From Planctomycetota bacterium (lineage in GTDB: Bacteria > Planctomycetota > UBA8742 > UBA2392), in NCBI GenBank assembly GCA_020845475.1, contig JADLFN010000017.1, positions 21,714 through 85,713 of the forward strand: a DNA stretch of 64,000 nucleotides, written 5' to 3'. Position 1 is the first letter of the stretch, and each line of letters opens with the position of its first letter. The translations under genes were made by a program, and so were the position numbers. Under the pieces are notes generated by a model. That model saw nothing but the letters and a program-made list of their open reading frames with translations, had not been told where the DNA came from and did not search any database. This document shows positions 1 through 64,000 of this stretch, in pieces.

Positions 1-1148
1 CCGACGAGCACTACAAGAAGATCGTCAACGCCACGGTTTCCACCGTGCGCGGCACCGTGCAGGCCGACATCCTCAAAGAGGACCAGGCCCAGAACACCTG
101 CATTTTCAGCATCGAGTTCGCCCTGAAAATGATGGGCGACGTGCAGCAATGGTTCATCGAGCACGACGTGCTGAATTATTATTCCGTGAGCATCAGCGGC
201 TATCACATCGCCGAAGCCGGCGCCAACCCGATTTCGCAACTCGCGTTCACGTTGGCGAACGGATTTACCTACGTCGAGTACTACCGCTCGCGCGGCATGG
301 ACGTGAACGATTTTGCGGACAACCTGAGTTTCTTCTTCTCCAACGGCATGGACGCCGAGTATTCGGTGATCGGCCGCGTCGCGCGCCGCATCTGGTCCGT
401 GGCCATGAAGCGGCTCTACGGCGGCAACGACCGCTCGCAGAAACTGAAGTATCACATTCAGACCAGCGGCCGTTCGCTGCACGCGATGGAGATCGATTTC
501 AACGACATTCGCACGACGCTGCAGGCGCTGTACGCGATTTACGATAACTGCAATTCACTGCACACCAACGCCTACGACGAAGCCATCACCACGCCCACCG
601 ATGAAAGCGTGCGCAGAGCACTCGCGATTCAGCTCATCATCAATCGTGAGTTGGGCGAGGCCAAGAACGAGAACCCGCTGCAAGGCGCGTTCATCATCGA
701 GCAGCTCACGAAGCTGGTCGAAGAAGCCGTGCTCGCCGAATTCGACCGCCTGACCGAGCGCGGCGGCGTGGTTGGCGCCATGGAAACGCAATACCAGCGC
801 GGCAAGATCCAGGACGAATCGCTCTACTACGAAGAGCTCAAACACAACGGCGAGCTCCCGCTGGTCGGCATCAACACGTTCCTGAACCCCAAGCCGCGCG
901 AAGTGAAGACCACCGTGCAACTGGCGCGCTCAAACAAAGAAGAAAAGGACGCCCGCATCGCCACGATCCGCAAGTTCCAAAGCCGCCACGAAGGCACCGC
1001 CCCCTTCGCGCTCGAAAAACTCAAACGCACCGCGTTAGAGAGTAAAAACATCTTCAACGAGCTCATGGAAACTGTGCAGCACTGCACGCTCGGCCAGATC
1101 TCCGCAGCCCTCTACGAAGTCGGCGGCCAGTATAGGCGGAATGTGTAG
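1..1148 (+). CDS. icmF: B12-dependent acyl-CoA mutase, IcmF-type, C-terminal part
   Basis: The reading frame is open from base 3, so the gene begins outside the window and about 381 C-terminal residues are visible. They cover the substrate-binding TIM-barrel half of a coenzyme B12-dependent mutase. The [10 protein letters not shown] motif, whose His is the conserved general acid of methylmalonyl-CoA mutase, lies near visible residue 68. [13 protein letters not shown] and the ending [13 protein letters not shown] resemble the fused isobutyryl-CoA mutase IcmF more than MutB. The B12-binding and G-protein domains expected in IcmF would be upstream and cannot be checked. The enzyme would interconvert isobutyryl-CoA and n-butyryl-CoA. 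Methylmalonyl-CoA mutase remains the alternative. Confidence 0.8.
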
Positions 1149-1168
1149 CACGGGCCTCCCGGCCCGTG
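1149..1168. terminator. GC hairpin directly after the mutase stop codon
   Basis: A perfect 8-bp inverted repeat, CACGGGCC and GGCCCGTG around TCCC, begins at the base after the stop codon. There is no T-run, so it may be an RNA 3'-end stabiliser or part of the neighbouring repeat region, not a true intrinsic terminator. Confidence 0.4.
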
Positions 1169-1192
1169 ACGCTCGGCCCGTTTGCACGCCAC

Positions 1193-1306
1193 GGTCGCCC
1201 CTTCGGGGCTTTGATTCGCTTTCTTCCGTTTCCGTAGGTTCCGCGCCGCCGACTGCGTCGGCCGCGCTCCACCTACGGCTATTGGCGCCGCGGCCCTGCG
1301 GGCCGC
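1193..1306 (+). repeat. REP-like palindromic module A
   Basis: One of three related modules around the RAYT gene. It consists of a GGTCGCCCCTTCGGGGC hairpin, a middle palindrome (CCGTAGG pairing with CCTACGG, followed by CTATTGGCG) and a terminal GCGGCCCTGCGGGCCGC hairpin. Spacing and order match modules B and C. The 134 bases that follow (1307-1440) show no gene or clear structure. Confidence 0.75.
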
Positions 1307-1440
1307 ATTTTCGGCCGGGCAGGGTGTCGGAACGGGCTATCGGCGATTTGTTGTGCGTGATGCGTGTGCTGCCGAGACGCATGCACTGGCGTGGCGCATG
1401 CAATGGCGTGGTCGATGCGGAACCCAAGGCGTTCCGGTCT

Positions 1441-1560
1441 GGCCCCGAAGGGGCCGTGCGCTAATAGCCGTGGGTGAGGAGCGCGCCGAAGCGCAGCGAA
1501 GGCGGGCGACGTAACCCACGGATCGCGAACCACGAATCCCGAGCCCCGCAGGGGCGACCG
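1441..1560 (-). repeat. REP-like palindromic module B (inverted)
   Basis: Read on the minus strand it has the same parts as modules A and C: a GGTCGCCCCTGCGGGGC hairpin, CCGTGGGTTAC with its partner CACCCACGG and then CTATTAGCG, and a GGCCCCTTCGGGGCC hairpin. It ends five bases from the transposase stop codon and is inverted relative to module C on the other side of the gene. Confidence 0.75.
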
Positions 1561-1564
1561 GCCT

Positions 1565-2026
1565 CTATGCGCGATCCGCCCACAGGTATTTCGGGTCGTA
1601 CTCCACGCGATGTTTGCGCAACAACGCCTCAAACTCCGCCTTGAAGGTTGTCTTGCGGTGATGCTGCGCCTGGTTCTCGATGTATTTCTCCACGCGCTCC
1701 AGCTGCGACACGCTTACCGAGAAAATGCCATAGCCATCCTGCCATGAAAACGCGCGCTGATCGGCAAACGTGTCATGCACCCATTTGCTGGAACCGGCTT
1801 TCAGGTCGCGCATGAAATCCGATGGCTTGGTGTCGCGTGCAAGCGAGACCAGCAAGTGCACGTGGTCTGCCATGCCGCCCGCGCGCAGCAATACGCAGCC
1901 GCGCTCGCGGCACAGACCGCCTAGGTAGGCGTAGAGCCGTCTGGCCCACGCCTCCGTAATCCACGGTTCACGCAGGTGGGTACTGAAAACAATGTGAGCG
2001 TAGAGTGCGGCGAAGGAGCTGGGCAT
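1565..2026 (-). CDS. REP-associated tyrosine transposase (IS200/Y1 family)
   Basis: This 153-residue protein has the Y1_Tnp fold signatures. The HUH motif is MADHVHLL (metal-binding His-x-His) near the middle, and YIENQAQHH near the C-terminus carries the likely catalytic tyrosine. The start was placed at MPSSFAALY because IS200-like proteins begin here; an in-frame ATG 16 codons upstream lies inside REP module C. RAYTs are single-strand nucleases that recognise REP hairpins. The gene is flanked by inverted REP modules B and C, which are plausible substrates. Family knowledge supports domestication; movement is not demonstrated here. Confidence 0.9.
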   Translation of the reverse strand: MPSSFAALYAHIVFSTHLREPWITEAWARRLYAYLGGLCRERGCVLLRAGGMADHVHLLVSLARDTKPSDFMRDLKAGSSKWVHDTFADQRAFSWQDGYGIFSVSVSQLERVEKYIENQAQHHRKTTFKAEFEALLRKHRVEYDPKYLWADRA

Positions 2027-2044
2027 GGTTGCACCGGGTGGTTC

Positions 2045-2150
2045 GGTCGCCCCTTCGGGGCTTAGGAATCTCACACGATACGTTCCGTGGGTTCCGTTCG
2101 CTTCCGCTCACTTCACCCACGGCTATTGGCGTGTCGGCCCTTCGGGCCGC
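2045..2150 (+). repeat. REP-like palindromic module C
   Basis: Same build as module A: GGTCGCCCCTTCGGGGC hairpin, CCGTGGGTT with ACCCACGG, CTATTGGCG, then CGGCCCTTCGGGCCG. It lies about 20 bases upstream of the RAYT start codon and may carry its promoter or an autoregulatory site. Confidence 0.75.
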
Positions 2151-2188
2151 CGACTGCAAAAGCACTCCACCAGCGTCGCCCAGACGTC

Positions 2189-2767
2189 CTAGCCGCGCTC
2201 GACGGCCTGCGCCATGAGGCTGGCGGCTTCCTCGTCGGAAAGGCCGGCTTTGTTTAGTTCCTGCCAGGTGTGAAATGAAATCGCGAGCGCGATCAGGGCC
2301 GTGGCGTGTTTCGTTTTCTCGCGTGCGCCTTGGCGGTTGGCCATGAGCACGGCGTGCAATTCACGGAAGAATCGCTCAATGGCCTGCATCGAGGACTTCA
2401 TGGCCGGCACCGTCGCCGCGTCGCGCAGCACCAGCGCCAACATGGCCTGGTTGCGGCGAAAGTAGGCGTACAGCGCGTTCAGCGCGGCTTTGAGCCTCTT
2501 GCCAGGATCGGGCATGGCTGCGAACTCCGCCAAATCCGGCAGCGGGTTTTGCGCCATGTAGTGCCCCGAGCACGCGGCGAAGAGCGCTTTTTCAGTGGGG
2601 AAGTGGCGGTACACCGTCAGGCGCTGCACGCCCGCGCGCTTGGCAATCTCTGAAATCGTGGTCTTAGCCGGGCCGACGGAGCCGTGAAGCTCGACCGTGG
2701 CCTCGACGATGCGCTCGCGTGTTTTCAGTTCGCTTTGCGCGCGCTGGGTTTTGTGGTAGTGGCGCAT
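2189..2767 (-). CDS. TetR-family transcriptional regulator
   Basis: This 192-residue protein has a typical N-terminal TetR helix-turn-helix: TRERIVEATVELHG, then ISEIAKRAGVQRLTVYRHF at about residues 37-55. The C-terminal domain is divergent and gives no ligand. The gene is divergent from the MBL-fold gene at 2861. The shared 93-base region carries an AGTGAAC/GTTCACT palindrome and an extra GTTCACT half-site, so it probably represses its neighbour and itself. The start is fixed by the first ATG of the frame, six bases before the TetR-like basic leader. Confidence 0.85.
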   Translation of the reverse strand: MRHYHKTQRAQSELKTRERIVEATVELHGSVGPAKTTISEIAKRAGVQRLTVYRHFPTEKALFAACSGHYMAQNPLPDLAEFAAMPDPGKRLKAALNALYAYFRRNQAMLALVLRDAATVPAMKSSMQAIERFFRELHAVLMANRQGAREKTKHATALIALAISFHTWQELNKAGLSDEEAASLMAQAVERG

Positions 2768-2786
2768 GTTTTCAGTATACAGAATT

Positions 2787-2848
2787 GTTCACTTAAATGT
2801 TGACACAATCCGGCTGCCGTGTATTTTGAGTGAACATTACTGTTCACT
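2787..2848 (+). promoter_or_regulatory. Divergent promoter with TetR-type operator
   Basis: TTGACA (2800-2805) and TATTTT (2822-2827), separated by 16 bases, form a sigma-70-like promoter for the MBL gene. AGTGAAC (2829-2835) and GTTCACT (2842-2848) are a perfect 7-bp inverted repeat with a 6-base spacer just downstream of the -10, where a bound repressor would block transcription. A further GTTCACT at 2787-2793 lies beside the TetR gene start. Binding by the adjacent TetR protein is inferred. Confidence 0.75.
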
Positions 2849-2860
2849 GAAAGGAAAGCC

Positions 2861-3580
2861 ATGCCCGCAGACATCCACGAAATCGCCCCCGACCTCTTCC
2901 GCATCTCCACCTTCATCCCGGAGATTGACCTCGCCTTCAACCAGTTCCTGCTGCGCGACGAAAAGCCGCTGCTCTACCACACCGGCATGAAAGCCCTGTT
3001 CCCCGAGGTGCGCGCCGCCGTGGCCAAACTCATCGACCCGGCGAAACTCGCCTACATCTCGTTTTCACACTTCGAGGCCGACGAATCCGGCGCGCTCAAC
3101 CAGTGGCTCGAAGCCGCGCCTCAGGCCGAGACGGTCGTGGGCATGATCGGCGCCATGGTCAACATGGGCGACTACGCCATCCGCCCCGCGCGCGGCCTGG
3201 CCGATGGTGAAACCTTCTCGACGGGCAAACACCGCCTGCGCTTTTTGGCCACGCCGCATTTGCCGCATGGCTGGGACGCGGGCCTGTTGTTCGAGGAAAC
3301 GCGGCGCACGCTGTTCTGCTCCGACCTCATGCACCAGAACGGCAAGAACGCGCCCGTCTCGAGCAACATCATCGAAGGCGTGCGCAATTCGCTTGCGGCT
3401 TACGAGAAAACGCCCATGCACAGCTACATGCCCTTTGGGCCGCGCACCGAAAAGCAGCTTGACCGGCTGATCGAGCTCAAACCGCAGACGCTGGCCATCA
3501 TGCACGGCGCATCGTTCAACGGAGACGGCGCAGCCGCGCTCAGGGCGTACAAGGACGTGCGGGCCTCGCTGCTGAGTTAG
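2861..3580 (+). CDS. MBL-fold protein of the flavodiiron/ODP type
   Basis: This 239-residue single-domain metallo-beta-lactamase-fold protein resembles the oxygen-binding diiron (ODP) half of flavodiiron proteins. The motif SHFEADESGAL corresponds to the flavodiiron HxExDH site, but the last His is Glu here. Later ligands are visible in ATPHLPHGWD, LFCSD and IMHGAS. There is no flavodoxin domain. A role in O2 or NO handling or sensing is suggested by family only. The AAAGGAAAG Shine-Dalgarno sequence sits before the ATG. It is divergent from a TetR gene and converges with the following acyltransferase gene, overlapping it by four bases. Confidence 0.8.
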   Translation: MPADIHEIAPDLFRISTFIPEIDLAFNQFLLRDEKPLLYHTGMKALFPEVRAAVAKLIDPAKLAYISFSHFEADESGALNQWLEAAPQAETVVGMIGAMVNMGDYAIRPARGLADGETFSTGKHRLRFLATPHLPHGWDAGLLFEETRRTLFCSDLMHQNGKNAPVSSNIIEGVRNSLAAYEKTPMHSYMPFGPRTEKQLDRLIELKPQTLAIMHGASFNGDGAAALRAYKDVRASLLS

Positions 3581-6500
3581 TTAGCCGTAATGGCCTGCGG
3601 GTTTTGGTCTGGCGTTTCGGCCGAGGGCCTTGGCGCTTCGCTGGTGGCTTCGATGGCTTCTTCCTTTTCAGCGGCCAGGGCTTCCTGCGCGATTTGTTTG
3701 AGCTTTCTCAGGTCCAGCTTGCCGCTTCCGAGCACGGGCAGGGCTTCCACTTTCACGAACTGTGCGGGCTTGGGGATGAACAGGTTGGGCAAGCCGCGCC
3801 CGGTCATTTTCTCGAGCAACTGCAGCAGGTCTTCGGCGTAGGTGTGGATCACGGCGAGTTTTTCGCCCTTGCGCTCGCAGGGCACGCCGGTGACGGCGAA
3901 CATGCGGTCGGTGCATTCGGCGCATTCGTGCAGGGCGTCTTCAACTTTGCCATGGGGCACCATCTCGCCGCCGATCTTGGAGAAGCGCGACTGGCGGCCC
4001 GTGATGTAAATGAAACCGTCTTCATCCACGCGCGCGATATCGCCGGTGATGTACCAGCCGTCCTTGAACGCCTTTTCCGTCAGCTCGGGCTTGTTCAGGT
4101 AGCTCTTCATCACGTTGGGGCCCTTGACGAGCAACATGCCGCTCTCGCCCGCGGGCAAGTCGGCCATGCTCTCGGGATCGACGGTTTTCACCTTCACGCC
4201 GGGCAGCGGCGGGCCCACGGAGCCGCGTCGTGAGCCCTTCTGGTAGAATCCGGCGGCGCGGAAATCGTGTGTGTTCACGGAGATCACGGGCGCGCATTCC
4301 GTGATGCCGTAGCCCTCGAGCGGGCGGATGCCGAACTCGTGTTCAAAGGCGTCGGCCAGCGCCTGGGGCAGTTTCTCGGCGCCGGTGACGAGCAGGCGCA
4401 GCGACCCGAACTGCGAAGGCATCACGCGCTTCATGTAGATCTGCAAGAACGTGGGCGTGCAGGCGGCGATCGTGCATGCGTACTTTTCAACCATGTAGCC
4501 GACGACCGGCCCATCAAGCGGGTTGGGCACCCACACCATACCGCAGCCGTGGTGCGTGGCCGCCCACAGCAGCAAGTTTCCGAAGGAATGAAAATAGGGC
4601 AGGATGCCGAGCACTTTGTCGCTGGGCATGAATTGCAGCACTTGGCCCGCGGCCTCGACATTGCTCAGCACGTTGTAATGCGAAAGCTGCACGCCCTTGG
4701 GCTCGGCGGTGCTGCCGCTGGAGAAAATGATCGCGGAATCGTCGTCGGGTTTTTCGGTGCGCGAAGCACCGCACAGTTTGCGCAAGAACCAGATTGGAAG
4801 CAGCGCAATCGCCATGGCCGTCAGGCGCTCGCGTGTGCCGATGTGTTTTGCGATTTCCTCCAGGTACAGGATGCGCACGTTGTGCGGCAGCTCGAGTTTG
4901 CCCTTGGCCTCGAACTGGCGGCTGGTCACGACTGTTTTCAGGTCGGCCTGGTTGATCGCGGATTCAAGCCCTCCGCGACCCACTGTGTAATTGAGATTCA
5001 CGGCCACGCGCGCGCTGAGCGCGGCTGCGTAGTTCACCAAAGCACCCGCGCAGCTTGTGGGCAGCAAAATACCCACACGCTCCTGCGATCCCCACAGCGG
5101 CTTGAGCGCGCGCGACAGCGCAATGCCGCCCACAAGCGCCTTGAACCAGGTGATGCGCTCGCGCAGCGGGTCGGCCATGGCGAATGTGAACGGATGGCGG
5201 CGCGCGATGCGGATCAGGGACTCGGCCAGCGGCCGCGATGTGGCCTTGCGCTCGCGCCAGGCCTCTTCGATGAGGTCGTTGACTACACGCCGGATTTCAG
5301 GCGCGGGCGTGGTAGCAGGCAAGGGCGCGCCGAAAAGCAGCGTCACCGGGTAGGGAAACTTGCGCGGCACGCGCGAGGCAAAGCGCCCATCGGAGAGAGA
5401 GAAGATGCTGCCCCACACGCGATCGAGCGCGCAGGGAATCACAGGCACAGTGCGCCCCTTGAGAATGCGCTCAAGGCCGCGCTTGAAGGGCAAGAGCATG
5501 CCGATGCGCGTGATCTGGCCCTCGGCGAAAATGCACACGAGCTCGCCTTTGTCGAGGTATTCACCCGCCGCTTTGAGGGCGCGCATGAGCGTTTTGGGGC
5601 CTTCGGCGGTGGAGATCGGAATCGCGCCGATGATTTTCATGAACGGCTTGAACAGGCGGTTGTTGTAGTAGCTGGCCTCGACGATGAAGCGCACGGGCCG
5701 GTCGATGCACACCATGATGAACAGGCCGTCGAGCAGGCTCAGGTGATTGCACACGAGCAAAGCGCCGCCCTTCTCGGGCACGTTTTCGAGGCCGCCGCGC
5801 TTGATGCGGTAAATCGTGTTCGTGGCAATGACGAGCACCAGTCGCAACAGCGCGTCGGGCAGCAAGTACAAAGCCCAGCTCGTGGCGCATAACGCCAATA
5901 TGCCCGCGCCCACCATGATCCACGCGGGCGAAAGCGTGGCTTGCGCCATGAAATAGCCCGCGACGCTGCCCACGAGCACGCCGGCGAAACTGGCCACGTT
6001 ATCGAGCGCGATAATCGCGCCGCGGCGCTCGGGCGGCGAATACCACTGGAGAATCGTTTTCAGCGGCACCACCAGAATGCCACCGCACACGCCCATCAGC
6101 GCCATGAACGCCAGCGCAACGCCGAGCGATTCCGTCTGGCTGATGCCAAAACAAAGCGCGCTGACGCCAAGGCCAATGGCGCCAAAGGGAATCAGGCCGT
6201 ATTCGACTTTCTTGGCCGACATTTTTCCGGCAAGCACGGCGCCGATGCCAATACCCAGGCCGAGCACGGCCAGCGGCACGCCGGTGAACTGATCCGAAAG
6301 CCGCAGCACATTTTTCGAGTACACGATCATGTTCTGGCCAACAAGGCTGGCCAGCGACCAATACATCGCACCGCCAATCACCGTGAGCCACAAGATGCGC
6401 TCGCCGCGGATCGACTCCCACGCGTTGGCGAGCGAATCAAGCCCGCCATCCACGCGCGCGGCTTTCACTTTCGGCACCAGCAGCGAAGCGCCAAAACCGA

Positions 6501-7074
6501 CAAACGCGATGCCGGTGAGCACTGCTCCCGCCATCCACGGCTCCCATTGGGCCAGCATGACCGGGCCCAGCGCGGTGCCCGCGATGATCGCGAACATCGT
6601 GAGCATCTCGATGATGCCGTTGCCCTTGGAAAGCTGATCGTGACGCAGAATTTCGGGCAGAATGCCGTACTTGGCGGGGCTGAACAGCGCACTCTGCAAG
6701 CCCATCAGCGCCAGCACCGCAAGCGGCCAGAAATTGTCCTCAGGCGCGGCATAAAGCGCGGCCGTGCCCGCGCCCATGAGCACAATCTCGAGGCCCTTCA
6801 TGTAAACGATCAGACTGCGTTTGGAGATTTTGTCGGCCAGCACGCCCGCGGGAATCGAGAACAGCATCAGCGGCACAGTAAGCGTCACGAGCGCGAACAT
6901 GGCCTGCGTCTGGGAAGCGGCGTCAAGTTCCGGCCCCGGCTTCAGGTAGGAAATCGAGCGCAGGCCAAGCGTGATCACGACCATTTTCCAGGCGTTATCA
7001 TTGAACGCGCCAAAGAACTGCGCGATCAGCAACCCCAGAAGCGGACGTTTGGCCGGCTCGTTCATGGCGCCCAT
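3577..7074 (-). CDS. MFS transporter / PlsC acyltransferase / acyl-ACP synthetase fusion (LplT-Aas type)
   Basis: A 1165-residue three-part protein. Residues about 1-420 are a 12-helix major facilitator like the lysophospholipid flippase LplT. About 425-620 is a PlsC-type acyltransferase with the catalytic motif NHLSLLDG. About 640-1120 is an AMP-binding acyl-ACP synthetase with the P-loop-like IIFSSGSTAEPKG and ITGDIARVDEDGFIYITGR. Together they fit import and re-acylation of lysophospholipids at the inner membrane. In E. coli, LplT and Aas are separate proteins, and a full fusion is known in several phyla. The N-terminus is MGAMNEPAK; the second Met may be the true start. The Ala/Glu-rich tail after residue 1125 is probably disordered. 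Confidence 0.88.
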   Translation of the reverse strand: MGAMNEPAKRPLLGLLIAQFFGAFNDNAWKMVVITLGLRSISYLKPGPELDAASQTQAMFALVTLTVPLMLFSIPAGVLADKISKRSLIVYMKGLEIVLMGAGTAALYAAPEDNFWPLAVLALMGLQSALFSPAKYGILPEILRHDQLSKGNGIIEMLTMFAIIAGTALGPVMLAQWEPWMAGAVLTGIAFVGFGASLLVPKVKAARVDGGLDSLANAWESIRGERILWLTVIGGAMYWSLASLVGQNMIVYSKNVLRLSDQFTGVPLAVLGLGIGIGAVLAGKMSAKKVEYGLIPFGAIGLGVSALCFGISQTESLGVALAFMALMGVCGGILVVPLKTILQWYSPPERRGAIIALDNVASFAGVLVGSVAGYFMAQATLSPAWIMVGAGILALCATSWALYLLPDALLRLVLVIATNTIYRIKRGGLENVPEKGGALLVCNHLSLLDGLFIMVCIDRPVRFIVEASYYNNRLFKPFMKIIGAIPISTAEGPKTLMRALKAAGEYLDKGELVCIFAEGQITRIGMLLPFKRGLERILKGRTVPVIPCALDRVWGSIFSLSDGRFASRVPRKFPYPVTLLFGAPLPATTPAPEIRRVVNDLIEEAWRERKATSRPLAESLIRIARRHPFTFAMADPLRERITWFKALVGGIALSRALKPLWGSQERVGILLPTSCAGALVNYAAALSARVAVNLNYTVGRGGLESAINQADLKTVVTSRQFEAKGKLELPHNVRILYLEEIAKHIGTRERLTAMAIALLPIWFLRKLCGASRTEKPDDDSAIIFSSGSTAEPKGVQLSHYNVLSNVEAAGQVLQFMPSDKVLGILPYFHSFGNLLLWAATHHGCGMVWVPNPLDGPVVGYMVEKYACTIAACTPTFLQIYMKRVMPSQFGSLRLLVTGAEKLPQALADAFEHEFGIRPLEGYGITECAPVISVNTHDFRAAGFYQKGSRRGSVGPPLPGVKVKTVDPESMADLPAGESGMLLVKGPNVMKSYLNKPELTEKAFKDGWYITGDIARVDEDGFIYITGRQSRFSKIGGEMVPHGKVEDALHECAECTDRMFAVTGVPCERKGEKLAVIHTYAEDLLQLLEKMTGRGLPNLFIPKPAQFVKVEALPVLGSGKLDLRKLKQIAQEALAAEKEEAIEATSEAPRPSAETPDQNPQAITAN

Positions 7075-7153
7075 TGCATAACGTAGTTATGAAAGCTTAG
7101 CCCGCGCTTTCCGTGCGTCAAGTGTAGTTCCAACGTTTATATTCGCGTCACCC

Positions 7154-7984
7154 ATGCGCCACAGGGTTTACATTATTGGTTCGGCCCAGGACGCAGGCCT
7201 GCCCCAGTTCGGCTCGCGCGCCCAAGCCGACATGGCCGCGCGCCTTGACCCGCTGAGCGAGCGCCTGGGGCCAAGTCTCGCCGTGATCGCCGAAAACGGC
7301 CGCTGCCTGCTGATTGACGTATCGCCGGACATCAAGGAACAGGAGAAACGCCTGCTCAAGGTGCCCGGCTTTCGCGGCATCGACGCAGTCGCTCTTACGC
7401 ACGCGCACATCGGCCATTACGCCGGCCTTGTGCACTTTGGCCGCGAGGCCGCCAACACGCGCGCCATTCCGTGTTATTGCACGCAGAGCATGGCGGCGTT
7501 CCTCGGCAAGCACGCGCCCTGGGAGCAATTGCTGAAGCTGGGCAACCTGGAGATACGCAGCATCGAAACACCAGTCGAGATCTGGCCCGGCCTGACGCTC
7601 ACGGCGTACAAGGTGCCGCACCGCGCGGAATACACCGACACGGTTGCGCTTTCAATCAACGGCAAGCTGCTCTACTGCCCCGATATCGACGACTGGGGGC
7701 AATGGCCGCGCTCGCGCGAAATTGTAAGTGCGCACGAAGTCAGCCTGCTTGACGCCACATTTTTCTCGGCCGCGGAACTGCCCGGCCGCGACATGCGCGA
7801 AGTGCCGCACCCGCTGGTCACGCGCACCATGGATTTTTTCGCGCAAGAAGCGCGCAAGCGCCGCCTGATCCTCACGCACCTCAACCACACCAACCCGCTG
7901 TGCGACCCGGGCAGCGAGGCAAGCAAAGAAGCCGCGCGACGCGGCTTCGAAGTCGCGCAGGAAATGACGTCGATCGAGGTTTGA
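7154..7984 (+). CDS. PqqB-like MBL-fold protein
   Basis: This 276-residue metallo-beta-lactamase-fold protein begins VYIIGSAQDAGLPQ, typical of the PqqB/phosphodiesterase-like branch. The first metal motif is THAHIGHY, where the usual Asp of HxHxDH is Gly. Later possible ligands are VPHRAEYTDT, SLLDATFF and LTHLNHTNP. No other pqq genes are nearby, so PQQ synthesis is not supported, and a hydrolase or phosphodiesterase-like role is the safer reading. The gene is divergent from the MFS fusion gene (80-base spacer) and followed by a palindromic repeat. Confidence 0.75.
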   Translation: MRHRVYIIGSAQDAGLPQFGSRAQADMAARLDPLSERLGPSLAVIAENGRCLLIDVSPDIKEQEKRLLKVPGFRGIDAVALTHAHIGHYAGLVHFGREAANTRAIPCYCTQSMAAFLGKHAPWEQLLKLGNLEIRSIETPVEIWPGLTLTAYKVPHRAEYTDTVALSINGKLLYCPDIDDWGQWPRSREIVSAHEVSLLDATFFSAAELPGRDMREVPHPLVTRTMDFFAQEARKRRLILTHLNHTNPLCDPGSEASKEAARRGFEVAQEMTSIEV

Positions 7985-7990
7985 ACTCTC

Positions 7991-8102
7991 TGGAGTGCGG
8001 CGGCTTGCCGCCGCTTTCGACGCGCAGGATTGCCTGCGCGCGGCCGCTGGAGCGATGGGGCAAGCCCCATCATCCTTAGCACCGGCAAGCCGGCGCACTC
8101 CA
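7991..8102. repeat. Four-hairpin palindromic repeat closed by TGGAGTGCG/CGCACTCCA
   Basis: A perfect 9-bp inverted repeat (TGGAGTGCG at 7991-7999, CGCACTCCA at 8094-8102) encloses four smaller hairpins: GCGGCTTGCCGC, CGCAGGATTGCCTGCG, GATGGGGCAAGCCCCATC and CCGGCAAGCCGG. Each has a TTGC, ATTGC or CAAG-type loop. It fills the gap between two convergent genes and could act as a bidirectional terminator. The composite build suggests a mobile palindromic element. Confidence 0.65.
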
Positions 8103-8105
8103 AGG

Positions 8106-10364
8106 TTACGAAATCGCGACTGCGCCGTCTTTCACTCCCACTTTCACCGTCGCATTGCGCGTTTTGTGCGACACCAGCCACCGTGCGAGCGGGGCCACCA
8201 CCAGCCTTTCGATCGCGCGCTGTAAAGGCCGTGCGCCGTATTGGGCGTCGAAGCCTTCTTTGGCCACGTGCTCGACGAGTTCAGGCGAATATTCGAGCGT
8301 GAGGTTTGCGCGCACCATGCCTTCGCGCTGCGCCACTTCGTGCAGCTCTTTGCGCGCGATTTCGAGCACCACATGGCGCGAGAGCGGGGAAAACGCGACC
8401 ACGGCATCGATGCGGTTGAAGAACTCCGGGCGAAAGTAAGCCATGGCCTCGGCCTCGTAATCCGGCGCGCGCGCGGCGCCAAAGCCCAGCGAGCCGCCGG
8501 ATCTTGCGCCCAGGTTGCTTGTCATCACGATCAGCGCGCTCTGCAAACTGGTGGTGCGGCCAAAGCGGTCCGTGAGCCGGCCTTCGTCAAAGGCGCCCAT
8601 GAGCACGTCAAACACTTCCGGCCCCGCCTTCTCGATTTCATCCAGCAACAGCACGCAAAACGGCTGCGCGCGCAGCTTGCGGATCAAGTCGCTGGGCTCG
8701 CCGTCGGGCGCGCTGAACAGGCGCTCGGCGCTGCCCGGCCCGTACTCGCTCATGTCGAGGCGAATCAGCCGATCTTTGGCCGCGCCGTGGCCGAACAGGT
8801 AGTGCGAAATCGCCTTGCTCAGCTCCGTTTTGCCAACGCCCGTGGGGCCGCAAAACAGCAGCACGCCAATAGGCCGGCTTGGGTCGTTCACGCCCGCCTT
8901 GAAACTGGTCAGCACGCCCGCGGCTGCCGCAACCGCGACATCCTGCCCGATCACTTCAAGAGCGAGTTCCTCGCGGATTTCGCTTTCATCGAGCGGCAAC
9001 TCGTCGCGCAAGAACAGTTCCGGCAGGCCGGTTTGCTCGATGAATTTGCGCAGCGCGTCCGATTGCCCCAGCTCGCGCGATTTCGTGGTACCCGCGCGCT
9101 CGAACAGAGAGTTGAGGAACTCGGTAGCCGCGCCGGGAAACGCGGCTTGCGGCAAGAAACGCTTGTGCAGGCGGTAAACGAGGGCGGGCAATTGCGCATC
9201 GTATTCCACGCGCAGGTTCTGTTTGTTGGCGGCCGCCACCTGGTCCAGCACTTTGATGGCCGCCCCGCCGGAGAACTGTTCCAGCGGCACCACCTGGAAA
9301 CTCTCGACAAAGCCGGGCAACAGGCGGCGCACGGCGGCCAGCTCGGCGGGCGAGCATTCGGCCACCATGCGCAGCTCGCGGTGCTGCAAGAACGGGAGCA
9401 AGAACGCGCCCACGGAATCGCCCGCATCGAAGCCGCCCACGCGCAGCATCTCTATCAGCGAATCGGCGCAGAGCACGCCGTCGATTTCCGCAAGTTCGGC
9501 GAGCATTGCTTCGCAGCGCTGCTCCCATTGGCCCAGGTAGCGCATGCCGGCAATCACGCGTGAGCCCGAGGTTTGCCAGAACATGGGCGGGAGATTGCCC
9601 TGCTCTTTGTCGCGGGCGGGATCTTTGCGCGCGTCGCGCTCAATCTCGCGCGCGGCTGCGATCAGCAGACTCGTCTTGCCCGTGCCGCTTTCGCCCACGA
9701 CGAGAACGTTTGCACGGTCCTCGCGCAGGCGGCGCACGATGTCGGCAACTTCGGCCTCGCGGCCAAATGCGCGCGAAGAAATCTTCGAGCGTTTTTCAGT
9801 CAATGGCTCGGCCACGATCGGCAGTGTATGCAGTTGCACAACGTGCCGCGTTTTGGGCGCGCGCGAAGGCGCCTTGACCATGATTTCCTCGAGGTGCACG
9901 TCTTGCGGCGGAAAGAAGCGCGCAATGGCGGCGGGCGGCAGGCCGGCGAGTTGTTCGCGCACGTAATGCGAGGCCAGGTCTTTGATCTGGTCTTCCTCGT
10001 GGCACGAGAATCGCAGCGAAAGCATGGGCGCGATGCAAAGCGTCAGCCCCGAGGCGTTCTTGCCCACGACGAAAGCAACGGGCAATTTCACCTGCTCGTC
10101 GCAGGGAAAACGGCGCGTGCGCAAGCGATACTCGGGGCGCACCTGCACGTGAAACCAGACGAGGCGCGGGTTCTTCAGTTCGCTGTGGGGAAAATTCCAA
10201 TCCTCGTTCTTCTGGGTCCAGAGCAGCCAGTCCTGCAACGCCGAAAGCGCTTCATCGGCGCTTGATCCGAACGCAGCATTGTTCTGCTCATCCTCAACCA
10301 ATGCGGCCGTAAAGAGCCCGGTGGGCTCCTTCCACAACAGAACAGGTATGCGCTCAATGGCCAT
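8106..10364 (-). CDS. Clp-like double AAA+ ATPase, third of three
   Basis: A 752-residue protein. After a ~200-residue N-terminal domain with no recognisable Clp N-repeat comes NBD1, with Walker A GESGTGKT but a weak Walker B (VLCADSL, no Asp-Glu pair). NBD2 is complete: GPTGVGKT, VLLLDEIEKA, sensor 1 VMTSNLGA and sensor 2 YGARPLQR. It is therefore a ClpA/ClpB-like ring ATPase whose first ring may bind but not hydrolyse ATP. It lacks the long C-terminal extension of its two upstream paralogues. It is probably co-transcribed with them across a 73-base gap holding a repeat hairpin. No ClpP is present. The substrate is unknown. Confidence 0.8.
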   Translation of the reverse strand: MAIERIPVLLWKEPTGLFTAALVEDEQNNAAFGSSADEALSALQDWLLWTQKNEDWNFPHSELKNPRLVWFHVQVRPEYRLRTRRFPCDEQVKLPVAFVVGKNASGLTLCIAPMLSLRFSCHEEDQIKDLASHYVREQLAGLPPAAIARFFPPQDVHLEEIMVKAPSRAPKTRHVVQLHTLPIVAEPLTEKRSKISSRAFGREAEVADIVRRLREDRANVLVVGESGTGKTSLLIAAAREIERDARKDPARDKEQGNLPPMFWQTSGSRVIAGMRYLGQWEQRCEAMLAELAEIDGVLCADSLIEMLRVGGFDAGDSVGAFLLPFLQHRELRMVAECSPAELAAVRRLLPGFVESFQVVPLEQFSGGAAIKVLDQVAAANKQNLRVEYDAQLPALVYRLHKRFLPQAAFPGAATEFLNSLFERAGTTKSRELGQSDALRKFIEQTGLPELFLRDELPLDESEIREELALEVIGQDVAVAAAAGVLTSFKAGVNDPSRPIGVLLFCGPTGVGKTELSKAISHYLFGHGAAKDRLIRLDMSEYGPGSAERLFSAPDGEPSDLIRKLRAQPFCVLLLDEIEKAGPEVFDVLMGAFDEGRLTDRFGRTTSLQSALIVMTSNLGARSGGSLGFGAARAPDYEAEAMAYFRPEFFNRIDAVVAFSPLSRHVVLEIARKELHEVAQREGMVRANLTLEYSPELVEHVAKEGFDAQYGARPLQRAIERLVVAPLARWLVSHKTRNATVKVGVKDGAVAIS

Positions 10365-10368
10365 GGTT

Positions 10369-10437
10369 CGGTCTTCGGTCGTCAGTCGTCGGGAAAGGCG
10401 CGTGCCGCGTTGGCTTTTGCCGACTACCGACGACTGT
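10369..10437. repeat. Iterated-word hairpin (TCGGTCGTCGG word)
   Basis: Left arm words such as TCGGTCTTCGGTCGTC end in CAGTCGTCGG (10383-10392), which pairs with CCGACGACTG (10427-10436); a further CCGACTA lies between. It is the same word family as the repeat at 54309. It fills the gap between two Clp-like genes. Confidence 0.65.
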
Positions 10438-13400
10438 TTATTCCTCTTCGTCTTCCCCTATTGGCAGCAACGACAACACAAAGCTGCGTCGCGCGCCGAT
10501 ACCGGGTTCGGTGCGCGTAACGATGCCGCTGCGCAAATCCATGCACAGGCCGTTGCCGTGGTGCACGCGCACCACCTGCCCTACATCTTCCGGCAGCCTC
10601 TTCAACGCGCGCTCGGGCCTTTCGCCGGGCTTGAGTTTCACTACGCGCGCGGCTACGGGCGCGAGTTCGCCCTCGAGCACGAACAGGTGCACGCCTGCCT
10701 CGCGCGGCACGAACTCGCCGGCCAGCACACCTGAAATCAGCAGCGCCCGCGCGCGCGGGTTGCCGGTCTCCACTTCACGCGTTTCGAGCTCAAAAGCCTC
10801 TTTGAGGAGTGCCTGTTCATTGGCCGCAACAATCGGCGCGGGCGAGGCCAAAGCACCGTTGAGCGCTTCCAGGTGCAAGAGCCAGCGACTCTCGCGCGCG
10901 TCGTGCTTGCGCACCAGCAGACGCAACAACGCCGCCTCCTGCAGGGGCGACATATATGTCGCTCCTGCATCGCCCTCAGCACGCTCTTGCGCCGCCTGTT
11001 CGAGGAACTCGCGCAAATCGGAAGCACTGCAGAACTCGCCCCAGGCGCGGCGGCCCGCGTATTCCAGCCGGTCGCGGCGCGAGCGACCTGCGCGCGCCGA
11101 CTTGCGCACGCGCTCTTTGGTGTCGTCGTCGATGCCGCGCTCGATGCGGTCGGCGATCTTGCCTACTTTCTCGGCCTGCGCCTTGATTGCGAAATATGCG
11201 CGGTGGCTTGGCGCAATGCTCGATCCCGAAATCGCGCCTCGCGGGCGCAACTCTTCGAGTGCCGCGTTCGCCTCATCGAGCGCGGCATCCATGAGTGCGA
11301 GCGCTTCGTTGGCGTCGAGCTCGCCCAGGGCCGCCACGCTGCCGGCGGGCGGCGCGGCATCGACGAAGGGCTGCAACCGTGCGCGCACACTGTCCCCGCC
11401 CCGCCCTGAGCCTGTCGAAGGATGTACGGCAAGCGTGATCAGCGTGGGCACATCGGGCTTGAGCCGCGCGAGCGAAGCCGAGAGCGGGCGCGTGACCAAG
11501 CGCTCGATGGCGCGTTTGAGGGCGCGCGCGCCGAGCTTCGGATGATAGCCCTCGTCCACTACACGTTTCAGCGCCTCGCGTTCGATGCGCAGAACACACT
11601 TGCGGCGAGACAGGCCTTCGCGCGAGAACACGTTGCGGATCAACACGTGCACGATTCTTTCGACTTCCGCTCGCGGCAGGCGGCCAAAGGGCACGATGTG
11701 ATCGAGGCGATTGAAGAACTCCGGCCGGAAGAACCGTTCGGCGGCCTTCACGTAAGCCGGCGCGCCGCGCTCCTCGTGGCCCTTGAAGCCAACGCCACCG
11801 TCGGCTTCGCGCACGCCCAGGTTGCTGGTGAGAATGATGATCGTGTTCGAGAAATCCGCCGTGCGCCCAAGCGCATCCGTCAGGCGTGCCTCGCCCAGCA
11901 CTTGCAGCAGCAGGTCGTAGGCGTCCGGGTGGCACTTCTCGATTTCGTCAAACAAAAGCACGCAAAAGGGCTGACGGCGAATCGCGCCGGTGAGCAGGCC
12001 TTCGGGCTCATGGAAACTGCCCGTGAGGCGCGAGACCGCGTGGCCGCTGACATACTCGTTCATGTCAAAGCGAACAAGCCGCGCTTCGTCGCCAAAGAGC
12101 GTTTTCGCAATCGACTTCGCCATCTGCGTTTTGCCCACGCCGGTCGGACCGAGAAACAGGAACGAGCCCAGCGGCCGCCCTTGATCGTTGAGCCGCGCCT
12201 TGGCGAGCATGACCGTGTCGGCAAGCAGATTGACGGCGTGATCCTGGCCGATGACATCTTGCTTGAGCGCATCGGTGATCGTGGCTCGCTCGAGGCGGAT
12301 GCGCTCATCGAGGAAGGCCACGCTCAGGCCGCTGACGGCCTTGAATTCATCGAGCGTCTCGGCTCGGCCGATTTCTTTGCGGCGATAGCGCGCGGCTAAC
12401 TGGCGCAAGAACCCCGCGGCCTTGCCAGGAAACGCGCTGTCGCGCACGTAACGCGCCTGCAGATCAACGACCGCGGGAATGACGCCGGGATCGAAGCGGC
12501 ACTCATGCTGGGCCTCAAGGCGGCGCATCACCTCAATCAGAATCGAGAGGTTGCCGTCTTCGCTGGGTTCGCGCACGGGGATCACGTGGAACAAGTCGGC
12601 AAAGCCGCGATCCAACTCTTGTAGAACGCGGAACTGCTCGGGCGTCGTCTCGCCGATCACGCGCAACTCGCGTTTCTCCATGTAGGGCTTGAGCAGGTGC
12701 GCCACGCTCAGGCGCGACTGACTGGTTTGACCTGCCTTGAAGAGGCCCACGAGATCATCGAACGCAAGCACGAACTTGCGTTCTTTGGCAATGGCGATAA
12801 TCGCGTGCAGCCGATTCTCCCATTGGCCCACGTAACTCATGCCCGAGATCAGGCGCTGCGGATTGAGCAGCCACACACCCTGCTGCGATACCGCACTCTT
12901 GCGCCGCGCTTCGCAGGTGCGCGCGACGTACTCGTGCAGGATCGCCGATTTGCCGCAGCCGCGCGGGCCCAGCAGCAGTGCCGGGCGAAAGTCCGGCGCG
13001 TCAATGGCTTTGGCAAGCTCGCTTACCTCGGCTTCGCGCTGCACGGCGCGCTCGATTTCATCCGGGAAAAGCGCGTCGAGATTGCGCCCCGTCTTCTGCA
13101 ATTCAGCCAGGCCGCCCTTGAACTGGAATTCGCCGCGCGCGGCTTGCTGCTGCTGGGCTGGCGGCTTGTAAACGGCGTCCGTTTCAACGCGGATTTCCAT
13201 CGTGGAAAGCCACGCCTGGCCCTTGATCGCGAACTCGCGCGGATCGGGCGCTTCGTCGCCTTCCTCGCGTTCGAGCTTCTTGAAATAGCGCTCCAGCACG
13301 TCGTGCGCGCGGGTTTCAATCGTCTCGCCGCGCCGCACGCTGAAGAACAGGTCAGGCAGCTTGGGCGTGAACGCGATGCGAAGGTTTTCGTGCTCGTAAC

Positions 13401-13695
13401 TGACAATCAGAAAATCGGATTTCGCCGTGCGCTTGCGGAAGCCGACGTTGATTTCGATTTTCTCTTCACGCAGCGCGGGCGAGAATGCCCACTCAGAAAG
13501 TTCGTCGTGCCACTGCCGGGCGGCCAGCCCCTGCAATTCTTCGCGCAGGCACGCATTGAGAGCTGTGATCGCGCGCGACAGATCTTCGCGGCGCTGCTCG
13601 GGCAGTGCGAAGAACAGGGGGCGCACGAGGTAACTCACCGGCGCTTTGTTCTCGCCGGGCTGCTTTTCACAGTAGAGCGGCACCTGGAATTTCAT
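10438..13695 (-). CDS. Clp-like double AAA+ ATPase with C-terminal extension, second of three
   Basis: A 1085-residue protein. The N-terminal ~230 residues are unrecognised. NBD1 has Walker A GPRGCGKS and a partly degenerate Walker B (FVLAFDDLVG). NBD2 is intact: GPTGVGKT near residue 515, VLLFDEIEKC, ILTSNLGV and a sensor-2 region LGARALKR. About 330 residues follow the second ring. They include a stretch (ISGVLAGEFVPREAGVHLFV) vaguely like the PCRF domain of peptide release factors; this is a weak resemblance only. Its start codon overlaps the stop of the preceding paralogue by four bases, so the pair is translationally coupled. Confidence 0.8.
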   Translation of the reverse strand: MKFQVPLYCEKQPGENKAPVSYLVRPLFFALPEQRREDLSRAITALNACLREELQGLAARQWHDELSEWAFSPALREEKIEINVGFRKRTAKSDFLIVSYEHENLRIAFTPKLPDLFFSVRRGETIETRAHDVLERYFKKLEREEGDEAPDPREFAIKGQAWLSTMEIRVETDAVYKPPAQQQQAARGEFQFKGGLAELQKTGRNLDALFPDEIERAVQREAEVSELAKAIDAPDFRPALLLGPRGCGKSAILHEYVARTCEARRKSAVSQQGVWLLNPQRLISGMSYVGQWENRLHAIIAIAKERKFVLAFDDLVGLFKAGQTSQSRLSVAHLLKPYMEKRELRVIGETTPEQFRVLQELDRGFADLFHVIPVREPSEDGNLSILIEVMRRLEAQHECRFDPGVIPAVVDLQARYVRDSAFPGKAAGFLRQLAARYRRKEIGRAETLDEFKAVSGLSVAFLDERIRLERATITDALKQDVIGQDHAVNLLADTVMLAKARLNDQGRPLGSFLFLGPTGVGKTQMAKSIAKTLFGDEARLVRFDMNEYVSGHAVSRLTGSFHEPEGLLTGAIRRQPFCVLLFDEIEKCHPDAYDLLLQVLGEARLTDALGRTADFSNTIIILTSNLGVREADGGVGFKGHEERGAPAYVKAAERFFRPEFFNRLDHIVPFGRLPRAEVERIVHVLIRNVFSREGLSRRKCVLRIEREALKRVVDEGYHPKLGARALKRAIERLVTRPLSASLARLKPDVPTLITLAVHPSTGSGRGGDSVRARLQPFVDAAPPAGSVAALGELDANEALALMDAALDEANAALEELRPRGAISGSSIAPSHRAYFAIKAQAEKVGKIADRIERGIDDDTKERVRKSARAGRSRRDRLEYAGRRAWGEFCSASDLREFLEQAAQERAEGDAGATYMSPLQEAALLRLLVRKHDARESRWLLHLEALNGALASPAPIVAANEQALLKEAFELETREVETGNPRARALLISGVLAGEFVPREAGVHLFVLEGELAPVAARVVKLKPGERPERALKRLPEDVGQVVRVHHGNGLCMDLRSGIVTRTEPGIGARRSFVLSLLPIGEDEEE

Positions 13696-16600
13696 GGCGC
13701 CACCTGCTTTTCCAGCGCCATGCTGAAGCCGGCCTCAAGCGCTTCGCCCAGCGCGCGCGAGACCTCGCGGCCGGGCCAAGCGAACACCTGGCCCAGTTGC
13801 ATGTCGAGCAGCTTGCGCAGGGGCAGGTCGTACTTGCGGCGGATTTCGGCGCTTTCGATCATGCCCTTGCGCACTTCAGCGGCGGGCATGACGTAATCCA
13901 TGGGGCCCTGCTCAATCACGTTCACGTGGCAGGCCAGCGGTTTTTGGCCGGGCTCGATCAACACCAGGTGATTGCCCGCTTCGAGCGAAAGCACGGGCAG
14001 CGCGTTTTCGCCCAGCACTTCGATGCACAGCGTGGGGAAGCCCTCGGGCGGCGCCTCAAAGAACTTGTCTTCGTTGAGCACCGGCACGCAGATGGCCGCG
14101 CCCGATTGCGAGCGCTGGGCATATTCGCTGCGCGCGCGGCGGGCTGCGGCGTTGCCATGCGCGGCCAGATCAAGCGCGCGCATTTCGTCGCGCGAAAGTT
14201 CTTTCGCAAAACGATACAGCGAGCAATCCAGGCCCGTGGCGCGCAACTGGGCCAGGTAGGCTTGCGCCAGCGCCAGCAACGCCGGGCGCTCGCCATTGAG
14301 CGCAAGCGTGCAGAACTCGGTGTTCTCGAAGCGCAGCAGGTACAGGCCCAGCAAAGCCGCGCGCCAATCGCTGCGCAGCTTTCCACTTGCCTCGTTCAGG
14401 CTTGAGGCGCTCTTGCCGAAGCTGGCCATGAGCGCGCCGCTTTCAAGCGTTTGCGCATCAAGCAGCAGCGTTTCAATGCGGCCGTAGGCTTCCTTGCAGC
14501 GCGGCAGGCGCTTGAGCGCCCTGGGATCGGGCGGCGGCGCGCTCTTTTTCTTCTTCTTGGAGCGGCGCGTCGCCTGTTCGAGGCCGTAGATCTCGCTTGC
14601 CAATTCAAGCGTGGCCGGGCTCTTGAGCAATTGCTGCGCGCGGCGGCGCAATTCCATGGCCTCGATGGCCAGGCCGTTAGCCGCGCTTTCTCGCTTATCG
14701 CGCTTTTGGGTGCTGCGCGATTTCACCTGAATGTTGAGCGCGCCTCTTTCGAGCGCGACGTGCGCTTTGCACGCGCCCTGTTTGGCGCGCTCATTGGCCG
14801 CCGAGGCAATGGGAACGAGCAAGTGCTGCTCAATGGCGCGCTTGAGCGGGCGCGCGCCGTACTTTTCCTGCCAGCCAATCGCCGCCATGTGCGCGGCAAC
14901 TTCGGGGGCAAACTCAATCTGCAAACGGCCACCGGCATCGGCGCGGCGCTGCGCCAGTTCCAATTCGCGCGCGGCTACGCGAGTGACCGCGGCTTTATCA
15001 AGCGGCATGAAGGGAACGATGCGCTCGATGCGATTGAGCAGTTCGGGGCGCAGGAAGTTGCGCACTTCCTTGGCAAAGTGGGCCTCGGCCTTTGTCGCGG
15101 CGCTCTCAGAGGCAAAGCCCAGCCCGCCCTGCATGTAGCTTTGCGCGCCGAGGTTGCTGGTCATGATGATGACGCTGGTGGTGAAATCGGCCACCTGGCC
15201 GCGCGCGTCGGTGAGGCGGCCTTCGCCCAATACCTGCAGCAGCAGATCGAAGAACGACGGGTCGGCCTTTTCGAATTCGTCGAAGAGAATCACGGCAAAG
15301 GGCTGCTCGCGCACGCGCGCTGTGAGCACACCTTCGCCGTGCTTGCCGGCGATCAACCGGCGCACGGAAGTGGGGTCGGCGAATTCGCTCATGTCAAAGC
15401 GCGAGAGTTTGTTGCGGTCACCAAAGAGATACTCGGCCAGCGTGCGCGCCATTTCGGTTTTGCCCACGCCCGTGGGCCCGATGAACAGATAGCTGGCGAG
15501 CGGCTTTTTCGGGCGCGAGAGCCCGGCCTTGAACGTGGCCAGCAGATCGACCACGAGATCGATGGCGCGATCCTGCGCGATAAGCCGCTTGGCAAAGAAC
15601 TCGCGCAGCTCATCAAGTTTGAGCTCGGCATCCTCATCGAGCATGGACAAGGGCAAACCCGTCTCGCGCGAGAATGCCGCGGTCACGTCGCGCGCGCCCA
15701 GAGTGGTCTCGGGCTCGGCGTCGCGAATCAGGTTGCGCACAAAGCGCAAAGGTCGGCCGGGCCAGGCGGAGTAAGTCGCGAAACGGCGATGCAGGCGCGT
15801 GAGTTTGTCCAGCCCGTCGTCTGAAAGTTCGGCGGGCGACGTGGGGCTCCAGCCCCGTGTGCCATTCCTGCCTTTGCGCGGTGCCGCGCTGCCGGCTTTG
15901 GTCAAAGCGTCTGCGCTCTGGCGCAAGATAGCCAGCGCTTGTTTGGGCGTGGGCTCCTCGACGCGAAGCTGCTGAAACACGTTAAGCAGTTGCGGCTCCT
16001 GGCGCTCGATCAGCGGCAGTTGCTCGGGCGTGCATTCACACACGCAGAGCAACTCGCCGCGCGCGATGTAGGGCCGCAGAAAACCGCCCACGCCCTGTTC
16101 AAGGCCTTCGGCCTTGCCCACATCGATCAGTTCCAGCAGCGGGCCAAGGTGCACGATCGCGCCGGTTTTTGAAGCCTCGCGGCGCAGGCCGTCGCAGCGC
16201 TGCTGCCACATGCCATAGCCGCTCTGGCCCGCGACGAGGCGCGAACCGCTCGTGGCCCAGAACGGTTTGTCGAGCTTGAACTTCGCGCGCTCGCGCACGA
16301 GCTGATTGAACGCCGCCGTCTTGCCCACGCCCGTCGGGCCCACGAGCAAAACGCTTGCGGGCGAATCGCCGCCGAGAAAATCGGCCAGGCGCGCGACGGT
16401 GGCCTGCGTCTCATAGGCTTCGGCGGGAAGCTGCTTGATGAGATCGACGCCGATCTGCGAAAGCACGCTTTGCGCTACTTCTTCGCTTTGCGCCTTGGCG
16501 GCTTCGCGCGGCTGCAAGAGCTGCGGCACGACTGTGATGTTTTCGAGCGTGACTTCTTCGCAGCGCTGCGTGCGCATCAGCGCGCGCAGGGATTCCGCCC

Positions 16601-17024
16601 ACTTGCTGCGCGCCAAAGCCGCGCGCGCGTGCACCTGCAGCATGGCGTCGAGGTCATCTTTGCCCGTGGCGACGACTTCAATGCCCAGCGCGGGCAAGCG
16701 CGCCATGCGGGCTTCGCCGGCGGTCCAGGTCAGCACGTCAAAGCGCAACTCCAGCGGCTCGGTCCAGCAGGGAATGCCGTCGGGCTTATCGAGTGTTAGC
16801 TTGATTTCGCGCAACTCCACTTTGCCCGCATGGCGGCGGCGATGCAGGTCAAGGCGCGTGGTTTGCTCAAGCATGGCGCGCGCGTTGGCGCCCAGCGAGC
16901 TGAGCACGCGTGCCAGCCCATCATTCACGCGCGAGATTTCAGGGTAAAGCAAACCCTCGGCCAGCAATACGCCTTCGCCCAGGTGCTGTACCACCGCCGG
17001 GATTTTGAAGCTGATCACCGCCAT
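13692..17024 (-). CDS. Clp-like double AAA+ ATPase with C-terminal extension, first of three
   Basis: A 1110-residue protein. Residues 1-200 are unrecognised. NBD1 has Walker A GPTGVGKT at 229-236, but the Walker B position reads AIVHLGPLLE with no acidic pair. A low-complexity Gly/Arg/Ser insert lies near 375-400. NBD2 is complete: GPTGVGKT at 516-523, VILFDEFEKA at about 578-587, MTSNLGA at about 621-627 and sensor 2 YGARPLKR. A 380-residue C-terminal extension has a lysine patch (RSKKKKK) and no known domain. The ring-1 Walker B loss is shared in kind by all three paralogues. It lies downstream of the exporter genes, separated by a 70-base AT-rich repeat. Confidence 0.8.
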   Translation of the reverse strand: MAVISFKIPAVVQHLGEGVLLAEGLLYPEISRVNDGLARVLSSLGANARAMLEQTTRLDLHRRRHAGKVELREIKLTLDKPDGIPCWTEPLELRFDVLTWTAGEARMARLPALGIEVVATGKDDLDAMLQVHARAALARSKWAESLRALMRTQRCEEVTLENITVVPQLLQPREAAKAQSEEVAQSVLSQIGVDLIKQLPAEAYETQATVARLADFLGGDSPASVLLVGPTGVGKTAAFNQLVRERAKFKLDKPFWATSGSRLVAGQSGYGMWQQRCDGLRREASKTGAIVHLGPLLELIDVGKAEGLEQGVGGFLRPYIARGELLCVCECTPEQLPLIERQEPQLLNVFQQLRVEEPTPKQALAILRQSADALTKAGSAAPRKGRNGTRGWSPTSPAELSDDGLDKLTRLHRRFATYSAWPGRPLRFVRNLIRDAEPETTLGARDVTAAFSRETGLPLSMLDEDAELKLDELREFFAKRLIAQDRAIDLVVDLLATFKAGLSRPKKPLASYLFIGPTGVGKTEMARTLAEYLFGDRNKLSRFDMSEFADPTSVRRLIAGKHGEGVLTARVREQPFAVILFDEFEKADPSFFDLLLQVLGEGRLTDARGQVADFTTSVIIMTSNLGAQSYMQGGLGFASESAATKAEAHFAKEVRNFLRPELLNRIERIVPFMPLDKAAVTRVAARELELAQRRADAGGRLQIEFAPEVAAHMAAIGWQEKYGARPLKRAIEQHLLVPIASAANERAKQGACKAHVALERGALNIQVKSRSTQKRDKRESAANGLAIEAMELRRRAQQLLKSPATLELASEIYGLEQATRRSKKKKKSAPPPDPRALKRLPRCKEAYGRIETLLLDAQTLESGALMASFGKSASSLNEASGKLRSDWRAALLGLYLLRFENTEFCTLALNGERPALLALAQAYLAQLRATGLDCSLYRFAKELSRDEMRALDLAAHGNAAARRARSEYAQRSQSGAAICVPVLNEDKFFEAPPEGFPTLCIEVLGENALPVLSLEAGNHLVLIEPGQKPLACHVNVIEQGPMDYVMPAAEVRKGMIESAEIRRKYDLPLRKLLDMQLGQVFAWPGREVSRALGEALEAGFSMALEKQVAP

Positions 17025-17037
17025 GGCGGCGCAGGTT

Positions 17038-17066
17038 CAATTATCAATTGCCAATTATCAATTGAG
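17038..17066. repeat. Iterated-word palindrome (CAATTATCAATTG twice)
   Basis: CAATTATCAATTG occurs twice in tandem and is self-complementary through its CAATTG ends. It is AT-rich in a GC-rich neighbourhood and lies between the membrane-fusion gene and the first Clp-like gene. It could hold a promoter for the ATPase genes. Confidence 0.6.
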
Positions 17067-17094
17067 TTTTGTCCGTTGGCGGTTTTCGTTTGGG

Positions 17095-18120
17095 CTACTT
17101 CACCTCGATCGTCACGTCCATCTGCTGGCCGACGTACAGCGGCTTTTCGCCGCGCTCGAAGGAAAAAATCACCTGCAGCACGCGAGTGTCCACGCGCTCG
17201 GTGGCGTCGCCGGTGAGCGAGCGCTTGGGCACGACCAGGGGCTCAATGCGCTCAAACCTGAGTTCAACCGCAAGTCCGGCGTTGCCGCGTGCGTTCGCTT
17301 TGGCGCGCGCGCCCTCGGCGATGCGCCATGCGTCGTTCTCGTCGATGTCCACGCGCACGTGCAGTTTCTCGACGGCACCGAGCGTGACCAGCGGCTGGGC
17401 AAGCGCGCCGGTGGGCGCAAATTCGCCTGCGCGAACCTTGACTTGCAGGATCTGGCCGGAAATCGGCGCGCGGATCTCGAGCAGGCTCAGCGCAACTTTC
17501 GTGGCGTCCACGCGAGCCTGGGCCTGCGCGATCTGCGCTTGCGCAACCTTGATGTCGTCGCGCCACGCGGCGGCATCGGCGCGCGCGATATTGAGCTTGG
17601 CCTGCGCCGCTGCAACGGCGAGCCTGGCGTTATCGAGCTCGCCGGTGGTTACGGAGCGCGTGTCGGTTTTCTCAAGACGGCCGAGCTGCTCGGCGGCGAG
17701 TTTCACGGCCACTTCGGCGTCCTCGACGCGGGCCAGGGCCGCGGGTTTGGATTCGGCGGCGGGCTTGTTTTCCAGGCGCGTGAGCTGGGCGCGCGCTACT
17801 TCAAGCTGCGCCAGTTGCAGTGAAAGTTCGGCGCGCAGCGAGCGATCGTCGAGGCGGAAAAGAAGGTCGCCCTTTTTGACGCCGGTGCCCGGCGTCACTG
17901 CCACTTCCATGACCACGCCGGGAACCGGCGTGCCGATGGCGATGTTCTCCGATTGCGCCTCAATCAACCCAGCGCCGGCCACGAACTGCGAAAAGGCCGC
18001 TTTGGCGGGCTCACTCACGGCCGGCGCCGCCTTGATCGGCGCGCTGCCCTGAACAACGACCGTCACGGCAAACACAAAGCCGGCAAAACCAAGCACGGGG
18101 AGAAAGAGTTTGCGAATCAT
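17095..18120 (-). CDS. HlyD/DevB-type periplasmic adaptor (membrane fusion protein)
   Basis: A 341-residue membrane-fusion subunit. An N-terminal transmembrane segment (LFLPVLGFAGFVFAVTVVV) is followed by a biotinyl-lipoyl-like half (PGVVMEVAVTPGTGVKKGD). Then come a long alanine-rich coiled-coil hairpin and the second lipoyl half with LEIRAPISGQILQV. The start was placed at MIRKLFLP because a GAGG Shine-Dalgarno sequence precedes it; an upstream in-frame Met would add 18 residues from the repeat region. With the ATPase and permease genes it forms a DevBCA/MacAB-like exporter. No outer-membrane TolC gene is in the window. Confidence 0.85.
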   Translation of the reverse strand: MIRKLFLPVLGFAGFVFAVTVVVQGSAPIKAAPAVSEPAKAAFSQFVAGAGLIEAQSENIAIGTPVPGVVMEVAVTPGTGVKKGDLLFRLDDRSLRAELSLQLAQLEVARAQLTRLENKPAAESKPAALARVEDAEVAVKLAAEQLGRLEKTDTRSVTTGELDNARLAVAAAQAKLNIARADAAAWRDDIKVAQAQIAQAQARVDATKVALSLLEIRAPISGQILQVKVRAGEFAPTGALAQPLVTLGAVEKLHVRVDIDENDAWRIAEGARAKANARGNAGLAVELRFERIEPLVVPKRSLTGDATERVDTRVLQVIFSFERGEKPLYVGQQMDVTIEVK

Positions 18121-18398
18121 GTGATCCTCGTTGAAAAGCTGAACACGAAGGAACGACGTAGCGAAGAACGGCAAAGCCCGTTTCCCCAGAAATCACGGAG
18201 TTCACGGAAACAACAACAGCCACGGCATCAAGATTCCTCAGGCAAAGACAGGCACCCATCATTTCCATGCATCAGAGACATCGTCAGCCGTGCTTTGACT
18301 TCTGAATTCAATGCAGTTGCTTTCTCCGTGGTTTCCGTGTCCTCTGTGGATAGGGCCTTTGTAGTTCTTCGTTGCTTCGCTCCTTCGCGATCAGGCTG
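18121..18398. repeat. Gene-free spacer with long imperfect inverted repeat
   Basis: No gene is seen. Left-arm words GAACGACGTAGCGAAGAAC and CACGGAGTTCACGGAAAC are mirrored on the right by TTCTCCGTGGTTTCCGTG and GTTCTTCGTTGCTTCGC. It belongs to the same architectural class as the other iterated-word hairpins but is longer and looser. Confidence 0.5.
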
Positions 18399-19121
18399 TT
18401 AGAGATCGATGGGTTCTTTGGGCGGCGTAATTTCAGCGATCCTGCCGTCGTCCATGCGCGCGATGCGGTCGGCGAAATCGAAGATGCGCTGGTCGTGGCT
18501 CACGATTACCAGCGCGCGGTCCGGCCCCACGGCCACCTCGCGCAACAGTTCCAGGACTTTGTGGCCGGTTTCGTGGTCGAGCGCGCTGGTAGGTTCGTCG
18601 CAGACGATCAGCCTGGGCTCATGAATCAGTGCGCGCGCGATGGCCACGCGCTGCATCTGGCCGCCGGAGAGCTGATTGGGCAGCGATTTAGCCCGGTCGC
18701 CCAGGCCCACACGCTCGAGCATGGCGCGCGCGCGATCAAGGGCCTCGCGCATGTTCATGCCGTTGAGAAGCAGCGGCACGGCAGCATTCTCCGCCGCAGT
18801 GAGAGACGGAATCAGGTTGTAGGCCTGGAACACGAAGCCGATGTTCTGGCCGCGCCAGCGTGTGCGCGCGCTCTGCGACATGGCCGAGAAATCCTGGCCG
18901 AACACGCTGCACTCGCCGCCGCTGCGGTCCAGGATGCCTGCCACCACGGAGATCAGCGTGGTCTTGCCGCAGCCCGAGGGCCCCACAAGCATGAGCAACT
19001 CGCCGGTTTCTACTTCGAGATCAATGCCGCGCAGCGCGTGAACGAGGCTGTCGCCCGAGCCGTAGGTCTTGGTGACGTTGCGGCACGTGACGGCCGTGGC
19101 TGTAGCCTGCTTGGCGGTCAT
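18399..19121 (-). CDS. ABC exporter ATPase, DevA/MacB/LolD type
   Basis: A 240-residue ABC ATPase. Walker A is GPSGCGKT, the Q-loop is in FVFQAYNLIP, the signature is LSGGQMQR, Walker B is LIVCDEPTSALD and the H-loop is VIVSHD. The family works with FtsX-like permeases (MacB, LolCDE, DevCA). The permease gene lies upstream and the adaptor gene downstream on the same strand, giving a complete tripartite inner part. The export substrate is not predictable from sequence. Confidence 0.9.
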   Translation of the reverse strand: MTAKQATATAVTCRNVTKTYGSGDSLVHALRGIDLEVETGELLMLVGPSGCGKTTLISVVAGILDRSGGECSVFGQDFSAMSQSARTRWRGQNIGFVFQAYNLIPSLTAAENAAVPLLLNGMNMREALDRARAMLERVGLGDRAKSLPNQLSGGQMQRVAIARALIHEPRLIVCDEPTSALDHETGHKVLELLREVAVGPDRALVIVSHDQRIFDFADRIARMDDGRIAEITPPKEPIDL

Positions 19122-19140
19122 GGGCGGCCCCCGGCAAACC

Positions 19141-19260
19141 GATTTTCGATTGTCGATTTTCGATTTTCGATTGGCGCTCCCGCGCCAAAGTCATGCGCGC
19201 GAGGCTGCATTGGAGCGGCAGCTCCAATCGGCAATCGACAATCGACAATCGAAAATCGCA
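19141..19260. repeat. Iterated-word hairpin (TTCGATT word)
   Basis: The left arm repeats TTTTCGATT/TGTCGATT four times and ends in TTCGATTGG; the right arm is its complement with repeated AATCGACAATCG. A GGCGCTCCCGCGCC mini-hairpin lies in the loop region. The same word recurs at 32513. It lies between the permease and ATPase genes. Confidence 0.75.
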
Positions 19261-19270
19261 TCGCGTTTAC

Positions 19271-20431
19271 CTAACTCTTGAACACAATCGCCGGCTCCAA
19301 ACGAAACACCTTGTAAAGGCTCAACATGGACGTCAGGGCGCAGATCAGCAGCACCGCCGCGGCCGTAATCACCAGCAATTGCCACGGCAGCAAGAACGCC
19401 AGCTCGGTGTTGCGGGCCGCAAAGCCCACAAAGGCCGCCATGCCCACACCCAGGCCGTATCCGATGGCGCCCACGGTCAGCGATTGCAGCAGGATCATGC
19501 GCAGAAGCGTGAAGTTGGAAGCGCCCATGGCCTTGAGCGCGCCGAAGTACTTCAGGTTGTCGAGCGTGAAGTTGTAGAAGGTCTGGCCCGCGATAGCCGT
19601 GCCCACCAGAAAGCCCAGCACCACGGCAATGCCGAAATTGATCGGGATGCCCGTGTACTTCATGAAGTAGCTGACGGTCGTCTCTTTGAAGCTCTGGGTG
19701 GTCTTGGCTTCAAGCCCGGTTTCGCTCCTTATGCGCGCGCAGAGTTCTACAATCGGCTGGCCGTCCTTGGCCTTGACCAGGATGAACGAAAGCAGCTTGC
19801 GCTCCTTGGGCGCAAACGTGGTCGCACGCGAGTAGGTCGTGTAGATAAAGGGCTGGCTTTGGAACGTGCGCGAGACGCGGCATATGCCGACCACAATGGC
19901 GCGGTGGTCGTTGAGTTCAATGGTGTCGCCCACCTTGAGCGGCACCGGCTGGCCCCCCGGCTCTTTGGGCCCCTTGGCCAGCTTGCCGATGGCGCCGTTT
20001 TCATCGACGATAATGCCGTCGGCCTTGCGCAGGTCTTCGAGTTTGCCCTCGAGCATTTCCGGCGGGCCGCCCATCAGCGTGGCATCGTCGAGGCCCACAA
20101 TGTTGCAGGTCTGGAAGTTGCCGTTGTCGAGCCTTGCCTTGCTCAGGCCCTTGTAGATGGGCAACGCCCACTGCACGCCCGTAATGCCGCGCACGCGATA
20201 GAGCTCGGTATCTTGCAGTGGCTTGATGTCGTCAATGAACTGGACCTTGGAGTCCATGACCCAGACATCGCCCTGGCCGGTGTCGCTCAGGAAGCCGATC
20301 GTGCGGCCCATCAGGCCCACAAAGATCGCAAGCTGCTGTGTAATAAGGAAGGAGGCGAAGGTAATGCCGATCACGATGCCGAAGTACTTGGCACGGTCAC
20401 CCATCAGCATTTTCAGCGCGATGCGGTTCAT
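19271..20431 (-). CDS. FtsX-like ABC permease, DevC type
   Basis: A 386-residue permease. One N-terminal membrane helix (FGIVIGITFASFLITQQLAIFV) is followed by a ~210-residue periplasmic MacB-like domain. Three C-terminal helices follow (FGIAVVLGFLVGTAIAG, TVGAIGYGLGVGMAAFVGF, LLVITAAAVLLICALTSML). The start MNRIALKMLMGDRAKYFG is typical of DevC. The start codon overlaps the TetR stop by four bases, so it is translationally coupled to the regulator. It pairs with the ATPase at 18399. Confidence 0.88.
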   Translation of the reverse strand: MNRIALKMLMGDRAKYFGIVIGITFASFLITQQLAIFVGLMGRTIGFLSDTGQGDVWVMDSKVQFIDDIKPLQDTELYRVRGITGVQWALPIYKGLSKARLDNGNFQTCNIVGLDDATLMGGPPEMLEGKLEDLRKADGIIVDENGAIGKLAKGPKEPGGQPVPLKVGDTIELNDHRAIVVGICRVSRTFQSQPFIYTTYSRATTFAPKERKLLSFILVKAKDGQPIVELCARIRSETGLEAKTTQSFKETTVSYFMKYTGIPINFGIAVVLGFLVGTAIAGQTFYNFTLDNLKYFGALKAMGASNFTLLRMILLQSLTVGAIGYGLGVGMAAFVGFAARNTELAFLLPWQLLVITAAAVLLICALTSMLSLYKVFRLEPAIVFKS

Positions 20432-21060
20432 TTGCGCCTCGCGATAGTACGCAGCGCGGCCACCGAAAATTCCGTGACGTGCTGGGCGAGCGGCTCGATA
20501 CCCTGGGCGGTCAATTTCAGTTCAGGCTCAAGGCGTTGCAGCACCGGCTGCGCGTGCCGATAGAACAGAATCTGCGCTACGACACTTCGCCCGCAGCGCT
20601 TGAGCGCGGCTTCAGGCAAGTCGGGGCCAGCAATATCTCGCAGGATTTCCGACAGGAGTTTGAACAGCGGGCGCACGTGCTGCTCGACCTTTTTGTCGAG
20701 CACGCCTGTGGGCTCGGCCAGCTCACGCGCCATCAGGCGTCCGTGGCAGGCGGGCGCGCCTTCGGCGAAAAGACGCAAAAAGAACGAGCGCACAAAGGCG
20801 TGCAGACGCTGCTCGGGCGTTGCGCTTGCGGACAGCCCGCCATCGGGCGGGTATTTCTCAAGTGCAAGCTTGTAGCCTTGATCGAGCACGGCTTCGTAGA
20901 GCGCATTCTTGTCGTGAAAGTGGTAGTTCACCGCGGCCAGGTTGGCACCGGCGAGCTTGCAGATTTCGCGAACGGTGGCCTTGGCATAGCCGCGCGCGGC
21001 AAAGACTTCGCCTGCGGCTTCAAGCACGCGCTGGCGGGTGGCGATGTCGGAGGCGGTCAT
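20428..21060 (-). CDS. TetR-family regulator of the exporter operon (CecR-like)
   Basis: A 210-residue protein. The HTH is TRQRVLEAAGEVFAARG followed by TVREICKLAGANLAAVNYHF at about residues 27-46, with the AAVNYHF form typical of the CecR (YbiH)-like branch. It is the first gene of a run with permease, ATPase and adaptor, the order seen for E. coli cecR with ybhGFSR. Autoregulation of the exporter is inferred. Upstream, GTTTCA occurs twice in direct repeat (GTTTCAAACGGCTGTTTCA, minus strand), a possible operator. Confidence 0.88.
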   Translation of the reverse strand: MTASDIATRQRVLEAAGEVFAARGYAKATVREICKLAGANLAAVNYHFHDKNALYEAVLDQGYKLALEKYPPDGGLSASATPEQRLHAFVRSFFLRLFAEGAPACHGRLMARELAEPTGVLDKKVEQHVRPLFKLLSEILRDIAGPDLPEAALKRCGRSVVAQILFYRHAQPVLQRLEPELKLTAQGIEPLAQHVTEFSVAALRTIARRK

Positions 21061-21431
21061 TCAAGCGCTAGTATGAAACAGCCGTTTGAAACACGCAATA
21101 GAGAATCGGTTGTTCGCGAGCGACAAACCTTCAGCCGCGCGCAGGTCAATGTGTGTGAAACTTCAATCAATCGTGCCATGGCGCACAAATGGTACTCGCC
21201 AAGCGCGCCGTAACTCGTTATTCTTTGCGGCGTTCCATGAACAACCCAGTTCTGACATGTCAAAGCGTGGGGCCTTGGCGAGTCAGCATCACAGCCCCGG
21301 GAATTTTTCTCCGAGGCAGGTGGAATATTCTGTAACGCGGGTCAGGTGTGCGCGGTAGTTGCTGTCCTTGGCTTTGTCCAAGGGTGCGGAGCGCACGGGT
21401 GAAGCAAGGACAAAACTGAGAGAGGGTGCAC
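21061..21431. promoter_or_regulatory. Divergent intergenic region
   Basis: No gene is seen in these 371 bases. It must carry the promoters of the TetR gene (minus) and of the secreted protein gene at 21432 (plus). A GGAATATTCTGTAAC stretch near 21323 and a TTGGCTTTGTCCAAGG hairpin near 21368 are the only notable elements. I cannot assign a sigma factor. Confidence 0.4.
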
Positions 21432-22175
21432 ATGCGTAATCTTCTGGTTCTTTCAATCGCTGCAAACTTGTTCTTCATGTCGGCCGTGGGTCTGGCCTGG
21501 GGCTTTGGCAGCAGCGGTGCGCAGGCGCAGGAAGGCGCAGGCAAGCCGGCCATTGAAGAAGCCGCCAAGGGCAAAGAAGCCGCTTCCGGCCTGCAGATGA
21601 TGCAAATGGCCTATGAGCTTGCGCGCTATGGCCGCGACACCAAGAACCCGGCTGCGCTGGCCATGGCTTCACGCATCCTGACCTCGGTCAAGGTCACCGA
21701 GCCCAAGGCGTTTGAAGGCAAGTTCAAGGACAGCAAGGATCCTGCCGGCACGGCCATGACGCCGGAAAGCCTGCTCGCCGAGGCCAAGGCCATGGCGGGC
21801 GACAGCGCCGCTCCGTTCATGGACGCGATTGCGGCCATGGGCATGAAGGGTCGCGGCCTTGAGCGTGGCGTGGCCCAGATCAAGGGCATCACCGCTCCTG
21901 CTGCCTCGAAGGGCGCAGACGGCAAACTGGCTTACGGAGCAATTGGCGACAAGTTCACGTTCACCAAGGGCGAATACGCCGCGGTGTGGGTGGGCGGCGA
22001 CGGCGGCACCGACCTTGACCTGTTCGTGGTGGACAAGGACGGCAAGATTGTCGCGGCGGATCAGCGCCCCGGCGATTCCTGCTGGGTTGAGTTTGTGCCC
22101 ACCGATGGCGAGTATCAGGTACTGATCGTGAACTGGGGCAACAAGGCCAACAAGTTCAGCCTCGTGTTCAACTAA
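21432..22175 (+). CDS. Secreted protein with C-terminal PPC-like beta domain
   Basis: A 247-residue protein with a clear signal peptide (LLVLSIAANLFFMSAVGLA, cleavage near AQAQ). The middle is helical. The C-terminal ~90 residues (GDKFTFTKGEYAAVWVGGDG, TDLDLFVVDKDGK, YQVLIVNWGNKANKFSLVF) resemble the bacterial pre-peptidase C-terminal beta-sandwich. A GAGAGAGGG Shine-Dalgarno sequence fixes the ATG. It precedes the two large PDZ/toroid proteins and may act with them at the cell surface; that is inference from proximity. Confidence 0.7.
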   Translation: MRNLLVLSIAANLFFMSAVGLAWGFGSSGAQAQEGAGKPAIEEAAKGKEAASGLQMMQMAYELARYGRDTKNPAALAMASRILTSVKVTEPKAFEGKFKDSKDPAGTAMTPESLLAEAKAMAGDSAAPFMDAIAAMGMKGRGLERGVAQIKGITAPAASKGADGKLAYGAIGDKFTFTKGEYAAVWVGGDGGTDLDLFVVDKDGKIVAADQRPGDSCWVEFVPTDGEYQVLIVNWGNKANKFSLVFN

Positions 22176-22182
22176 CCCGACG

Positions 22183-22268
22183 GAGAGGTCAGGTTCAGGA
22201 CAAGGTTCAGGCCCGGCATGCGCCAAGCGCGACGAGCCTGAACCCCAAGCCTGAACCTGAACCCGCTT
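22183..22268. repeat. Iterated-word hairpin (CAGGTTCAGG word)
   Basis: The left arm GGTCAGGTTCAGGACAAGG continues TTCAGGC; the right arm GCCTGAACC, CCTGAACCTGAACC is its complement. It sits between the secreted protein and the first PDZ/toroid gene and may terminate or insulate transcription. Confidence 0.7.
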
Positions 22269-22329
22269 TTTCGACAACCATCCACCGGCCCCGCGCAAGC
22301 GGGGCGCAACCGTGAAGACAGAGGTCGCC

Positions 22330-24801
22330 ATGAAATACTTGCAGGCGCTGGTTCTTACCCTCTTTGCGTCGCTCCTGGCTGCGCTCGCGCTCAATCAACC
22401 CCAGGCTCAGGCACCCACAATCAAAGGTGAACGCACAAGCGCGCACCCGTCGCGCTTCCTGACTCAGGACACTTCGCAATGGAAGCCGGAAAGCCCCTAC
22501 GATCTCTCCGGCGCCATGCCCAAAGATGAAGATGTGTCGCGCGCGATCGCCGAAGGCCTTGAGCTTGTGCTCTCGAAGCAGGACGCCAACGGCGGCTGGG
22601 ACGAAGAGGACATCGCCTTTGGCCCGGGAAAGGATGGCATCTCCGCCACCGCCCGCCAGGCCGCGGACGCCGTCTCCATGACCGCACTCTGCTGCATGGC
22701 GCTGCGCGCGCACGCCGGCTACGACCCCGAGCGCATCAACCCGGCCATCGAGCGCGGCGTCACGTTTGTGATGAACCAGGTGTTCCGCGGCCGACTGCGC
22801 CTGGATGTGTTCTATTCCTGCTGGCGCTATTCCATGGGCCTGCAACTGCTGGCCGAGGAATACCCGCGCTGCAAAGACGAAACTCGCAAAGCCGAAATGC
22901 AGACCTGCGCGCGCCGCATGGTCAACTCGCTCATGAAGCTGCAATTGAGCAACGGCGAAGCGCGCCTGCTCGATCGCATGGGCAAGCGCAACATCGCCGA
23001 GGGCGCATCCGTTTACCAGCTTCACGGCGTGCTGGGCCTGATTCTTGACGCTCCCACTGACACGGATTTCCGCGGCGGAGCCCCCGTCAAGGACATGTGG
23101 CGCGATGGCCCGGCCCACAAGGGCGGCGTGCAGATTGGCGACCGCATCATCGAGGTCGAGGGCCTGCGTATCGAAAACGCCGTCGATTACTACACGGCCG
23201 AAGCCGAGTTCCTGTGCGGCCAGCGCGTGGCCCTGAAGGTCAAGCGCAAGGACGGCAGCACCGCTTCCGTGAGCTGCGATATCGCTCTCTCGTGGGCGGC
23301 CTACCTGGGCATGGAGGTCGGCGGCGACAAAGACGGCAAGCCGCGCGTGACCACGCTCTTCCCGCTCAGCCCCGCGCAGCAGGCAGGCGTGGCGGTGGGC
23401 GACATCGTGACGGAGCTGGGCGGCGTGGAAATCAAGACGCCGCAGGATTACTTCAACCAGCTCTACAAGCTGAAAATCGGCGAAGTCGCCACGATTACGA
23501 TTCTGCGCGGCGAGGAATCGCTCAACGGTCAGTTGCAGGCGGTACTCGCACCGGAATCCGACCTGGGCATTTTCCTGAGCGAAGAAGACTACTCCAGCGA
23601 GGCCGGCGTGCGCGTGGGCGATTCCATGATGCGCGGCCAGATGGGTGCCGCCTTTGAAGTGCCCGGCCCCGGCGGCGCGGCTTTGGGCATGAAGCCCGGC
23701 GACCGCCTCACCCACATCAATAACATTCCGATCCTGTTCCCGGAGCAGGCGCTGGCGTTTGCGGCGGCGATTCCAGCCGGCATTCAGGTAGCGGTGCGCT
23801 ACACGCAGAACGGTAACGTCAAGGAAGGCGTGCTGGTCACGCGCGCGCGTTACTCGCCCGGCTCCCTGGGCGTGATTCTGGACGTTTCCGGCCCCATGGA
23901 TCCGCCCAAGATCAAGAGCGTGCTCCAGAACGGCGCGGCAGCCAACGGCGGACTGAAGGCGGGCGACATCATTGTTTCAATCGCCAACGTGAAAACGCCC
24001 ACACAGGTGTTCTACACGCGCGTGATGGCCAAGTTCCTTGCTGGCGAAGTGGTCGATGTCGTGGTCAACCGCGGCGGCAAGCTGCTGATGGGCAAAGTGG
24101 CGCTGGGCAAGGCCGACCGCGCTTTCACCGATGTTGAAGAAGGCGGCTGGAGCTATTACCCCTTCGTCGGCGAAAGCATGACGTTCGTGACCTCCACGAC
24201 ACTCATGGCGCTTTACGACGCCGGCAACGTGCTGGGTGTGAAAGCGCCAGTGCTTGCGATCAAGGCCGCCGAGGCCATGGTCAACGGCCTGCGCTGCCTC
24301 GATATCAACGACGGCGTGAGTGAGACTTACGCGTACCGTCGCGGCGAGATTGAAGGCGGCGCGCTGGGCGGGGCCAAGCGCCCGGGTTCCAACCGCTACT
24401 TCATTGACCAGCGCGGCTGCATGGGCCGCAACAGCGTGTGCGAACTGGCCATGGTGCGCGCGGGCAAGCGCAGCAAAGCCGATCTTGAAAAGACGCTGCA
24501 GAACTGGCTCAAGAACCGCCCGGAGCTGGACAAAGTTCGCAACTTCCCCGGCACGCACTACCAGCAGCTATACAACAACGCGGCCTACTACTGGCTGTTT
24601 GGCCACCTGTATTCGCTCAAGGCGGCACGCGAAGTCGGCGGCGCAACCTACGACAAAGTGAACGAAACCGTGGTCAAGGCCCTGATGCTCAAGCGCGAGA
24701 AAACCGGCGGCTGGCTGCATCACGCGGCGTTTGGCAAGACCTGCGGCACAGCCATGGCGCTGCTGGCGCTGGGCGAGTCCAAGGGCGGCTGGCGCAAGTA
24801 G
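22330..24801 (+). CDS. Secreted PDZ-in-toroid protein, copy 1
   Basis: A 823-residue exported protein. After a signal peptide (ALVLTLFASLLAALAL) comes the first part of an alpha/alpha-toroid of the prenyltransferase/terpene-cyclase type (SKQDANGGWDEED, MTALCCMALRAHAG). At about residues 230-600 there are about four PDZ-like units (GVQIGDRIIEVEG, GVAVGDIVTELGG, MKPGDRLTHINN, GLKAGDIIVSIAN). The toroid then resumes (EEGGWSYYPFVGES to the end). The N-terminal helices and the C-terminal block share motifs, so the PDZ block looks inserted in one domain. Catalytic residues of cyclases are not evident; a binding or scaffold role is likely. The start follows an AGAGG site. Confidence 0.75.
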   Translation: MKYLQALVLTLFASLLAALALNQPQAQAPTIKGERTSAHPSRFLTQDTSQWKPESPYDLSGAMPKDEDVSRAIAEGLELVLSKQDANGGWDEEDIAFGPGKDGISATARQAADAVSMTALCCMALRAHAGYDPERINPAIERGVTFVMNQVFRGRLRLDVFYSCWRYSMGLQLLAEEYPRCKDETRKAEMQTCARRMVNSLMKLQLSNGEARLLDRMGKRNIAEGASVYQLHGVLGLILDAPTDTDFRGGAPVKDMWRDGPAHKGGVQIGDRIIEVEGLRIENAVDYYTAEAEFLCGQRVALKVKRKDGSTASVSCDIALSWAAYLGMEVGGDKDGKPRVTTLFPLSPAQQAGVAVGDIVTELGGVEIKTPQDYFNQLYKLKIGEVATITILRGEESLNGQLQAVLAPESDLGIFLSEEDYSSEAGVRVGDSMMRGQMGAAFEVPGPGGAALGMKPGDRLTHINNIPILFPEQALAFAAAIPAGIQVAVRYTQNGNVKEGVLVTRARYSPGSLGVILDVSGPMDPPKIKSVLQNGAAANGGLKAGDIIVSIANVKTPTQVFYTRVMAKFLAGEVVDVVVNRGGKLLMGKVALGKADRAFTDVEEGGWSYYPFVGESMTFVTSTTLMALYDAGNVLGVKAPVLAIKAAEAMVNGLRCLDINDGVSETYAYRRGEIEGGALGGAKRPGSNRYFIDQRGCMGRNSVCELAMVRAGKRSKADLEKTLQNWLKNRPELDKVRNFPGTHYQQLYNNAAYYWLFGHLYSLKAAREVGGATYDKVNETVVKALMLKREKTGGWLHHAAFGKTCGTAMALLALGESKGGWRK

Positions 24802-24922
24802 TAGAAGTGGCGGCATTGCAATCAGACGGGGCCAGGCACCGCAGTGGTTCGGAGCCGGGCCCCGTTTCCTTGCCCCACTGACCGCATGACCTCAATGTTC
24901 GTGGAATTCGGATGGAATCACC

Positions 24923-27343
24923 ATGACTCGCCTTCAACTGGAGCTGATTACCGTCGGCGCGCTTGCACTATGCATGTGGGCGCTTACAGTTCCCCCACCC
25001 GCCGCCAAAGACGCGCCGGCTCTTCGCCCCGCACACAGTGAGCCGCGCCGGCTGATGCAGGGCGCACCCGACGGCGTGGCCTGGAAACCGCAGGACCCCT
25101 TTGATCTTTCCGGCCCCATGCCCGGCGACGCCGAAGTCAAGTCGGCCATCACGCGCGGCATTGATTTTCTGCTTGAACGACAACGCGCCGATGGCGCCTG
25201 GGATGAACAACTGACGGGCACTATGCTCTCTGTCGTAGCTGCGCAAGCGCTGGACGCCGTCAGTCTCACGGCCCTGTGCGGCATGGCGCTGCGTGCACAT
25301 GGGGGCCGCGACAAGCGCATGGACGCAGCGCTCGACAAAGCGGTTTCGTTCATTCTGGCGCAGGTGTTCCGCGGCAAGTTGCCGCTCAAGGTCTATTACG
25401 CCAACTGGCGCTACACTTACGGGCTGCAGTTCCTTGTCGGCGAGTTCCAGGCGGGCACCGCGCGCAAGCCGGAAATCAAGGCGGCCATGCGCCGCATGGT
25501 CAACGCGCTGCTCCAGATGCAGCTCTCCAATGGCGAGGCCAACCTTCTCGACAAGGCCAAAGCCGCGCGCATTGACGCCAATGTGCAGTTCAAGCGAGTG
25601 CCGGGAAATCTCGGGTTGGCTCTCGCCGTGCCCAGCGACGGCGATTACCGCGGCGGCGCGCAGGTGATGGAGGTACTTGAAGGCGGCGCGGCTGCGGCGG
25701 CCGGCGTCAAGGCCCAAGATCGCGTCATCGAATGCGAGGGCGTGCACATCGAGAACGCACTGGATTACTACACGCTTGAGCAGGACTTTCTGCGCGGCCA
25801 GACAATCGCGCTGAAACTGCTGCGCGCCGGCAAATTCCTGGACGTGCAATGCACGATTGAAAAAGTCTGGCCCGCGTACTTCGGCATGGAGGTGGGCGGC
25901 GGCAAGGGGCCCAGCACGGAAGTGGTGCAGTTTCTCGGGCTTTCGCCTGCCGAAAAAGCCGGGCTGAAAGTCGGCGACGTAATCACGGCGCTGGATGACG
26001 CGCCGATCAGCTCCAGTGCCGAATTCTACGGGCGGCTTGCGGCAATCAAGGAAGACACCAAGGTCAAGTTCAGCTTTACGCGCGAGGGCAAGGCGATGAC
26101 CCTGGACGTGGAAGCCGTGCGCGCGCCGGAAGCGGATCTCGCCATTTATCTCGCTGCGGAGGACGTTGCGCTCGATGAGGGCATTCTGGTGGGAGATTCT
26201 GTCGTCCGGCCTCAGCCCGGCCCTGTGGTTCCTGGCCCCGGTGGCGCAGCCCTGGGCATGAAGCCCGGAGACCGCGTGTGCAAGATCAACGGCATCCCCG
26301 TTTTCGCCATTGAGCTATTTGAGGGACAGTGCGCGGCATTTCCCGCCGGGGTTCCGCTTCGCGTCGAGTGGCTGCATCAGGGTGTGCGCAAGTCCGGCAC
26401 ACTGGTGCCGCGCGCGCGCAAACTGCCCGGGTCGCTGGGTGTTGTGCTCGACATCAACGAGCCGCACGATCCGCCCGTGGTGAAGGCGCTGGTGCCTGAC
26501 GGGCCGGCCGCGCTGGCCGGCATCAGGCCGGGCGACACGATCATGGACATCAACGGCATCAGCGTGCCTACGCACGTCTTCTTTGCGCGCGTGATGGCGC
26601 GGTTCTACGCGGGCGAAGAAGTCATGGTCAACGTGTCGCGGGGCCGCAATATCATCTCGGGCCGGATACGTCTCGGCAAGGCCAATGCCGCGTTCACCGA
26701 CGTCGAGGAAGGCGGCTGGAGCTACTACCCTGACCTCGGCGAGAGCATGAGCTTCTCCACGGCGGCCGCGCTGCTGACGCTCTATGACACAGCGGCGGCC
26801 ACGAAAATTGTGGCGCCCAAAGCGGCGCTGCAGGCCGCGGAAAATCTCGTGGATTCCCTGCGCGTGGAGGATCCCTCGCGGCCCGGAGTGTTCTCGTATC
26901 ACTATCGGCGTTCGTTGCAGACCAAAGACCTGGGCGGCTACAACAGCGACGTGCGCGGCTCGCTGGGCCGGCTGGCGCTGTGCGAACTGTGCCTGCTGCG
27001 CGCCAAGCGCCGCACGCCGGCCGAAGTTGAGAAATCACTGCGGACCTGGATGGACTTGCGCGGCGAACTTGACCGCGTGCGCGATTACCCTTACACGCAC
27101 CTGACCCAGCTCTGGAACAACGCCGCCTACTATTGGCTGTTCGGGCATTGGTACGCCATGAAGGCCGCGCGCGAGGTGGGCGGAAAAGTGTGCGAAAGCA
27201 TGAATGAAATTGTGGTCAAAGCGCTGATGGTCAAGCGCGAAAAGGACGGCACCTGGCTGCATCACGAAAGCTTCGGAAAGACCTGCGGCACGGCCATGGC
27301 GCTGCTGGCGCTGGGCGAAACGCAAGGCGGTTGGCGCAAGTGA
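24923..27343 (+). CDS. Secreted PDZ-in-toroid protein, copy 2 (tandem paralogue)
   Basis: An 806-residue paralogue of the preceding gene, with the same order: N-terminal hydrophobic anchor (LITVGALALCMWALTV), toroid helices (LLERQRADGAWDE), four PDZ-like units, then EEGGWSYYPDLGESM and a matching C-terminus ending GETQGGWRK. Shared blocks such as WLHHESFGKTCGTAMALLAL show a tandem duplication. The hydrophobic N-terminus lacks a clear cleavage site and may be a membrane anchor. The function of both copies is unknown. Confidence 0.75.
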   Translation: MTRLQLELITVGALALCMWALTVPPPAAKDAPALRPAHSEPRRLMQGAPDGVAWKPQDPFDLSGPMPGDAEVKSAITRGIDFLLERQRADGAWDEQLTGTMLSVVAAQALDAVSLTALCGMALRAHGGRDKRMDAALDKAVSFILAQVFRGKLPLKVYYANWRYTYGLQFLVGEFQAGTARKPEIKAAMRRMVNALLQMQLSNGEANLLDKAKAARIDANVQFKRVPGNLGLALAVPSDGDYRGGAQVMEVLEGGAAAAAGVKAQDRVIECEGVHIENALDYYTLEQDFLRGQTIALKLLRAGKFLDVQCTIEKVWPAYFGMEVGGGKGPSTEVVQFLGLSPAEKAGLKVGDVITALDDAPISSSAEFYGRLAAIKEDTKVKFSFTREGKAMTLDVEAVRAPEADLAIYLAAEDVALDEGILVGDSVVRPQPGPVVPGPGGAALGMKPGDRVCKINGIPVFAIELFEGQCAAFPAGVPLRVEWLHQGVRKSGTLVPRARKLPGSLGVVLDINEPHDPPVVKALVPDGPAALAGIRPGDTIMDINGISVPTHVFFARVMARFYAGEEVMVNVSRGRNIISGRIRLGKANAAFTDVEEGGWSYYPDLGESMSFSTAAALLTLYDTAAATKIVAPKAALQAAENLVDSLRVEDPSRPGVFSYHYRRSLQTKDLGGYNSDVRGSLGRLALCELCLLRAKRRTPAEVEKSLRTWMDLRGELDRVRDYPYTHLTQLWNNAAYYWLFGHWYAMKAAREVGGKVCESMNEIVVKALMVKREKDGTWLHHESFGKTCGTAMALLALGETQGGWRK

Positions 27344-27429
27344 CGCGCTGGGTGCCCAGGCCATGAGTTTGGCGCTACAATCAGCCATGAAGCGCGGCCA
27401 GTTTTCTAACCCAGCGAGTCAGCCCGAAA

Positions 27430-28746
27430 ATGATCGCCACCGCCAAATCCGGCCCCAAGCCCAAGTTCTCCACCGTTGCCTCCAGCCGGCTTGATGAACG
27501 CCGTTTTGAGGCGCGGCTGAGTTGCGGCATGAAGCTGGTGTTTGCGCCGCGCGCCGGCTTTGACAAGCGCCTGGCGTTTGTCGTCAGCGATTACGGCTCG
27601 CTTGATCGCGAGTGGTACAACGCCGGCAAACACGTGCTCGTACCTGACGGTATTGCGCACTTTCTTGAGCACCAGTTGTTCAAGAAGCAGCGCGGCGACA
27701 TGACCGACGAATTCTCCAAGCGCGGCGCCTACACCAATGCGCATACCAGCCACACCATGACCGCGTTCTATTTCGAGTGCGTGCAGCACTTCGAGGAGAA
27801 CCTGGCCACGCTGCTGGAGATGACGCTGACCTCGTGGTTTGATCCGAAACTGGTCAACACCGAGCGCGACATCATCATCCAGGAAATCAACCAGTACCGC
27901 GACAACGCCAACTGGGTGGGCTACCAGCAACTGCTCGAAACGCTGTACGTCAAATATCCGTTGCGCGTGGACATTGCCGGCACGGCTGAAACGGTCAGCG
28001 CGATCACGCCCGAGCTTCTCTCGCTTTGCCACGCCACGTTCTATCACCCGACCAACCTTACGCTCGTGGTCACGGGAGATTTCGAGCCCGCCGAACTGCT
28101 TGAACTGGCCGATGCCACCGCCTCGCGCTTTGCGCCCGCCACAGAAGCGCCGCGCCTCGAGCGCGTGCGGCCGCACGAGCCCCCGAACGTCACACGGCCG
28201 CGAAGCGAAAGGCGCATGACATTGGCGCGGCCACGCTTGCTGCTTGGCTTCAAAGATCTCAAGGCGCGCGAAGGCAAAGAGCTGCTGCGCGCGGAGCTGG
28301 CCACGGCCATCGCTCTTGACGCCCTGTTCTCGCGCGAGAGCGAAGCCTACGAGCGCATGTACAACGCGGGTCTGGTCGGCGGCGATTTCGGGGCGGCGTT
28401 CCAGGCCGAGGCGGGCTTTGGCTACGCGATACTGGGCGGCGAAACCAGAGACCCCGCCGCCCTAGAGAACGAACTGCGCCAGACGCTGCAAACCGCGCGC
28501 GAAGCAGGCATTGCCGAAGAAGTGATTGAACGCAAGAAGAAGAAGTTCCTTGGTCGCTACCTGCGCAACTTCAACGACCCGGAAAGCACGGCCTACAGTT
28601 ACCTCAGCGCCATGGGCCAGCGCAGCGACCTGTTTGACTTCCCGGAGGTGCTTGAGCGCGTCGGGGGCAAGCACGTCAACGCCCGGGTGCGCGAATTCTT
28701 CGAGCCTTCAAAGAGCGCGTGCTCGGTGTTGCTGCCCATGGGTTAG
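27430..28746 (+). CDS. M16-family (insulinase-like) zinc peptidase
   Basis: A 438-residue peptidase. The inverted zinc motif HFLEH lies in IAHFLEHQLFKKQ near residue 78, and the downstream Glu region ERDIIIQEINQYRDN carries the third ligand position. The size fits a single-chain M16B/M16C-type two-domain subunit such as YmxG or the processing peptidase. No signal peptide is seen, so it is probably cytoplasmic. Single copies usually form homodimers. The start has no good Shine-Dalgarno sequence; GTG or ATG codons upstream cannot be excluded. Confidence 0.88.
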   Translation: MIATAKSGPKPKFSTVASSRLDERRFEARLSCGMKLVFAPRAGFDKRLAFVVSDYGSLDREWYNAGKHVLVPDGIAHFLEHQLFKKQRGDMTDEFSKRGAYTNAHTSHTMTAFYFECVQHFEENLATLLEMTLTSWFDPKLVNTERDIIIQEINQYRDNANWVGYQQLLETLYVKYPLRVDIAGTAETVSAITPELLSLCHATFYHPTNLTLVVTGDFEPAELLELADATASRFAPATEAPRLERVRPHEPPNVTRPRSERRMTLARPRLLLGFKDLKAREGKELLRAELATAIALDALFSRESEAYERMYNAGLVGGDFGAAFQAEAGFGYAILGGETRDPAALENELRQTLQTAREAGIAEEVIERKKKKFLGRYLRNFNDPESTAYSYLSAMGQRSDLFDFPEVLERVGGKHVNARVREFFEPSKSACSVLLPMG

Positions 28747-28799
28747 CCGCACCCTTTGCGGGCAAGTGTGGATTCTGGTTCAGGCCGATGAGAGGGAAC

Positions 28800-29417
28800 A
28801 TGCTGCGCATTGCAATGCTCGCTGTCCTTTTTGCCGTGGCTGCCCCGCTATGCGCCAATCTGGCGCCGCCGCCGGACAACTACGAAGTGCTCTCGCCCAA
28901 CGGCGAGTGGGTGCTCAAGGCGCATCGACGCCAGGCGGAACAACGCGTCTGCCGCGCCGGCAGCGAAAAGACGGAGTGGAGTTTCAACATCGATGAGCCC
29001 GGCGAGCAGACATTCTATCTCTCAAAGGATGGCGGCACCGTTGCGGTTGTCGGCCCGTGGTGGTTCAAGAAGGGCGAAACGCCGACGGCCGCCGTGCGAC
29101 TGGTGCGGCGCACGGGCATTTTCGCGGAGTTCGAGCATGACACGCTGTGCCCGAAGCTGGACAAATCAAAGAACAACCCGGGCTGGCTGTGGCGCAGCGA
29201 ACAGAGCAGCAACGTGCTGATCATCAAGGCGCAGGATGGCACGTTGTCGCGCATCTCGCTCGAGACGGGCAAGCTGCTGGGCCAGGAGACTTACGAAATC
29301 CCGGCGGATTCCGGCTACTGCACCACCTCGCCCGCGCTCAGTTACGCCTTTGCTGCGCTGTTTGCCCTGCTGGGCGTGCTTTCGCTGCTGGTGCTGATGC
29401 GCCGGCGCGCCGCCTGA
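28800..29417 (+). CDS. Hypothetical exported protein with C-terminal anchor
   Basis: A 205-residue protein not recognised as a known family. It has a signal peptide (IAMLAVLFAVAAPLCA), a beta-rich body with WVLKAHRRQAEQRVC and WWFKKGE, and a C-terminal transmembrane helix (YAFAALFALLGVLSLLVLM) followed by RRR. The topology is therefore periplasmic with a membrane anchor. An AGAGGGA Shine-Dalgarno sequence fixes the ATG. Confidence 0.65.
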   Translation: MLRIAMLAVLFAVAAPLCANLAPPPDNYEVLSPNGEWVLKAHRRQAEQRVCRAGSEKTEWSFNIDEPGEQTFYLSKDGGTVAVVGPWWFKKGETPTAAVRLVRRTGIFAEFEHDTLCPKLDKSKNNPGWLWRSEQSSNVLIIKAQDGTLSRISLETGKLLGQETYEIPADSGYCTTSPALSYAFAALFALLGVLSLLVLMRRRAA

Positions 29418-29480
29418 AGCTGACGCCACGGCCAACGGCGGTTATACTGCGCGCCCCTGCCTCGCCCTGAAATCGACGCG

Positions 29481-31004
29481 ATGAAGAGACTCCTGCCGCT
29501 CGTTCTGCTGCTCGCTGCGTGTGCCTCCGCTCCGCCCCAGAACGGCGGCGCGACTGACGTTCCGCCCGATACCGTCATGCGCGACGGCATTGCCCACAAC
29601 AACGCTGAAGCTGAAAAGTTCATCGTGCGCAACCGTGACTTCAGCGCGGGCCTGATTGATTACGTTGACCCGCGCCGCGCCACGCTGACTTCGCGTTCGC
29701 TCTCTGCCGAAAGCGTCGTGTTCCGCCTTGACCAGACCGGCGACACCAAAGAGTTCCACAAAGCAGCCATCGAGCGCGCCGCGGAGCTGGCGGTGAGCTA
29801 TGCGTGGCCTGCGGCAATGATCGAGCAGGAGCAGGATCGCGAAGGCTACCTCGCTTACGTGCGCATCGAGAGCGTGGGCATGCCAACGGGTGCAACGCGC
29901 GGCACCATGCTGCCCGTGCGCATCGTGTGCCTGGGAGATGCCGCAGATATCCGCGGCGGTTATCTTTACCCCACGCCGTTGAAAAACTCGCTCGGCCGCA
30001 CGATCGCCTTTTTTGAGGGCGGCTACCTGCCCGCAGCCCACGAACTGCCCGGAGAGCGTGAGGGCAAACCGGTCAAGAACCCGCTGATTGACGCGCGCGG
30101 CAAACAGGTGATCGATCCCGAAACCAAGCAGCCCATGTGGGAAGAGGCGCTCGAGCGCCGCCAGAGCCTGGGCCGCGTCAGCTATATTCTGCGCGAAGGC
30201 TTCCGCATTGCCGCCACCGTGCCCGACGAAGAGCTGTCGTCCGAATCCATCGAGCTGCCCATGGATCGAATCATCGACGCCGAACGCGGCAAGTATTTCC
30301 TGCCCGTTTCCGCCGACATGATCCCGGAGCTGATCCGCGGCGTCGAGTCCGCCATGGCCGAGCGCGGCATCAAAGTTAAGGCGGCCACCGTGGGCACGCG
30401 TTCGCTGGTGGTGACGCCGCTGGGCGTGCGCGAAAAAACGCTCAAGGAGATTTTTGACGAATTGCAGCTCATTTCAATCACGTTCAAGCCGCGCAACAGC
30501 GTGATCATCGTGTTTGACGACGAGCGCCAGCGTGTGGTGCTTTACGGCCCGGTGGAGCGCCGCTTCTTGTTTGATGATGTCACGCTGGGCACCGATCCGT
30601 TTACGGTGGACGCCGTTGATCCGGTCACGCGCAAGCCGCGCCCGCCGCAGCAACTGCCCTTTCGCGTGACGTGCCGGCTGGTGCGGCGAGCGAGCCCCGG
30701 CAGGTCGGGCAAGTACGGCATTCCCACGCAGGCCGAAGTGGACGCGGGAATTCTGCCCGACGGCGACAAAGGTGCAGTGCGACTGTCCTGGACATTGCGA
30801 ACACAAGAGCTTGACCGGGAGGGCGAGATCGAGCTGCCCTCTTCCGATATATCCGACATCCTGCGCTATCTGTTTGCGCAGGGCATGGGCCCGCGCGAAG
30901 TGGTGGGCTTTTGCGTCGTGGCCAAGGATAAGCCGGCGCTGCTGGCCGAACTGGGTTTCAACCCCCGGCGCTTTCGCGACCCTGAGAACCCCGAAGGCCG
31001 GTAA
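29481..31004 (+). CDS. FlgI-like (P-ring-like) lipoprotein
   Basis: A 507-residue lipoprotein (lipobox LLLAACAS). The segment TMLPVRIVCLGDAADIRGGYLYPTPLKNSLG (written here only for its pattern V-x-V-x-x-x-G-D-A-x-x-x-R-G-G, near residues 150-180) resembles the flagellar P-ring protein FlgI, where DVTVSSIGDAKSLRGGTL stands in the same place. No other flagellar genes are present, so it is probably a FlgI-fold protein recruited for another envelope role. It is followed by a strong bidirectional terminator. Confidence 0.65.
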   Translation: MKRLLPLVLLLAACASAPPQNGGATDVPPDTVMRDGIAHNNAEAEKFIVRNRDFSAGLIDYVDPRRATLTSRSLSAESVVFRLDQTGDTKEFHKAAIERAAELAVSYAWPAAMIEQEQDREGYLAYVRIESVGMPTGATRGTMLPVRIVCLGDAADIRGGYLYPTPLKNSLGRTIAFFEGGYLPAAHELPGEREGKPVKNPLIDARGKQVIDPETKQPMWEEALERRQSLGRVSYILREGFRIAATVPDEELSSESIELPMDRIIDAERGKYFLPVSADMIPELIRGVESAMAERGIKVKAATVGTRSLVVTPLGVREKTLKEIFDELQLISITFKPRNSVIIVFDDERQRVVLYGPVERRFLFDDVTLGTDPFTVDAVDPVTRKPRPPQQLPFRVTCRLVRRASPGRSGKYGIPTQAEVDAGILPDGDKGAVRLSWTLRTQELDREGEIELPSSDISDILRYLFAQGMGPREVVGFCVVAKDKPALLAELGFNPRRFRDPENPEGR

Positions 31005-31016
31005 CGGCGAAAACAG

Positions 31017-31042
31017 CAGGGCCGCGATTGCTCGCGGCCCTG
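31017..31042. terminator. Bidirectional terminator hairpin
   Basis: CAGGGCCGCGA and TCGCGGCCCTG form a perfect 11-bp stem around TTGC. It is flanked by AAAACAG on the left, giving a U-rich tail for the minus-strand transcript of the lysine-rich microprotein, and by GGGTTGTTCG on the right for the plus-strand lipoprotein gene. Confidence 0.8.
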
Positions 31043-31112
31043 GGTTGTTCGTTGTGCGGATCTCGCTTGAGGCTTTGCCGGCCCGCCGCGTTCCGCGCGA
31101 AGCGGCGCTGCA

Positions 31113-31181
31113 CTACTTCTTCTTGGCGGCCTTCTTCGCGGGTTTCTTCTTCGCTGCCTTCTTCTTGGTCTTCGTTGCCAT
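31113..31181 (-). CDS. 22-residue lysine/alanine-rich microprotein
   Basis: The frame encodes MATKTKKKAAKKK and then PAKKAAKKK, 22 residues, of which about 13 are Lys. It resembles an isolated tail of bacterial histone H1-like (Hc1/AlgP-like) DNA-binding proteins. A strong AGGAGA Shine-Dalgarno sequence lies 7 bases before the ATG and a terminator follows 71 bases downstream, so it looks like a complete transcription unit. A nucleoid or RNA-binding role is inferred from charge alone. It could also be a remnant of a longer KA-repeat protein. Confidence 0.65.
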   Translation of the reverse strand: MATKTKKKAAKKKPAKKAAKKK

Positions 31182-31312
31182 CTGCTTTCTCCTGTGAAAA
31201 GAAAAGGAAACACTGCACACCCACATGAAAAGTATCCTGTAAAGGGGCGTGCGTCAAATCATTGGAGTGAATTTTTTATCGGTCTTGACACGTCAAGACA
31301 CTGCTCGAAGCC

Positions 31313-31936
31313 ATGAAAACGCTTTTCGTGATCGTGCTTTCTTCATTCGCGCTGCTTTGCGCGTCGTGCGCCGTCACGGGCAAACGGCCCGTTCTGCGCA
31401 CGCCCGAGGACTCGCTGGGCGCCATGCGCAAGGCTTACGCCTCTGATGACAGCGGCCTGTTTCTGCACACGCTGGCCTCCGAGACGCTCAAGCGTTACAG
31501 CGAGCACACCATCCGCATCGGCTGGGGCGAACTGCGCCCACACCTGGGCAACCTGGTGGAGGAGGCCAAGGTCGTCGCTGTAAAAGAGTACGTCACGCCC
31601 GGGCGCGACAGCGCCGCCGATGACACGTTCGTGTGGCCGCCCGCCGGTGAGCGCGCGCGACGGGTGCGCCTTGCGTTGCGCGGCGCCGAAGAAGAATTTC
31701 TCTTCGTGAGTGAAACCGACCCGCCGCCTGAAAAAAGCAAGCAGGCCGCCGGCGTCTGGATCGGCAGTCGTTACTACACACGGCGCGAACACCGCGCGCT
31801 CAACACCTATGCGCAAGACGACGTGCCTGAAAAGGACCGCACGCACTGGCGCCTCGTGTTCCCGTTCTACCCGTTCCAGAAACAGGGCCAGATCGCGGCC
31901 ATGCTCCAACAGGAAATCGCGCGTTCGCGCAAGTAG
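31313..31936 (+). CDS. Hypothetical lipoprotein
   Basis: A 207-residue protein with an N-terminal signal (TLFVIVLSSFALLCASC) and a Cys at residue 20 that fits a lipobox. No family is recognised. The body contains LGAMRKAYASDDSGLFLHTLASE, like the small helical SnoaL/NTF2-type repeats in planctomycete lipoproteins, but this is a weak impression. It lies 106 bases upstream of ccmE and may be unrelated to it. Confidence 0.6.
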   Translation: MKTLFVIVLSSFALLCASCAVTGKRPVLRTPEDSLGAMRKAYASDDSGLFLHTLASETLKRYSEHTIRIGWGELRPHLGNLVEEAKVVAVKEYVTPGRDSAADDTFVWPPAGERARRVRLALRGAEEEFLFVSETDPPPEKSKQAAGVWIGSRYYTRREHRALNTYAQDDVPEKDRTHWRLVFPFYPFQKQGQIAAMLQQEIARSRK

Positions 31937-32042
31937 TCACTCTCGGCCACCGGCGGTTCCGCTGGCGGCGGCAAAGCGGGGCTGCTATAAAGTGGACTGC
32001 CGGGGGGCGAAATTGGACGCCCCCGTTTTTGTTGGAACAGCC

Positions 32043-32492
32043 ATGAACATCAAAATCGTTGCGGTCATCGTGCTGTTTGCAGTGGCGGTCGGTGCCGCGC
32101 TGGCGTTCACGTTTACGCAAGGCGGCATGGAATACCGCACGTTTCCCCAAGTCACGGGCAGCGAATACGGCGGCGAGCGCGTCAAGATGAAGGTTCAGGT
32201 CATCAGCATTGAAAGCGCGGAGAACCCGGCCGTCTTCATCGCCGAAGACCTCGCGCCGGACGCCAACGATCCAAAAGCCAACTTCAATGTGCCGCGCGGC
32301 AAGGGCAAGGTGATTTATGCCGCGCCCGTACCCTCGGGCTTCAAACTGGGCTGCCACGCGACACTCGAAGGGCGCTACGATGAGAAAAAGGGCGCGTTTG
32401 TGGCCACGAACATGCAGACGCAATGCCCCAGCAAATATGAAGGCCAGGAAACACCGGCGCTGAGTGAGAAGCCGGCAACAGGTACACCGTAA
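32043..32492 (+). CDS. ccmE: Cytochrome c maturation protein CcmE (CxxxY type)
   Basis: A 149-residue heme chaperone. One N-terminal membrane helix (IVAVIVLFAVAVGAALAF) is followed by an OB-fold domain. At residues 128-132 it has CPSKY, the CxxxY heme-attachment motif that replaces the usual HxxxY histidine in archaeal and some bacterial CcmE proteins. It would carry heme to CcmF in the periplasm. It stands directly before ccmF, separated by a repeat hairpin. The ATG at 32043 is chosen because the upstream frame overlaps the previous gene and lacks a signal anchor. Confidence 0.9.
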   Translation: MNIKIVAVIVLFAVAVGAALAFTFTQGGMEYRTFPQVTGSEYGGERVKMKVQVISIESAENPAVFIAEDLAPDANDPKANFNVPRGKGKVIYAAPVPSGFKLGCHATLEGRYDEKKGAFVATNMQTQCPSKYEGQETPALSEKPATGTP

Positions 32493-32512
32493 ACCACCAA
32501 GAGTTCCGCCAT

Positions 32513-32590
32513 GCGATTTTCGATTGACGATTTTCGATTTTCGATTGGCGCTGCTGCGCCAAGGCGAGGGCGTGGACAATCGGCAATCAA
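32513..32590. repeat. Iterated-word hairpin (TTCGATT word) abutting ccmF
   Basis: The left arm has GCGATTTTCGATTGACG and TTTTCGATTTTCGATTGG; then come GCGCTGCTGCGCC and a short right arm, ACAATCGGCAATCAAA. The element ends at the base before the ccmF ATG, so it occupies the place of the ribosome binding site. It uses the same word as the element at 19141. Confidence 0.7.
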
Positions 32591-35500
32591 ATGATGGTCG
32601 GCCAGATTCAGACGATTGAGCAGTTTGAAACGGCCATGAGCCTCATGCGCGCGGGCACGGGCCTGCTTTATGCCGGCATGATCTTCACCGTGCTGCTGTT
32701 CTTCACCAGCCTTTTCGCGGTCTGGCGCAAAGATGAACGCCTGGTGCACGCCGCAAGGCGCGGCCAGTATGCCCTGCTGCTGATCACCTCACTGTGTTGC
32801 GGCCTGATTTACCTCGGAATTTTCGACGGCTACTACTTTGTCGGCTATATCCGCGATGTCACGGAGAACAGCGAGACTGTGCCCTTCAAGATCGCCGGCC
32901 TGTGGGCGCGGCAGCAGGGCTCGCTGCTGTTCTGGTGTTTAATACTGTGTACGCACGGCTCGATCTATGCGTTTACGCAGCGCCACAACCGCACCGACCG
33001 GCGGCTGCCCTTTGCGCTCGTCGCGCTATGCGCAGTCGAGTTCTTCTTCTTCTTCATTATGTGCAACCCGGAAAGCTTCGATCGCAGCAATCCCTTTGCG
33101 ATCGATTACTCGTGGATGCTCAAGGCGGACTGGGCAGCCATCAAGGCCGGGCCGGTGATCGCCGCCGGCCAGAGTTCCAACAACCCTGACGTGCAGGAAC
33201 TGCTGCTGGCGCTGGTCAAGGGCGGAGCCGGCAACATGACTTTTGCCGAACTGCACACGGCGATAACCACCAACGCTTCAAGCCTGCCCGTGCCGGTGCA
33301 GCAGTGGCTGCTCGAAAACGTCTCCGACGGCAAGGGCATGAACCCGCAATTGCACAATTACTGGGTCGCGATTCACCCGCCGATTCTTTATCTCGGCTTT
33401 GTCGGCTTCACGATCCCGTTCATTTATGCGCTGGGCGCATTGTTCTCGGGCGACGTCAACGAGGGCTGGCTGCGGCCGATCCGCGTCTGGGCCATGAGTG
33501 CGTGGGGATTGCTCACCGTCGGCATTGCACTCGGCGGGCTTTGGGCTTACGAGATCCTCGGCTGGGGCGGCTATTGGGCCTGGGACCCCGTCGAGAACGC
33601 CAGCTTCATTCCCTGGCTCACGGGCACGGCTTTCATCCACAGCGTAATCGTGACCGAACGGCGCGGCATGATGAAAGCCTGGAGCTTTGCGCTGATTATC
33701 GTCACCTATTGCATGACCGTGGTGGGCACGTTTCTGGTGCGCAGCGGGATTATTGAGAGCGTGCACGCCTTTGGCGACACGGGCGTGAAGCTGCCGTTTT
33801 ACTTTTTCATGGGCGTGGTGTTCTTCGGCAGCCTACTTCTGCTGCTTTGGCGTTTGCCGCTGTTGCGCAGCGAGCGCAAGCTGGAAAGCCTGCTCTCGCG
33901 CGAGGGCATCTTCCTTTTCAACAACCTGATTTTGCTGGCAATCGCGCTGGTCACGATTGTGATCACATTCTGGCCCGTGATCACCGAGACGATCTACGGC
34001 AAAGCCGGCCAGGAGACCTTTGGCCCCGACGCCTACACGATGATTAACGCGCCGTTGTTTCTGGCGCTGCTTTTCCTGATGGGTGTGGGGCCGATTCTTG
34101 GCTGGCGCCAGAACTCGTGGCGGCAGATTGTTCGCAATTTCGCTCTGCCGACGGCGATTTCAACACTGGTGCTGGTGGGTTACACCGGCTACCTGAACAA
34201 GAACGACTTGTTCAAGCACGCCGACAGCGCCGAGACGATTGCACAGCTTGTGACCTGGGTGCGCGTGCTGATGCAGGTTCTCATCTGGCCGGTGTGCGTG
34301 TTCACGTTCATCACGGTGCTGCAGGAGTTCCATGCCGGTGCGATGGCGCGCAAACGTGGCACGAGCGAGGGCTATCTGCGCTCGATGGTGGGCGTCACAC
34401 TCCAAAACCGCCGGCGTTACGGCGGATACATCGTGCACATCGGCATGCTGATGGTGGCGATTGGCATGTACTACAGCAGCTTCTACGAGAATGAAGGCGC
34501 GGTCACGGCAGCACCCGGCGGTTATGCCGTGCTCGACGACAAATACACGCGCTCGAGCTATCTCGTTTACTTCGACACCGAGCAGCGCAGCAGCGGCTGG
34601 GATACCACGCGCGAACTTTTCACGCGCGATGAAGAAGCCATGGCCACGTACCGCGGCATGGTGCGCCACGTGCGGCAAAACCCGGGCAAAGACGCGCAAC
34701 AGTTGATTGACGAGATCACGGCTGATTTCAAGACGCGCATGGGCGGCGACCTGCCGCCGGAATTCGAGAAAAGCGCCCTGCCGAAAATGATCAAGGGCAT
34801 TCATTGGGGCGTTGAAACGCGCGACAACCCGCGCGTATTTGAAGCGTACGAGACCACCATCCGCGTTTTCCCCTATGAACGCAACGTCGATGAAAAACAA
34901 ACCGACGCGCTGCTCGTGGCCCAGCACAGCCTGTTGCTCGACTTTCTGGGCGCGCGCGACAAGCTTGAACAAGGGCAGGTGCCCTCACCGGCCGAACTGA
35001 AAACCGTGCTTGACGAAGCCGTCGAAGCCGCGCTGCCGCTGGGCGCGGAACTGCCGGGCATCCTGGCCCATGTGCGCGGGCAGATTGCGACATTGGACGA
35101 CGCAAAGTTCATCAAAGCCCATTCGTTGCGGCCGGACACCGGCTCTGCCGAACTCTCGCGCATCCGCACGCGGGTCAATGAGGGCCTGGTGCTGGCGCAC
35201 AAGATGCTTGAGGAGGAAACCCTGGCCACGCGCGCCCTGAACGTGAAGGCGCTGGCGCTGAAACTGCCCGCCACAAAGGAACAATTGGCCAAACAGCGCC
35301 CGCTTTCATTGCTGGGATTGCGCGAGGCGCTCAAAGTTGCACCGGATTCAGTCAAGCCCGCGATAGAAGCCGAGATAAGCGAGATTGTCGAAGGCGTTCC
35401 GGCGATAAGTCCGACGATGCGCATTTTCTACAACAAACGCGACGGCATGCCGCGCGTGAACGAGCCAATCAAGGACCCCGCGATCGAGAAGACGCTCACG

Positions 35501-35671
35501 AAAGATCTCTACTTCGTGCTCATGGACGTGGACGAGCACGACCGCGCGCGATTCCGCTATTTCATCAAGCCGCACATGACACTGGGCCTGTTTGGCCTGT
35601 TCGTGATGGTGCTGGGCACCGCCTACTGCCTGTTGCCCACGCTGACGCGCAAGCGGCCGGAGGTCGCCTGA
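32591..35671 (+). CDS. ccmF: Cytochrome c heme lyase subunit CcmF, enlarged
   Basis: A 1026-residue multi-pass protein. The WWD heme-binding domain is visible as WGGYWAWDPVENASF near residue 330, with many membrane helices and conserved histidines around it (NYWVAIHPPILYLGF). It is much longer than typical CcmF (~650). The last ~370 residues before the final helix (LFGLFVMVLGTAYCLLPTL) are a large, mostly helical periplasmic insert of unknown role. The ATG has no Shine-Dalgarno sequence because a repeat hairpin abuts it; the second codon is also ATG. Confidence 0.92.
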   Translation: MMVGQIQTIEQFETAMSLMRAGTGLLYAGMIFTVLLFFTSLFAVWRKDERLVHAARRGQYALLLITSLCCGLIYLGIFDGYYFVGYIRDVTENSETVPFKIAGLWARQQGSLLFWCLILCTHGSIYAFTQRHNRTDRRLPFALVALCAVEFFFFFIMCNPESFDRSNPFAIDYSWMLKADWAAIKAGPVIAAGQSSNNPDVQELLLALVKGGAGNMTFAELHTAITTNASSLPVPVQQWLLENVSDGKGMNPQLHNYWVAIHPPILYLGFVGFTIPFIYALGALFSGDVNEGWLRPIRVWAMSAWGLLTVGIALGGLWAYEILGWGGYWAWDPVENASFIPWLTGTAFIHSVIVTERRGMMKAWSFALIIVTYCMTVVGTFLVRSGIIESVHAFGDTGVKLPFYFFMGVVFFGSLLLLLWRLPLLRSERKLESLLSREGIFLFNNLILLAIALVTIVITFWPVITETIYGKAGQETFGPDAYTMINAPLFLALLFLMGVGPILGWRQNSWRQIVRNFALPTAISTLVLVGYTGYLNKNDLFKHADSAETIAQLVTWVRVLMQVLIWPVCVFTFITVLQEFHAGAMARKRGTSEGYLRSMVGVTLQNRRRYGGYIVHIGMLMVAIGMYYSSFYENEGAVTAAPGGYAVLDDKYTRSSYLVYFDTEQRSSGWDTTRELFTRDEEAMATYRGMVRHVRQNPGKDAQQLIDEITADFKTRMGGDLPPEFEKSALPKMIKGIHWGVETRDNPRVFEAYETTIRVFPYERNVDEKQTDALLVAQHSLLLDFLGARDKLEQGQVPSPAELKTVLDEAVEAALPLGAELPGILAHVRGQIATLDDAKFIKAHSLRPDTGSAELSRIRTRVNEGLVLAHKMLEEETLATRALNVKALALKLPATKEQLAKQRPLSLLGLREALKVAPDSVKPAIEAEISEIVEGVPAISPTMRIFYNKRDGMPRVNEPIKDPAIEKTLTKDLYFVLMDVDEHDRARFRYFIKPHMTLGLFGLFVMVLGTAYCLLPTLTRKRPEVA

Positions 35672-35684
35672 CGGCGAATTCAAG

Positions 35685-36227
35685 ATGCAGCATTCACAAT
35701 GCAAAATGGGTTCGCCGCTGCGCCACCGCGCGCTGTGGCCTTCACGTTGCATTCTGCACTTTGCATTTTTCATTGCGCTACTTGGTGCGGCGGCCCCTGT
35801 GCAAGCGGCGCCTGTAAAGGAGCGCAATCCGGCTGAGGCCGAGAAGATCTACCACGATCTCGGCTCTTCGATGGTGTGCCTCTGCGGTTGCCGGGAGCGC
35901 CTGCTGGATTGTTCGATGGTGAACTGCGAATTCAAGGAAACGGCCCAGCGTTTTTTGCGCGAAGAGTGCCGCGACGCGGGCAAGACGCCCGACCAGATCC
36001 GCGCGGCTATGATCGAGCGCTTCGGCCCTGAGATCGTGCAGGTGCGGCAGGACAGCCTGCTCTACCCCGTGCTGTTCGCGACTGCGTTTGTGACGCTGGG
36101 TGTGTTTGGCGGCGCGCTGTGGTTTTTTGCGACGCGCGGCAAGCCAGAGCCCCGCGTTGAAGCTCCCAAGGGTGAAGACCCTGCGCTGGAACAACGTATC
36201 CTGCGCGAGATGGAGGAAATTGAATAA
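35685..36227 (+). CDS. ccmH: Cytochrome c maturation protein CcmH/Ccl2-like
   Basis: A 180-residue exported protein. The CcmH domain has MVCLCGCRERL, with the redox Cys pair as C-x-C-G-C instead of the common LRCxxCQ, then DQIRAAMIERFGPEIV and a C-terminal helix (FVTLGVFGGALWFF). In the family it reduces apocytochrome c for CcmF. The first ~35 codons, including the signal peptide (FAFFIALLGAAAPVQA), are made of an iterated ATGCA-word hairpin, so the exact start among several ATGs is unclear. Confidence 0.82.
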   Translation: MQHSQCKMGSPLRHRALWPSRCILHFAFFIALLGAAAPVQAAPVKERNPAEAEKIYHDLGSSMVCLCGCRERLLDCSMVNCEFKETAQRFLREECRDAGKTPDQIRAAMIERFGPEIVQVRQDSLLYPVLFATAFVTLGVFGGALWFFATRGKPEPRVEAPKGEDPALEQRILREMEEIE

Positions 36228-36229
36228 CC

Positions 36230-36298
36230 GCCGAGATTCGAGTTTCGAGGTCCGTAGAAACTCCTCGAAGCCCGAAACTCGAAGCTCGAAACTCGAAT
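36230..36298. repeat. Iterated-word hairpin (TTCGAGTTTCGAG word)
   Basis: The left arm GATTCGAGTTTCGAGG pairs with right-arm words GAAACTCGAAGCTCG and AAACTCGAAT. It ends exactly at the next start codon and replaces the expected Shine-Dalgarno sequence. Confidence 0.7.
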
Positions 36299-36631
36299 AT
36301 GGACTACCTTATCATCATCCTGGCTGTGGCAGTGTCGCTGGCGATCACGTTCTGGCCGCTGCGGCGCGGCAAGCGCGTCTGGTTTGTCGGCGATGTTGAA
36401 TCCGACCTGACCGTGGTGATCCGCGATCGCGAGGAAGCCCTGCGCGCGCTCAAGGACCTCGAGGAAGACCTGCTTGCGCGCAAGCTTTCCCGCACGGATT
36501 ACGATCGCCTCCGCCCGCAGTACCTTGAGCGCGCCAAGGAATTGACGGTGAAGTACGATGAGACGCGCGAAAGGCTCGAAGCCGCGCGCAAGCGCGTGCT
36601 GGCGCAAGCTGCAGACAACGCAAAACTCTAA
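36299..36631 (+). CDS. Small membrane protein with CcmI-like motif
   Basis: A 110-residue protein: an N-terminal membrane helix (IIILAVAVSLAITFWPL), then a coiled-coil region, with ALRALKDLEEDLLARKLSRT and YDRLRPQYLERAKEL. This resembles the start of CcmI (CycH), which scaffolds apocytochrome c in some system I pathways. The same motif recurs at the C-terminus of the next protein. The context inside a ccm cluster supports a role in cytochrome c assembly. Confidence 0.65.
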   Translation: MDYLIIILAVAVSLAITFWPLRRGKRVWFVGDVESDLTVVIRDREEALRALKDLEEDLLARKLSRTDYDRLRPQYLERAKELTVKYDETRERLEAARKRVLAQAADNAKL

Positions 36632-36740
36632 ACGCAAAACGCAAAAGAAATGCATCAACTCACGGATGTTTCATCTCTGTCACAAGTGGCCAACCTCCCG
36701 ATGCCACGACCGCGTTTTGCGTTTTGCGTTTTACGTCTTG
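36612..36740. repeat. Iterated-word hairpin (GCAAAAC word), right arm inside a gene
   Basis: The left arm CAACGCAAAACTCTAAACGC then AAAACGCAAAAG (36615-36647) overlaps the end of one gene. The right arm CGTTTTGCGTTTTGCG then TTTTACGTCTTGCGTTGG (36712-36746) lies within the coding start of the next gene. A similar single arm is present at 38379-38410. Confidence 0.65.
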
Positions 36741-38359
36741 CGTTGGTGGCCCTCTGCGCTGCGCCGCTTGGCGCACAGATGGGCCCGAGCGTTCCCTCGC
36801 CGGGCGTGATCAAGGGTGAGTTGCGCGATGCGCGCGGCTTCACACGCAGCTTTGAGCCTGACACCAAAGTCGTTGCGCTTGCGCTTCCATCAGATTCTCC
36901 GCCGTTCTGCGAGATCATCAGCGCCGCATGGCAGGACGCGTTCACGGAAGTGCTGGAGGGCCGCGATGCCCACGCCAAAATCGGCGGCCTGCAAAGCGGC
37001 GTGCAGGCCCGCGAGGGCGTCAAGGGTGACGTCACCGTTGATGGCCGCTTTGAACTGCGCGACGTACCGCTCAAGCGCCGGCTGGCGCTGGCCGCGCGCG
37101 TTCAGGGCATGTGGCGGCCCTTCGCCGAGGAAATCTGGCTGACCGAGGACAAGCCCCTGGCCGAACGCGTGATCGATTTCTACACGCTCGGCGCCGACGT
37201 GAAAAAGCTGCGCATCGCCGAGCACACCCTCGAAATCAAGGCCACCGTCAATGAGGGTCTGCGCTATCTGCCGATTACCGTGACTGAAACTCTGATCATT
37301 GAGAACGACGATCCGCAACGCGCGGCTATCCCCGCCGAGAGCATCAAGGGTGCGCCGTTTATTGAACTTGAATTGCTTGCCGCACCAACGCTGCCGGACA
37401 TGGCATTTCTGGCCAGCATGTACGGCACTGAGCTGTTGTTCTGCCAGGGCACGGCCGCACGCGAGCCGCGCGCCGTGCCGCTTGATGCGCGCGCCAACAA
37501 GCCATGGATGTTCGGCGGCGGGCAGATGCACGGCGAGAAAGCAACTTTCGGCGAAGGCCCGCAGATTGCGCTTGATGCCTGGCACCCGCTGAATCTCGAC
37601 GGAGCGCTCAGCTTCATGGGCGAGGGCGAGACGTTCTTCCGCCTCAAGCAGGACGCGCAGGACCGCAACATAGCCACGCTGGTGTTCAACCGGCCCGTGC
37701 CTCCGGGCGAAAACGGCCGGCCCGGCCGGCTGGTAATCAAGCTGCTGCACAAGTGCGGCGTGGTTTACAGCGACGCCGGCGCGAGCGTGAACTTGTTGCG
37801 AAGGCTGGGGCTTGAAGTGCATGACGTGCGCGTGGCAGCCACGCCGGGCGTGCAGGTGGCCGCCGTAGGCATGGGTGCGCACGCATCACTGCTGGGCGAA
37901 CCCGAAATCGGGCAGGACGGTCTGGCGCGTTACGCGCCGCTTGCGCACCAGGGCGCTTTGGTCAAATCCGACGATCGCTACGCGTTCATGCTGCGCCTTG
38001 ATCCTGAGTGGCAGCGCGTCATGTCCGAAATTGCCAGGCGTAACGCCCAGGCCGCGCCTGCGGGAAAGAAGCCGGCCGGTGAGAAGTCGATTAACATGTC
38101 CGGCATTTACGGCGTGCTGGCTGCTCTTTTTGGGCTGGGCTTTGCAATCACGCTGCTTTACACGTTCCGGGCGTCGCGCGAGGTACAGCGCATGCGCGTG
38201 AATGAAGTGCATGCAAGCAAACGCGAAATCGTTGAGGCCCTGGCCGAACTGGACCGCGACTACGAAGCGCGCAAGCTGCCCGCCTCCGCTTACCTGGATC
38301 AACGCAAGCGCCTGCTGGCCCGCGCCGTCGATCTGGAGACCCGCAAGGGCGGACGTTGA
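36701..38359 (+). CDS. Exported membrane-anchored protein of the ccm cluster
   Basis: About 552 residues. The N-terminus from MPRPRF is a signal peptide (FAFCVLRLALVALCAAPLGA) encoded by a repeat arm; an upstream ATG at 36650 is possible. The body has an Ig-like or carboxypeptidase-regulatory feel (VKGDVTVDGRFELRDVPL). Near the C-terminus there is a membrane helix (YGVLAALFGLGFAITLLY). A cytoplasmic tail follows with EALAELDRDYEARKLPAS and YLDQRKRLLARAVDLE, which matches the CcmI-like motif of the preceding small protein. It may be an accessory cytochrome c assembly factor. Confidence 0.6.
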   Translation: MPRPRFAFCVLRLALVALCAAPLGAQMGPSVPSPGVIKGELRDARGFTRSFEPDTKVVALALPSDSPPFCEIISAAWQDAFTEVLEGRDAHAKIGGLQSGVQAREGVKGDVTVDGRFELRDVPLKRRLALAARVQGMWRPFAEEIWLTEDKPLAERVIDFYTLGADVKKLRIAEHTLEIKATVNEGLRYLPITVTETLIIENDDPQRAAIPAESIKGAPFIELELLAAPTLPDMAFLASMYGTELLFCQGTAAREPRAVPLDARANKPWMFGGGQMHGEKATFGEGPQIALDAWHPLNLDGALSFMGEGETFFRLKQDAQDRNIATLVFNRPVPPGENGRPGRLVIKLLHKCGVVYSDAGASVNLLRRLGLEVHDVRVAATPGVQVAAVGMGAHASLLGEPEIGQDGLARYAPLAHQGALVKSDDRYAFMLRLDPEWQRVMSEIARRNAQAAPAGKKPAGEKSINMSGIYGVLAALFGLGFAITLLYTFRASREVQRMRVNEVHASKREIVEALAELDRDYEARKLPASAYLDQRKRLLARAVDLETRKGGR

Positions 38360-38429
38360 CCCAAAGGCAGGGCAACCGCGTTTTGCATTTTGCGTTTTGT
38401 GTTTCGCATTGTCTCACTAGGCTTGCGGC

Positions 38430-39062
38430 GTGGAACTCTCGATTGAATGCCGGAAGTTGTGCAAGGCCTACGGCTACGTGCCGGCCCTACGCGAACTGAA
38501 TTTCTCAGCGCGGACCGGCGAGCTCGTTGCGCTCATCGGCGACAACGGTGCGGGCAAGAGCACTCTGCTCAAGGTGCTGGCCACACTGCTTCGCCCCGAC
38601 TCCGGCGCCTGTTCCGTGATGGGCCACGATCTTGCCAGTGCCGCGCCTGCGGCGCGTGCCGCCATTGGTTATCTGGGGCATGAGTCGATGCTCGATCGCG
38701 TGCTTACTTTGCGCGAGAACCTGCGCATGTTTGCCGAGCTGTACGGCGCGCCAGTTTCATACGGAGAAGAACTGATCGAGCGCCTGGCCGCAAGACCCTA
38801 TGCTGACAACCCCGTAGGCGAACTCTCGCGCGGCCAGGAACAGGCCGCCGCCCTGGGCCGCTGCATGGTGCACCGGCCGGCCGTGCTGTTGCTTGACGAG
38901 CCATTCAACGCTCTCGACCCTGAGGCGCGCAAACGCCTGGCGGCTATCCTTAAAGAGGAAGCAGGGCGAGGAGCAACCGTGCTCTTCAGCACACACGATG
39001 TCCAGGGTGCGGAAAGCATCGCTTCGCGTGTCGTCAAGATGAGTGCCGGCAGGGTGATCTGA
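38430..39062 (+). CDS. ccmA: Heme exporter-type ABC ATPase CcmA
   Basis: A 210-residue ABC ATPase: Walker A GDNGAGKS, signature LSRGQEQ, Walker B VLLLDEPFNALD and H-loop FSTHD. Size and context fit CcmA, which drives release of heme-loaded CcmE. The start is GTG. The membrane partners CcmB and CcmC are not in the window, so the ccm set is split or incomplete here. Confidence 0.8.
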   Translation: MELSIECRKLCKAYGYVPALRELNFSARTGELVALIGDNGAGKSTLLKVLATLLRPDSGACSVMGHDLASAAPAARAAIGYLGHESMLDRVLTLRENLRMFAELYGAPVSYGEELIERLAARPYADNPVGELSRGQEQAAALGRCMVHRPAVLLLDEPFNALDPEARKRLAAILKEEAGRGATVLFSTHDVQGAESIASRVVKMSAGRVI

Positions 39063-39263
39063 GCCCTCGTTACTAGCCCGCCACAATCGGCTACCGCCCT
39101 TGCAACGAGCCCGCCCACGGCTTAGCATTACGGGACTGCGAAAATTCGCCCCAAGCCGCGCTGTCGCTTGCAGTTGTGGCAAGCAACCCCCGCGCGGCCC
39201 GGGGCCCGGCAACAGTGGCGCAGGGTTTGCATAACGACCCGTGCGGGAACCTCAGGAGGGGTG
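39063..39263. promoter_or_regulatory. Spacer upstream of the pseudopilin operon
   Basis: No gene is seen in these 201 bases. It contains GGCCCGGGGCC and a good AGGAGGGG Shine-Dalgarno sequence for the first pseudopilin. The operon promoter should lie here. Confidence 0.4.
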
Positions 39264-39806
39264 ATGGCGGCCTATTCATCTAATCGGCGCGGCTTTACGC
39301 TCATCGAATTGATGATCGTCGTTGGCATCATCGGCGTGCTGGTAGCCGTGCTGCTGGCGGTGCTGATGACCGCGCGCAAGAAGGCAAAAATAAACGAGGC
39401 GCGCAACTTTGTGGACACCGTGGTTCCAACGGCGATCACGAAGTGGCGTGACGACAAGGGCAAGGCCGGCGACAAATTCCCCCTGAGCGGCGCCAACAGC
39501 AACAACGATCTTTTTGAGGGCAACGCCCTGCTTTTCAATGCCCTGATCAGCGATCCGGGCCGTGCCGGCAAAGAGGCATACATTTCGACCGATGCCTACC
39601 ACGAAGGCACCGAACGCAACAAGAAAGTGTTCCTGGATCCCTGGGAAAATCCCTACCGCTATCGCAACTGGGCCAATGCGCCCAAAGGCGCCAAGTCGGG
39701 TGCGATCATCAAGTACAATGATGGCACCTACGACCTGGTCTCGTCAGGCCCAGACGGCATCTGGGACAACGAAGACGACATCATCAACGGCCGCGAGAGC
39801 AAATAG
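39264..39806 (+). CDS. Type II pseudopilin, GspG-like (1)
   Basis: A 180-residue protein with the prepilin motif RRGFTLIELMIVVGIIGVLV (cleavage after Gly, Glu at +5) and a C-terminal GPDGIWDNEDDI loop. The loop resembles the calcium-binding region of the major pseudopilin GspG. AGGAGGGG precedes the ATG. It is the first of five consecutive pseudopilin genes on one strand with short gaps, probably one operon that builds a short pseudopilus. No secretin or ATPase gene is nearby. Confidence 0.88.
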   Translation: MAAYSSNRRGFTLIELMIVVGIIGVLVAVLLAVLMTARKKAKINEARNFVDTVVPTAITKWRDDKGKAGDKFPLSGANSNNDLFEGNALLFNALISDPGRAGKEAYISTDAYHEGTERNKKVFLDPWENPYRYRNWANAPKGAKSGAIIKYNDGTYDLVSSGPDGIWDNEDDIINGRESK

Positions 39807-39813
39807 GGTAGCC

Positions 39814-40374
39814 ATGCGCACGACACTCAACAAAGGTTTCACCCTGATCGAACTGCTCATCGTCATCGGCATCATTGCCGTGCTGGTTGCGGTTCTGGCT
39901 GTGGCGCTGCTGCCCTGGCTTAACAAGTCCAAGCCGCGCGCGACCAAGACGCTGCTCAAGAACATCGGTGATGCGGTGGCCGGCGAGCGAGTGAGCTACA
40001 GCGAAACGCAGTTCAAGAAGGACGCAGGGCCGCTGGCGGGCTCGACGAGCACGGACGAAAAGAAGCGTTCCTCGCAGATCCTGGTGTTTTACCTGTGCCC
40101 GACCAAAGAAGTCTGGGAAAAGGCGCCCACCTACAAGAGCCGCTCGTATGACCCCAAGCTGCCGCCCGAGCAATACAAAGACATGCTCGACAGCACCTCG
40201 GAGAAGCTGCCGTTCTTCAAGGACGCCTGGGATCGCACGCTCTGGTACAAGATCGACAAGAGCGGGCGCTTCTATCTCTGGAGTGCCGGCGCCGACGGCC
40301 AGTGGGACAACGACGACGATCTCGTTTACGACAGCGCCAACAGCACCGTGAAAGAGTACGCGGAACTCAAGTAG
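39814..40374 (+). CDS. Type II pseudopilin, GspG-like (2)
   Basis: A 186-residue protein. Prepilin motif KGFTLIELLIVIGIIAVLVA follows a short basic leader; the C-terminal GADGQWDNDDDLVYD loop again looks like the GspG calcium site. Two GspG-like proteins in tandem are unusual, because one major subunit is the rule in type II systems. Confidence 0.88.
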   Translation: MRTTLNKGFTLIELLIVIGIIAVLVAVLAVALLPWLNKSKPRATKTLLKNIGDAVAGERVSYSETQFKKDAGPLAGSTSTDEKKRSSQILVFYLCPTKEVWEKAPTYKSRSYDPKLPPEQYKDMLDSTSEKLPFFKDAWDRTLWYKIDKSGRFYLWSAGADGQWDNDDDLVYDSANSTVKEYAELK

Positions 40375-40396
40375 CCGCATACGCGGAGGGCAGCAC

Positions 40397-41089
40397 ATGC
40401 ACAGAACCACACGAAGAATTCTTGGCTTCACGCTCGTTGAGCTGCTGGTCGTGATTGCGCTCATCAGCCTGCTGCTCTCGGTGATGGTGCCGGTGATGAT
40501 GACCTTCATGCGCGGTCGCGGCCTGCGCATGGCGGGCAACAGCATTCAGGGTTTCGTCTCGTTTGCGCGCACCGAAGCGCTGAACACACGACAGCCGCAC
40601 ATTCTGGTGTTCATGACCAAGCCCACGACGTTCAAGAACCAGGGCGAAACGCTCTCGATGAAGATGGGCCCGGGCATTGCGCTCTTCCGCATCAACAACG
40701 CGCCAGGCCCCAACGAAACTGCCCTGACATTCGTACGTGAATACAACCTCTCCGAGCAACTGGGCGACGACGTCGATTACGCGGCGGCCTGGAAGCGCAA
40801 GTATGAAACTTCAGCGCCCGTGGGGCTGGGCGAGATGGCGACGGGAGAAATCAATCGCTCCTTCTCCAAGGACTACAAGATTGTGATTCGCGTGGATGGC
40901 CGCTGTGAGGTCATCAACGACAAGCCCGGCTACATGCTGGACACCGCCGCAACCAAGGGGCCCAGCGACGCCGACGTCGTGCTGGAAGACCAGTCGCGCT
41001 TCATTTTCATTGATATCAACCCGGCCACCACGGGCGTACGGGCCTCGGACGTCATACTCAAGGACGATTCAAACTATCCCAAGCAGTAA
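40397..41089 (+). CDS. Type II pseudopilin, GspH-like
   Basis: A 230-residue protein with prepilin motif LGFTLVELLVVIALISLLLS. The GspH/FimT-like body includes NSIQGFVSFARTEALNTRQP, the typical helix of the minor pseudopilin. A GGAGGGCAGC Shine-Dalgarno sequence precedes the ATG. Confidence 0.85.
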   Translation: MHRTTRRILGFTLVELLVVIALISLLLSVMVPVMMTFMRGRGLRMAGNSIQGFVSFARTEALNTRQPHILVFMTKPTTFKNQGETLSMKMGPGIALFRINNAPGPNETALTFVREYNLSEQLGDDVDYAAAWKRKYETSAPVGLGEMATGEINRSFSKDYKIVIRVDGRCEVINDKPGYMLDTAATKGPSDADVVLEDQSRFIFIDINPATTGVRASDVILKDDSNYPKQ

Positions 41090-41114
41090 CCCAGGCGCGC
41101 CACGGAGTGCAGAC

Positions 41115-41894
41115 ATGCGCAGAACAAAGAAGGGCTTCACACTGACTGAAATCCTCATCGCCATGGCGATTTTTGCCCTGGGCGGCGTGTCGATTGTCGG
41201 ATTGTTCATCGCCAACATGCGCATGGCGCGCAACGCCATGGATGCCATGCGCGCGGCTGAAATCATGCGCAACGTGCGCGCGCTGATGACCGCATCGCTC
41301 TCGCGGCCGATTTCTTTCGGCGACGACAAAACGATGTACCGTTTCGACTATCCAGGCACCTCGCTCAAGTTCCGGCCCTCGCAACTGGCGGAGCGTGAAT
41401 CAGGCTCCACCACCGCGGGCATGTCGGTGGAGGCGCGCCGCGCGATGTTCGGCAACCTGGATGACAACGTGGTGTTCTTCACGCTGCCGCAGCGCAACTT
41501 TGACGCCACGCTCTGGGGTGCGAGCCAGTCGCGCGATGAAATGACCACGATGCTCCCCGATGAAGCGCTCTCGCGCACGGGCGACCGCAAGTTCTCAGGC
41601 ACGCCGCCCGAGGTTTTCCGCCTCGTGCCCGACACGCTGCGCTCTTCGGGTGTCAACACCCCCTTCGATGCCGACGACCGCGTGTTCTACAGCTTTGATT
41701 TCGCCGTTCGCCGCAGCGTTTCACGCAGCTCGACAGCCATCGACGCGGGCGGCCAGAAGGCGACCCTGGACGACCTGTACGTGGTTCACCTGCGCGTTTA
41801 CAAGGGCTTTGAATACGCCGCGGATTACGCAGGCGAAAGGCAGACCAACAAGCCTGTGTTCGAGTGGGACTTCCTGATTTCTGCGGCAAAGTAG
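41115..41894 (+). CDS. Type II pseudopilin, GspI/PilV-like
   Basis: A 259-residue protein: motif KKGFTLTEILIAMAIFALGG with Glu at +5, then IANMRMARNAMDAMRAAEIM. Position in the cluster and the AIFALGG form fit GspI/PilV. A CGGAGTG site lies upstream of the ATG at 41115. Confidence 0.82.
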   Translation: MRRTKKGFTLTEILIAMAIFALGGVSIVGLFIANMRMARNAMDAMRAAEIMRNVRALMTASLSRPISFGDDKTMYRFDYPGTSLKFRPSQLAERESGSTTAGMSVEARRAMFGNLDDNVVFFTLPQRNFDATLWGASQSRDEMTTMLPDEALSRTGDRKFSGTPPEVFRLVPDTLRSSGVNTPFDADDRVFYSFDFAVRRSVSRSSTAIDAGGQKATLDDLYVVHLRVYKGFEYAADYAGERQTNKPVFEWDFLISAAK

Positions 41895-41958
41895 GCCGGG
41901 TTCCGCGAGGGCCCAGGGCCCCGATTTTGAGTCAAGGCGCGCCAGTACTGGAGAGGTC

Positions 41959-43050
41959 ATGCTGAAACTTCACACCCATCGCACGCACGCACGCGGCTTC
42001 ACGCTGCTCGAACTGATGATCGCGATCGCGTTGATGCTGATCGTGATGTTGATGCTGCAAACCATGTTCAAGTCAGCCCAGGCGATGTACCTGGTGACAG
42101 CACGCCGCATTGAAACGTTCCAGAGCGGCCGCGTGGCCATGGATTACATCGAACAGGATTTGTTGCGCGCAGTTACCAACACAAGCGACGACAACATCCA
42201 GTTGCGCAGCCTTTCACTGGACGACCTGAAGGATCCCAAGATCCCGCACGAGCGCTTCTACTCGCAACTCACCAATTACGGTGAGGCAGAAGACGGCGAA
42301 ACCACCAAGATCAAGGAATTCCTCTCCTTCACAGGTACCTCAACGTGGTGGGACAATTCCAAGAAAGCCTACACCACCGGCGACGCCGTGATTGTGTACT
42401 ACCTGCGCACGCGCCCCGAGTCCGCCAAAGGCGACAAGCCCGATGGCGCCTATCTCGTGCGCCGTGTCATTCCCGTTCGCACGCTGGCCGAACTCGTGAA
42501 GTACGGCAAGCTCGGCTGGCCCTCCAAGGGCCCCAACGCCGCGCGCAACATCGCGCCGCACGACGACGAAATCGCCAGCTTTGTTTACTCCGTGCGCGTG
42601 TTTGTGGACGACAAAGCCGCCTTCGCCTGGGGCGTGCAGAAGGGCAACACTGTGTTCAACGTTCTTCCGGAATGCCGCGAAGACACCGCACCGCACCTGT
42701 GGAAGCCGCGTGAAACTGCCCGGCCGGCAGGCATGCCGCCCCAGGGCACAAAGAAGGGCGACATCACGCTGTTGCTGTCCAAGCCGACGGACTCAAAGTG
42801 CGTGCAGATGGGCAGCAGTTTTGCCTCGGGTGTGCGCAACCCCAAGCGCGAGTTCATTTCGACGCTGGGCGAGTATCCGTCTTTGGTTGTGGTCGAACTG
42901 ACGTTCATCGACAAGACCTTTACCCGCACCGATGAAATGGGCACGTTCCGCACGTTTACACGCGCAATTCACTGCCCCTACGCTCCGGCGCTGCGCTGGC
43001 TGGACCAGCGCGACGAGGAACTCGCGGCGCAGAACATCAAGAACAAGTAG
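41959..43050 (+). CDS. Type II pseudopilin, GspJ/PilW-like
   Basis: A 363-residue protein: motif RGFTLLELMIAIALMLIVML and then MEYIEQD-like AMDYIEQDLLRAVTN, a GspJ/PilW feature. It is the largest and last gene of the set and is followed by a terminator at 43070. It would form part of the pseudopilus tip with the GspI- and GspH-like proteins. Confidence 0.82.
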   Translation: MLKLHTHRTHARGFTLLELMIAIALMLIVMLMLQTMFKSAQAMYLVTARRIETFQSGRVAMDYIEQDLLRAVTNTSDDNIQLRSLSLDDLKDPKIPHERFYSQLTNYGEAEDGETTKIKEFLSFTGTSTWWDNSKKAYTTGDAVIVYYLRTRPESAKGDKPDGAYLVRRVIPVRTLAELVKYGKLGWPSKGPNAARNIAPHDDEIASFVYSVRVFVDDKAAFAWGVQKGNTVFNVLPECREDTAPHLWKPRETARPAGMPPQGTKKGDITLLLSKPTDSKCVQMGSSFASGVRNPKREFISTLGEYPSLVVVELTFIDKTFTRTDEMGTFRTFTRAIHCPYAPALRWLDQRDEELAAQNIKNK

Positions 43051-43069
43051 TGTTGCTATCAAGTACAAA

Positions 43070-43094
43070 GGGGCGGGCCCTCGGGCCCGTCCCC
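43070..43094 (+). terminator. Terminator of the pseudopilin operon
   Basis: GGGGCGGGCCC and GGGCCCGTCCCC form a stem of about 11 bp, followed by TTCTGTTTG. It lies between convergent genes. Confidence 0.7.
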
Positions 43095-43119
43095 TTCTGT
43101 TTGAACCATCTGTTTGAAG

Positions 43120-44526
43120 CTACTTCAACGCGGCTGCGAGCGTTTTCTTGCCCTCGGCCATGACCTTCTCGATTTCCTCGACGGTCTTGGGCGCGTCCTT
43201 GGTGAGCACCTCGGGTGTTCCGTCCGTCACCAGCACGTCGTCCTCGATGCGCACGCCAATGCCGAGGTACTTCCTGGGCACGTCGTCGCGCTCGGCCGAG
43301 ATATAGATGCCGGGCTCAACGGTCAGCACGTTGCCCTTTGCCAGCTTGCGCCACTGCTCGCCCTCGCGGTATTTGCCTACGTCGTGCACATCCATGCCCA
43401 GCCAGTGGCCGGTGTTGTGCATGTAGAACTCGCGATAGGTCTTGGGCGCCTTGTCGGTCTTGGGATCCTTCTTCTTGTTCTTGACGTCCTCGTCCCACTG
43501 CTTCTGCGTGGCGATAATTTCTTTGGGGTCGCCCTTCAACAGGCCCATCGCCACCATGCCTTCGGTGAGCACTTCGACGCTCTTCCAGTGCGGATCCTGC
43601 CATGGCACGCCGGGACGCGAAAGCTCAATGCTCGCCAGTTGGGCCTTGAGCACCCAGTCATAGACCTCGCGCTGTGCGGGCGTGAACTTGCCGTTGATGG
43701 GCCAGCAGCGCGTGATGTCGCAGGTGTACATGCCCACCTCGCAGCCGGCGTCCATGAGGATCAAATCGCCGTCTTTGCACGGCGCGTTGTTCTCGTGGTA
43801 GTGCAGGATGTTGGCGTTGTCGCCCGCGGCCACGATGCTGGGATAACCCAGGCGGTGGCTGCCGCCGCGCTTGGAAAAATACTCGAACTCGGCCTGCACT
43901 TCATATTCGTACATGCCCGGCCGCGTCATCATCATGGCGTGGCGGTGCGCGCCGGCGCCCAGCTTCGCGGCCTTGCGCAGGAAGTGCAGGTCGTCGTCGT
44001 TCTTGACCAGGCGCATTTCGTGGATGATTTCGCTCGGGTCGTGGATTTCAGTCGGCGCGTTGATGCCCAGGCGCTTCATGGCGCGCACCTTGTTGAGCCA
44101 GCCGGTCACACGGTCGTCGAAAGCCGCGTCGTCGCCGAAGTGCGCGTACATGCGCAGCTGGTTCTTGAGGTAATCGGGCACCATCTTCTCGATTTCATCG
44201 AGCGCATAGGCGGCATCGGCCTTGTAAACGCTGCGCGCCCCCTCGGGGCCGGCGCGGCGGCCATGCCAGATCTCCATGGACTTGTCGCGCGGCGGCACAA
44301 ACAGGATGAACTTGTGCTCGGGATGATCCTTGATAATCAGGCAAAGCGAGCCCGGCTCCTCAAAGCCGGTGAGGTAATAGAAATCGCTGTCCTGGCGGTA
44401 CTCGAAGTAAACATCGTTATTGCGCCGCGCCTCGGGGGCGGCGGGAAAAATCGCCACGCCGGGCTGCATGCGCTTCATGAATTCAGCGCGGCGGCGTTTG
44501 AAAATGTCGGCATTGAAATCGCTCAT
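43120..44526 (-). CDS. pepP: Xaa-Pro aminopeptidase (M24B, PepP)
   Basis: A 468-residue aminopeptidase P. N-terminal AMP_N domain (FKRRRAEFMKRM), then the pita-bread domain with all five metal ligands: LMDAGCEVGMYTCDITR (two Asp), HNTGHWLGMDVHD (His), LTVEPGIYI and GVRIEDDVLV (two Glu). It removes N-terminal residues before proline. The start at MSDFNADIF follows a GAGGTGG site; a longer reading frame upstream runs through the region before the tRNA gene and is not credible. Confidence 0.93.
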   Translation of the reverse strand: MSDFNADIFKRRRAEFMKRMQPGVAIFPAAPEARRNNDVYFEYRQDSDFYYLTGFEEPGSLCLIIKDHPEHKFILFVPPRDKSMEIWHGRRAGPEGARSVYKADAAYALDEIEKMVPDYLKNQLRMYAHFGDDAAFDDRVTGWLNKVRAMKRLGINAPTEIHDPSEIIHEMRLVKNDDDLHFLRKAAKLGAGAHRHAMMMTRPGMYEYEVQAEFEYFSKRGGSHRLGYPSIVAAGDNANILHYHENNAPCKDGDLILMDAGCEVGMYTCDITRCWPINGKFTPAQREVYDWVLKAQLASIELSRPGVPWQDPHWKSVEVLTEGMVAMGLLKGDPKEIIATQKQWDEDVKNKKKDPKTDKAPKTYREFYMHNTGHWLGMDVHDVGKYREGEQWRKLAKGNVLTVEPGIYISAERDDVPRKYLGIGVRIEDDVLVTDGTPEVLTKDAPKTVEEIEKVMAEGKKTLAAALK

Positions 44527-44658
44527 TGTCCACCTCTCATGTCCGATGTGCAGTCTAGCGAGCGCAGGCCGCAAAGGTAGAAGCCGCGCGCCCAGACGCG
44601 GCTTGGCTCCCCGCCGGCGCATTGACGGGCCGCAGCGATGCGCTAACCTTGCGCGCAC

Positions 44659-44735
44659 GCGCCCGTAGCTCAGTTGGATAGAGCGAGGGTTTCCGAAGCC
44701 CTAGGTCGCAGGTTCGACTCCTGCCGGGCGTACCA
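44659..44735 (+). tRNA. tRNA-Arg(CCG) with encoded CCA
   Basis: A 77-base cloverleaf: acceptor GCGCCCG/CGGGCGT, D-arm GCTC/GAGC, anticodon loop TTCCGAA (anticodon CCG), T-arm GCAGG-TTCGACT-CCTGC, discriminator A and encoded CCA. Confidence 0.95.
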
Positions 44736-44746
44736 CCTTCATACGC

Positions 44747-44780
44747 AAGTGCCAAGCGGCTTCCAAGCCACTTGGCACTT
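44747..44780 (+). terminator. Hairpin after tRNA-Arg(CCG)
   Basis: AAGTGCCAAG pairs perfectly with CTTGGCACTT, followed by TGTG. It probably terminates the tRNA transcript. The next 279 bases (44781-45059) contain no recognisable gene. GAATTGCACCG occurs twice there, and I found no integrase remnant. Confidence 0.6.
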
Positions 44781-45059
44781 TGTGCTTGGGCCGCAATAAA
44801 TCCGTTGTACTGGGAATTGCACCGAGAATTGCACCGGGGATCGCGCCTGTACTCAACCTGGCGGGCTTCGAATTTGTATCAGCTCAAATGATGCCGCCCC
44901 ATATCGATTCGTTTGCTTTACGGCCCCTCCACACGTGACCGCGGAACCCATCGGACGTGGCCACGGTCAAAGGCATGAGATCGCCACGGCAGCGCCTGCC
45001 ATTGCGTTTGGCGAGGTGACAGTGCCTTGTTTGCGCTGTAGATTGCTGGCGAGGGCACC

Positions 45060-47288
45060 ATGGCACTCGACCGCAACGACAAAACGCCCGAAGCTGTGCT
45101 TCGGGAAATCGCCACCAAGAAAATCGAAGCCGAGCGCGTGCGCAACGCTGAGTTGATTCAGGAAAACGCGCGCCTGCGCAGCCTGGCCTCGGAGTTGCAG
45201 CAGAAACTCTCGGTGCTCAATGCCGAGGTCGCCAGTTCGCAACGGACCATGCGCCGCGAGCTTGAAGATTACCAACGCAAAGCGCTTGGCGAGATCGACA
45301 GCCTCAAGCACGCCCACGCCGCCTTTGTTGACCAGCTCAAGGATCAGCAGCGCCGCTCAACCGAAGAACTCAACCGCGCGCACGCCCGCGAACTTTCGCA
45401 GTTCCAGAACAAGCAGCAGCGCGTCTTGAGCAAGGTCGAGCAGGAGCAGGAGTTCGAAAGCAAGCGTGTACAGGATCTCTCCGAGGAACTCGCCGCCGAA
45501 AAAACCGAGCGCGCCGCCCTCGAAGATCGTCTGCGCAAGCTGGAAAGTGCCACCAAGCGCAGCGCGGCTAAAGTGGGGCAGCTCACCGGATACGAAGTGC
45601 GCACGCCTGAAGATCTGTTGAATGTCGTGCTCGAGTTCGAGCCGGACGCCGCATTGCAGGCGCTGCGCCGGGAGGTGCGCGATTTGCGCGCCGCCGCCGC
45701 CAACGTGGAGCGCGCCTTTGCACAGGCGGTCAAAGACGATTCCGGCCGCAAAGCGCTCGATGACGCCGGCCATGCGCTGGGCGAGGCCATGCATGTGCCG
45801 GACACTCAGCAGCTCGCACCCGCCAGTGCCGAACTGGTCGAGGATGCGTTCTCGCTCATCGCCGAGGAAGTAGCCGCGCGCGTCAAGGGCAAGCATTACA
45901 GTGTTCTGATTGGCGCGCTGGCCAACGAGACGGCGCGCACACTCAAGGAAGACCGCGAGGACCTGCAATCGCTGCAGCGCCTTGTCGAAATCGCCGAGGG
46001 CACAGAGCTGGCCACGGCCGCGCGCCTGCTGCTCAAGGGCGCGACCTCGCACCAGCAGTCCATGAAAGCCGCGGAACTGGTGCAATCCGAGCTCAAGGAG
46101 CTCAAGCTCGAATTGCGCGACCAGAGCGCCAAGGCCAAGAAACTCGTGGCCGTGGCGGAATCGGGCCTTGCGGGCGAATGGGCCGTCGAGGCGCTTCAGG
46201 CCATGGCCGAGTTGCAGCCCCTGCCCAAGCCCGACGCCGAGGCGGGCAAGCGCAAGATGTACTCGCGCGTCGTCGAGTGCGCCAAGCTGATCTCTGACCG
46301 CATCGACAGCGCCATGAACCTGGGTGCTGAGGCCGAGGCTGCGCTGCGCGAAAGCGATGAAGCCTCAACCTTACTTGAGGGCCTGGTGGCCGGGCTGCAC
46401 GAGCTGCTCGCGGCCGCGCGCCGCGAGGTCATGAGCAAGATCAAGGGCGAGGACGACCAGCGTCTCAAGCTCAAGGCCGAGCGCGCCGCCCTCGAAGCGT
46501 TGGGCAAGCGCGGACAGCGCCTCGCACAGCTCTACGACGAACAATTGCGCGCGCTGGACACAATCTTGAACCAGTGGCGCGCAACCTATGGTGCGTTCTC
46601 TGCGCTTTCGCGCGACGTGCAGCGCATCGTGGGCGGTATCGAGGGCCAGATGCTCGACCTCAACCAACCGCTGGAAAGCGAGGACGGGCGCCGCCTCTAC
46701 GGCATTGTGCACGATCTCAGCGAACACCTGGCCGAGTACCGCGCGCTTTCCGTTATGCGCCAGCGCATGTTCTACCACCTGCAAAACGTCAAGCAGCGCC
46801 CGGCGGAACTCAAGAACGTGCGCGATGCCGCAGCGCGCGTGGTCAACGCCCTGGGCGAGCCATTGCCCGGCGACGGCCCGCGCAACTACCAACTCAACAT
46901 GGCGCGGCTATACGACATCTGGGCGAACCTTGAACAGGTGCGCGGCGGCTCGCACAGTGAGATGGCGGTATGCGGCGAGCGCATTGAGCCGCTGTTCGAA
47001 GCGGTGATGGTGTGGGCCTCAAGCACGCACGTGGAGCAGCTCACAGAGAACGAGCAGAACGACCTGCTGCTCACGCTCTCGTACGTACGCCGGCTCAAGA
47101 AGGAGGCGCTGGGCATTCACGACCGTTCCACGAACAAGCTGGAGCGCGCCTCGGAGATGACGGACCAGTTCGAACACCGCCTGGACGGGATGCGCTTTCC
47201 GGAGGAATGGAACGTGGTGCTTCGCCGTCTCAAGGGCGCCAAGGTCGTGGGCGGCGACGTGGACGAAACCCAGCGCGAGCCGCGCTGA
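45060..47288 (+). CDS. Large coiled-coil protein
   Basis: A 742-residue protein without a recognised family. It is almost entirely helical; residues about 15-170 have strong heptad character (NARLRSLASELQQKLSVLNAEV, written only in part here) and many Glu/Lys/Gln residues. There is no signal peptide or membrane segment, so it is probably cytoplasmic and structural or scaffold-like. GCGAGGGCACC before the ATG gives a weak Shine-Dalgarno sequence. Confidence 0.65.
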   Translation: MALDRNDKTPEAVLREIATKKIEAERVRNAELIQENARLRSLASELQQKLSVLNAEVASSQRTMRRELEDYQRKALGEIDSLKHAHAAFVDQLKDQQRRSTEELNRAHARELSQFQNKQQRVLSKVEQEQEFESKRVQDLSEELAAEKTERAALEDRLRKLESATKRSAAKVGQLTGYEVRTPEDLLNVVLEFEPDAALQALRREVRDLRAAAANVERAFAQAVKDDSGRKALDDAGHALGEAMHVPDTQQLAPASAELVEDAFSLIAEEVAARVKGKHYSVLIGALANETARTLKEDREDLQSLQRLVEIAEGTELATAARLLLKGATSHQQSMKAAELVQSELKELKLELRDQSAKAKKLVAVAESGLAGEWAVEALQAMAELQPLPKPDAEAGKRKMYSRVVECAKLISDRIDSAMNLGAEAEAALRESDEASTLLEGLVAGLHELLAAARREVMSKIKGEDDQRLKLKAERAALEALGKRGQRLAQLYDEQLRALDTILNQWRATYGAFSALSRDVQRIVGGIEGQMLDLNQPLESEDGRRLYGIVHDLSEHLAEYRALSVMRQRMFYHLQNVKQRPAELKNVRDAAARVVNALGEPLPGDGPRNYQLNMARLYDIWANLEQVRGGSHSEMAVCGERIEPLFEAVMVWASSTHVEQLTENEQNDLLLTLSYVRRLKKEALGIHDRSTNKLERASEMTDQFEHRLDGMRFPEEWNVVLRRLKGAKVVGGDVDETQREPR

Positions 47289-47311
47289 ACCGGTAATCAC
47301 GTGAGAGAGCC

Positions 47312-47494
47312 ATGAGTCTCACACCTGCTCTGCTGGTTGCGGCATTGCTTTGTCTGACGGTCGGTTGTCAAAGCGCATTGCCGCGCGCTCTTGTTCGAAC
47401 TCCTCACGCTGATTGTAGATGTCCGAAAGCGCCCACAAACGCGCGCAACGCAAAACTGTTATTGCACGATATGCGGATCTACTTGCAGAAGTGA
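47312..47494 (+). pseudogene. Possible truncated lipoprotein gene at the edge of a low-GC island
   Basis: The first ~25 codons form a good lipoprotein signal (LLVAALLCLTVGC) after a GAGAGAG site. The remaining ~35 codons look like arbitrary frame with no folding signature and run into lower-GC sequence. It may be a lipoprotein gene cut by insertion of the island at 47.4-50.1 kb, or a spurious frame. Confidence 0.35.
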
Positions 47495-47633
47495 GCGCTG
47501 TGCGTTCGGTGCAGTTTGTGCGTTGCGTTGGAATTTCAACAACTACAAAGAAATAATGTCTCAATACTTGGACAGCGCCATAGGGTGGGGGTATCCTTGA
47601 ACAGGCACTATCCCTTTCAAATGGAGCAAGGAA

Positions 47634-48341
47634 ATGAACGGCAAAAAGTGGGTTAGCAGGTTGGCGATGGTCGTGTGGGCGTTTGTGTTCTTGATGTTGC
47701 ATCAAGTGCTCGCTCTGGCACCGAGGTCAAGTTGTTCCTTCGGGCCGTACCCGAACACAACGGGTGTCGGCTTCACTTACAACGGCTCAGCCGGTGGCGC
47801 GACCAGCGCATCGATTTCGGGCACCATTACAGGCGAGGCAGGAAAGACGAAGAGCGGCACAGCGATCGCATGGGATCGGAAGAACTGGAGTTGCACACAC
47901 CCGGGCGGGACAAATCCTAACTGGCGCGTTCAGCTTGGCGGCAAAGTTCAAGCCAAGGTCAGTCTTTCAGGAAGCGTGCCAAGCAAGAGCACGACCTACC
48001 ACGCCGATGCCTATGGCTCTTTGTACTTTGAAGGTTATCGCGGGCAGTACCTTTCGAATTACTCCAAGACCGCTACCGCAAGTACCGTCAATCTCGACCC
48101 GGAGGATACATCTGAGCACACGTCTTACGGCGAATTCGACCGCTCGGTCGCATATGGGGTTGATTGGGATGGAAGCGCCTTTGACTTGAGCATCTGGTAC
48201 AAAGTGAATACGGGCGGGGCCATTTCGACCAATCGCGGCGAGATCGTCCTGCACTCCGACGCAAGCCTTTTGACACCGATCGAAGGCGTGGCGCAAGCAA
48301 AGGACGGCGCCACGGTCATTGATTCGTTCTTGCTGGACTAG
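47634..48341 (+). CDS. Hypothetical secreted protein of the low-GC island
   Basis: A 235-residue protein. The signal peptide (LAMVVWAFVFLMLHQVLALA) is followed by a Ser/Thr/Gly-rich beta body. No family is recognised. An AAGGAA Shine-Dalgarno sequence supports the start. Codon use and GC are clearly lower than in the flanking genes, suggesting later acquisition. The next gene begins three bases after its stop codon. Confidence 0.6.
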   Translation: MNGKKWVSRLAMVVWAFVFLMLHQVLALAPRSSCSFGPYPNTTGVGFTYNGSAGGATSASISGTITGEAGKTKSGTAIAWDRKNWSCTHPGGTNPNWRVQLGGKVQAKVSLSGSVPSKSTTYHADAYGSLYFEGYRGQYLSNYSKTATASTVNLDPEDTSEHTSYGEFDRSVAYGVDWDGSAFDLSIWYKVNTGGAISTNRGEIVLHSDASLLTPIEGVAQAKDGATVIDSFLLD

Positions 48342-48344
48342 CCC

Positions 48345-50090
48345 ATGGCCGCTCCTGAGAGCAAGCGGACTCGAAACAGCATCGCTTTGGCCGTGCTCTT
48401 ATTGGGCCTGTGTGCCCTCGTTGGGCTGATCATTGTCTGGTCTTCGCACCACAATATGCCCCGTCCCGAGACCGCGATGGAGCCGGAGAAGTCGGCAGCG
48501 GCCACCGACCCTGCGGCAAATGTTGCACTGCGCTCCATGGTGCATCACGCACCTCCGGCAAACGTCAAGAGTGCCGACAAGAGCGCCGAGGCCCATGCAA
48601 GGCAGTTGCAGCAGCGTGTGGTGGTTGGATTCGTGGATGACCGCGGCATCCCCGTAGCATACTTCAAGTGTCGGTACGCCCTGCTGAGTCGGGACGCCAT
48701 CCAAAAGGAGAGTAGAGAAGGTGCTCAGACACCACGTTCACCGGAAGAAAGATATCCGTTTGAGGCGACATCGAACGTCGAGGGACAAGTCGAGCTGCTC
48801 GAAGAGCGCGACTTTACGGGGTTCAAGGCGTGCGCCATTCGCTGTATTGGTCTATCGCCCGGATGGGTCGTAGCCGAGCGCGGTGACCCAAGTGAGCATT
48901 CGCTTATTGGCGAACACTATGCCAACCTGAGCGACGCCGGCGGGCGCGTGGTTGTGAGGCTTCGCAAGACACATCAGATTCAAGTTTATATCAAGTACGC
49001 GGATGGCGTTCCTTTTGAGGGCCCCGCGGGGCTGTCGGTCTATGCGGAAGACGATAGCGGTTTTCTGCTTCAATCGCGCCGCGTGGTTGTTGCCGGAGAA
49101 TACGTAACATTCGAAATCCCCGATAGGCACGGCAAGGTCACTATAGGAGCCGGCGCGGATCGACTTGGATTTCGGACAAACAGCGAGTGGCGTTTTGTTG
49201 GCAACGAGATTGAGGCCTTCCTGACGCTGGTCATTGACGCCGACCCGGATCAGTTCGTTTTGATCGTCCACTTTGAAAATTGGCCGGGTGCTGAATCCGT
49301 CGAGGTGGAAGTGTGCGGCGCGTCGGGAAATGCCCACGTTGAGGCTTCGGTTCCGGCCGGCAAGTCATGGAAGACGCTGCGCGCGCACAACTATGGCGGA
49401 TGTATCGTCAAGGCTCGAGGCAAAGCGGGCATATGGCGTAGCGAGTACTTTTTGCCCAAACCGGGAACGACCAAAGAACTCGTTGCAATACCTATGAAAG
49501 GATTTCGGGTGCGTGCGCGGCTGGTCGATGCGGCTGGACAACCGGTCTACCCCGGGCACATCAACTCACTGGAGAGCGCGTATCCTTCATGGAGGTTGGT
49601 GTCCAAGGCAAGCGTTACGGAGGACGTTTGCCGTTCTGCGGAGTTCATGACTCGCGTGGGGAAAACCGGTGTCGGTGAATTGCTTGATCTCTACCCCGGC
49701 GAAGTCGACCTCATCTTTGACGCATGGAACTATGAAGTCATGCGCAAGACAGTCGTGGGGCGAGAGGGCGAGGTCATTGATCTCGGCGATGTCACCTTGG
49801 AGCCAGCCAGAGGCAGGATTGAGGTCGTCCTTGAAAATCGAAATCCGGAAATCGCCTATTACGTCTGGCTGTTCAGCCCAGTCGGCGGCGACACCATCGC
49901 GCTCAACCGCGATCTTCGAGTAGATCTCTCCGTGTTTGAAAGAATCGCACGACGAGCCTATGTCGTTCACGTCGCGGCGGGCAACGGTGGGCGCGGCGTC
50001 AATATTGACGTCAACTTCGAGACTGGCGATATCGTCACACTTAAAGTTGACGTTAAAGAACTGAAGCCCCCCGAAGTCACTCCAAAGTAG
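48345..50090 (+). CDS. Membrane-anchored beta-repeat protein of the low-GC island
   Basis: A 581-residue protein with one N-terminal helix (IALAVLLLGLCALVGLIIVW) and a large extracytoplasmic part. The body has several segments like carboxypeptidase-regulatory or Ig-like domains (VVVGFVDDRGIPVAYFKCRY, RVRARLVDAAGQPVYPGH, VIDLGDVTLEPARGRIEVVL). The function is unknown. It is tightly coupled to the preceding gene. Confidence 0.65.
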   Translation: MAAPESKRTRNSIALAVLLLGLCALVGLIIVWSSHHNMPRPETAMEPEKSAAATDPAANVALRSMVHHAPPANVKSADKSAEAHARQLQQRVVVGFVDDRGIPVAYFKCRYALLSRDAIQKESREGAQTPRSPEERYPFEATSNVEGQVELLEERDFTGFKACAIRCIGLSPGWVVAERGDPSEHSLIGEHYANLSDAGGRVVVRLRKTHQIQVYIKYADGVPFEGPAGLSVYAEDDSGFLLQSRRVVVAGEYVTFEIPDRHGKVTIGAGADRLGFRTNSEWRFVGNEIEAFLTLVIDADPDQFVLIVHFENWPGAESVEVEVCGASGNAHVEASVPAGKSWKTLRAHNYGGCIVKARGKAGIWRSEYFLPKPGTTKELVAIPMKGFRVRARLVDAAGQPVYPGHINSLESAYPSWRLVSKASVTEDVCRSAEFMTRVGKTGVGELLDLYPGEVDLIFDAWNYEVMRKTVVGREGEVIDLGDVTLEPARGRIEVVLENRNPEIAYYVWLFSPVGGDTIALNRDLRVDLSVFERIARRAYVVHVAAGNGGRGVNIDVNFETGDIVTLKVDVKELKPPEVTPK

Positions 50091-50111
50091 GCCGACTGTG
50101 GCCACTCGTTC

Positions 50112-51257
50112 TTACCCGCGGCGCAGGACGCTGACGAGGCAGCGCAGGCTTCCGAACAGGCGGTAGCTGCTGGTGCAGTTCACGGGGCGCACTTCGTAGC
50201 CTGCGCTTTGCCACACTTTAGCCGCGGCTTCGTTGAGCGCCTCGGCCCCATCAAACGTGGGCATGTACACCACACGCTGGCCATCGCGCTGATCCAGAAT
50301 CGCATTGAGATAAGTCAGATACGTGCGGCCATCTTTGCCCGGGGCCAGCGGGATGCGCTTGACGGAGTAGCCGGCCTTGGCGCATTGCTCGGCCACGGCA
50401 TCAAACGCGGCGCAGGTCTTTTCACTGAAATCGGGCCCGCCCTTGAGGGGCTGCGCCGCAGCCTGCTCAAGCGAAAGCGCGGCACGCGCCGCGCGCGGGT
50501 CGCCCACGAGCACGGTGCGGTTGCCCGCGGCCATCAGGTACATGCCTGCGTGGTGGTCGAGCGGCGTATCGAGCAGCACGACTTCGCGGCCGAGGATTTT
50601 TTCCAGGCGGTGCCTGAGTTCGGCTTCGGTTTCGACGGTGAGCTGCAGGTTGCGGCGGCGCACGTTGGGCGTAACAAAGACAGTCTCATCGTCGGCCACG
50701 AAATCGCCGCCGTCAAAGAACAGCTCGCTGCGCACGGCCACGGCGTTGGGCGCCAGCGCCTTGGCGAGGCTTTCGCCCGCACTTTCGTCGCCCTTGCGCT
50801 GGGGCCAGACATCGGCGCCCAGTTCGCCCTTGGGCGAGAGAATCGTGACGGCGCGCGCGCCGCCGGCCGGAGAGAGGGCCAGCCAGCGGTCACGCGACCA
50901 CGAGGTGATTTCGTGATCGACCACGACCGGGTTCAGCTTGCAGGAGGTGGCGCCCACAAACGCGCGCAGCGTCTCGAAATCCGCCTGGCGGCGCACTACC
51001 ACGTGCACCGTAAGAACGGGCAAAGCGCGCAGGAAATCGCGGTAGGGCACGCTGACAATCTCCGCCGAATCCGGCGTGTAGTGAATCACCAGCTCTTCAA
51101 TCGCGCCGTCGCAGTCGCTTTGCAGCGCACCCACCGTCGAGCGAGGCGCCGCCTTGGGGGCCCCGCCGAGAAAGGGCATCGCAACCAGCGCGGCTACGAT
51201 GCCCAGCACGATGCCCAAGGGCCATTGAAGCAGGTTGGATTTCGCGAACGTGTTCAT
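50112..51257 (-). CDS. Membrane-anchored agmatine-deiminase/PAD-like hydrolase
   Basis: A 381-residue protein. After an N-terminal helix (LQWPLGIVLGIVAALVAMPF), the guanidine-modifying (PAD_porph) signatures are present: EITSWSRDRW, LFFDGGDFV, LDHHAGMYLM, and GSLRCLVSV with the nucleophilic Cys near the C-terminus. Agmatine or peptidyl-arginine deimination at the membrane surface is possible. The motifs are looser than in true agmatine deiminase, and the substrate is uncertain. Confidence 0.72.
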   Translation of the reverse strand: MNTFAKSNLLQWPLGIVLGIVAALVAMPFLGGAPKAAPRSTVGALQSDCDGAIEELVIHYTPDSAEIVSVPYRDFLRALPVLTVHVVVRRQADFETLRAFVGATSCKLNPVVVDHEITSWSRDRWLALSPAGGARAVTILSPKGELGADVWPQRKGDESAGESLAKALAPNAVAVRSELFFDGGDFVADDETVFVTPNVRRRNLQLTVETEAELRHRLEKILGREVVLLDTPLDHHAGMYLMAAGNRTVLVGDPRAARAALSLEQAAAQPLKGGPDFSEKTCAAFDAVAEQCAKAGYSVKRIPLAPGKDGRTYLTYLNAILDQRDGQRVVYMPTFDGAEALNEAAAKVWQSAGYEVRPVNCTSSYRLFGSLRCLVSVLRRG

Positions 51258-51281
51258 GGCATCCCCCTTGGGTTGACGTAA

Positions 51282-51818
51282 CTACTTCTCGGAGCGCACA
51301 ACGGGCTTGGCGGCCTCATCCTTGATGCGGATGGGCCTTTCGATCAGGTCGTCCTTGCCAAAGCTGAAGGCCACGGCCTGGTTCTCGGCCAGCGCCACCT
51401 TTGTTTCGAGCGTGAGCGTCTGTTTTTCTCCTGCGGCGAGTGTGACTTCCTTGGAGAGTTCCCAGAGAACTTCGGGGCGGGCGGGCATGCGCGAACGCGA
51501 TTCAACGTCACGGCCGGTCATGCACAGGTCGATGGTCTTGGTGACGGCCTTGTCCGTGGTGTTCGTGATCTCGACCGTGAGCACGGGCTTCTCGCCTGCG
51601 GCGTAGGACTCTTTGTCCGTCTTCAGTGTGATCGTGCAGCCGCCTTCTTCAAGCGTGGGCACTGAAATGTAGGGCTTGATCGTGCGTAGATTCTCCGCAG
51701 TCTTCACTTCTTCTTCGGCGGCGTCGGCACCGTGCGGCGTAAGCAGGGCGATGCTGGCGACCATCGTGAACGCGGCAATGCCCAGCATGCCCAGCGTGTT
51801 CTTCCCAAGAATACTCAT
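51282..51818 (-). CDS. Hypothetical exported protein with Ig-like domain
   Basis: A 178-residue protein: signal-like helix (MLGIAAFTMVASIALL), then a beta-sandwich with the pattern KESYAAGEKPVLTVEITNTTD, as in BsuPI/intracellular proteinase inhibitor-like domains. An AAGGAG Shine-Dalgarno sequence fixes the ATG. It lies 24 bases upstream of the PAD-like gene on the same strand, so the two are probably co-transcribed. Confidence 0.65.
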   Translation of the reverse strand: MSILGKNTLGMLGIAAFTMVASIALLTPHGADAAEEEVKTAENLRTIKPYISVPTLEEGGCTITLKTDKESYAAGEKPVLTVEITNTTDKAVTKTIDLCMTGRDVESRSRMPARPEVLWELSKEVTLAAGEKQTLTLETKVALAENQAVAFSFGKDDLIERPIRIKDEAAKPVVRSEK

Positions 51819-52018
51819 GGCTACTCCTTCGGTTATGAGGCCCCCATCGGCCATCGCGAGTAATACGGGGCATCGGCGCGGCCGTTTCACGGCACTATGT
51901 AAGCGTTGTGTAAAAGGCGGAAACGGGGCTGAAATCAGGGCTTACAAAGCCGCGCTGAAGAAAGTTCTTGCGCCGGGCGCCACGCTGCTACATTGCGCTT
52001 TCACGCAAGGGGCCACCC

Positions 52019-53329
52019 GTGACTACCGCAACTTCGAACGAACTCGATTTCGGCAATGCCACTTCGCTGGATGCTTCGCTTTCCGACAACGTGCGCGGCC
52101 TCAAGGGCAGCGAGATTTTGAAGATCGCGGCTTCCGTGCGCGAGATGATTGCCGCGGGCAAGAAGGTGTGCAACCTGACGGTGGGCGATTTCAACAGCAA
52201 GCAATTCCCTATTCCCACCGGATTGCGCGAAGGCATCGCGCGCGCTCTGCAAAACGGTGAAACCAACTATCCGCCCTCGGATGGCGTGCTCTCGCTGCGC
52301 AAGGCTGTGGCCGATTACGTGGCGCGCGAATTTGGCGTACGCTATCCCTTGGAAAGCGTGCTTATTGCTGCGGGCGCACGGCCGATTCTTTACGGCACTT
52401 ACCGCTGCGTGCTGAACCCCGGCGACACGGTGATCTATTCGCTGCCAAGCTGGAACAACAACCACTACACCTGGATCACGCAGGCCAAGGCGATCGAAGT
52501 GGCCGCGCATGAAAAAGACGGCTTCCAGCCCACGCTTGACCTGCTTGCGCCGCACCTCAAGAACGCCAACCTGCTCTGCCTGTGCACGCCCAGCAACCCG
52601 ACGGGAACGCTGATCGCGCCCGACGAGCTCAAGCGCATCTCCGAGGCTGTGTGCGAGGAAAACGTGCGCCGCGCCAAGGCGGGCAAACGCGCGCTGTTCA
52701 TGATGCACGACCAGGTTTATGCCTCGCTCGTCTATGGCAATGCCAAGCACGCGCACCCTGTGGCGCTCGTGCCCGAATCTGCGCCGTGGGTGATTTCGCT
52801 CGACGCCATTTCGAAATCCATGGCCGCCACGGGCGTGCGCGTGGGCTGGGTCACAGCCGCGCCGGCTGTCGTCGCGCGCATGCGCGATTTTCTGGGCCAC
52901 GTGGGCGCCTGGGCGCCGCGCGCCGAGCAAGTGGCCGTAGCCGAATTCCTGGGCAACACGGAGGCGTTAGGCAAATTCCGCGGCGAGATGGACGCCAAGG
53001 TCAAGGCCTTGCTCAACGCGCTCTATGGCGGCTTTGCGGCCATGAAGAAGTCAGGCCTGCCGGTGGAATGCGTGGAGCCGCAGGGCGCGATTTACCTGTC
53101 GCTGCAACTCAAGCTGATCGGCAAAACGTTCAAGGGCAAGAAGATCGCCACGAACGCCGACATCGGCGCGCTCTTGCTTGAAGAGGCGGGCATGGCGGTG
53201 GTTCCGTTCCAGGCCTTTGGCCTGAAGGACGAAACCGGCTGGTTCAGGCTCTCGGTGGGCGCCGTTTCGCCGGCGGATATCGAACAATGCCTGCCGCGCG
53301 TCAAAGCCCTGCTTGAAGCCGTGAAATAA
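52019..53329 (+). CDS. Class I/II PLP-dependent aminotransferase
   Basis: A 436-residue fold-type I aminotransferase. The PLP lysine is in SLDAISKSMAATGVRVGW, and CTPSNPTG and PWFRLSVG-like GWFRLSVG supply the cofactor and substrate arginine sites. It resembles aspartate/alanine aminotransferases. A GTG start at 52019 with AAGGGG upstream is preferred; an in-frame ATG 17 codons earlier is possible. The amino acid specificity cannot be called. Confidence 0.88.
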   Translation: MTTATSNELDFGNATSLDASLSDNVRGLKGSEILKIAASVREMIAAGKKVCNLTVGDFNSKQFPIPTGLREGIARALQNGETNYPPSDGVLSLRKAVADYVAREFGVRYPLESVLIAAGARPILYGTYRCVLNPGDTVIYSLPSWNNNHYTWITQAKAIEVAAHEKDGFQPTLDLLAPHLKNANLLCLCTPSNPTGTLIAPDELKRISEAVCEENVRRAKAGKRALFMMHDQVYASLVYGNAKHAHPVALVPESAPWVISLDAISKSMAATGVRVGWVTAAPAVVARMRDFLGHVGAWAPRAEQVAVAEFLGNTEALGKFRGEMDAKVKALLNALYGGFAAMKKSGLPVECVEPQGAIYLSLQLKLIGKTFKGKKIATNADIGALLLEEAGMAVVPFQAFGLKDETGWFRLSVGAVSPADIEQCLPRVKALLEAVK

Positions 53330-53450
53330 GCCACAACGCACAACCTCGCCCACTTATCCGCCGGCGCGCATTCTGGAATGCCCGGGTCGGCCTCCCTGTT
53401 AAGTCAGCAAGCGCGTAACCGCGATTCGCAACTACGCGCGGGAGGGGCTT

Positions 53451-54308
53451 ATGGCGAACCATTTCAAGACACTTCTGCTCATGGCCGCGCTGACGGGTCT
53501 GGCCTTGGTCGTGGGATATCTGCTGGGCGGTCAGGGCGGCATGGTGATCGCATTTGTCGTGGCCGCGGTCATGAATTTTGTGAGCTACTGGTTCTCGGAC
53601 AAGATTGTGCTCGCGCTCTACCGTGCCCGCGAACTGGCTCCGCACGAAGCGCCGGAGATTCACGCACTGGTCGATGAGCTCGCGCGCCGGGCGGAGATTC
53701 CAAAGCCGCGCGTTTATATTGTTCCAAGTTCGACGCCCAACGCTTTTGCAACGGGCCGCAACCCAAGCCATGCCGCAGTCGCGGTGACCGAGGGCATCCT
53801 GGAAATCCTGACGCGCGACGAACTCATGGCCGTACTGGCGCACGAGCTGGGCCACGTGCGCAACCGCGACATCCTGGTGGGCACGATCGCCGCTACGGTA
53901 GCGGGCGCGATCTCCATGCTTGCCAACATGTTCATGTGGACATCGATGATGGGCGGGCGCGACAACGAGCGTGACGACAGCCCCTTTGGGGCCATCGGCG
54001 CGCTAATGGCCATGTTCTTTGCGCCCATTGCCGCAGCCATGATTCAGATGGCGATTTCGCGCTCGCGCGAGTACAGCGCCGACGAAACCGCGGCCAAGCT
54101 CATGGGATCGGGCCGGCCGTTGGCCAATGCGTTGCGCAAGCTGCACAACGGCAACCTGTACCTGGCCATGAACGGCCAGGAGGCGCGCGTGGAACCCGCC
54201 ACGGCGCACATGTTCATCGTCAACCCGCTCAGCGGGCGGGGCTTTGCCAGCCTGTTCTCAACGCACCCGCCGGTCGAGGAGCGCATCGCGCGGCTGGAAG
54301 CGATGTAA
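53451..54308 (+). CDS. htpX: Membrane zinc metalloprotease HtpX
   Basis: A 285-residue protein with HELGHVRNRD (zinc site HExxH), two N-terminal helices, two central helices (ATVAGAISMLANMFMW, IGALMAMFFAPIAAAMI) and the third ligand in SREYSADE. It is a quality-control protease for misfolded inner-membrane proteins. GGAGGGG precedes the ATG. Confidence 0.95.
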   Translation: MANHFKTLLLMAALTGLALVVGYLLGGQGGMVIAFVVAAVMNFVSYWFSDKIVLALYRARELAPHEAPEIHALVDELARRAEIPKPRVYIVPSSTPNAFATGRNPSHAAVAVTEGILEILTRDELMAVLAHELGHVRNRDILVGTIAATVAGAISMLANMFMWTSMMGGRDNERDDSPFGAIGALMAMFFAPIAAAMIQMAISRSREYSADETAAKLMGSGRPLANALRKLHNGNLYLAMNGQEARVEPATAHMFIVNPLSGRGFASLFSTHPPVEERIARLEAM

Positions 54309-54420
54309 CTCCGTCGTCGGTCTTCGGTATTCGGTCGTCGGAAAAAACAAAGGCACCCGGAAAACCGGATGCCCTTGTTGTTCTTGCCGACCACCGACGA
54401 CCGGCTACCGACGACCGACT
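54309..54420. repeat. Iterated-word hairpin (TCGGTCTTCGG word) enclosing a terminator
   Basis: The left arm GTCGTCGGTCTTCGG, ATTCGGTCGTCGG is complemented on the right by CCGACCACCGACGACCGG and CTACCGACGACCG. Inside lies a smaller hairpin, AAGGCACCCGG/CCGGATGCCCTT, that can terminate both convergent genes. It uses the same word as the element at 10369. Confidence 0.75.
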
Positions 54421-55072
54421 ACAGGCTCTTCTTGTTCAAATAGAAATCAAAGCTCTCGTAATCCTTGTGGCTCTTGCGCTCGGCGACGTCGGCGACGGTT
54501 TTGGGCGGCGGAACGATGACTTTGTCGCCGGGCTTCCAGTTTACGGGGCAGGCGACCTTGTTCTTGTCAGTGGTCTGCAGGGCCGTGAGCAGGCGCTTGA
54601 CCTCTTCGACGTTGCGGCCAACGTTCAGCGGGTAATACACCAGCGCGCGCACTTTGCCGGCGGGGTCGATCACGAACACCGCGCGCACCGTCAGCGTTTC
54701 GCTTTCGCCGGGGTGCAGCATGCCGAACTTCTGCGACACCTTGGTGTCGAGGTCGGCGATCATGGGGAAATTGATCTCTACGCCCATGATCTTGGCAAGG
54801 TTCTCGCGCCATGCGAGGTGGCTGTGGATCGAATCGACGCTCAGCCCGATGAGCTTGGTGTTGAGCTCGTCGAACTCCTTTTTGCGCTTGGCAAATTCCG
54901 TGAGCTCGGTGCTGCACACGGGCGTGAAATCGGCGGGGTGCGAAAACAGCACCGCCCACTTGTCGCCTCGCCATTCACTGAACTTGATCGGGCCTTCGGT
55001 GGTGTTGGCGCTGAAATCCGGCGCGATGTCGCCGATGCGCGGAATGCCGCCCGCCTGAGTCGTTTCTGCCAT
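54419..55072 (-). CDS. Peroxiredoxin, Prx6/AhpC type
   Basis: A 217-residue peroxiredoxin with the peroxidatic Cys in HPADFTPVCSTE and the Prx6-like C-terminal part (ACPVNWKPGDKVIVPP), which holds a second Cys. It reduces peroxides in the cytoplasm. A GGGAGAC site lies before the ATG. Confidence 0.95.
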   Translation of the reverse strand: MAETTQAGGIPRIGDIAPDFSANTTEGPIKFSEWRGDKWAVLFSHPADFTPVCSTELTEFAKRKKEFDELNTKLIGLSVDSIHSHLAWRENLAKIMGVEINFPMIADLDTKVSQKFGMLHPGESETLTVRAVFVIDPAGKVRALVYYPLNVGRNVEEVKRLLTALQTTDKNKVACPVNWKPGDKVIVPPPKTVADVAERKSHKDYESFDFYLNKKSL

Positions 55073-55195
55073 GACGTTGTCTCCCTTGGATGAAATGAAG
55101 TGTCAGAGTGTCCGCTTTTAGCGTTTGGGCCATCTCCATGCACGTCAAAGCAGAGTTAATCGGGAACGAGCCGGCGAACGTGATGTTCCAAAAGA

Positions 55196-55222
55196 AAACC
55201 GCCCGGTGTTCCCGGGCGGTTT
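55196..55222 (-). terminator. Terminator of rplU-rpmA
   Basis: AAACCGCCCGG and CCGGGCGGTTT form an 11-bp stem; on the minus strand it is followed by TCTTTTGG. It lies 20 bases after the rpmA stop codon. Confidence 0.85.
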
Positions 55223-55242
55223 GAGGTTCATTTCATTGAAAC

Positions 55243-55497
55243 CTATGCCGCGACCGGGTCGATATTGACCTTGAGCGTTGACTTGCCCGAGAAACGCACG
55301 CGACCCGGGACCAGCGCGAACAGCGTGAAATCCCTGCCCATACCCACGTTCTGGCCGGGGTGAAAACGCGTGCCGACCTGGCGCACGATGATTTCGCCGG
55401 CGCCGACAACCTGGCCGCCAAAGCGCTTGACGCCGCGGTATTTCGGATTGCTGTCGCGGCCGTTCTTGGAAGTGCCGCCGCCCTTTTTATGTGCCAT
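55243..55497 (-). CDS. rpmA: Ribosomal protein bL27
   Basis: An 84-residue bL27 starting [16 protein letters not shown], with [16 protein letters not shown] and [13 protein letters not shown]. It has the standard short N-terminus, without the processed extension found in Firmicutes. It is encoded 24 bases after rplU. Confidence 0.97.
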
Positions 55498-55521
55498 GAC
55501 TTAGCTCCGTGTTTCGGGCGA

Positions 55522-55842
55522 CTAGCCCTTGATTGAGGTGACCTTCGCGCGCGTGTAGTGCTGACGGTGGCCCTTCTTGCGGCGCGAGCTGTTTTTCTTG
55601 GGGCGATAGAAGAAGGGGAACAGCTTTTCGCCCTTCACTTCGCCGATCGCTTCGAGTTCAACCTGCGCGCCCGCCACGAGCGGCTTGCCGACTTTCACGC
55701 TATCGCCTTCGCCCACCAGCAGCACTTCCTTGAGCGTGATTTTTTCGCCCGGCTTGGGGCCGAGGCGGTCGAGTTCGAGCACTTCACCCTGGGTGAGGCG
55801 GTATTGCTTGCCGCCGTCACGAACGATTGCGTACGTTGCCAT
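55522..55842 (-). CDS. rplU: Ribosomal protein bL21
   Basis: A 106-residue bL21 starting MATYAIVRDGGKQYRL and ending with the basic RRKKGHRQHYTRAKVTSI. The operon order rplU-rpmA is standard. The ATG at 55842 matches the family start. Confidence 0.97.
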   Translation of the reverse strand: MATYAIVRDGGKQYRLTQGEVLELDRLGPKPGEKITLKEVLLVGEGDSVKVGKPLVAGAQVELEAIGEVKGEKLFPFFYRPKKNSSRRKKGHRQHYTRAKVTSIKG

Positions 55843-55982
55843 TTGCGTTCCTAGAGCCGCCGGTTCGGGGGTGGCAACAGCCACGCTTGGCCCGTGACCG
55901 AGTCGGGGGCGCAAAGGATAGTTGCAATGCTCGCGCCGTCAAGCGGTCGTCACGCGCGCTCAAACCTTGCTATGCTTCCGGC

Positions 55983-56879
55983 ATGAGCAAGCTGGTGACA
56001 TTGACCGAGTGCCCGCGCGACGCCTTCCAGGGCTTTCCGAAGTTCATTCCCACTGAGCAGAAAACGGCCTACATGAATGGCCTGATCAAGGCCGGCGCGC
56101 GGCGCATCGATTTTGGCAGTTTCGTTTCGCCCAAAGCCGTGCCGCAGATGGCCGACACCGCGGCGGTGTTCGAGAACATCAAGCAGGCCGAAGGGCTCTA
56201 TCTCATCGGCATCGTCGCGAACTTGCGCGGCGCCGAAGGCCTTGTGGCCTGCAACCAGAAGTGGGGCCACACCGGCCGCAAGATCAGCGCCGCCGGCTTT
56301 CCGCTCAGCGTCAATGAAACTTTCCAGAAGCGCAACACCAACCGCTCGCTCGAGGAAGCCTGGGACGAGCTCGACATGATTGTGGATACCTGCGTTGAAG
56401 AAAACGTCGAGGTCGTGGGCTACCTTTCGATGGCCTTTGGCAACCCTTACAAAGAATTTCACGACGTGAAGATGGTCGTCGATTTCGCGCGCCGCCTGCA
56501 GAACATGGGCGTGAGCTGCATCCAGCTTGCCGACACCGTGGGCGTGGCCAGCGCCAAACAGATTGGCGATACGTTCTCGCTGGTGCGCGCGGCTGTGCCC
56601 GAAGTGCCCGTGGGGGTGCACCTGCACGCCAAGCCCGCCACCGTGCGCGACAAAGTGAGGGCCGCGCTTGATGCGGGCTGCCGCCTGTTCGACAGCGCCG
56701 TGGGCGGCATCGGCGGCTGCCCCTTTGCCGAGGATGAACTCGTGGGCAACATCGACACGATCAAGCTTTTGGGCCTGCTGGCGGAATGGGGCTACGAAAC
56801 GAAGTACAAGGTCGATGACCTGCTCGCCAGCGCCGCGGAATCGCAGAAGCTGATGCGCACATACGGAGGCGCCGCATGA
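55983..56879 (+). CDS. Hydroxymethylglutaryl-CoA lyase-like enzyme
   Basis: A 298-residue TIM-barrel lyase. The catalytic Arg-Asp pair is in TECPRDAFQG (EVGPRDGLQ in classical lyases), a His is in GVHLHAKPA, and the mobile Cys loop is VGGIGGCPFA. It cleaves HMG-CoA to acetyl-CoA and acetoacetate in leucine breakdown. The stop overlaps the start of an enoyl-CoA hydratase gene by four bases, which supports this pathway. Confidence 0.88.
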   Translation: MSKLVTLTECPRDAFQGFPKFIPTEQKTAYMNGLIKAGARRIDFGSFVSPKAVPQMADTAAVFENIKQAEGLYLIGIVANLRGAEGLVACNQKWGHTGRKISAAGFPLSVNETFQKRNTNRSLEEAWDELDMIVDTCVEENVEVVGYLSMAFGNPYKEFHDVKMVVDFARRLQNMGVSCIQLADTVGVASAKQIGDTFSLVRAAVPEVPVGVHLHAKPATVRDKVRAALDAGCRLFDSAVGGIGGCPFAEDELVGNIDTIKLLGLLAEWGYETKYKVDDLLASAAESQKLMRTYGGAA

Positions 56880-57667
56880 GCGATTTTGACACCATCAAAC
56901 GCGAAACCAACGCGCAACTCGGCTGCGCCACGATCTGGCTCAACAGGCCTGACAAGCGCAACGCGCTTTCTGCCGAAGTCGTCAAAGTGCTCAGCGACGA
57001 ACTTGATGCGCTGGCCGCCGATGCCAGCATCCGCAGCGTGTTCATTCGCGGCATGGGCAAGGCCTTTTGCGCCGGTGCTGACCTGGCCGAGATTCAGGCC
57101 ATGCAGACGGCCACTTACGAGCAGAACTTGGCCAGCAGCACCGCGCTCGCGCATTTCTTCGCCAAGCTCGCGAACTTCCCAAAACCCACGGCCGCGATTG
57201 TTCATGGACCCGCGCTGGCGGGCGGCTGCGGTCTGGCCTCTTGCTGCGATTTCGTGATTGCCTCGAGTGCTGCCACGTTTGGCTATCCCGAAGTCAAAAT
57301 CGGTTTCATTCCGGCGATCGTGATGGTCTTGCTCACGCACCAGATTGGCGAGCGCGCCGCGCGCGATTTGTGCATCTCGGGCTCGACGATCGATGCGCGA
57401 GTCGCTTATCACCTCGGGCTCGTCAGCCGCGTCGTTGACCCCGAGAAACTCGACGAAGCCGCGCTGGCGCTTGCGGGCGAGCTGGCCAAGAACTCGCCCC
57501 AGGCCATGGCTACGGTCAAAGCCGCGTTCTGGGGCATTCATTCAATGAGCGTGGAAGCCGCGCTGAAACACGCGGCGGAACTCAACGCCAAAGCGCGCGG
57601 CTCGGCCGATTGCAAAGAAGGCATCGCGGCGTTCCTGGAAAAGCGCAAGCCGAAGTGGATTGCATAA
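56876..57667 (+). CDS. Enoyl-CoA hydratase (probable methylglutaconyl-CoA hydratase)
   Basis: A 263-residue crotonase: AFCAGADLAEI, HGPALAGGCGLASCCDF (oxyanion hole) and the catalytic Glu in FGYPEVKIGFIP. Coupling to the HMG-CoA lyase gene suggests hydration of 3-methylglutaconyl-CoA, the step before the lyase in leucine catabolism (LiuC role). Other short-chain enoyl-CoA substrates are possible. Confidence 0.88.
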   Translation: MSDFDTIKRETNAQLGCATIWLNRPDKRNALSAEVVKVLSDELDALAADASIRSVFIRGMGKAFCAGADLAEIQAMQTATYEQNLASSTALAHFFAKLANFPKPTAAIVHGPALAGGCGLASCCDFVIASSAATFGYPEVKIGFIPAIVMVLLTHQIGERAARDLCISGSTIDARVAYHLGLVSRVVDPEKLDEAALALAGELAKNSPQAMATVKAAFWGIHSMSVEAALKHAAELNAKARGSADCKEGIAAFLEKRKPKWIA

Positions 57668-57669
57668 GA

Positions 57670-57699
57670 AAAGCGCGCCGGTGGATGCCGGCGCGCTTT
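57670..57699. terminator. Bidirectional terminator
   Basis: AAAGCGCGCCGG and CCGGCGCGCTTT form a perfect 12-bp stem around TGGATG, with A- and T-rich ends on both sides, between convergent genes. Confidence 0.85.
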
Positions 57700-57712
57700 G
57701 ATGGAACGTAAC

Positions 57713-58315
57713 TTACCCTTCCAGTACTTCCCGTTTCACGCGACCCACGAAGCGCTCCCAGCTTGCGGGAACGCGCACGCCCAGGCCGACGCCGTCGTTG
57801 AACGACGGGCGGAAGGGCTCGCGCGCCATGGGCATGCGGGCCTCATCAGGTGTGCGGTCGCCCTTGCGCGTGTTGCACTTCACGCAAGCGACGACGCAAT
57901 TCTCCCAGCTCGTGCGGCCGCCGCGCGAAATCGGGATCACGTGGTCGATCGAGAGCTGTTTCAGCCCGGGCCGAATGCCGCAGTACTGGCACGTAAAACC
58001 GTCCCGGCGGTAGATGTTGCGGCGCGAGAATGTGAGTTCACGGCGCGGCACACCGTTGAAGCGCTGCAGCACAATCACCTCGGGCACGAGAATCCAGAGG
58101 CTGGCGGTGCGCAGCCAGCGATCGCGCTCCGTCGGATCTTGAGTTGTCGGCAGCGAACCGTCGACGAGCCAGCTTTCAAAGCTGTGCAACTCGTAGCTTT
58201 CGGCGTCAACGATGCGCGCGCGGTCCTGGAACACCAGTGAGAAGCCGCGCTTGAGGGTTGTGGTCGCAATGGGCGTCCACGACTTGTTCAACACCAGGAT
58301 CGAATCATGAACCAT
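57713..58315 (-). CDS. HNH endonuclease family protein
   Basis: A 200-residue protein. C-terminal HNH zinc fold with CQYCG, LSIDHVIPISRGG, WENCVVACVKCNTRKG: two CxxC pairs and the HNH residues. The N-terminal 90 residues (ILVLNKSWTPIATTT) are of the chromosomal HNH protein type found in many bacteria, often linked to DNA repair and not to mobile elements. The following 294 bases (58316-58609) contain no gene; a CCGGCCG/CGGCCGG hairpin lies near 58419. Confidence 0.85.
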   Translation of the reverse strand: MVHDSILVLNKSWTPIATTTLKRGFSLVFQDRARIVDAESYELHSFESWLVDGSLPTTQDPTERDRWLRTASLWILVPEVIVLQRFNGVPRRELTFSRRNIYRRDGFTCQYCGIRPGLKQLSIDHVIPISRGGRTSWENCVVACVKCNTRKGDRTPDEARMPMAREPFRPSFNDGVGLGVRVPASWERFVGRVKREVLEG

Positions 58316-58609
58316 GATTTTGCCCTGTCTGCTGCCTTGCCGCCCCGTCCTTGCGAATCTTTCGGCTCCAGCACTGCTCCTCAGTGCGCCGCGCGGGGTC
58401 AGCTTCAAACAAAACCGGCCGTAGCAGACGCCACGGCCGGTGCGAATCCTTCAAACCGTATGCCGCGCTATGCGGCTCGAGGCGTCATGGAGGCATTGGC
58501 ACACCCATCGGTGTGCGCGCGTATCGAGACTCATGCCTGTTCCAGTCACGCCATTTCCTTCGCGTCTGACGATAATGTTAGCGGCTCTGGGCACCTTCGC
58601 AAGCGGGGG

Positions 58610-59077
58610 TTATTGCGGCGGCCAGAAGAAACCCTGGTCAATGAGCAGCAAAAGGCCCATGACCGCAAGCGCCAGACCCGCCACGCCGGCCAGAAACTGA
58701 AACAGCCGCACGCCCAGCTTGCTGATACCAACGCGCATGTCGATGGCAGCCAGCGAGATCATGGACATGGCGCACAGCCCGAGGCTGGCCATAGAAAGCA
58801 CGCCCAACGTGACGCTGGCCCCGTTGCTCCAGAACATGTTTGCCTGCGCGAGATCGGACAGTGCAAACAAGCAAAACGCCCCCGCCGTGGCGTGAAGCGT
58901 GCGCGCGCCATAAACGAAATAGAGCGAGGCCGCCCACGGCAACTCTTTGTCCATCATCGCCAGCTTGTATTCGAACACCGCCTTGGTGCGCAAAAGCCGC
59001 AAGCCAGCCGCCGCGGCTACAACAGCCACGCCCAGTCCGCCCAGTGTGTAAACCAGCGCCTGTTCATGCGGTGTCAT
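58610..59077 (-). CDS. Hypothetical four-helix membrane protein
   Basis: A 155-residue protein with about four transmembrane segments (VYTLGGLGVAVVAAAAGL, LHATAGAFCLFALSDL, LGVLSMASLGLCAMSMISL, FLAGVAGLALAVMGLLLLI). No family is recognised. The start at MTPHEQALV avoids a polar leader of doubtful quality. Confidence 0.6.
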   Translation of the reverse strand: MTPHEQALVYTLGGLGVAVVAAAAGLRLLRTKAVFEYKLAMMDKELPWAASLYFVYGARTLHATAGAFCLFALSDLAQANMFWSNGASVTLGVLSMASLGLCAMSMISLAAIDMRVGISKLGVRLFQFLAGVAGLALAVMGLLLLIDQGFFWPPQ

Positions 59078-59174
59078 GCGCGGAGTGTAACTTGTGCGGT
59101 GTTTGGTGGCTTGTGTTTGGCGGTTGCGCCTGTGACCGTCCACGCGCGGTCGTCGCGCGTGCTACACTTGCCGC

Positions 59175-59807
59175 GTGGCCTACAACCTGACAGACGAAGT
59201 GGCCTTTTTCACCCAGCTTGCGGCGACGCGAGTTTCGGCGCTGGCGCACATTGAGCCCGCGCGGATTCTTCATGGCGTATCACAGGCGCGCACCCGTTCG
59301 CGCTATGGCGTTTATGCGCAATGCCACGCGCTGCGCTTCAAGCACGGTGAGCGCGAGATGCTCACGCGAAGCTGGAAGTTCGTTTGGCCTGAAATCCGCG
59401 TGCGCGGCCAAGAGATGCTCTATTACATCACCTACTTCCTGCCGCGCTTCCTGGATCAGGCGCCGGTCGATCGACTCAAGACGCTGTTGCACGAGCTGTA
59501 TCACATCTCGCCCAAGTTCAACGGTGATTTGCGGCGCTTTGGCGGGCGCAACGAGTTCCATAGCGCCGAATTTCATCGCGATGTGGACAAGCTGGCGGAG
59601 TTGACGCAGCGCGAGGTGGACCTGGAGCGCTTCCAGTTTCTCAAATTCAATTTCGAGGAATTGCACCAGCGCCACGGCGGAGTTGTTGGCAACAAGCTCA
59701 AGCGCTTTGCTCCAAGGCGCGTCAAGCTCGACAAGCCGGTCGCCAAGGCCCCCGCGCGCCCACCGGCCAACGCCGCGCTCGAACCCACGCAGCGCACAAT
59801 GTTCTAG
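59175..59807 (+). CDS. Putative zinc metallopeptidase-like protein (HExxH)
   Basis: A 210-residue protein with LLHELYHISP (HExxH, near residue 117) and a downstream FHSAEFHRDVDKL that may supply the third ligand, as in predicted metallopeptidases. A basic proline/alanine tail (FAPRRVKLDKPVAKAPARPP) may bind nucleic acid. The start is GTG at 59175. It overlaps the convergent VOC gene by four bases. Confidence 0.68.
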   Translation: MAYNLTDEVAFFTQLAATRVSALAHIEPARILHGVSQARTRSRYGVYAQCHALRFKHGEREMLTRSWKFVWPEIRVRGQEMLYYITYFLPRFLDQAPVDRLKTLLHELYHISPKFNGDLRRFGGRNEFHSAEFHRDVDKLAELTQREVDLERFQFLKFNFEELHQRHGGVVGNKLKRFAPRRVKLDKPVAKAPARPPANAALEPTQRTMF

Positions 59808-60181
59808 GCGGGTTTCGCCACGACCAGCACGTAGCCGTCGGGATCCAGGAAATAGGCCGCGAAATCGCCCCAGTCGCGCTTGGCCCATGGGCTGGTGCAC
59901 TTTGCGCCGAGTTTTTCCAGGCGGGCAATGACGGCTTTGGCGTTTCGCAGCTGCACGTAGATTTCTGCGCGCGGGCAGCCGTCTTTGGGCTTCAAGGCGC
60001 CCAGCTGCTCGCCGAGAAAATGGCGTGTGTTGCTCTGCGGCATCAGCCCAAGCCGCGCGCCCGCGTTGACGCGGTATTCGGTGTAAACCGGCACGTCCAC
60101 GGTTTTGCGCCAGCCAAAGGCGGCGTCATAAAATGCGGCTGCCGCCTTGAGGTCTTTCACATAGAGGATGGTCAAAAGCAT
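59804..60181 (-). CDS. VOC-superfamily (glyoxalase-like) protein
   Basis: A 125-residue protein of the vicinal-oxygen-chelate fold: TILYVKDLKAAAAFYDAAFG at the N-terminus and YFLDPDGYVLVVAKP at the C-terminus. One betaalphabetabetabeta pair is present, and it would dimerise. Metal and substrate are unknown. The start at MLLTILYV is preferred over an upstream Met in the preceding hairpin region. Confidence 0.8.
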   Translation of the reverse strand: MLLTILYVKDLKAAAAFYDAAFGWRKTVDVPVYTEYRVNAGARLGLMPQSNTRHFLGEQLGALKPKDGCPRAEIYVQLRNAKAVIARLEKLGAKCTSPWAKRDWGDFAAYFLDPDGYVLVVAKPA

Positions 60182-60237
60182 AACGCCCCAAAATGGTGCG
60201 GGGCTCCCGTGGGAGCCCCGCACTGGCATGAGTCAGC

Positions 60238-60696
60238 CTATATGCCGATCTGCACTTCCATGGCCTGGCGCTGGTAGTAGGCGATGGCGCTTGTGGCTAC
60301 GCCGCTCTCGATCTGCCTGCGCGTGAACTCCGTGGCGTCCTCGCGGGTGTTGAACTCGTGCGTTTCGGGGCCGTGACCGCCGCGCACCACCACAACGTGC
60401 TGAGGCAATGAGCCGAGCGTGCGCTGCACGCGGGCCGCGACTTTGTCGGCCTTGCGACGACCTGGCTTGCGCCGGTTGGGCACGCCGCCGGCTGCGGCCT
60501 GCGCACGACGGCCGCGCATTTCAATCTTGCCGCCAAGCTTTTCCCAGATCTCTTTCAGCTTCGGAAACGCGAGCTGCGTGCCGAACTCCTTGCGAACGAT
60601 CTTGCCGACCTGGTTCATCGTCAACTCGGGCTGCTGCTTGTGAATTTCGGCGACGCGGGCCTGCTTCTTCTCGGTGTTCACGGTCGAACGGGGCAT
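60238..60696 (-). CDS. Basic hypothetical protein, probably nucleic-acid binding
   Basis: A 152-residue protein, strongly basic in the middle (RGRRAQAAAGG, NRRKPGRRKADKVAARVQR). The N-terminal ~60 residues look like a small helical, possibly HTH fold (TMNQVGKIVRKEF). The C-terminus (HVVVVRGGHGPETHEFNTRE) is beta-like. No family is recognised. GAGAGGA precedes the ATG. It lies 73 bases downstream of rtcA on the same strand, so it could be part of the RNA-repair transcript. Confidence 0.6.
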   Translation of the reverse strand: MPRSTVNTEKKQARVAEIHKQQPELTMNQVGKIVRKEFGTQLAFPKLKEIWEKLGGKIEMRGRRAQAAAGGVPNRRKPGRRKADKVAARVQRTLGSLPQHVVVVRGGHGPETHEFNTREDATEFTRRQIESGVATSAIAYYQRQAMEVQIGI

Positions 60697-60769
60697 TGCT
60701 TGTCCTCTCAAATGGAGTTGAAGCGGCGCATAGTGCGTTTGGCGCCACGTGTGTCAATCATATTGCCGT

Positions 60770-61792
60770 TTAATTCGTTACTGCTATTTCCCAGCTGCCA
60801 TCCTCAAGCTGTCCCAGATCAATTCTCACATCGAGGAATTGTTTGATAACGGCCGCGTTGGTGGCCGTATGGCGCGTGGGTTTCACCGTACGGAATCGCC
60901 CGCCGCCCGCAAGCGCCATGGGCAGCAGGAGTTGATCGGCGAGATACTTTCCTACCGGCGCCGTGGATGCCAGATATTCGCGCGCATCGGTCAGCGCTTC
61001 CGCCGCGAATTCCTCAGGCGTGATGCCGCGCTTGCCGAATGCTGTGAACACCTCGGTAATCTGATCGCTCTCGGCTTCGATGCACACCACGTTGCCGGCG
61101 CTCTCGGCGTTGATGGATTCCGGCTTCACGCTGCCCGCATCGAGGCCCAGTTCCTGGGCAATAATGTCCAGCTCGCGAATCGCAAAACTCATCGAAAGGC
61201 CGCTGACCATGGCGCGCGCGCGCAGGCGCGTGTTTGCGCCGCGTTCCATGAGTTCAAGCGGCGTGAGTGATTCCACGGGCTCCACGGCAACCTGCATGCG
61301 CCCGCCGCCCTTGGGATAGAAGCCGTAGCTCTCAAGCGTGGCCGAAACAACGGGTCCCATGCGTGCGAGCGTGGGCAAAAACGTGAGCGCCAGGAAATCG
61401 TAGGGCGGCGCGAAAGGATTATGCGTGCCGCCTTCCAGGGTGATCTCGGAAGGGCCTGGGGCAAGCATCAGCGCGGGCAGCACGGTTTGCAGCACGAGCG
61501 TGGTCGAGCCCGCCGTGCCCACGGCGTAAAAGAACTTGCCGTTGCCGATCACGCCCGGGGTGAACGTGAGTTCCGTCGAGCCTTCGTGGTCGCCCTCGAC
61601 TTGTGCGGAGCTCACGGCCTTGGCGGCTTTCACGGCCGTGAGATGCTGGGCCATGAGACCGGGGCGCTCGCGCGAGGCGCGGATTTTCGTGATGCGAAAG
61701 GGCGTGCCCGTGACCATCGACAGCGAAAGGGCGGTGCGCAATACCTGCCCGCCGCCCTCGCCTTTGCTGCCGTCGATTTCGAGCATTGCCAT
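60770..61792 (-). CDS. rtcA: RNA 3'-terminal phosphate cyclase RtcA
   Basis: A 340-residue RtcA. N-terminal IDGSKGEGGGQVLRTALSLS is the family signature. The nucleotidyl-accepting His is in TRHTATNAAVIKQF, and DQLLLPMALAGGG is also diagnostic. It converts RNA 3'-phosphate to 2',3'-cyclic phosphate via an AMP intermediate, giving ends that RtcB can join. It begins one base after the rtcB stop, so the two are translated together as in E. coli and Salmonella rtcBA. The stop lies near the opposite end of the operon from the RNA array. Confidence 0.95.
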   Translation of the reverse strand: MAMLEIDGSKGEGGGQVLRTALSLSMVTGTPFRITKIRASRERPGLMAQHLTAVKAAKAVSSAQVEGDHEGSTELTFTPGVIGNGKFFYAVGTAGSTTLVLQTVLPALMLAPGPSEITLEGGTHNPFAPPYDFLALTFLPTLARMGPVVSATLESYGFYPKGGGRMQVAVEPVESLTPLELMERGANTRLRARAMVSGLSMSFAIRELDIIAQELGLDAGSVKPESINAESAGNVVCIEAESDQITEVFTAFGKRGITPEEFAAEALTDAREYLASTAPVGKYLADQLLLPMALAGGGRFRTVKPTRHTATNAAVIKQFLDVRIDLGQLEDGSWEIAVTN

Positions 61793-61793
61793 G

Positions 61794-63014
61794 TCAGCCC
61801 TTGACGCAAACCACCTGGCGCAACGTGTGCACAATGTCCACCAAGTCGCGCTGCGCTTCCATTACTGCGTCAATGGGTTTATACGCGGCGGGCGTTTCGT
61901 CAATAACGTCGGCGTCCTTTCGGCATTCAATCCCCGCCGTGGCCGCTTCGTGATCGGCCACGCTGAAGCGGCGTTTCGCTTCCCCCCGGGACATAGCGCG
62001 GCCCGCGCCGTGCGAGCACGAGTGAAAGCTCTCGGGGTTACCCTTGCCGCGCACGATGTAACTCTTGGCGCCCATGGAGCCGGGAATGATGCCCATGTCG
62101 CCCTCGCCCGCGCGAACGGCGCCTTTGCGGGTCACGAGCACGTTTTCGCCGTAGTGAACCTCGCGCGAGACGTAGTTGTGATGGCAGTTCACGGCCATGC
62201 GGTTGACGGTGAATTGCTTCATGCCCGTGCCGCGAACGGCGCGGATCACGGCGTCCATCATCAGGCTGCGATTGAGCATGGCGTAGTGCTGCGCCCATTC
62301 GACGGCTTCGACGTAATCACTGAAATGCTCGCTGCCTTCTTCAAGGTACGCCAAGTCTTCGTCGGGCAGGTTCTTCACGTGGCCGCGCATATCCTTTTTC
62401 GCGAGCTCGATGAAAAACGTGCCGATGCGGTTGCCCACGCCGCGCGAGCCGGAATGCAGCATAAACCAGACGCATTGATCCTCGTCGAGGCAGACCTCGA
62501 TGAAGTGATTGCCCGTGCCCAATGTGCCAAGGTGCGCGATGGGGCTGGCGTTGCGCGAGAGGTGCGGGAATTTGTCGGTGATTTTTTCGTAAGTCTTCAC
62601 CAGTGCGCCAAAGGCCTCGCGATAGGCGTTGGGTGCGGTCTGCCATGCGCCGCGGTCGTTGCGTCCGCCGCGGTCGGTGCGTCCATGGGGCACGGCTTTC
62701 TCGATGGCGGTGCGGATGGCGTGCAGGTCATCGGGCAGGTCGCTTGCCTTGAGCGAAGTCTGCACGGCGCACATGCCGCAGCCGATATCAACGCCAACGG
62801 CCGCGGGCACAATGGCACCCTTGGTGGGCACGACGGAACCCACGGTCGCACCCAGGCCCCAGTGCGTATCGGGCATGGCGGCGATCCATTTGTAGATGAA
62901 CGGCAGGCGCGCGGTGTTGATGAGCTGCTGCTTGGCCTCGTCCTCGAAATTGACGCCTTTGACCCAGGCTTTGATGGGCACGGCGTCTTTGCTAGTGATG
63001 ACTTCGTAGTTCAT
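61794..63014 (-). CDS. rtcB: RNA ligase RtcB
   Basis: A 406-residue GTP-dependent RNA ligase joining 3'-phosphate or 2',3'-cyclic phosphate to 5'-OH ends. Metal-site residues are in GVDIGCGMCAV, GTGNHFIE and HSGSRGVGNR; HHNYVSREVH and the guanylylated His in FHSCSHGAGR are intact. The start MNYEVITSKDAV matches the family; a longer frame upstream would run into the last structured RNA unit. The Shine-Dalgarno sequence (TTGGAAC) is weak. It begins only 16 bases after that RNA unit, so both are probably on one transcript. Confidence 0.96.
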   Translation of the reverse strand: MNYEVITSKDAVPIKAWVKGVNFEDEAKQQLINTARLPFIYKWIAAMPDTHWGLGATVGSVVPTKGAIVPAAVGVDIGCGMCAVQTSLKASDLPDDLHAIRTAIEKAVPHGRTDRGGRNDRGAWQTAPNAYREAFGALVKTYEKITDKFPHLSRNASPIAHLGTLGTGNHFIEVCLDEDQCVWFMLHSGSRGVGNRIGTFFIELAKKDMRGHVKNLPDEDLAYLEEGSEHFSDYVEAVEWAQHYAMLNRSLMMDAVIRAVRGTGMKQFTVNRMAVNCHHNYVSREVHYGENVLVTRKGAVRAGEGDMGIIPGSMGAKSYIVRGKGNPESFHSCSHGAGRAMSRGEAKRRFSVADHEAATAGIECRKDADVIDETPAAYKPIDAVMEAQRDLVDIVHTLRQVVCVKG

Positions 63015-63030
63015 GTTGTTCCAATATAGG

Positions 63031-63144
63031 TGCGGCGACAAAATTGAAGAGATAATTGCTCTACCCACTGAGCTACGGCCCCGCATCGTGGAGCCGGCGG
63101 GTCTCGAACCCGCAACCGATGTACTCCCTTGCGCATTCGCCGCA
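63031..63144 (-). ncRNA. tRNA-mimicking Y RNA-like unit 4 (next to rtcB)
   Basis: The outer helix is TGCGGCGA (63144-63137) with TCGCCGCA (63038-63031). Inside, GGGAG pairs with CTCTT, followed by a TAC bulge. T-arm GCGGG-TTCGAGA-CCCGC comes first, then acceptor strand CGGCTCC, loop ACGATGC and acceptor strand GGGGCCG, then TAGCTCAGTGGGTAGAGC (D-arm). This is tRNA in circularly permuted order with the acceptor end closed. The flank after the outer 5' strand is ATG and that before the 3' strand is TTTTG, as in the other units. CTCTT could be read as a loop with a Lys-like CTT anticodon, but the stem around it is mostly unpaired. Confidence 0.8.
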
Positions 63145-63152
63145 AAATGTGT

Positions 63153-63276
63153 CGCCACGACAATGGCACGTGCACTGTGCCGTTCCGCCCGGGCGCTCTA
63201 CCGTTGCGCTATGCGGTCATCGGTTACCGCAAAGGGACTCGAACCCCTACCTCCCGTAACGGCTTCATTCGTGGCG
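63153..63276 (-). ncRNA. tRNA-mimicking Y RNA-like unit 3
   Basis: The outer helix is CGCCACGA (63276-63269) with TCGTGGCG (63160-63153). GCCGTT pairs with AACGGC, then CGGG with CCCG in the place of the anticodon stem. T-arm AGGGG-TTCGAGT-CCCTT, acceptor TGCGGT-loop AACCGATG-ACCGCA and D-arm TAGCGCAACGGTAGAGC follow. The anticodon arm runs straight into the terminal stem, so there is no anticodon loop. An extra GGCAC/GTGCC hairpin sits in the 3' strand. Only 8 bases separate it from unit 4. Confidence 0.8.
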
Positions 63277-63324
63277 TTGCAGCGGCAACCTCCCGGGGTT
63301 GCGCCGTCCCGCCGCAAGGCGGGC

Positions 63325-63346
63325 AAAAGGCCGCTGACCGCGGCCT
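63325..63346 (-). terminator. Terminator-like hairpin between RNA pairs 1-2 and 3-4
   Basis: AGGCCGC and GCGGCCT form a 7-bp stem around GGTCA, followed by TTT on the minus strand. A second hairpin, CCCGCC/GGCGGG, follows. It may attenuate transcription between the two Y-RNA pairs or protect RNA ends. Confidence 0.6.
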
Positions 63347-63359
63347 CGCTGCAAATCAG

Positions 63360-63487
63360 TGGAACGACAAAGAGTGCCGAGACATTGCGGCCGCTCTGCC
63401 GCTGAGCTACGGCCGCATCGTGTGGCGGCCGGTGGGATTCGAACCCACGCCCTTCCGTGTAATGTAGTCCCGACGGCATTCGTTCCA
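63360..63487 (-). ncRNA. tRNA-mimicking Y RNA-like unit 2
   Basis: The outer helix is TGGAACGA (63487-63480) with TCGTTCCA (63367-63360). The inner helix is GTCGGGAC with GTCTCGGC (8 bp with G-U pairs), then a 3-base TAC bulge, ATT/AAT and CGG/CCG. T-arm GTGGG-TTCGAAT-CCCAC, acceptor CGGCCGC-loop CACACGAT-GCGGCCG (7 perfect pairs) and D-arm TAGCTCAGCGGCAGAGC follow. The order is again 3' tRNA half before 5' tRNA half. No encoded CCA and no consistent anticodon loop are seen. Confidence 0.82.
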
Positions 63488-63494
63488 ATTCGGA

Positions 63495-63620
63495 CCGCAG
63501 GCGACAAAGGATTACGAGACGTTTTCTGAGCTACTCGCAGTGCGAGGCGGGAGTTGAACCCGCGGCCTCCTGTTCTCACAGGCGCTCTATCCATGTAGTC
63601 CCGCGGGCATCCGCCTGCGG
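63495..63620 (-). ncRNA. tRNA-mimicking Y RNA-like unit 1, permuted through the D-loop
   Basis: The outer helix is CCGCAGGCGG (63620-63611) with TCGCCTGCGG (63504-63495). The inner helix is GCGGGAC with GTCTCGT, followed by TACAT. Then comes GGATAGAGC (the 3' side of a D-arm), an anticodon-position hairpin CCTGT-GAGA-ACAGG with a 4-base GNRA-type loop, and T-arm GCGGG-TTCAACT-CCCGC. The acceptor strands CTCGCA and TGCGAG follow, separated by a single C, then TAGCTCAG (the 5' side of the D-arm). The terminal stem therefore enters at the D-loop, unlike units 2-4. No anticodon is present. Seven bases separate it from unit 2. Confidence 0.78.
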
Positions 63621-63627
63621 CAAATTT

Positions 63628-63718
63628 AGTCGGGGCCGGCTGCGGAATCTCATATTCCGCTAGACGCCAGGTAGGCGTGACCGGTTTTTGGGGGGATGGT
63701 CCGGTCCCGGCCCCAACT
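63628..63718 (-). ncRNA. Cloverleaf-shaped structured element (candidate ncRNA)
   Basis: AGTTGGGGCCGG pairs with CCGGCCCCGACT (12 bp, one G-U) and encloses three hairpins: GACCGG/CCGGTC, ACGCC/GGCGT around TACCT, and GCGGAAT/ATTCCGC around ATGAG. This is a near-perfect four-way junction of 91 bases immediately upstream of unit 1. It has no T-loop or D-loop consensus, so it is not a tRNA. It may be a further small RNA, or a palindromic DNA element. Confidence 0.5.
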
Positions 63719-63725
63719 GTGGCTC

Positions 63726-63924
63726 CGGGAACTGTCCCCGCGCAAAGCGCGAGGGACTGTACCCGTCTTTCGTTTCGCGCTCATGGCGCGGCTAAATGTC
63801 CTTTCAGCACTGTGCACTCAACGTCGGGGACCCAACTTCGCCGAGGCTTCGTTGGGCAGGCAGTCCCCGGGCCGGCGCCGCCTTCGGGCTCGAAGAGGGG
63901 GAACTAGCCCGTACGGCGCCGGCC
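63726..63924. repeat. Cluster of nested palindromes between tRNA-Arg and the Y-RNA array
   Basis: No gene is credible here. Three hairpins are clear: GGCCGGCGCCG/CGGCGCCGGCC (63924-63914 and 63880-63870) with CGGGCT/AGCCCG inside; GGGGAC..CCCAAC/GTTGGG..TCCCC (63871-63825); and the imperfect GGGAACTGTCCCCGCGC / GCGCGAGGGACTGTACCC around AAA (63727-63764). They look like REP-type elements and probably include the tRNA terminator. Confidence 0.55.
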
Positions 63925-63932
63925 ACGCAATC

Positions 63933-64000
63933 TGGAAGGCATGGCAGGATTCGAACCTGCAATCTCCTCGTTCGTAGCGAGGCGGGTTCTCCAGTTTCCC
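63933..64000 (-). tRNA. tRNA-Arg(ACG), 5' end outside window
   Basis: Visible parts are the D-arm (GGGAAACTGGAGAACCC), anticodon arm CCTCG-CTACGAA-CGAGG (anticodon ACG), T-arm GCAGG-TTCGAAT-CCTGC, acceptor 3' strand CATGCCT, discriminator T and encoded CCA ending at 63933. It is in normal tRNA order, in contrast to the units downstream. The first ~9 bases lie beyond the window. Confidence 0.92.

Follow-up and report, generated by a model that had tools for sequence, protein, structure and literature searches.

The window analysed here, a 64,000-nt stretch of a Planctomycetota genome, ends together with its contig (C17) and carries near that end the genes rtcB and rtcA, directly preceded by four tandem tRNA-like units on the minus strand (approximately 63032–63617, Table 1). 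This agrees with a preliminary description of the sequence, which had placed four such units upstream of rtcBA, and all four are matched by the Rfam family YrlA with E-values from 4.8e-17 to 8.7e-4. Exactly 127 bases are common to the end of C17 and that of contig C11 from the same genome. At full length this 127-mer occurs only at these two contig ends, and the join is a single k-mer-sized overlap. A search of the adjacent contig for Ro60/Rsr, proposed in the preliminary description, located the gene on C11. Its product matches PDB entry 2nvo, ‘Ro sixty-related protein’ (Rsr), which we take to be a Deinococcus protein, over residues 18–502 of 517 (phmmer E-value 2e-20), and scores 65.8 bits with vWA_Ro60 and 28.9 bits with TROVE in Pfam.

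Joined in this way, and as far as sequence can demonstrate it, the order is Ro60, two shorter Y-like units, tRNA-Asp, tRNA-Arg, unit 1, units 2–4, rtcB and rtcA, with Ro60, the Y RNAs, rtcB and rtcA all running in one direction (a statement of gene order only, made across the 127-base overlap). The same succession of Ro60, Y RNAs and rtcB is found in two relatives (G009 and G014). The shorter units of C11 share the stem motif of the others and gave no Rfam match at E-values up to 1. Both tRNA genes within the run of Y RNAs have a D-arm of the form TAGGGAA..AACCC, and the tRNA-Arg(ACG)/tRNA-Asp(GTC) pair scores 61.4 and 65.4 bits with the Rfam tRNA model; the tRNA-Arg has U73. Ordinary Asp(GTC) and Arg(ACG) tRNAs are also present elsewhere in the source genome, and an Arg(ACG) tRNA lies downstream of Ro60 at three other loci (L074, L112 and L141). 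The spacer between tRNA-Arg and unit 1 (63620–63930), near the assembly break, contains long GC-rich inverted repeats when inspected by eye.

Table 1. Features of the joined locus; plain positions are those of the window, and L010 and L012 are locus records from the same analysis
Feature	Position	Strand	Evidence or remark
rtcA, RNA 3'-terminal phosphate cyclase	60770..61792	-	PF01137, 268 bits
rtcB, RNA ligase	61794..63014	-	PF01139, 433.6 bits
Unit 4, YrlA design	63029..63143	-	RF02553, 75.9 bits, E 4.8e-17
Unit 3, divergent YrlA design	63154..63275	-	RF02553, 33.2 bits, E 1e-4; strict pattern
Unit 2, YrlA design, complete local D-arm	63358..63486	-	RF02553, 61.0 bits, E 9.5e-13; strict pattern
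Unit 1, predicted D-loop-permuted cloverleaf Y RNA (second design)	63495..63620	-	Rfam YrlA, 30.0 bits, E 8.7e-4
127-base stretch shared with the end of contig C11	63874..64000	no strand	links the window to Ro60
tRNA-Arg(ACG), 3' part	63933..64000	-	ARAGORN; Rfam tRNA (paired scores in the text)
Ro60	L010:2638-4188 without stop (contig C11)		phmmer, Pfam
Two shorter Y-like units	L010:4234-4316 and 4339-4425 (contig C11)		same stem motif
tRNA-Asp(GTC), ahead of tRNA-Arg(ACG)	L010:4429-4504 (contig C11)		ARAGORN, Rfam tRNA
tRNA-Arg(ACG), complete	L010:4506-4582 (contig C11)		ARAGORN, Rfam tRNA
Stand-alone short RtcR-CARF-type ORF, 178 aa	L012:1498-2034		RtcR family, 37 bits

The covariance-model search suggested in the preliminary description was carried out with cmscan on 3,001 bases against 4,227 Rfam families. 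It matched all four units to YrlA (RF02553), but only unit 4 passes the gathering cut-off of 69 bits, units 1, 2 and 3 falling below it. A module composed of T-arm, acceptor hairpin, TA and local D-arm is found in units 2–4, where the Ro60-type stem occupies the position of the anticodon arm, and is absent from unit 1. The common arm order ending in a D-arm, initially attributed to the whole array, thus holds for units 2–4 and fails for unit 1, whose D-arm is split across the module ends. Likewise, the reading as YrlA-type Y RNAs can be kept for units 2–4 (unit 4 alone being over the cut-off), while unit 1, having no local D-arm, was not filed as YrlA and represents a different design. Salmonella YrlA (6CU1) has been reported as a circular permutation of tRNA (PMC11472068), and YrlA has been described with D, T and acceptor arms (PMC8394870). 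The units studied here share with YrlA (RF02553; PDB 6CU1) the combination of a Ro60-type stem with a circularly permuted tRNA module, as well as the site between Ro60 and rtcBA; they differ in unit 1, whose opening lies in the D-loop and not at the anticodon arm and in which all four arms are present.

The outer 7-bp helices are paired at 42 of 42 positions over the four window units and the two C11 units, which had been found by requiring at least 6 of 7 pairs, and 42 is attained by none of the 720 possible re-matchings of the helix arms except the true one. Their sequences differ from unit to unit, in line with the earlier account of perfect or nearly perfect helices. The helix of unit 3 (GCCACGA/TCGTGGC) is missing from the single-strand MFE fold of that unit. 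All six units possess a Y RNA stem that joins the 5' and 3' ends with inward AATG/TTG sides, and the inward motifs previously noted (GATG or AATG, TTG, and GGGASTAC in units 1, 2 and 4) are as described. Acceptor strands pair fully inside their own unit (6/6, 7/7, 6/6 and 7/7) and at no more than 4/6 positions with a neighbour, bearing out the claim that they never pair with the adjacent unit; cross-pairing of 6/7 does occur between the non-neighbouring units 2 and 4.

Unit 1 has its core at 63520–63599, enclosed by the outer helix CAGGCGG/TCGCCTG. The core consists of a D3 strand (GAGC), an anticodon-type hairpin (CCTGT-GAGA-ACAGG), a variable region (AGGCC), a T-arm with a loop of seven bases, an acceptor hairpin (CTCGC-ACT-GCGAG), TA and a D5 strand (GCTC). 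The GCTC that follows the acceptor has no local partner; its partner GAGC sits before the extra hairpin upstream of the T-arm, so that the D stem spans the module ends, with a single base between it and the anticodon-type arm. The MFE fold is a four-way cloverleaf (-52.3 kcal/mol, z -2.19). By this modelled structure, unit 1 is a complete cloverleaf opened in the D-loop, at the point where the Ro60-type stem attaches. This second design is predicted to carry no anticodon, since a loop of four bases closes its anticodon-type arm.

Copies of the second design were sought with a pattern limited to its helices, TTCRA and TA. Applied to 167 sources (3.02 Mb), the pattern returned 11 copies in 10 sources, and a single mononucleotide shuffle of those 3.02 Mb gave none. 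A model built from these 11 copies (R1) scored unit 1, itself one of the training sequences, at 84.3 bits and retrieved 29 copies above 50 bits from 94 sources that included all 80 named Ro60 loci. After 27 sources picked from the top matches had been searched again, 30 copies were kept, the thirtieth (L145, 46.3 bits) being borderline and below the background maximum of 49.2 bits. They are located in the window, in relatives G009, G014 and G028 and at 23 of the 80 named Ro60 loci, a proximity to Ro60 that partly reflects sampling, since the searched sequences (the 149-genome scan described below apart) had been fetched for holding Ro60. Record titles of these loci name Verrucomicrobia, Planctomycetes (Phycisphaerales, Planctomycetaceae, Planctomycetales), Acidobacteria and further genera, which we take to be Alpha- and Betaproteobacteria.

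Pairing in the 30 copies extends to 96.7% of 615 cells, and covariation is present in all four helices, with a score of 0.741 compared with 0.181 in shuffles (none of 500 as high as the observed value) and at most 0.146 in slid versions. The 11 founding copies are 94.1% paired, a value that is partly built in because they were chosen for pairing. The 19 copies outside the training set show 76/76 paired cells in the D, 108/114 in the anticodon-type, 94/95 in the T and 101/106 in the acceptor helix, counts that lean toward the model because these copies were found and aligned with R1. When strands are folded singly, the D stem exceeds a probability of 0.5 in only 17 of 30 copies, compared with 26–28 of 30 for the other helices. 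An outer helix with 7/7 pairs surrounds the module in 16 of 30 copies versus 12% in shuffles, a weak test that is too loose. In 149 related whole genomes, R1 matches above 50 bits were confined to 4, all of them at Ro60 loci, and the 136 genomes lacking a Ro60 hit gave none, with 29 candidates scored per genome under strict filters. Background matches reached up to 49.2 bits and occurred in all 149 genomes; these are presumably tRNAs. Among 74 viral Ro60 loci R1 detected no clear copy, the top match of 45.6 bits being mixed with tRNAs. In the part of the literature that our search covered, which lacked several central papers on Y RNAs of bacteria and on RNA repair, no paper on the second design was found, and a prior description is possible.

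The permuted arm order and the adjoining ligase gene could suggest that the units are circularly permuted tRNA genes, with RtcB joining the ends into functional tRNAs after removal of the outer helix, an alternative already raised in the preliminary description. One relative of unit 1 (L085) can indeed be drawn with a 5-bp stem and a 7-base loop. The loop of unit 1, however, is GAGA, and with the longest stem drawn the anticodon-type loop has four bases in 24 of 30 copies, three in 3, five in 2 and seven in 1; a shorter stem allows a 7-base loop in 4 of 30, and L085 alone combines it with a normal 5-bp stem. Units 2–4 match YrlA and have the Ro60-type stem at the corresponding site, and ordinary tRNAs exist elsewhere in the genome. 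We rejected permuted tRNA genes because joining the ends would yield no normal 7-base anticodon loop, and we regard this reading as having hardly any likelihood. Only slightly less improbable is that unit 1 is a decayed or misaligned YrlA and its cloverleaf an accident of a GC-rich stretch. The best Rfam match of unit 1 is YrlA, at 30.0 bits and with a 24-base insertion, and its fold z-score is modest; two other second-design copies (L121 and L093, 22.9 and 25.2 bits) are also sub-threshold YrlA matches. Against decay stand the recurrence of the design in 30 copies, whose four helices all covary, and the empty shuffle, the GG of the D-loop, which precedes the D3 strand in 30 of 30, and the local YrlA-type D-arm, possible in 0 of 30 second-design copies. 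Such an arm was seen by eye in 11 of 11 classical YrlA sequences among those listed.

More weight, though still well short of making it probable, can be given to a functional alternative, namely that the modules serve less as tethers or adaptors than to inhibit tRNA-cutting nucleases competitively. This is what a Salmonella study suggests for YrlA, which is left uncut by anticodon nuclease (PMC7790460). Nevertheless, a normal anticodon loop to which such a nuclease could bind is missing from unit 1 and from most of its relatives, and in Deinococcus a Y RNA is reported to tether Rsr to PNPase (PMC7790460).

Arrays of this size are not confined to the window. Rfam YrlA matches at E-values up to 0.01 were obtained in 56 of 59 genomes (those of 49 of the 80 named loci plus 10 relatives), in 23 of them over the cut-off, whereas 9 of 14 control genomes gave weak matches and none a match over the cut-off. 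By strict patterns, 18 of the 80 named loci have no classical module, 37 have one, 22 have two and 3 have three. Again by strict patterns, a second-design unit followed by three classical units is common to the present locus, L068 and L071, the latter two having one more weak Rfam match between the second-design and the classical units. Runs of four Rfam YrlA matches occur at L068 and L071, and further runs are present among the matches listed. A four-unit array is therefore not new, and the idea of a unique amplification to four was abandoned, L068 and L071 showing the same second-design-then-three-classical order.

The Salmonella rsr-yrlBA-rtcBA operon is reported to be induced by tRNA fragments via RtcR (PMC7790460). 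It resembles the present locus, as far as described there, in that Ro60 is followed by Y RNAs and these by rtcB and rtcA, and in that a sigma54-like site lies upstream; it differs in that six Y-type units are found here instead of two, with two tRNA genes within the run, and in that no full-length RtcR was found here, in an incomplete assembly. The sigma54-like site, TGGCACGTCGTTCGCA, lies at L010:2060, 578 nt ahead of Ro60, a distance greater than in most named loci. The scan used the generally known sigma54 consensus. Among the 76 named loci with enough upstream DNA, 47 have such a site within 800 nt before Ro60, versus 1 of 76 on the opposite strand. No such site precedes Ro60 in relatives G009 and G014, and none occurs anywhere in the locus at the tRNA-array loci L069, L072, L085 and L095. 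The source assembly, in which full-length RtcR was not found, is 77% complete; the stand-alone RtcR-family ORF of 178 aa leaves no room for an AAA+ part.

Ordinary tRNA genes are gathered at some Ro60 loci. At least three ARAGORN tRNAs are present at 13 of the 80 named loci, and eight of these (L069, L072, L095, L085, L122, L130, L146 and L108) contain 13–31, with many isotypes each and with 190 of 193 tRNAs on the Ro60 strand. The 28 array tRNA matches of Adhaeretor mobilis (L108) have a median of 52.1 bits, versus 67.0 for the 44 elsewhere (Mann-Whitney p 5e-7); in this one genome, a random point has at least three other tRNAs within 10 kb with a probability of 0.3%. Array matches number 13 versus 47 elsewhere in G009 and 28 versus 36 in the L069 genome (manual count), and in the three genomes checked the array tRNAs are additional to 36–47 others. 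Downstream of rtcA in G009 (L056:1033-3708) there are 15 extra ARAGORN tRNAs with an HNH endonuclease-like gene among them (HNH and rtcA recognised by eye).

Identity marks were surveyed in 215 parsed tRNAs of 238 ARAGORN predictions from 15 loci and L010, single non-array tRNAs included. Ala G3:U70 is kept in 8/8, His C73 in 10/10, and the long variable arm in 12/12 Ser and 5/5 Tyr tRNAs. tRNA-Leu has A73 in 22/22; its long variable arm is present in 4 and missing from 18 of 22. U33 is found in 87% of the surveyed tRNAs versus 99% of 88 others, and other 73rd bases include U in 6/25 Arg and A in 4/13 Gly tRNAs. Because many identity marks are kept, the idea of array tRNAs as mere decoys was dropped, with the loss of the Leu arm, the U33 frequency and the atypical 73rd bases as counter-signs. 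The closest published relative of these arrays seen in our literature search is the trn operon of Anabaena PCC 7120, in the account available to us a set of 26 stress-induced spare tRNAs, with rtcB under the same repressor (PMC10272220). Both cases present a second tRNA set connected with RtcB, while the arrays described here lie directly at Ro60 loci; the main text of that paper has no occurrence of ‘ro60’ or ‘y rna’.

Taken as a whole, the locus is best explained, with a probability that we put at roughly 0.72, as holding four Ro60-type Y RNAs of two tRNA-mimic designs that would serve one damage response; at the level of sequence, their anatomy, order and conservation stand demonstrated. 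We suggest that the locus would be switched on by cut tRNAs, as in Salmonella, through an RtcR-type activator, that a long co-transcript would be cut into single Y RNAs, and that Ro60 would bind the stem of each. With the stem replacing the anticodon arm, the YrlA design would leave the tRNA elbow and the acceptor side free. The second design, with its stem leaving from the D-loop and the G18G19/T-loop contact kept, would present the acceptor and anticodon-stem sides and no anticodon. One Ro60 ring could thus confront tRNA-binding partners with two different tRNA faces. According to a review, YrlA acts as a tether for Rsr and PNPase, and DusA and TruB modify it (PMC8394870). Partners here may include PNPase and modification or repair enzymes, presumably different for each design; cut or misfolded tRNAs would be steered to decay or repair, with RtcB and RtcA mending the ends.

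As a tRNA mimic, the YrlA-type Y RNA is known in one design. Conservation of a second design over several phyla would mean that Ro60 needs the tRNA shape itself, in more than one orientation, and since the two designs expose different faces, their partners become directly comparable and the purpose of the tRNA-like part testable. The clustering of tRNA genes at some Ro60 loci also points to a role in tRNA damage. Tentatively, and at less than even odds, Ro60 loci may be viewed as tRNA-emergency islands, composed of tRNA mimics in two permutations (the second a putative new bacterial RNA class) and often of a spare tRNA set, which would sense cut tRNAs, handle the debris and resupply translation.

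tRNA-rich jumbo phages with RtcB have been described, a small subset of them having Ro/TROVE proteins (PMC7824862). Among the predicted viral contigs with Ro60 in our collection (L178–L251, some of them near-duplicates), at least three tRNAs are present at 45 of 74 loci and at least ten at 27 of 74, with up to 44 at a single locus.
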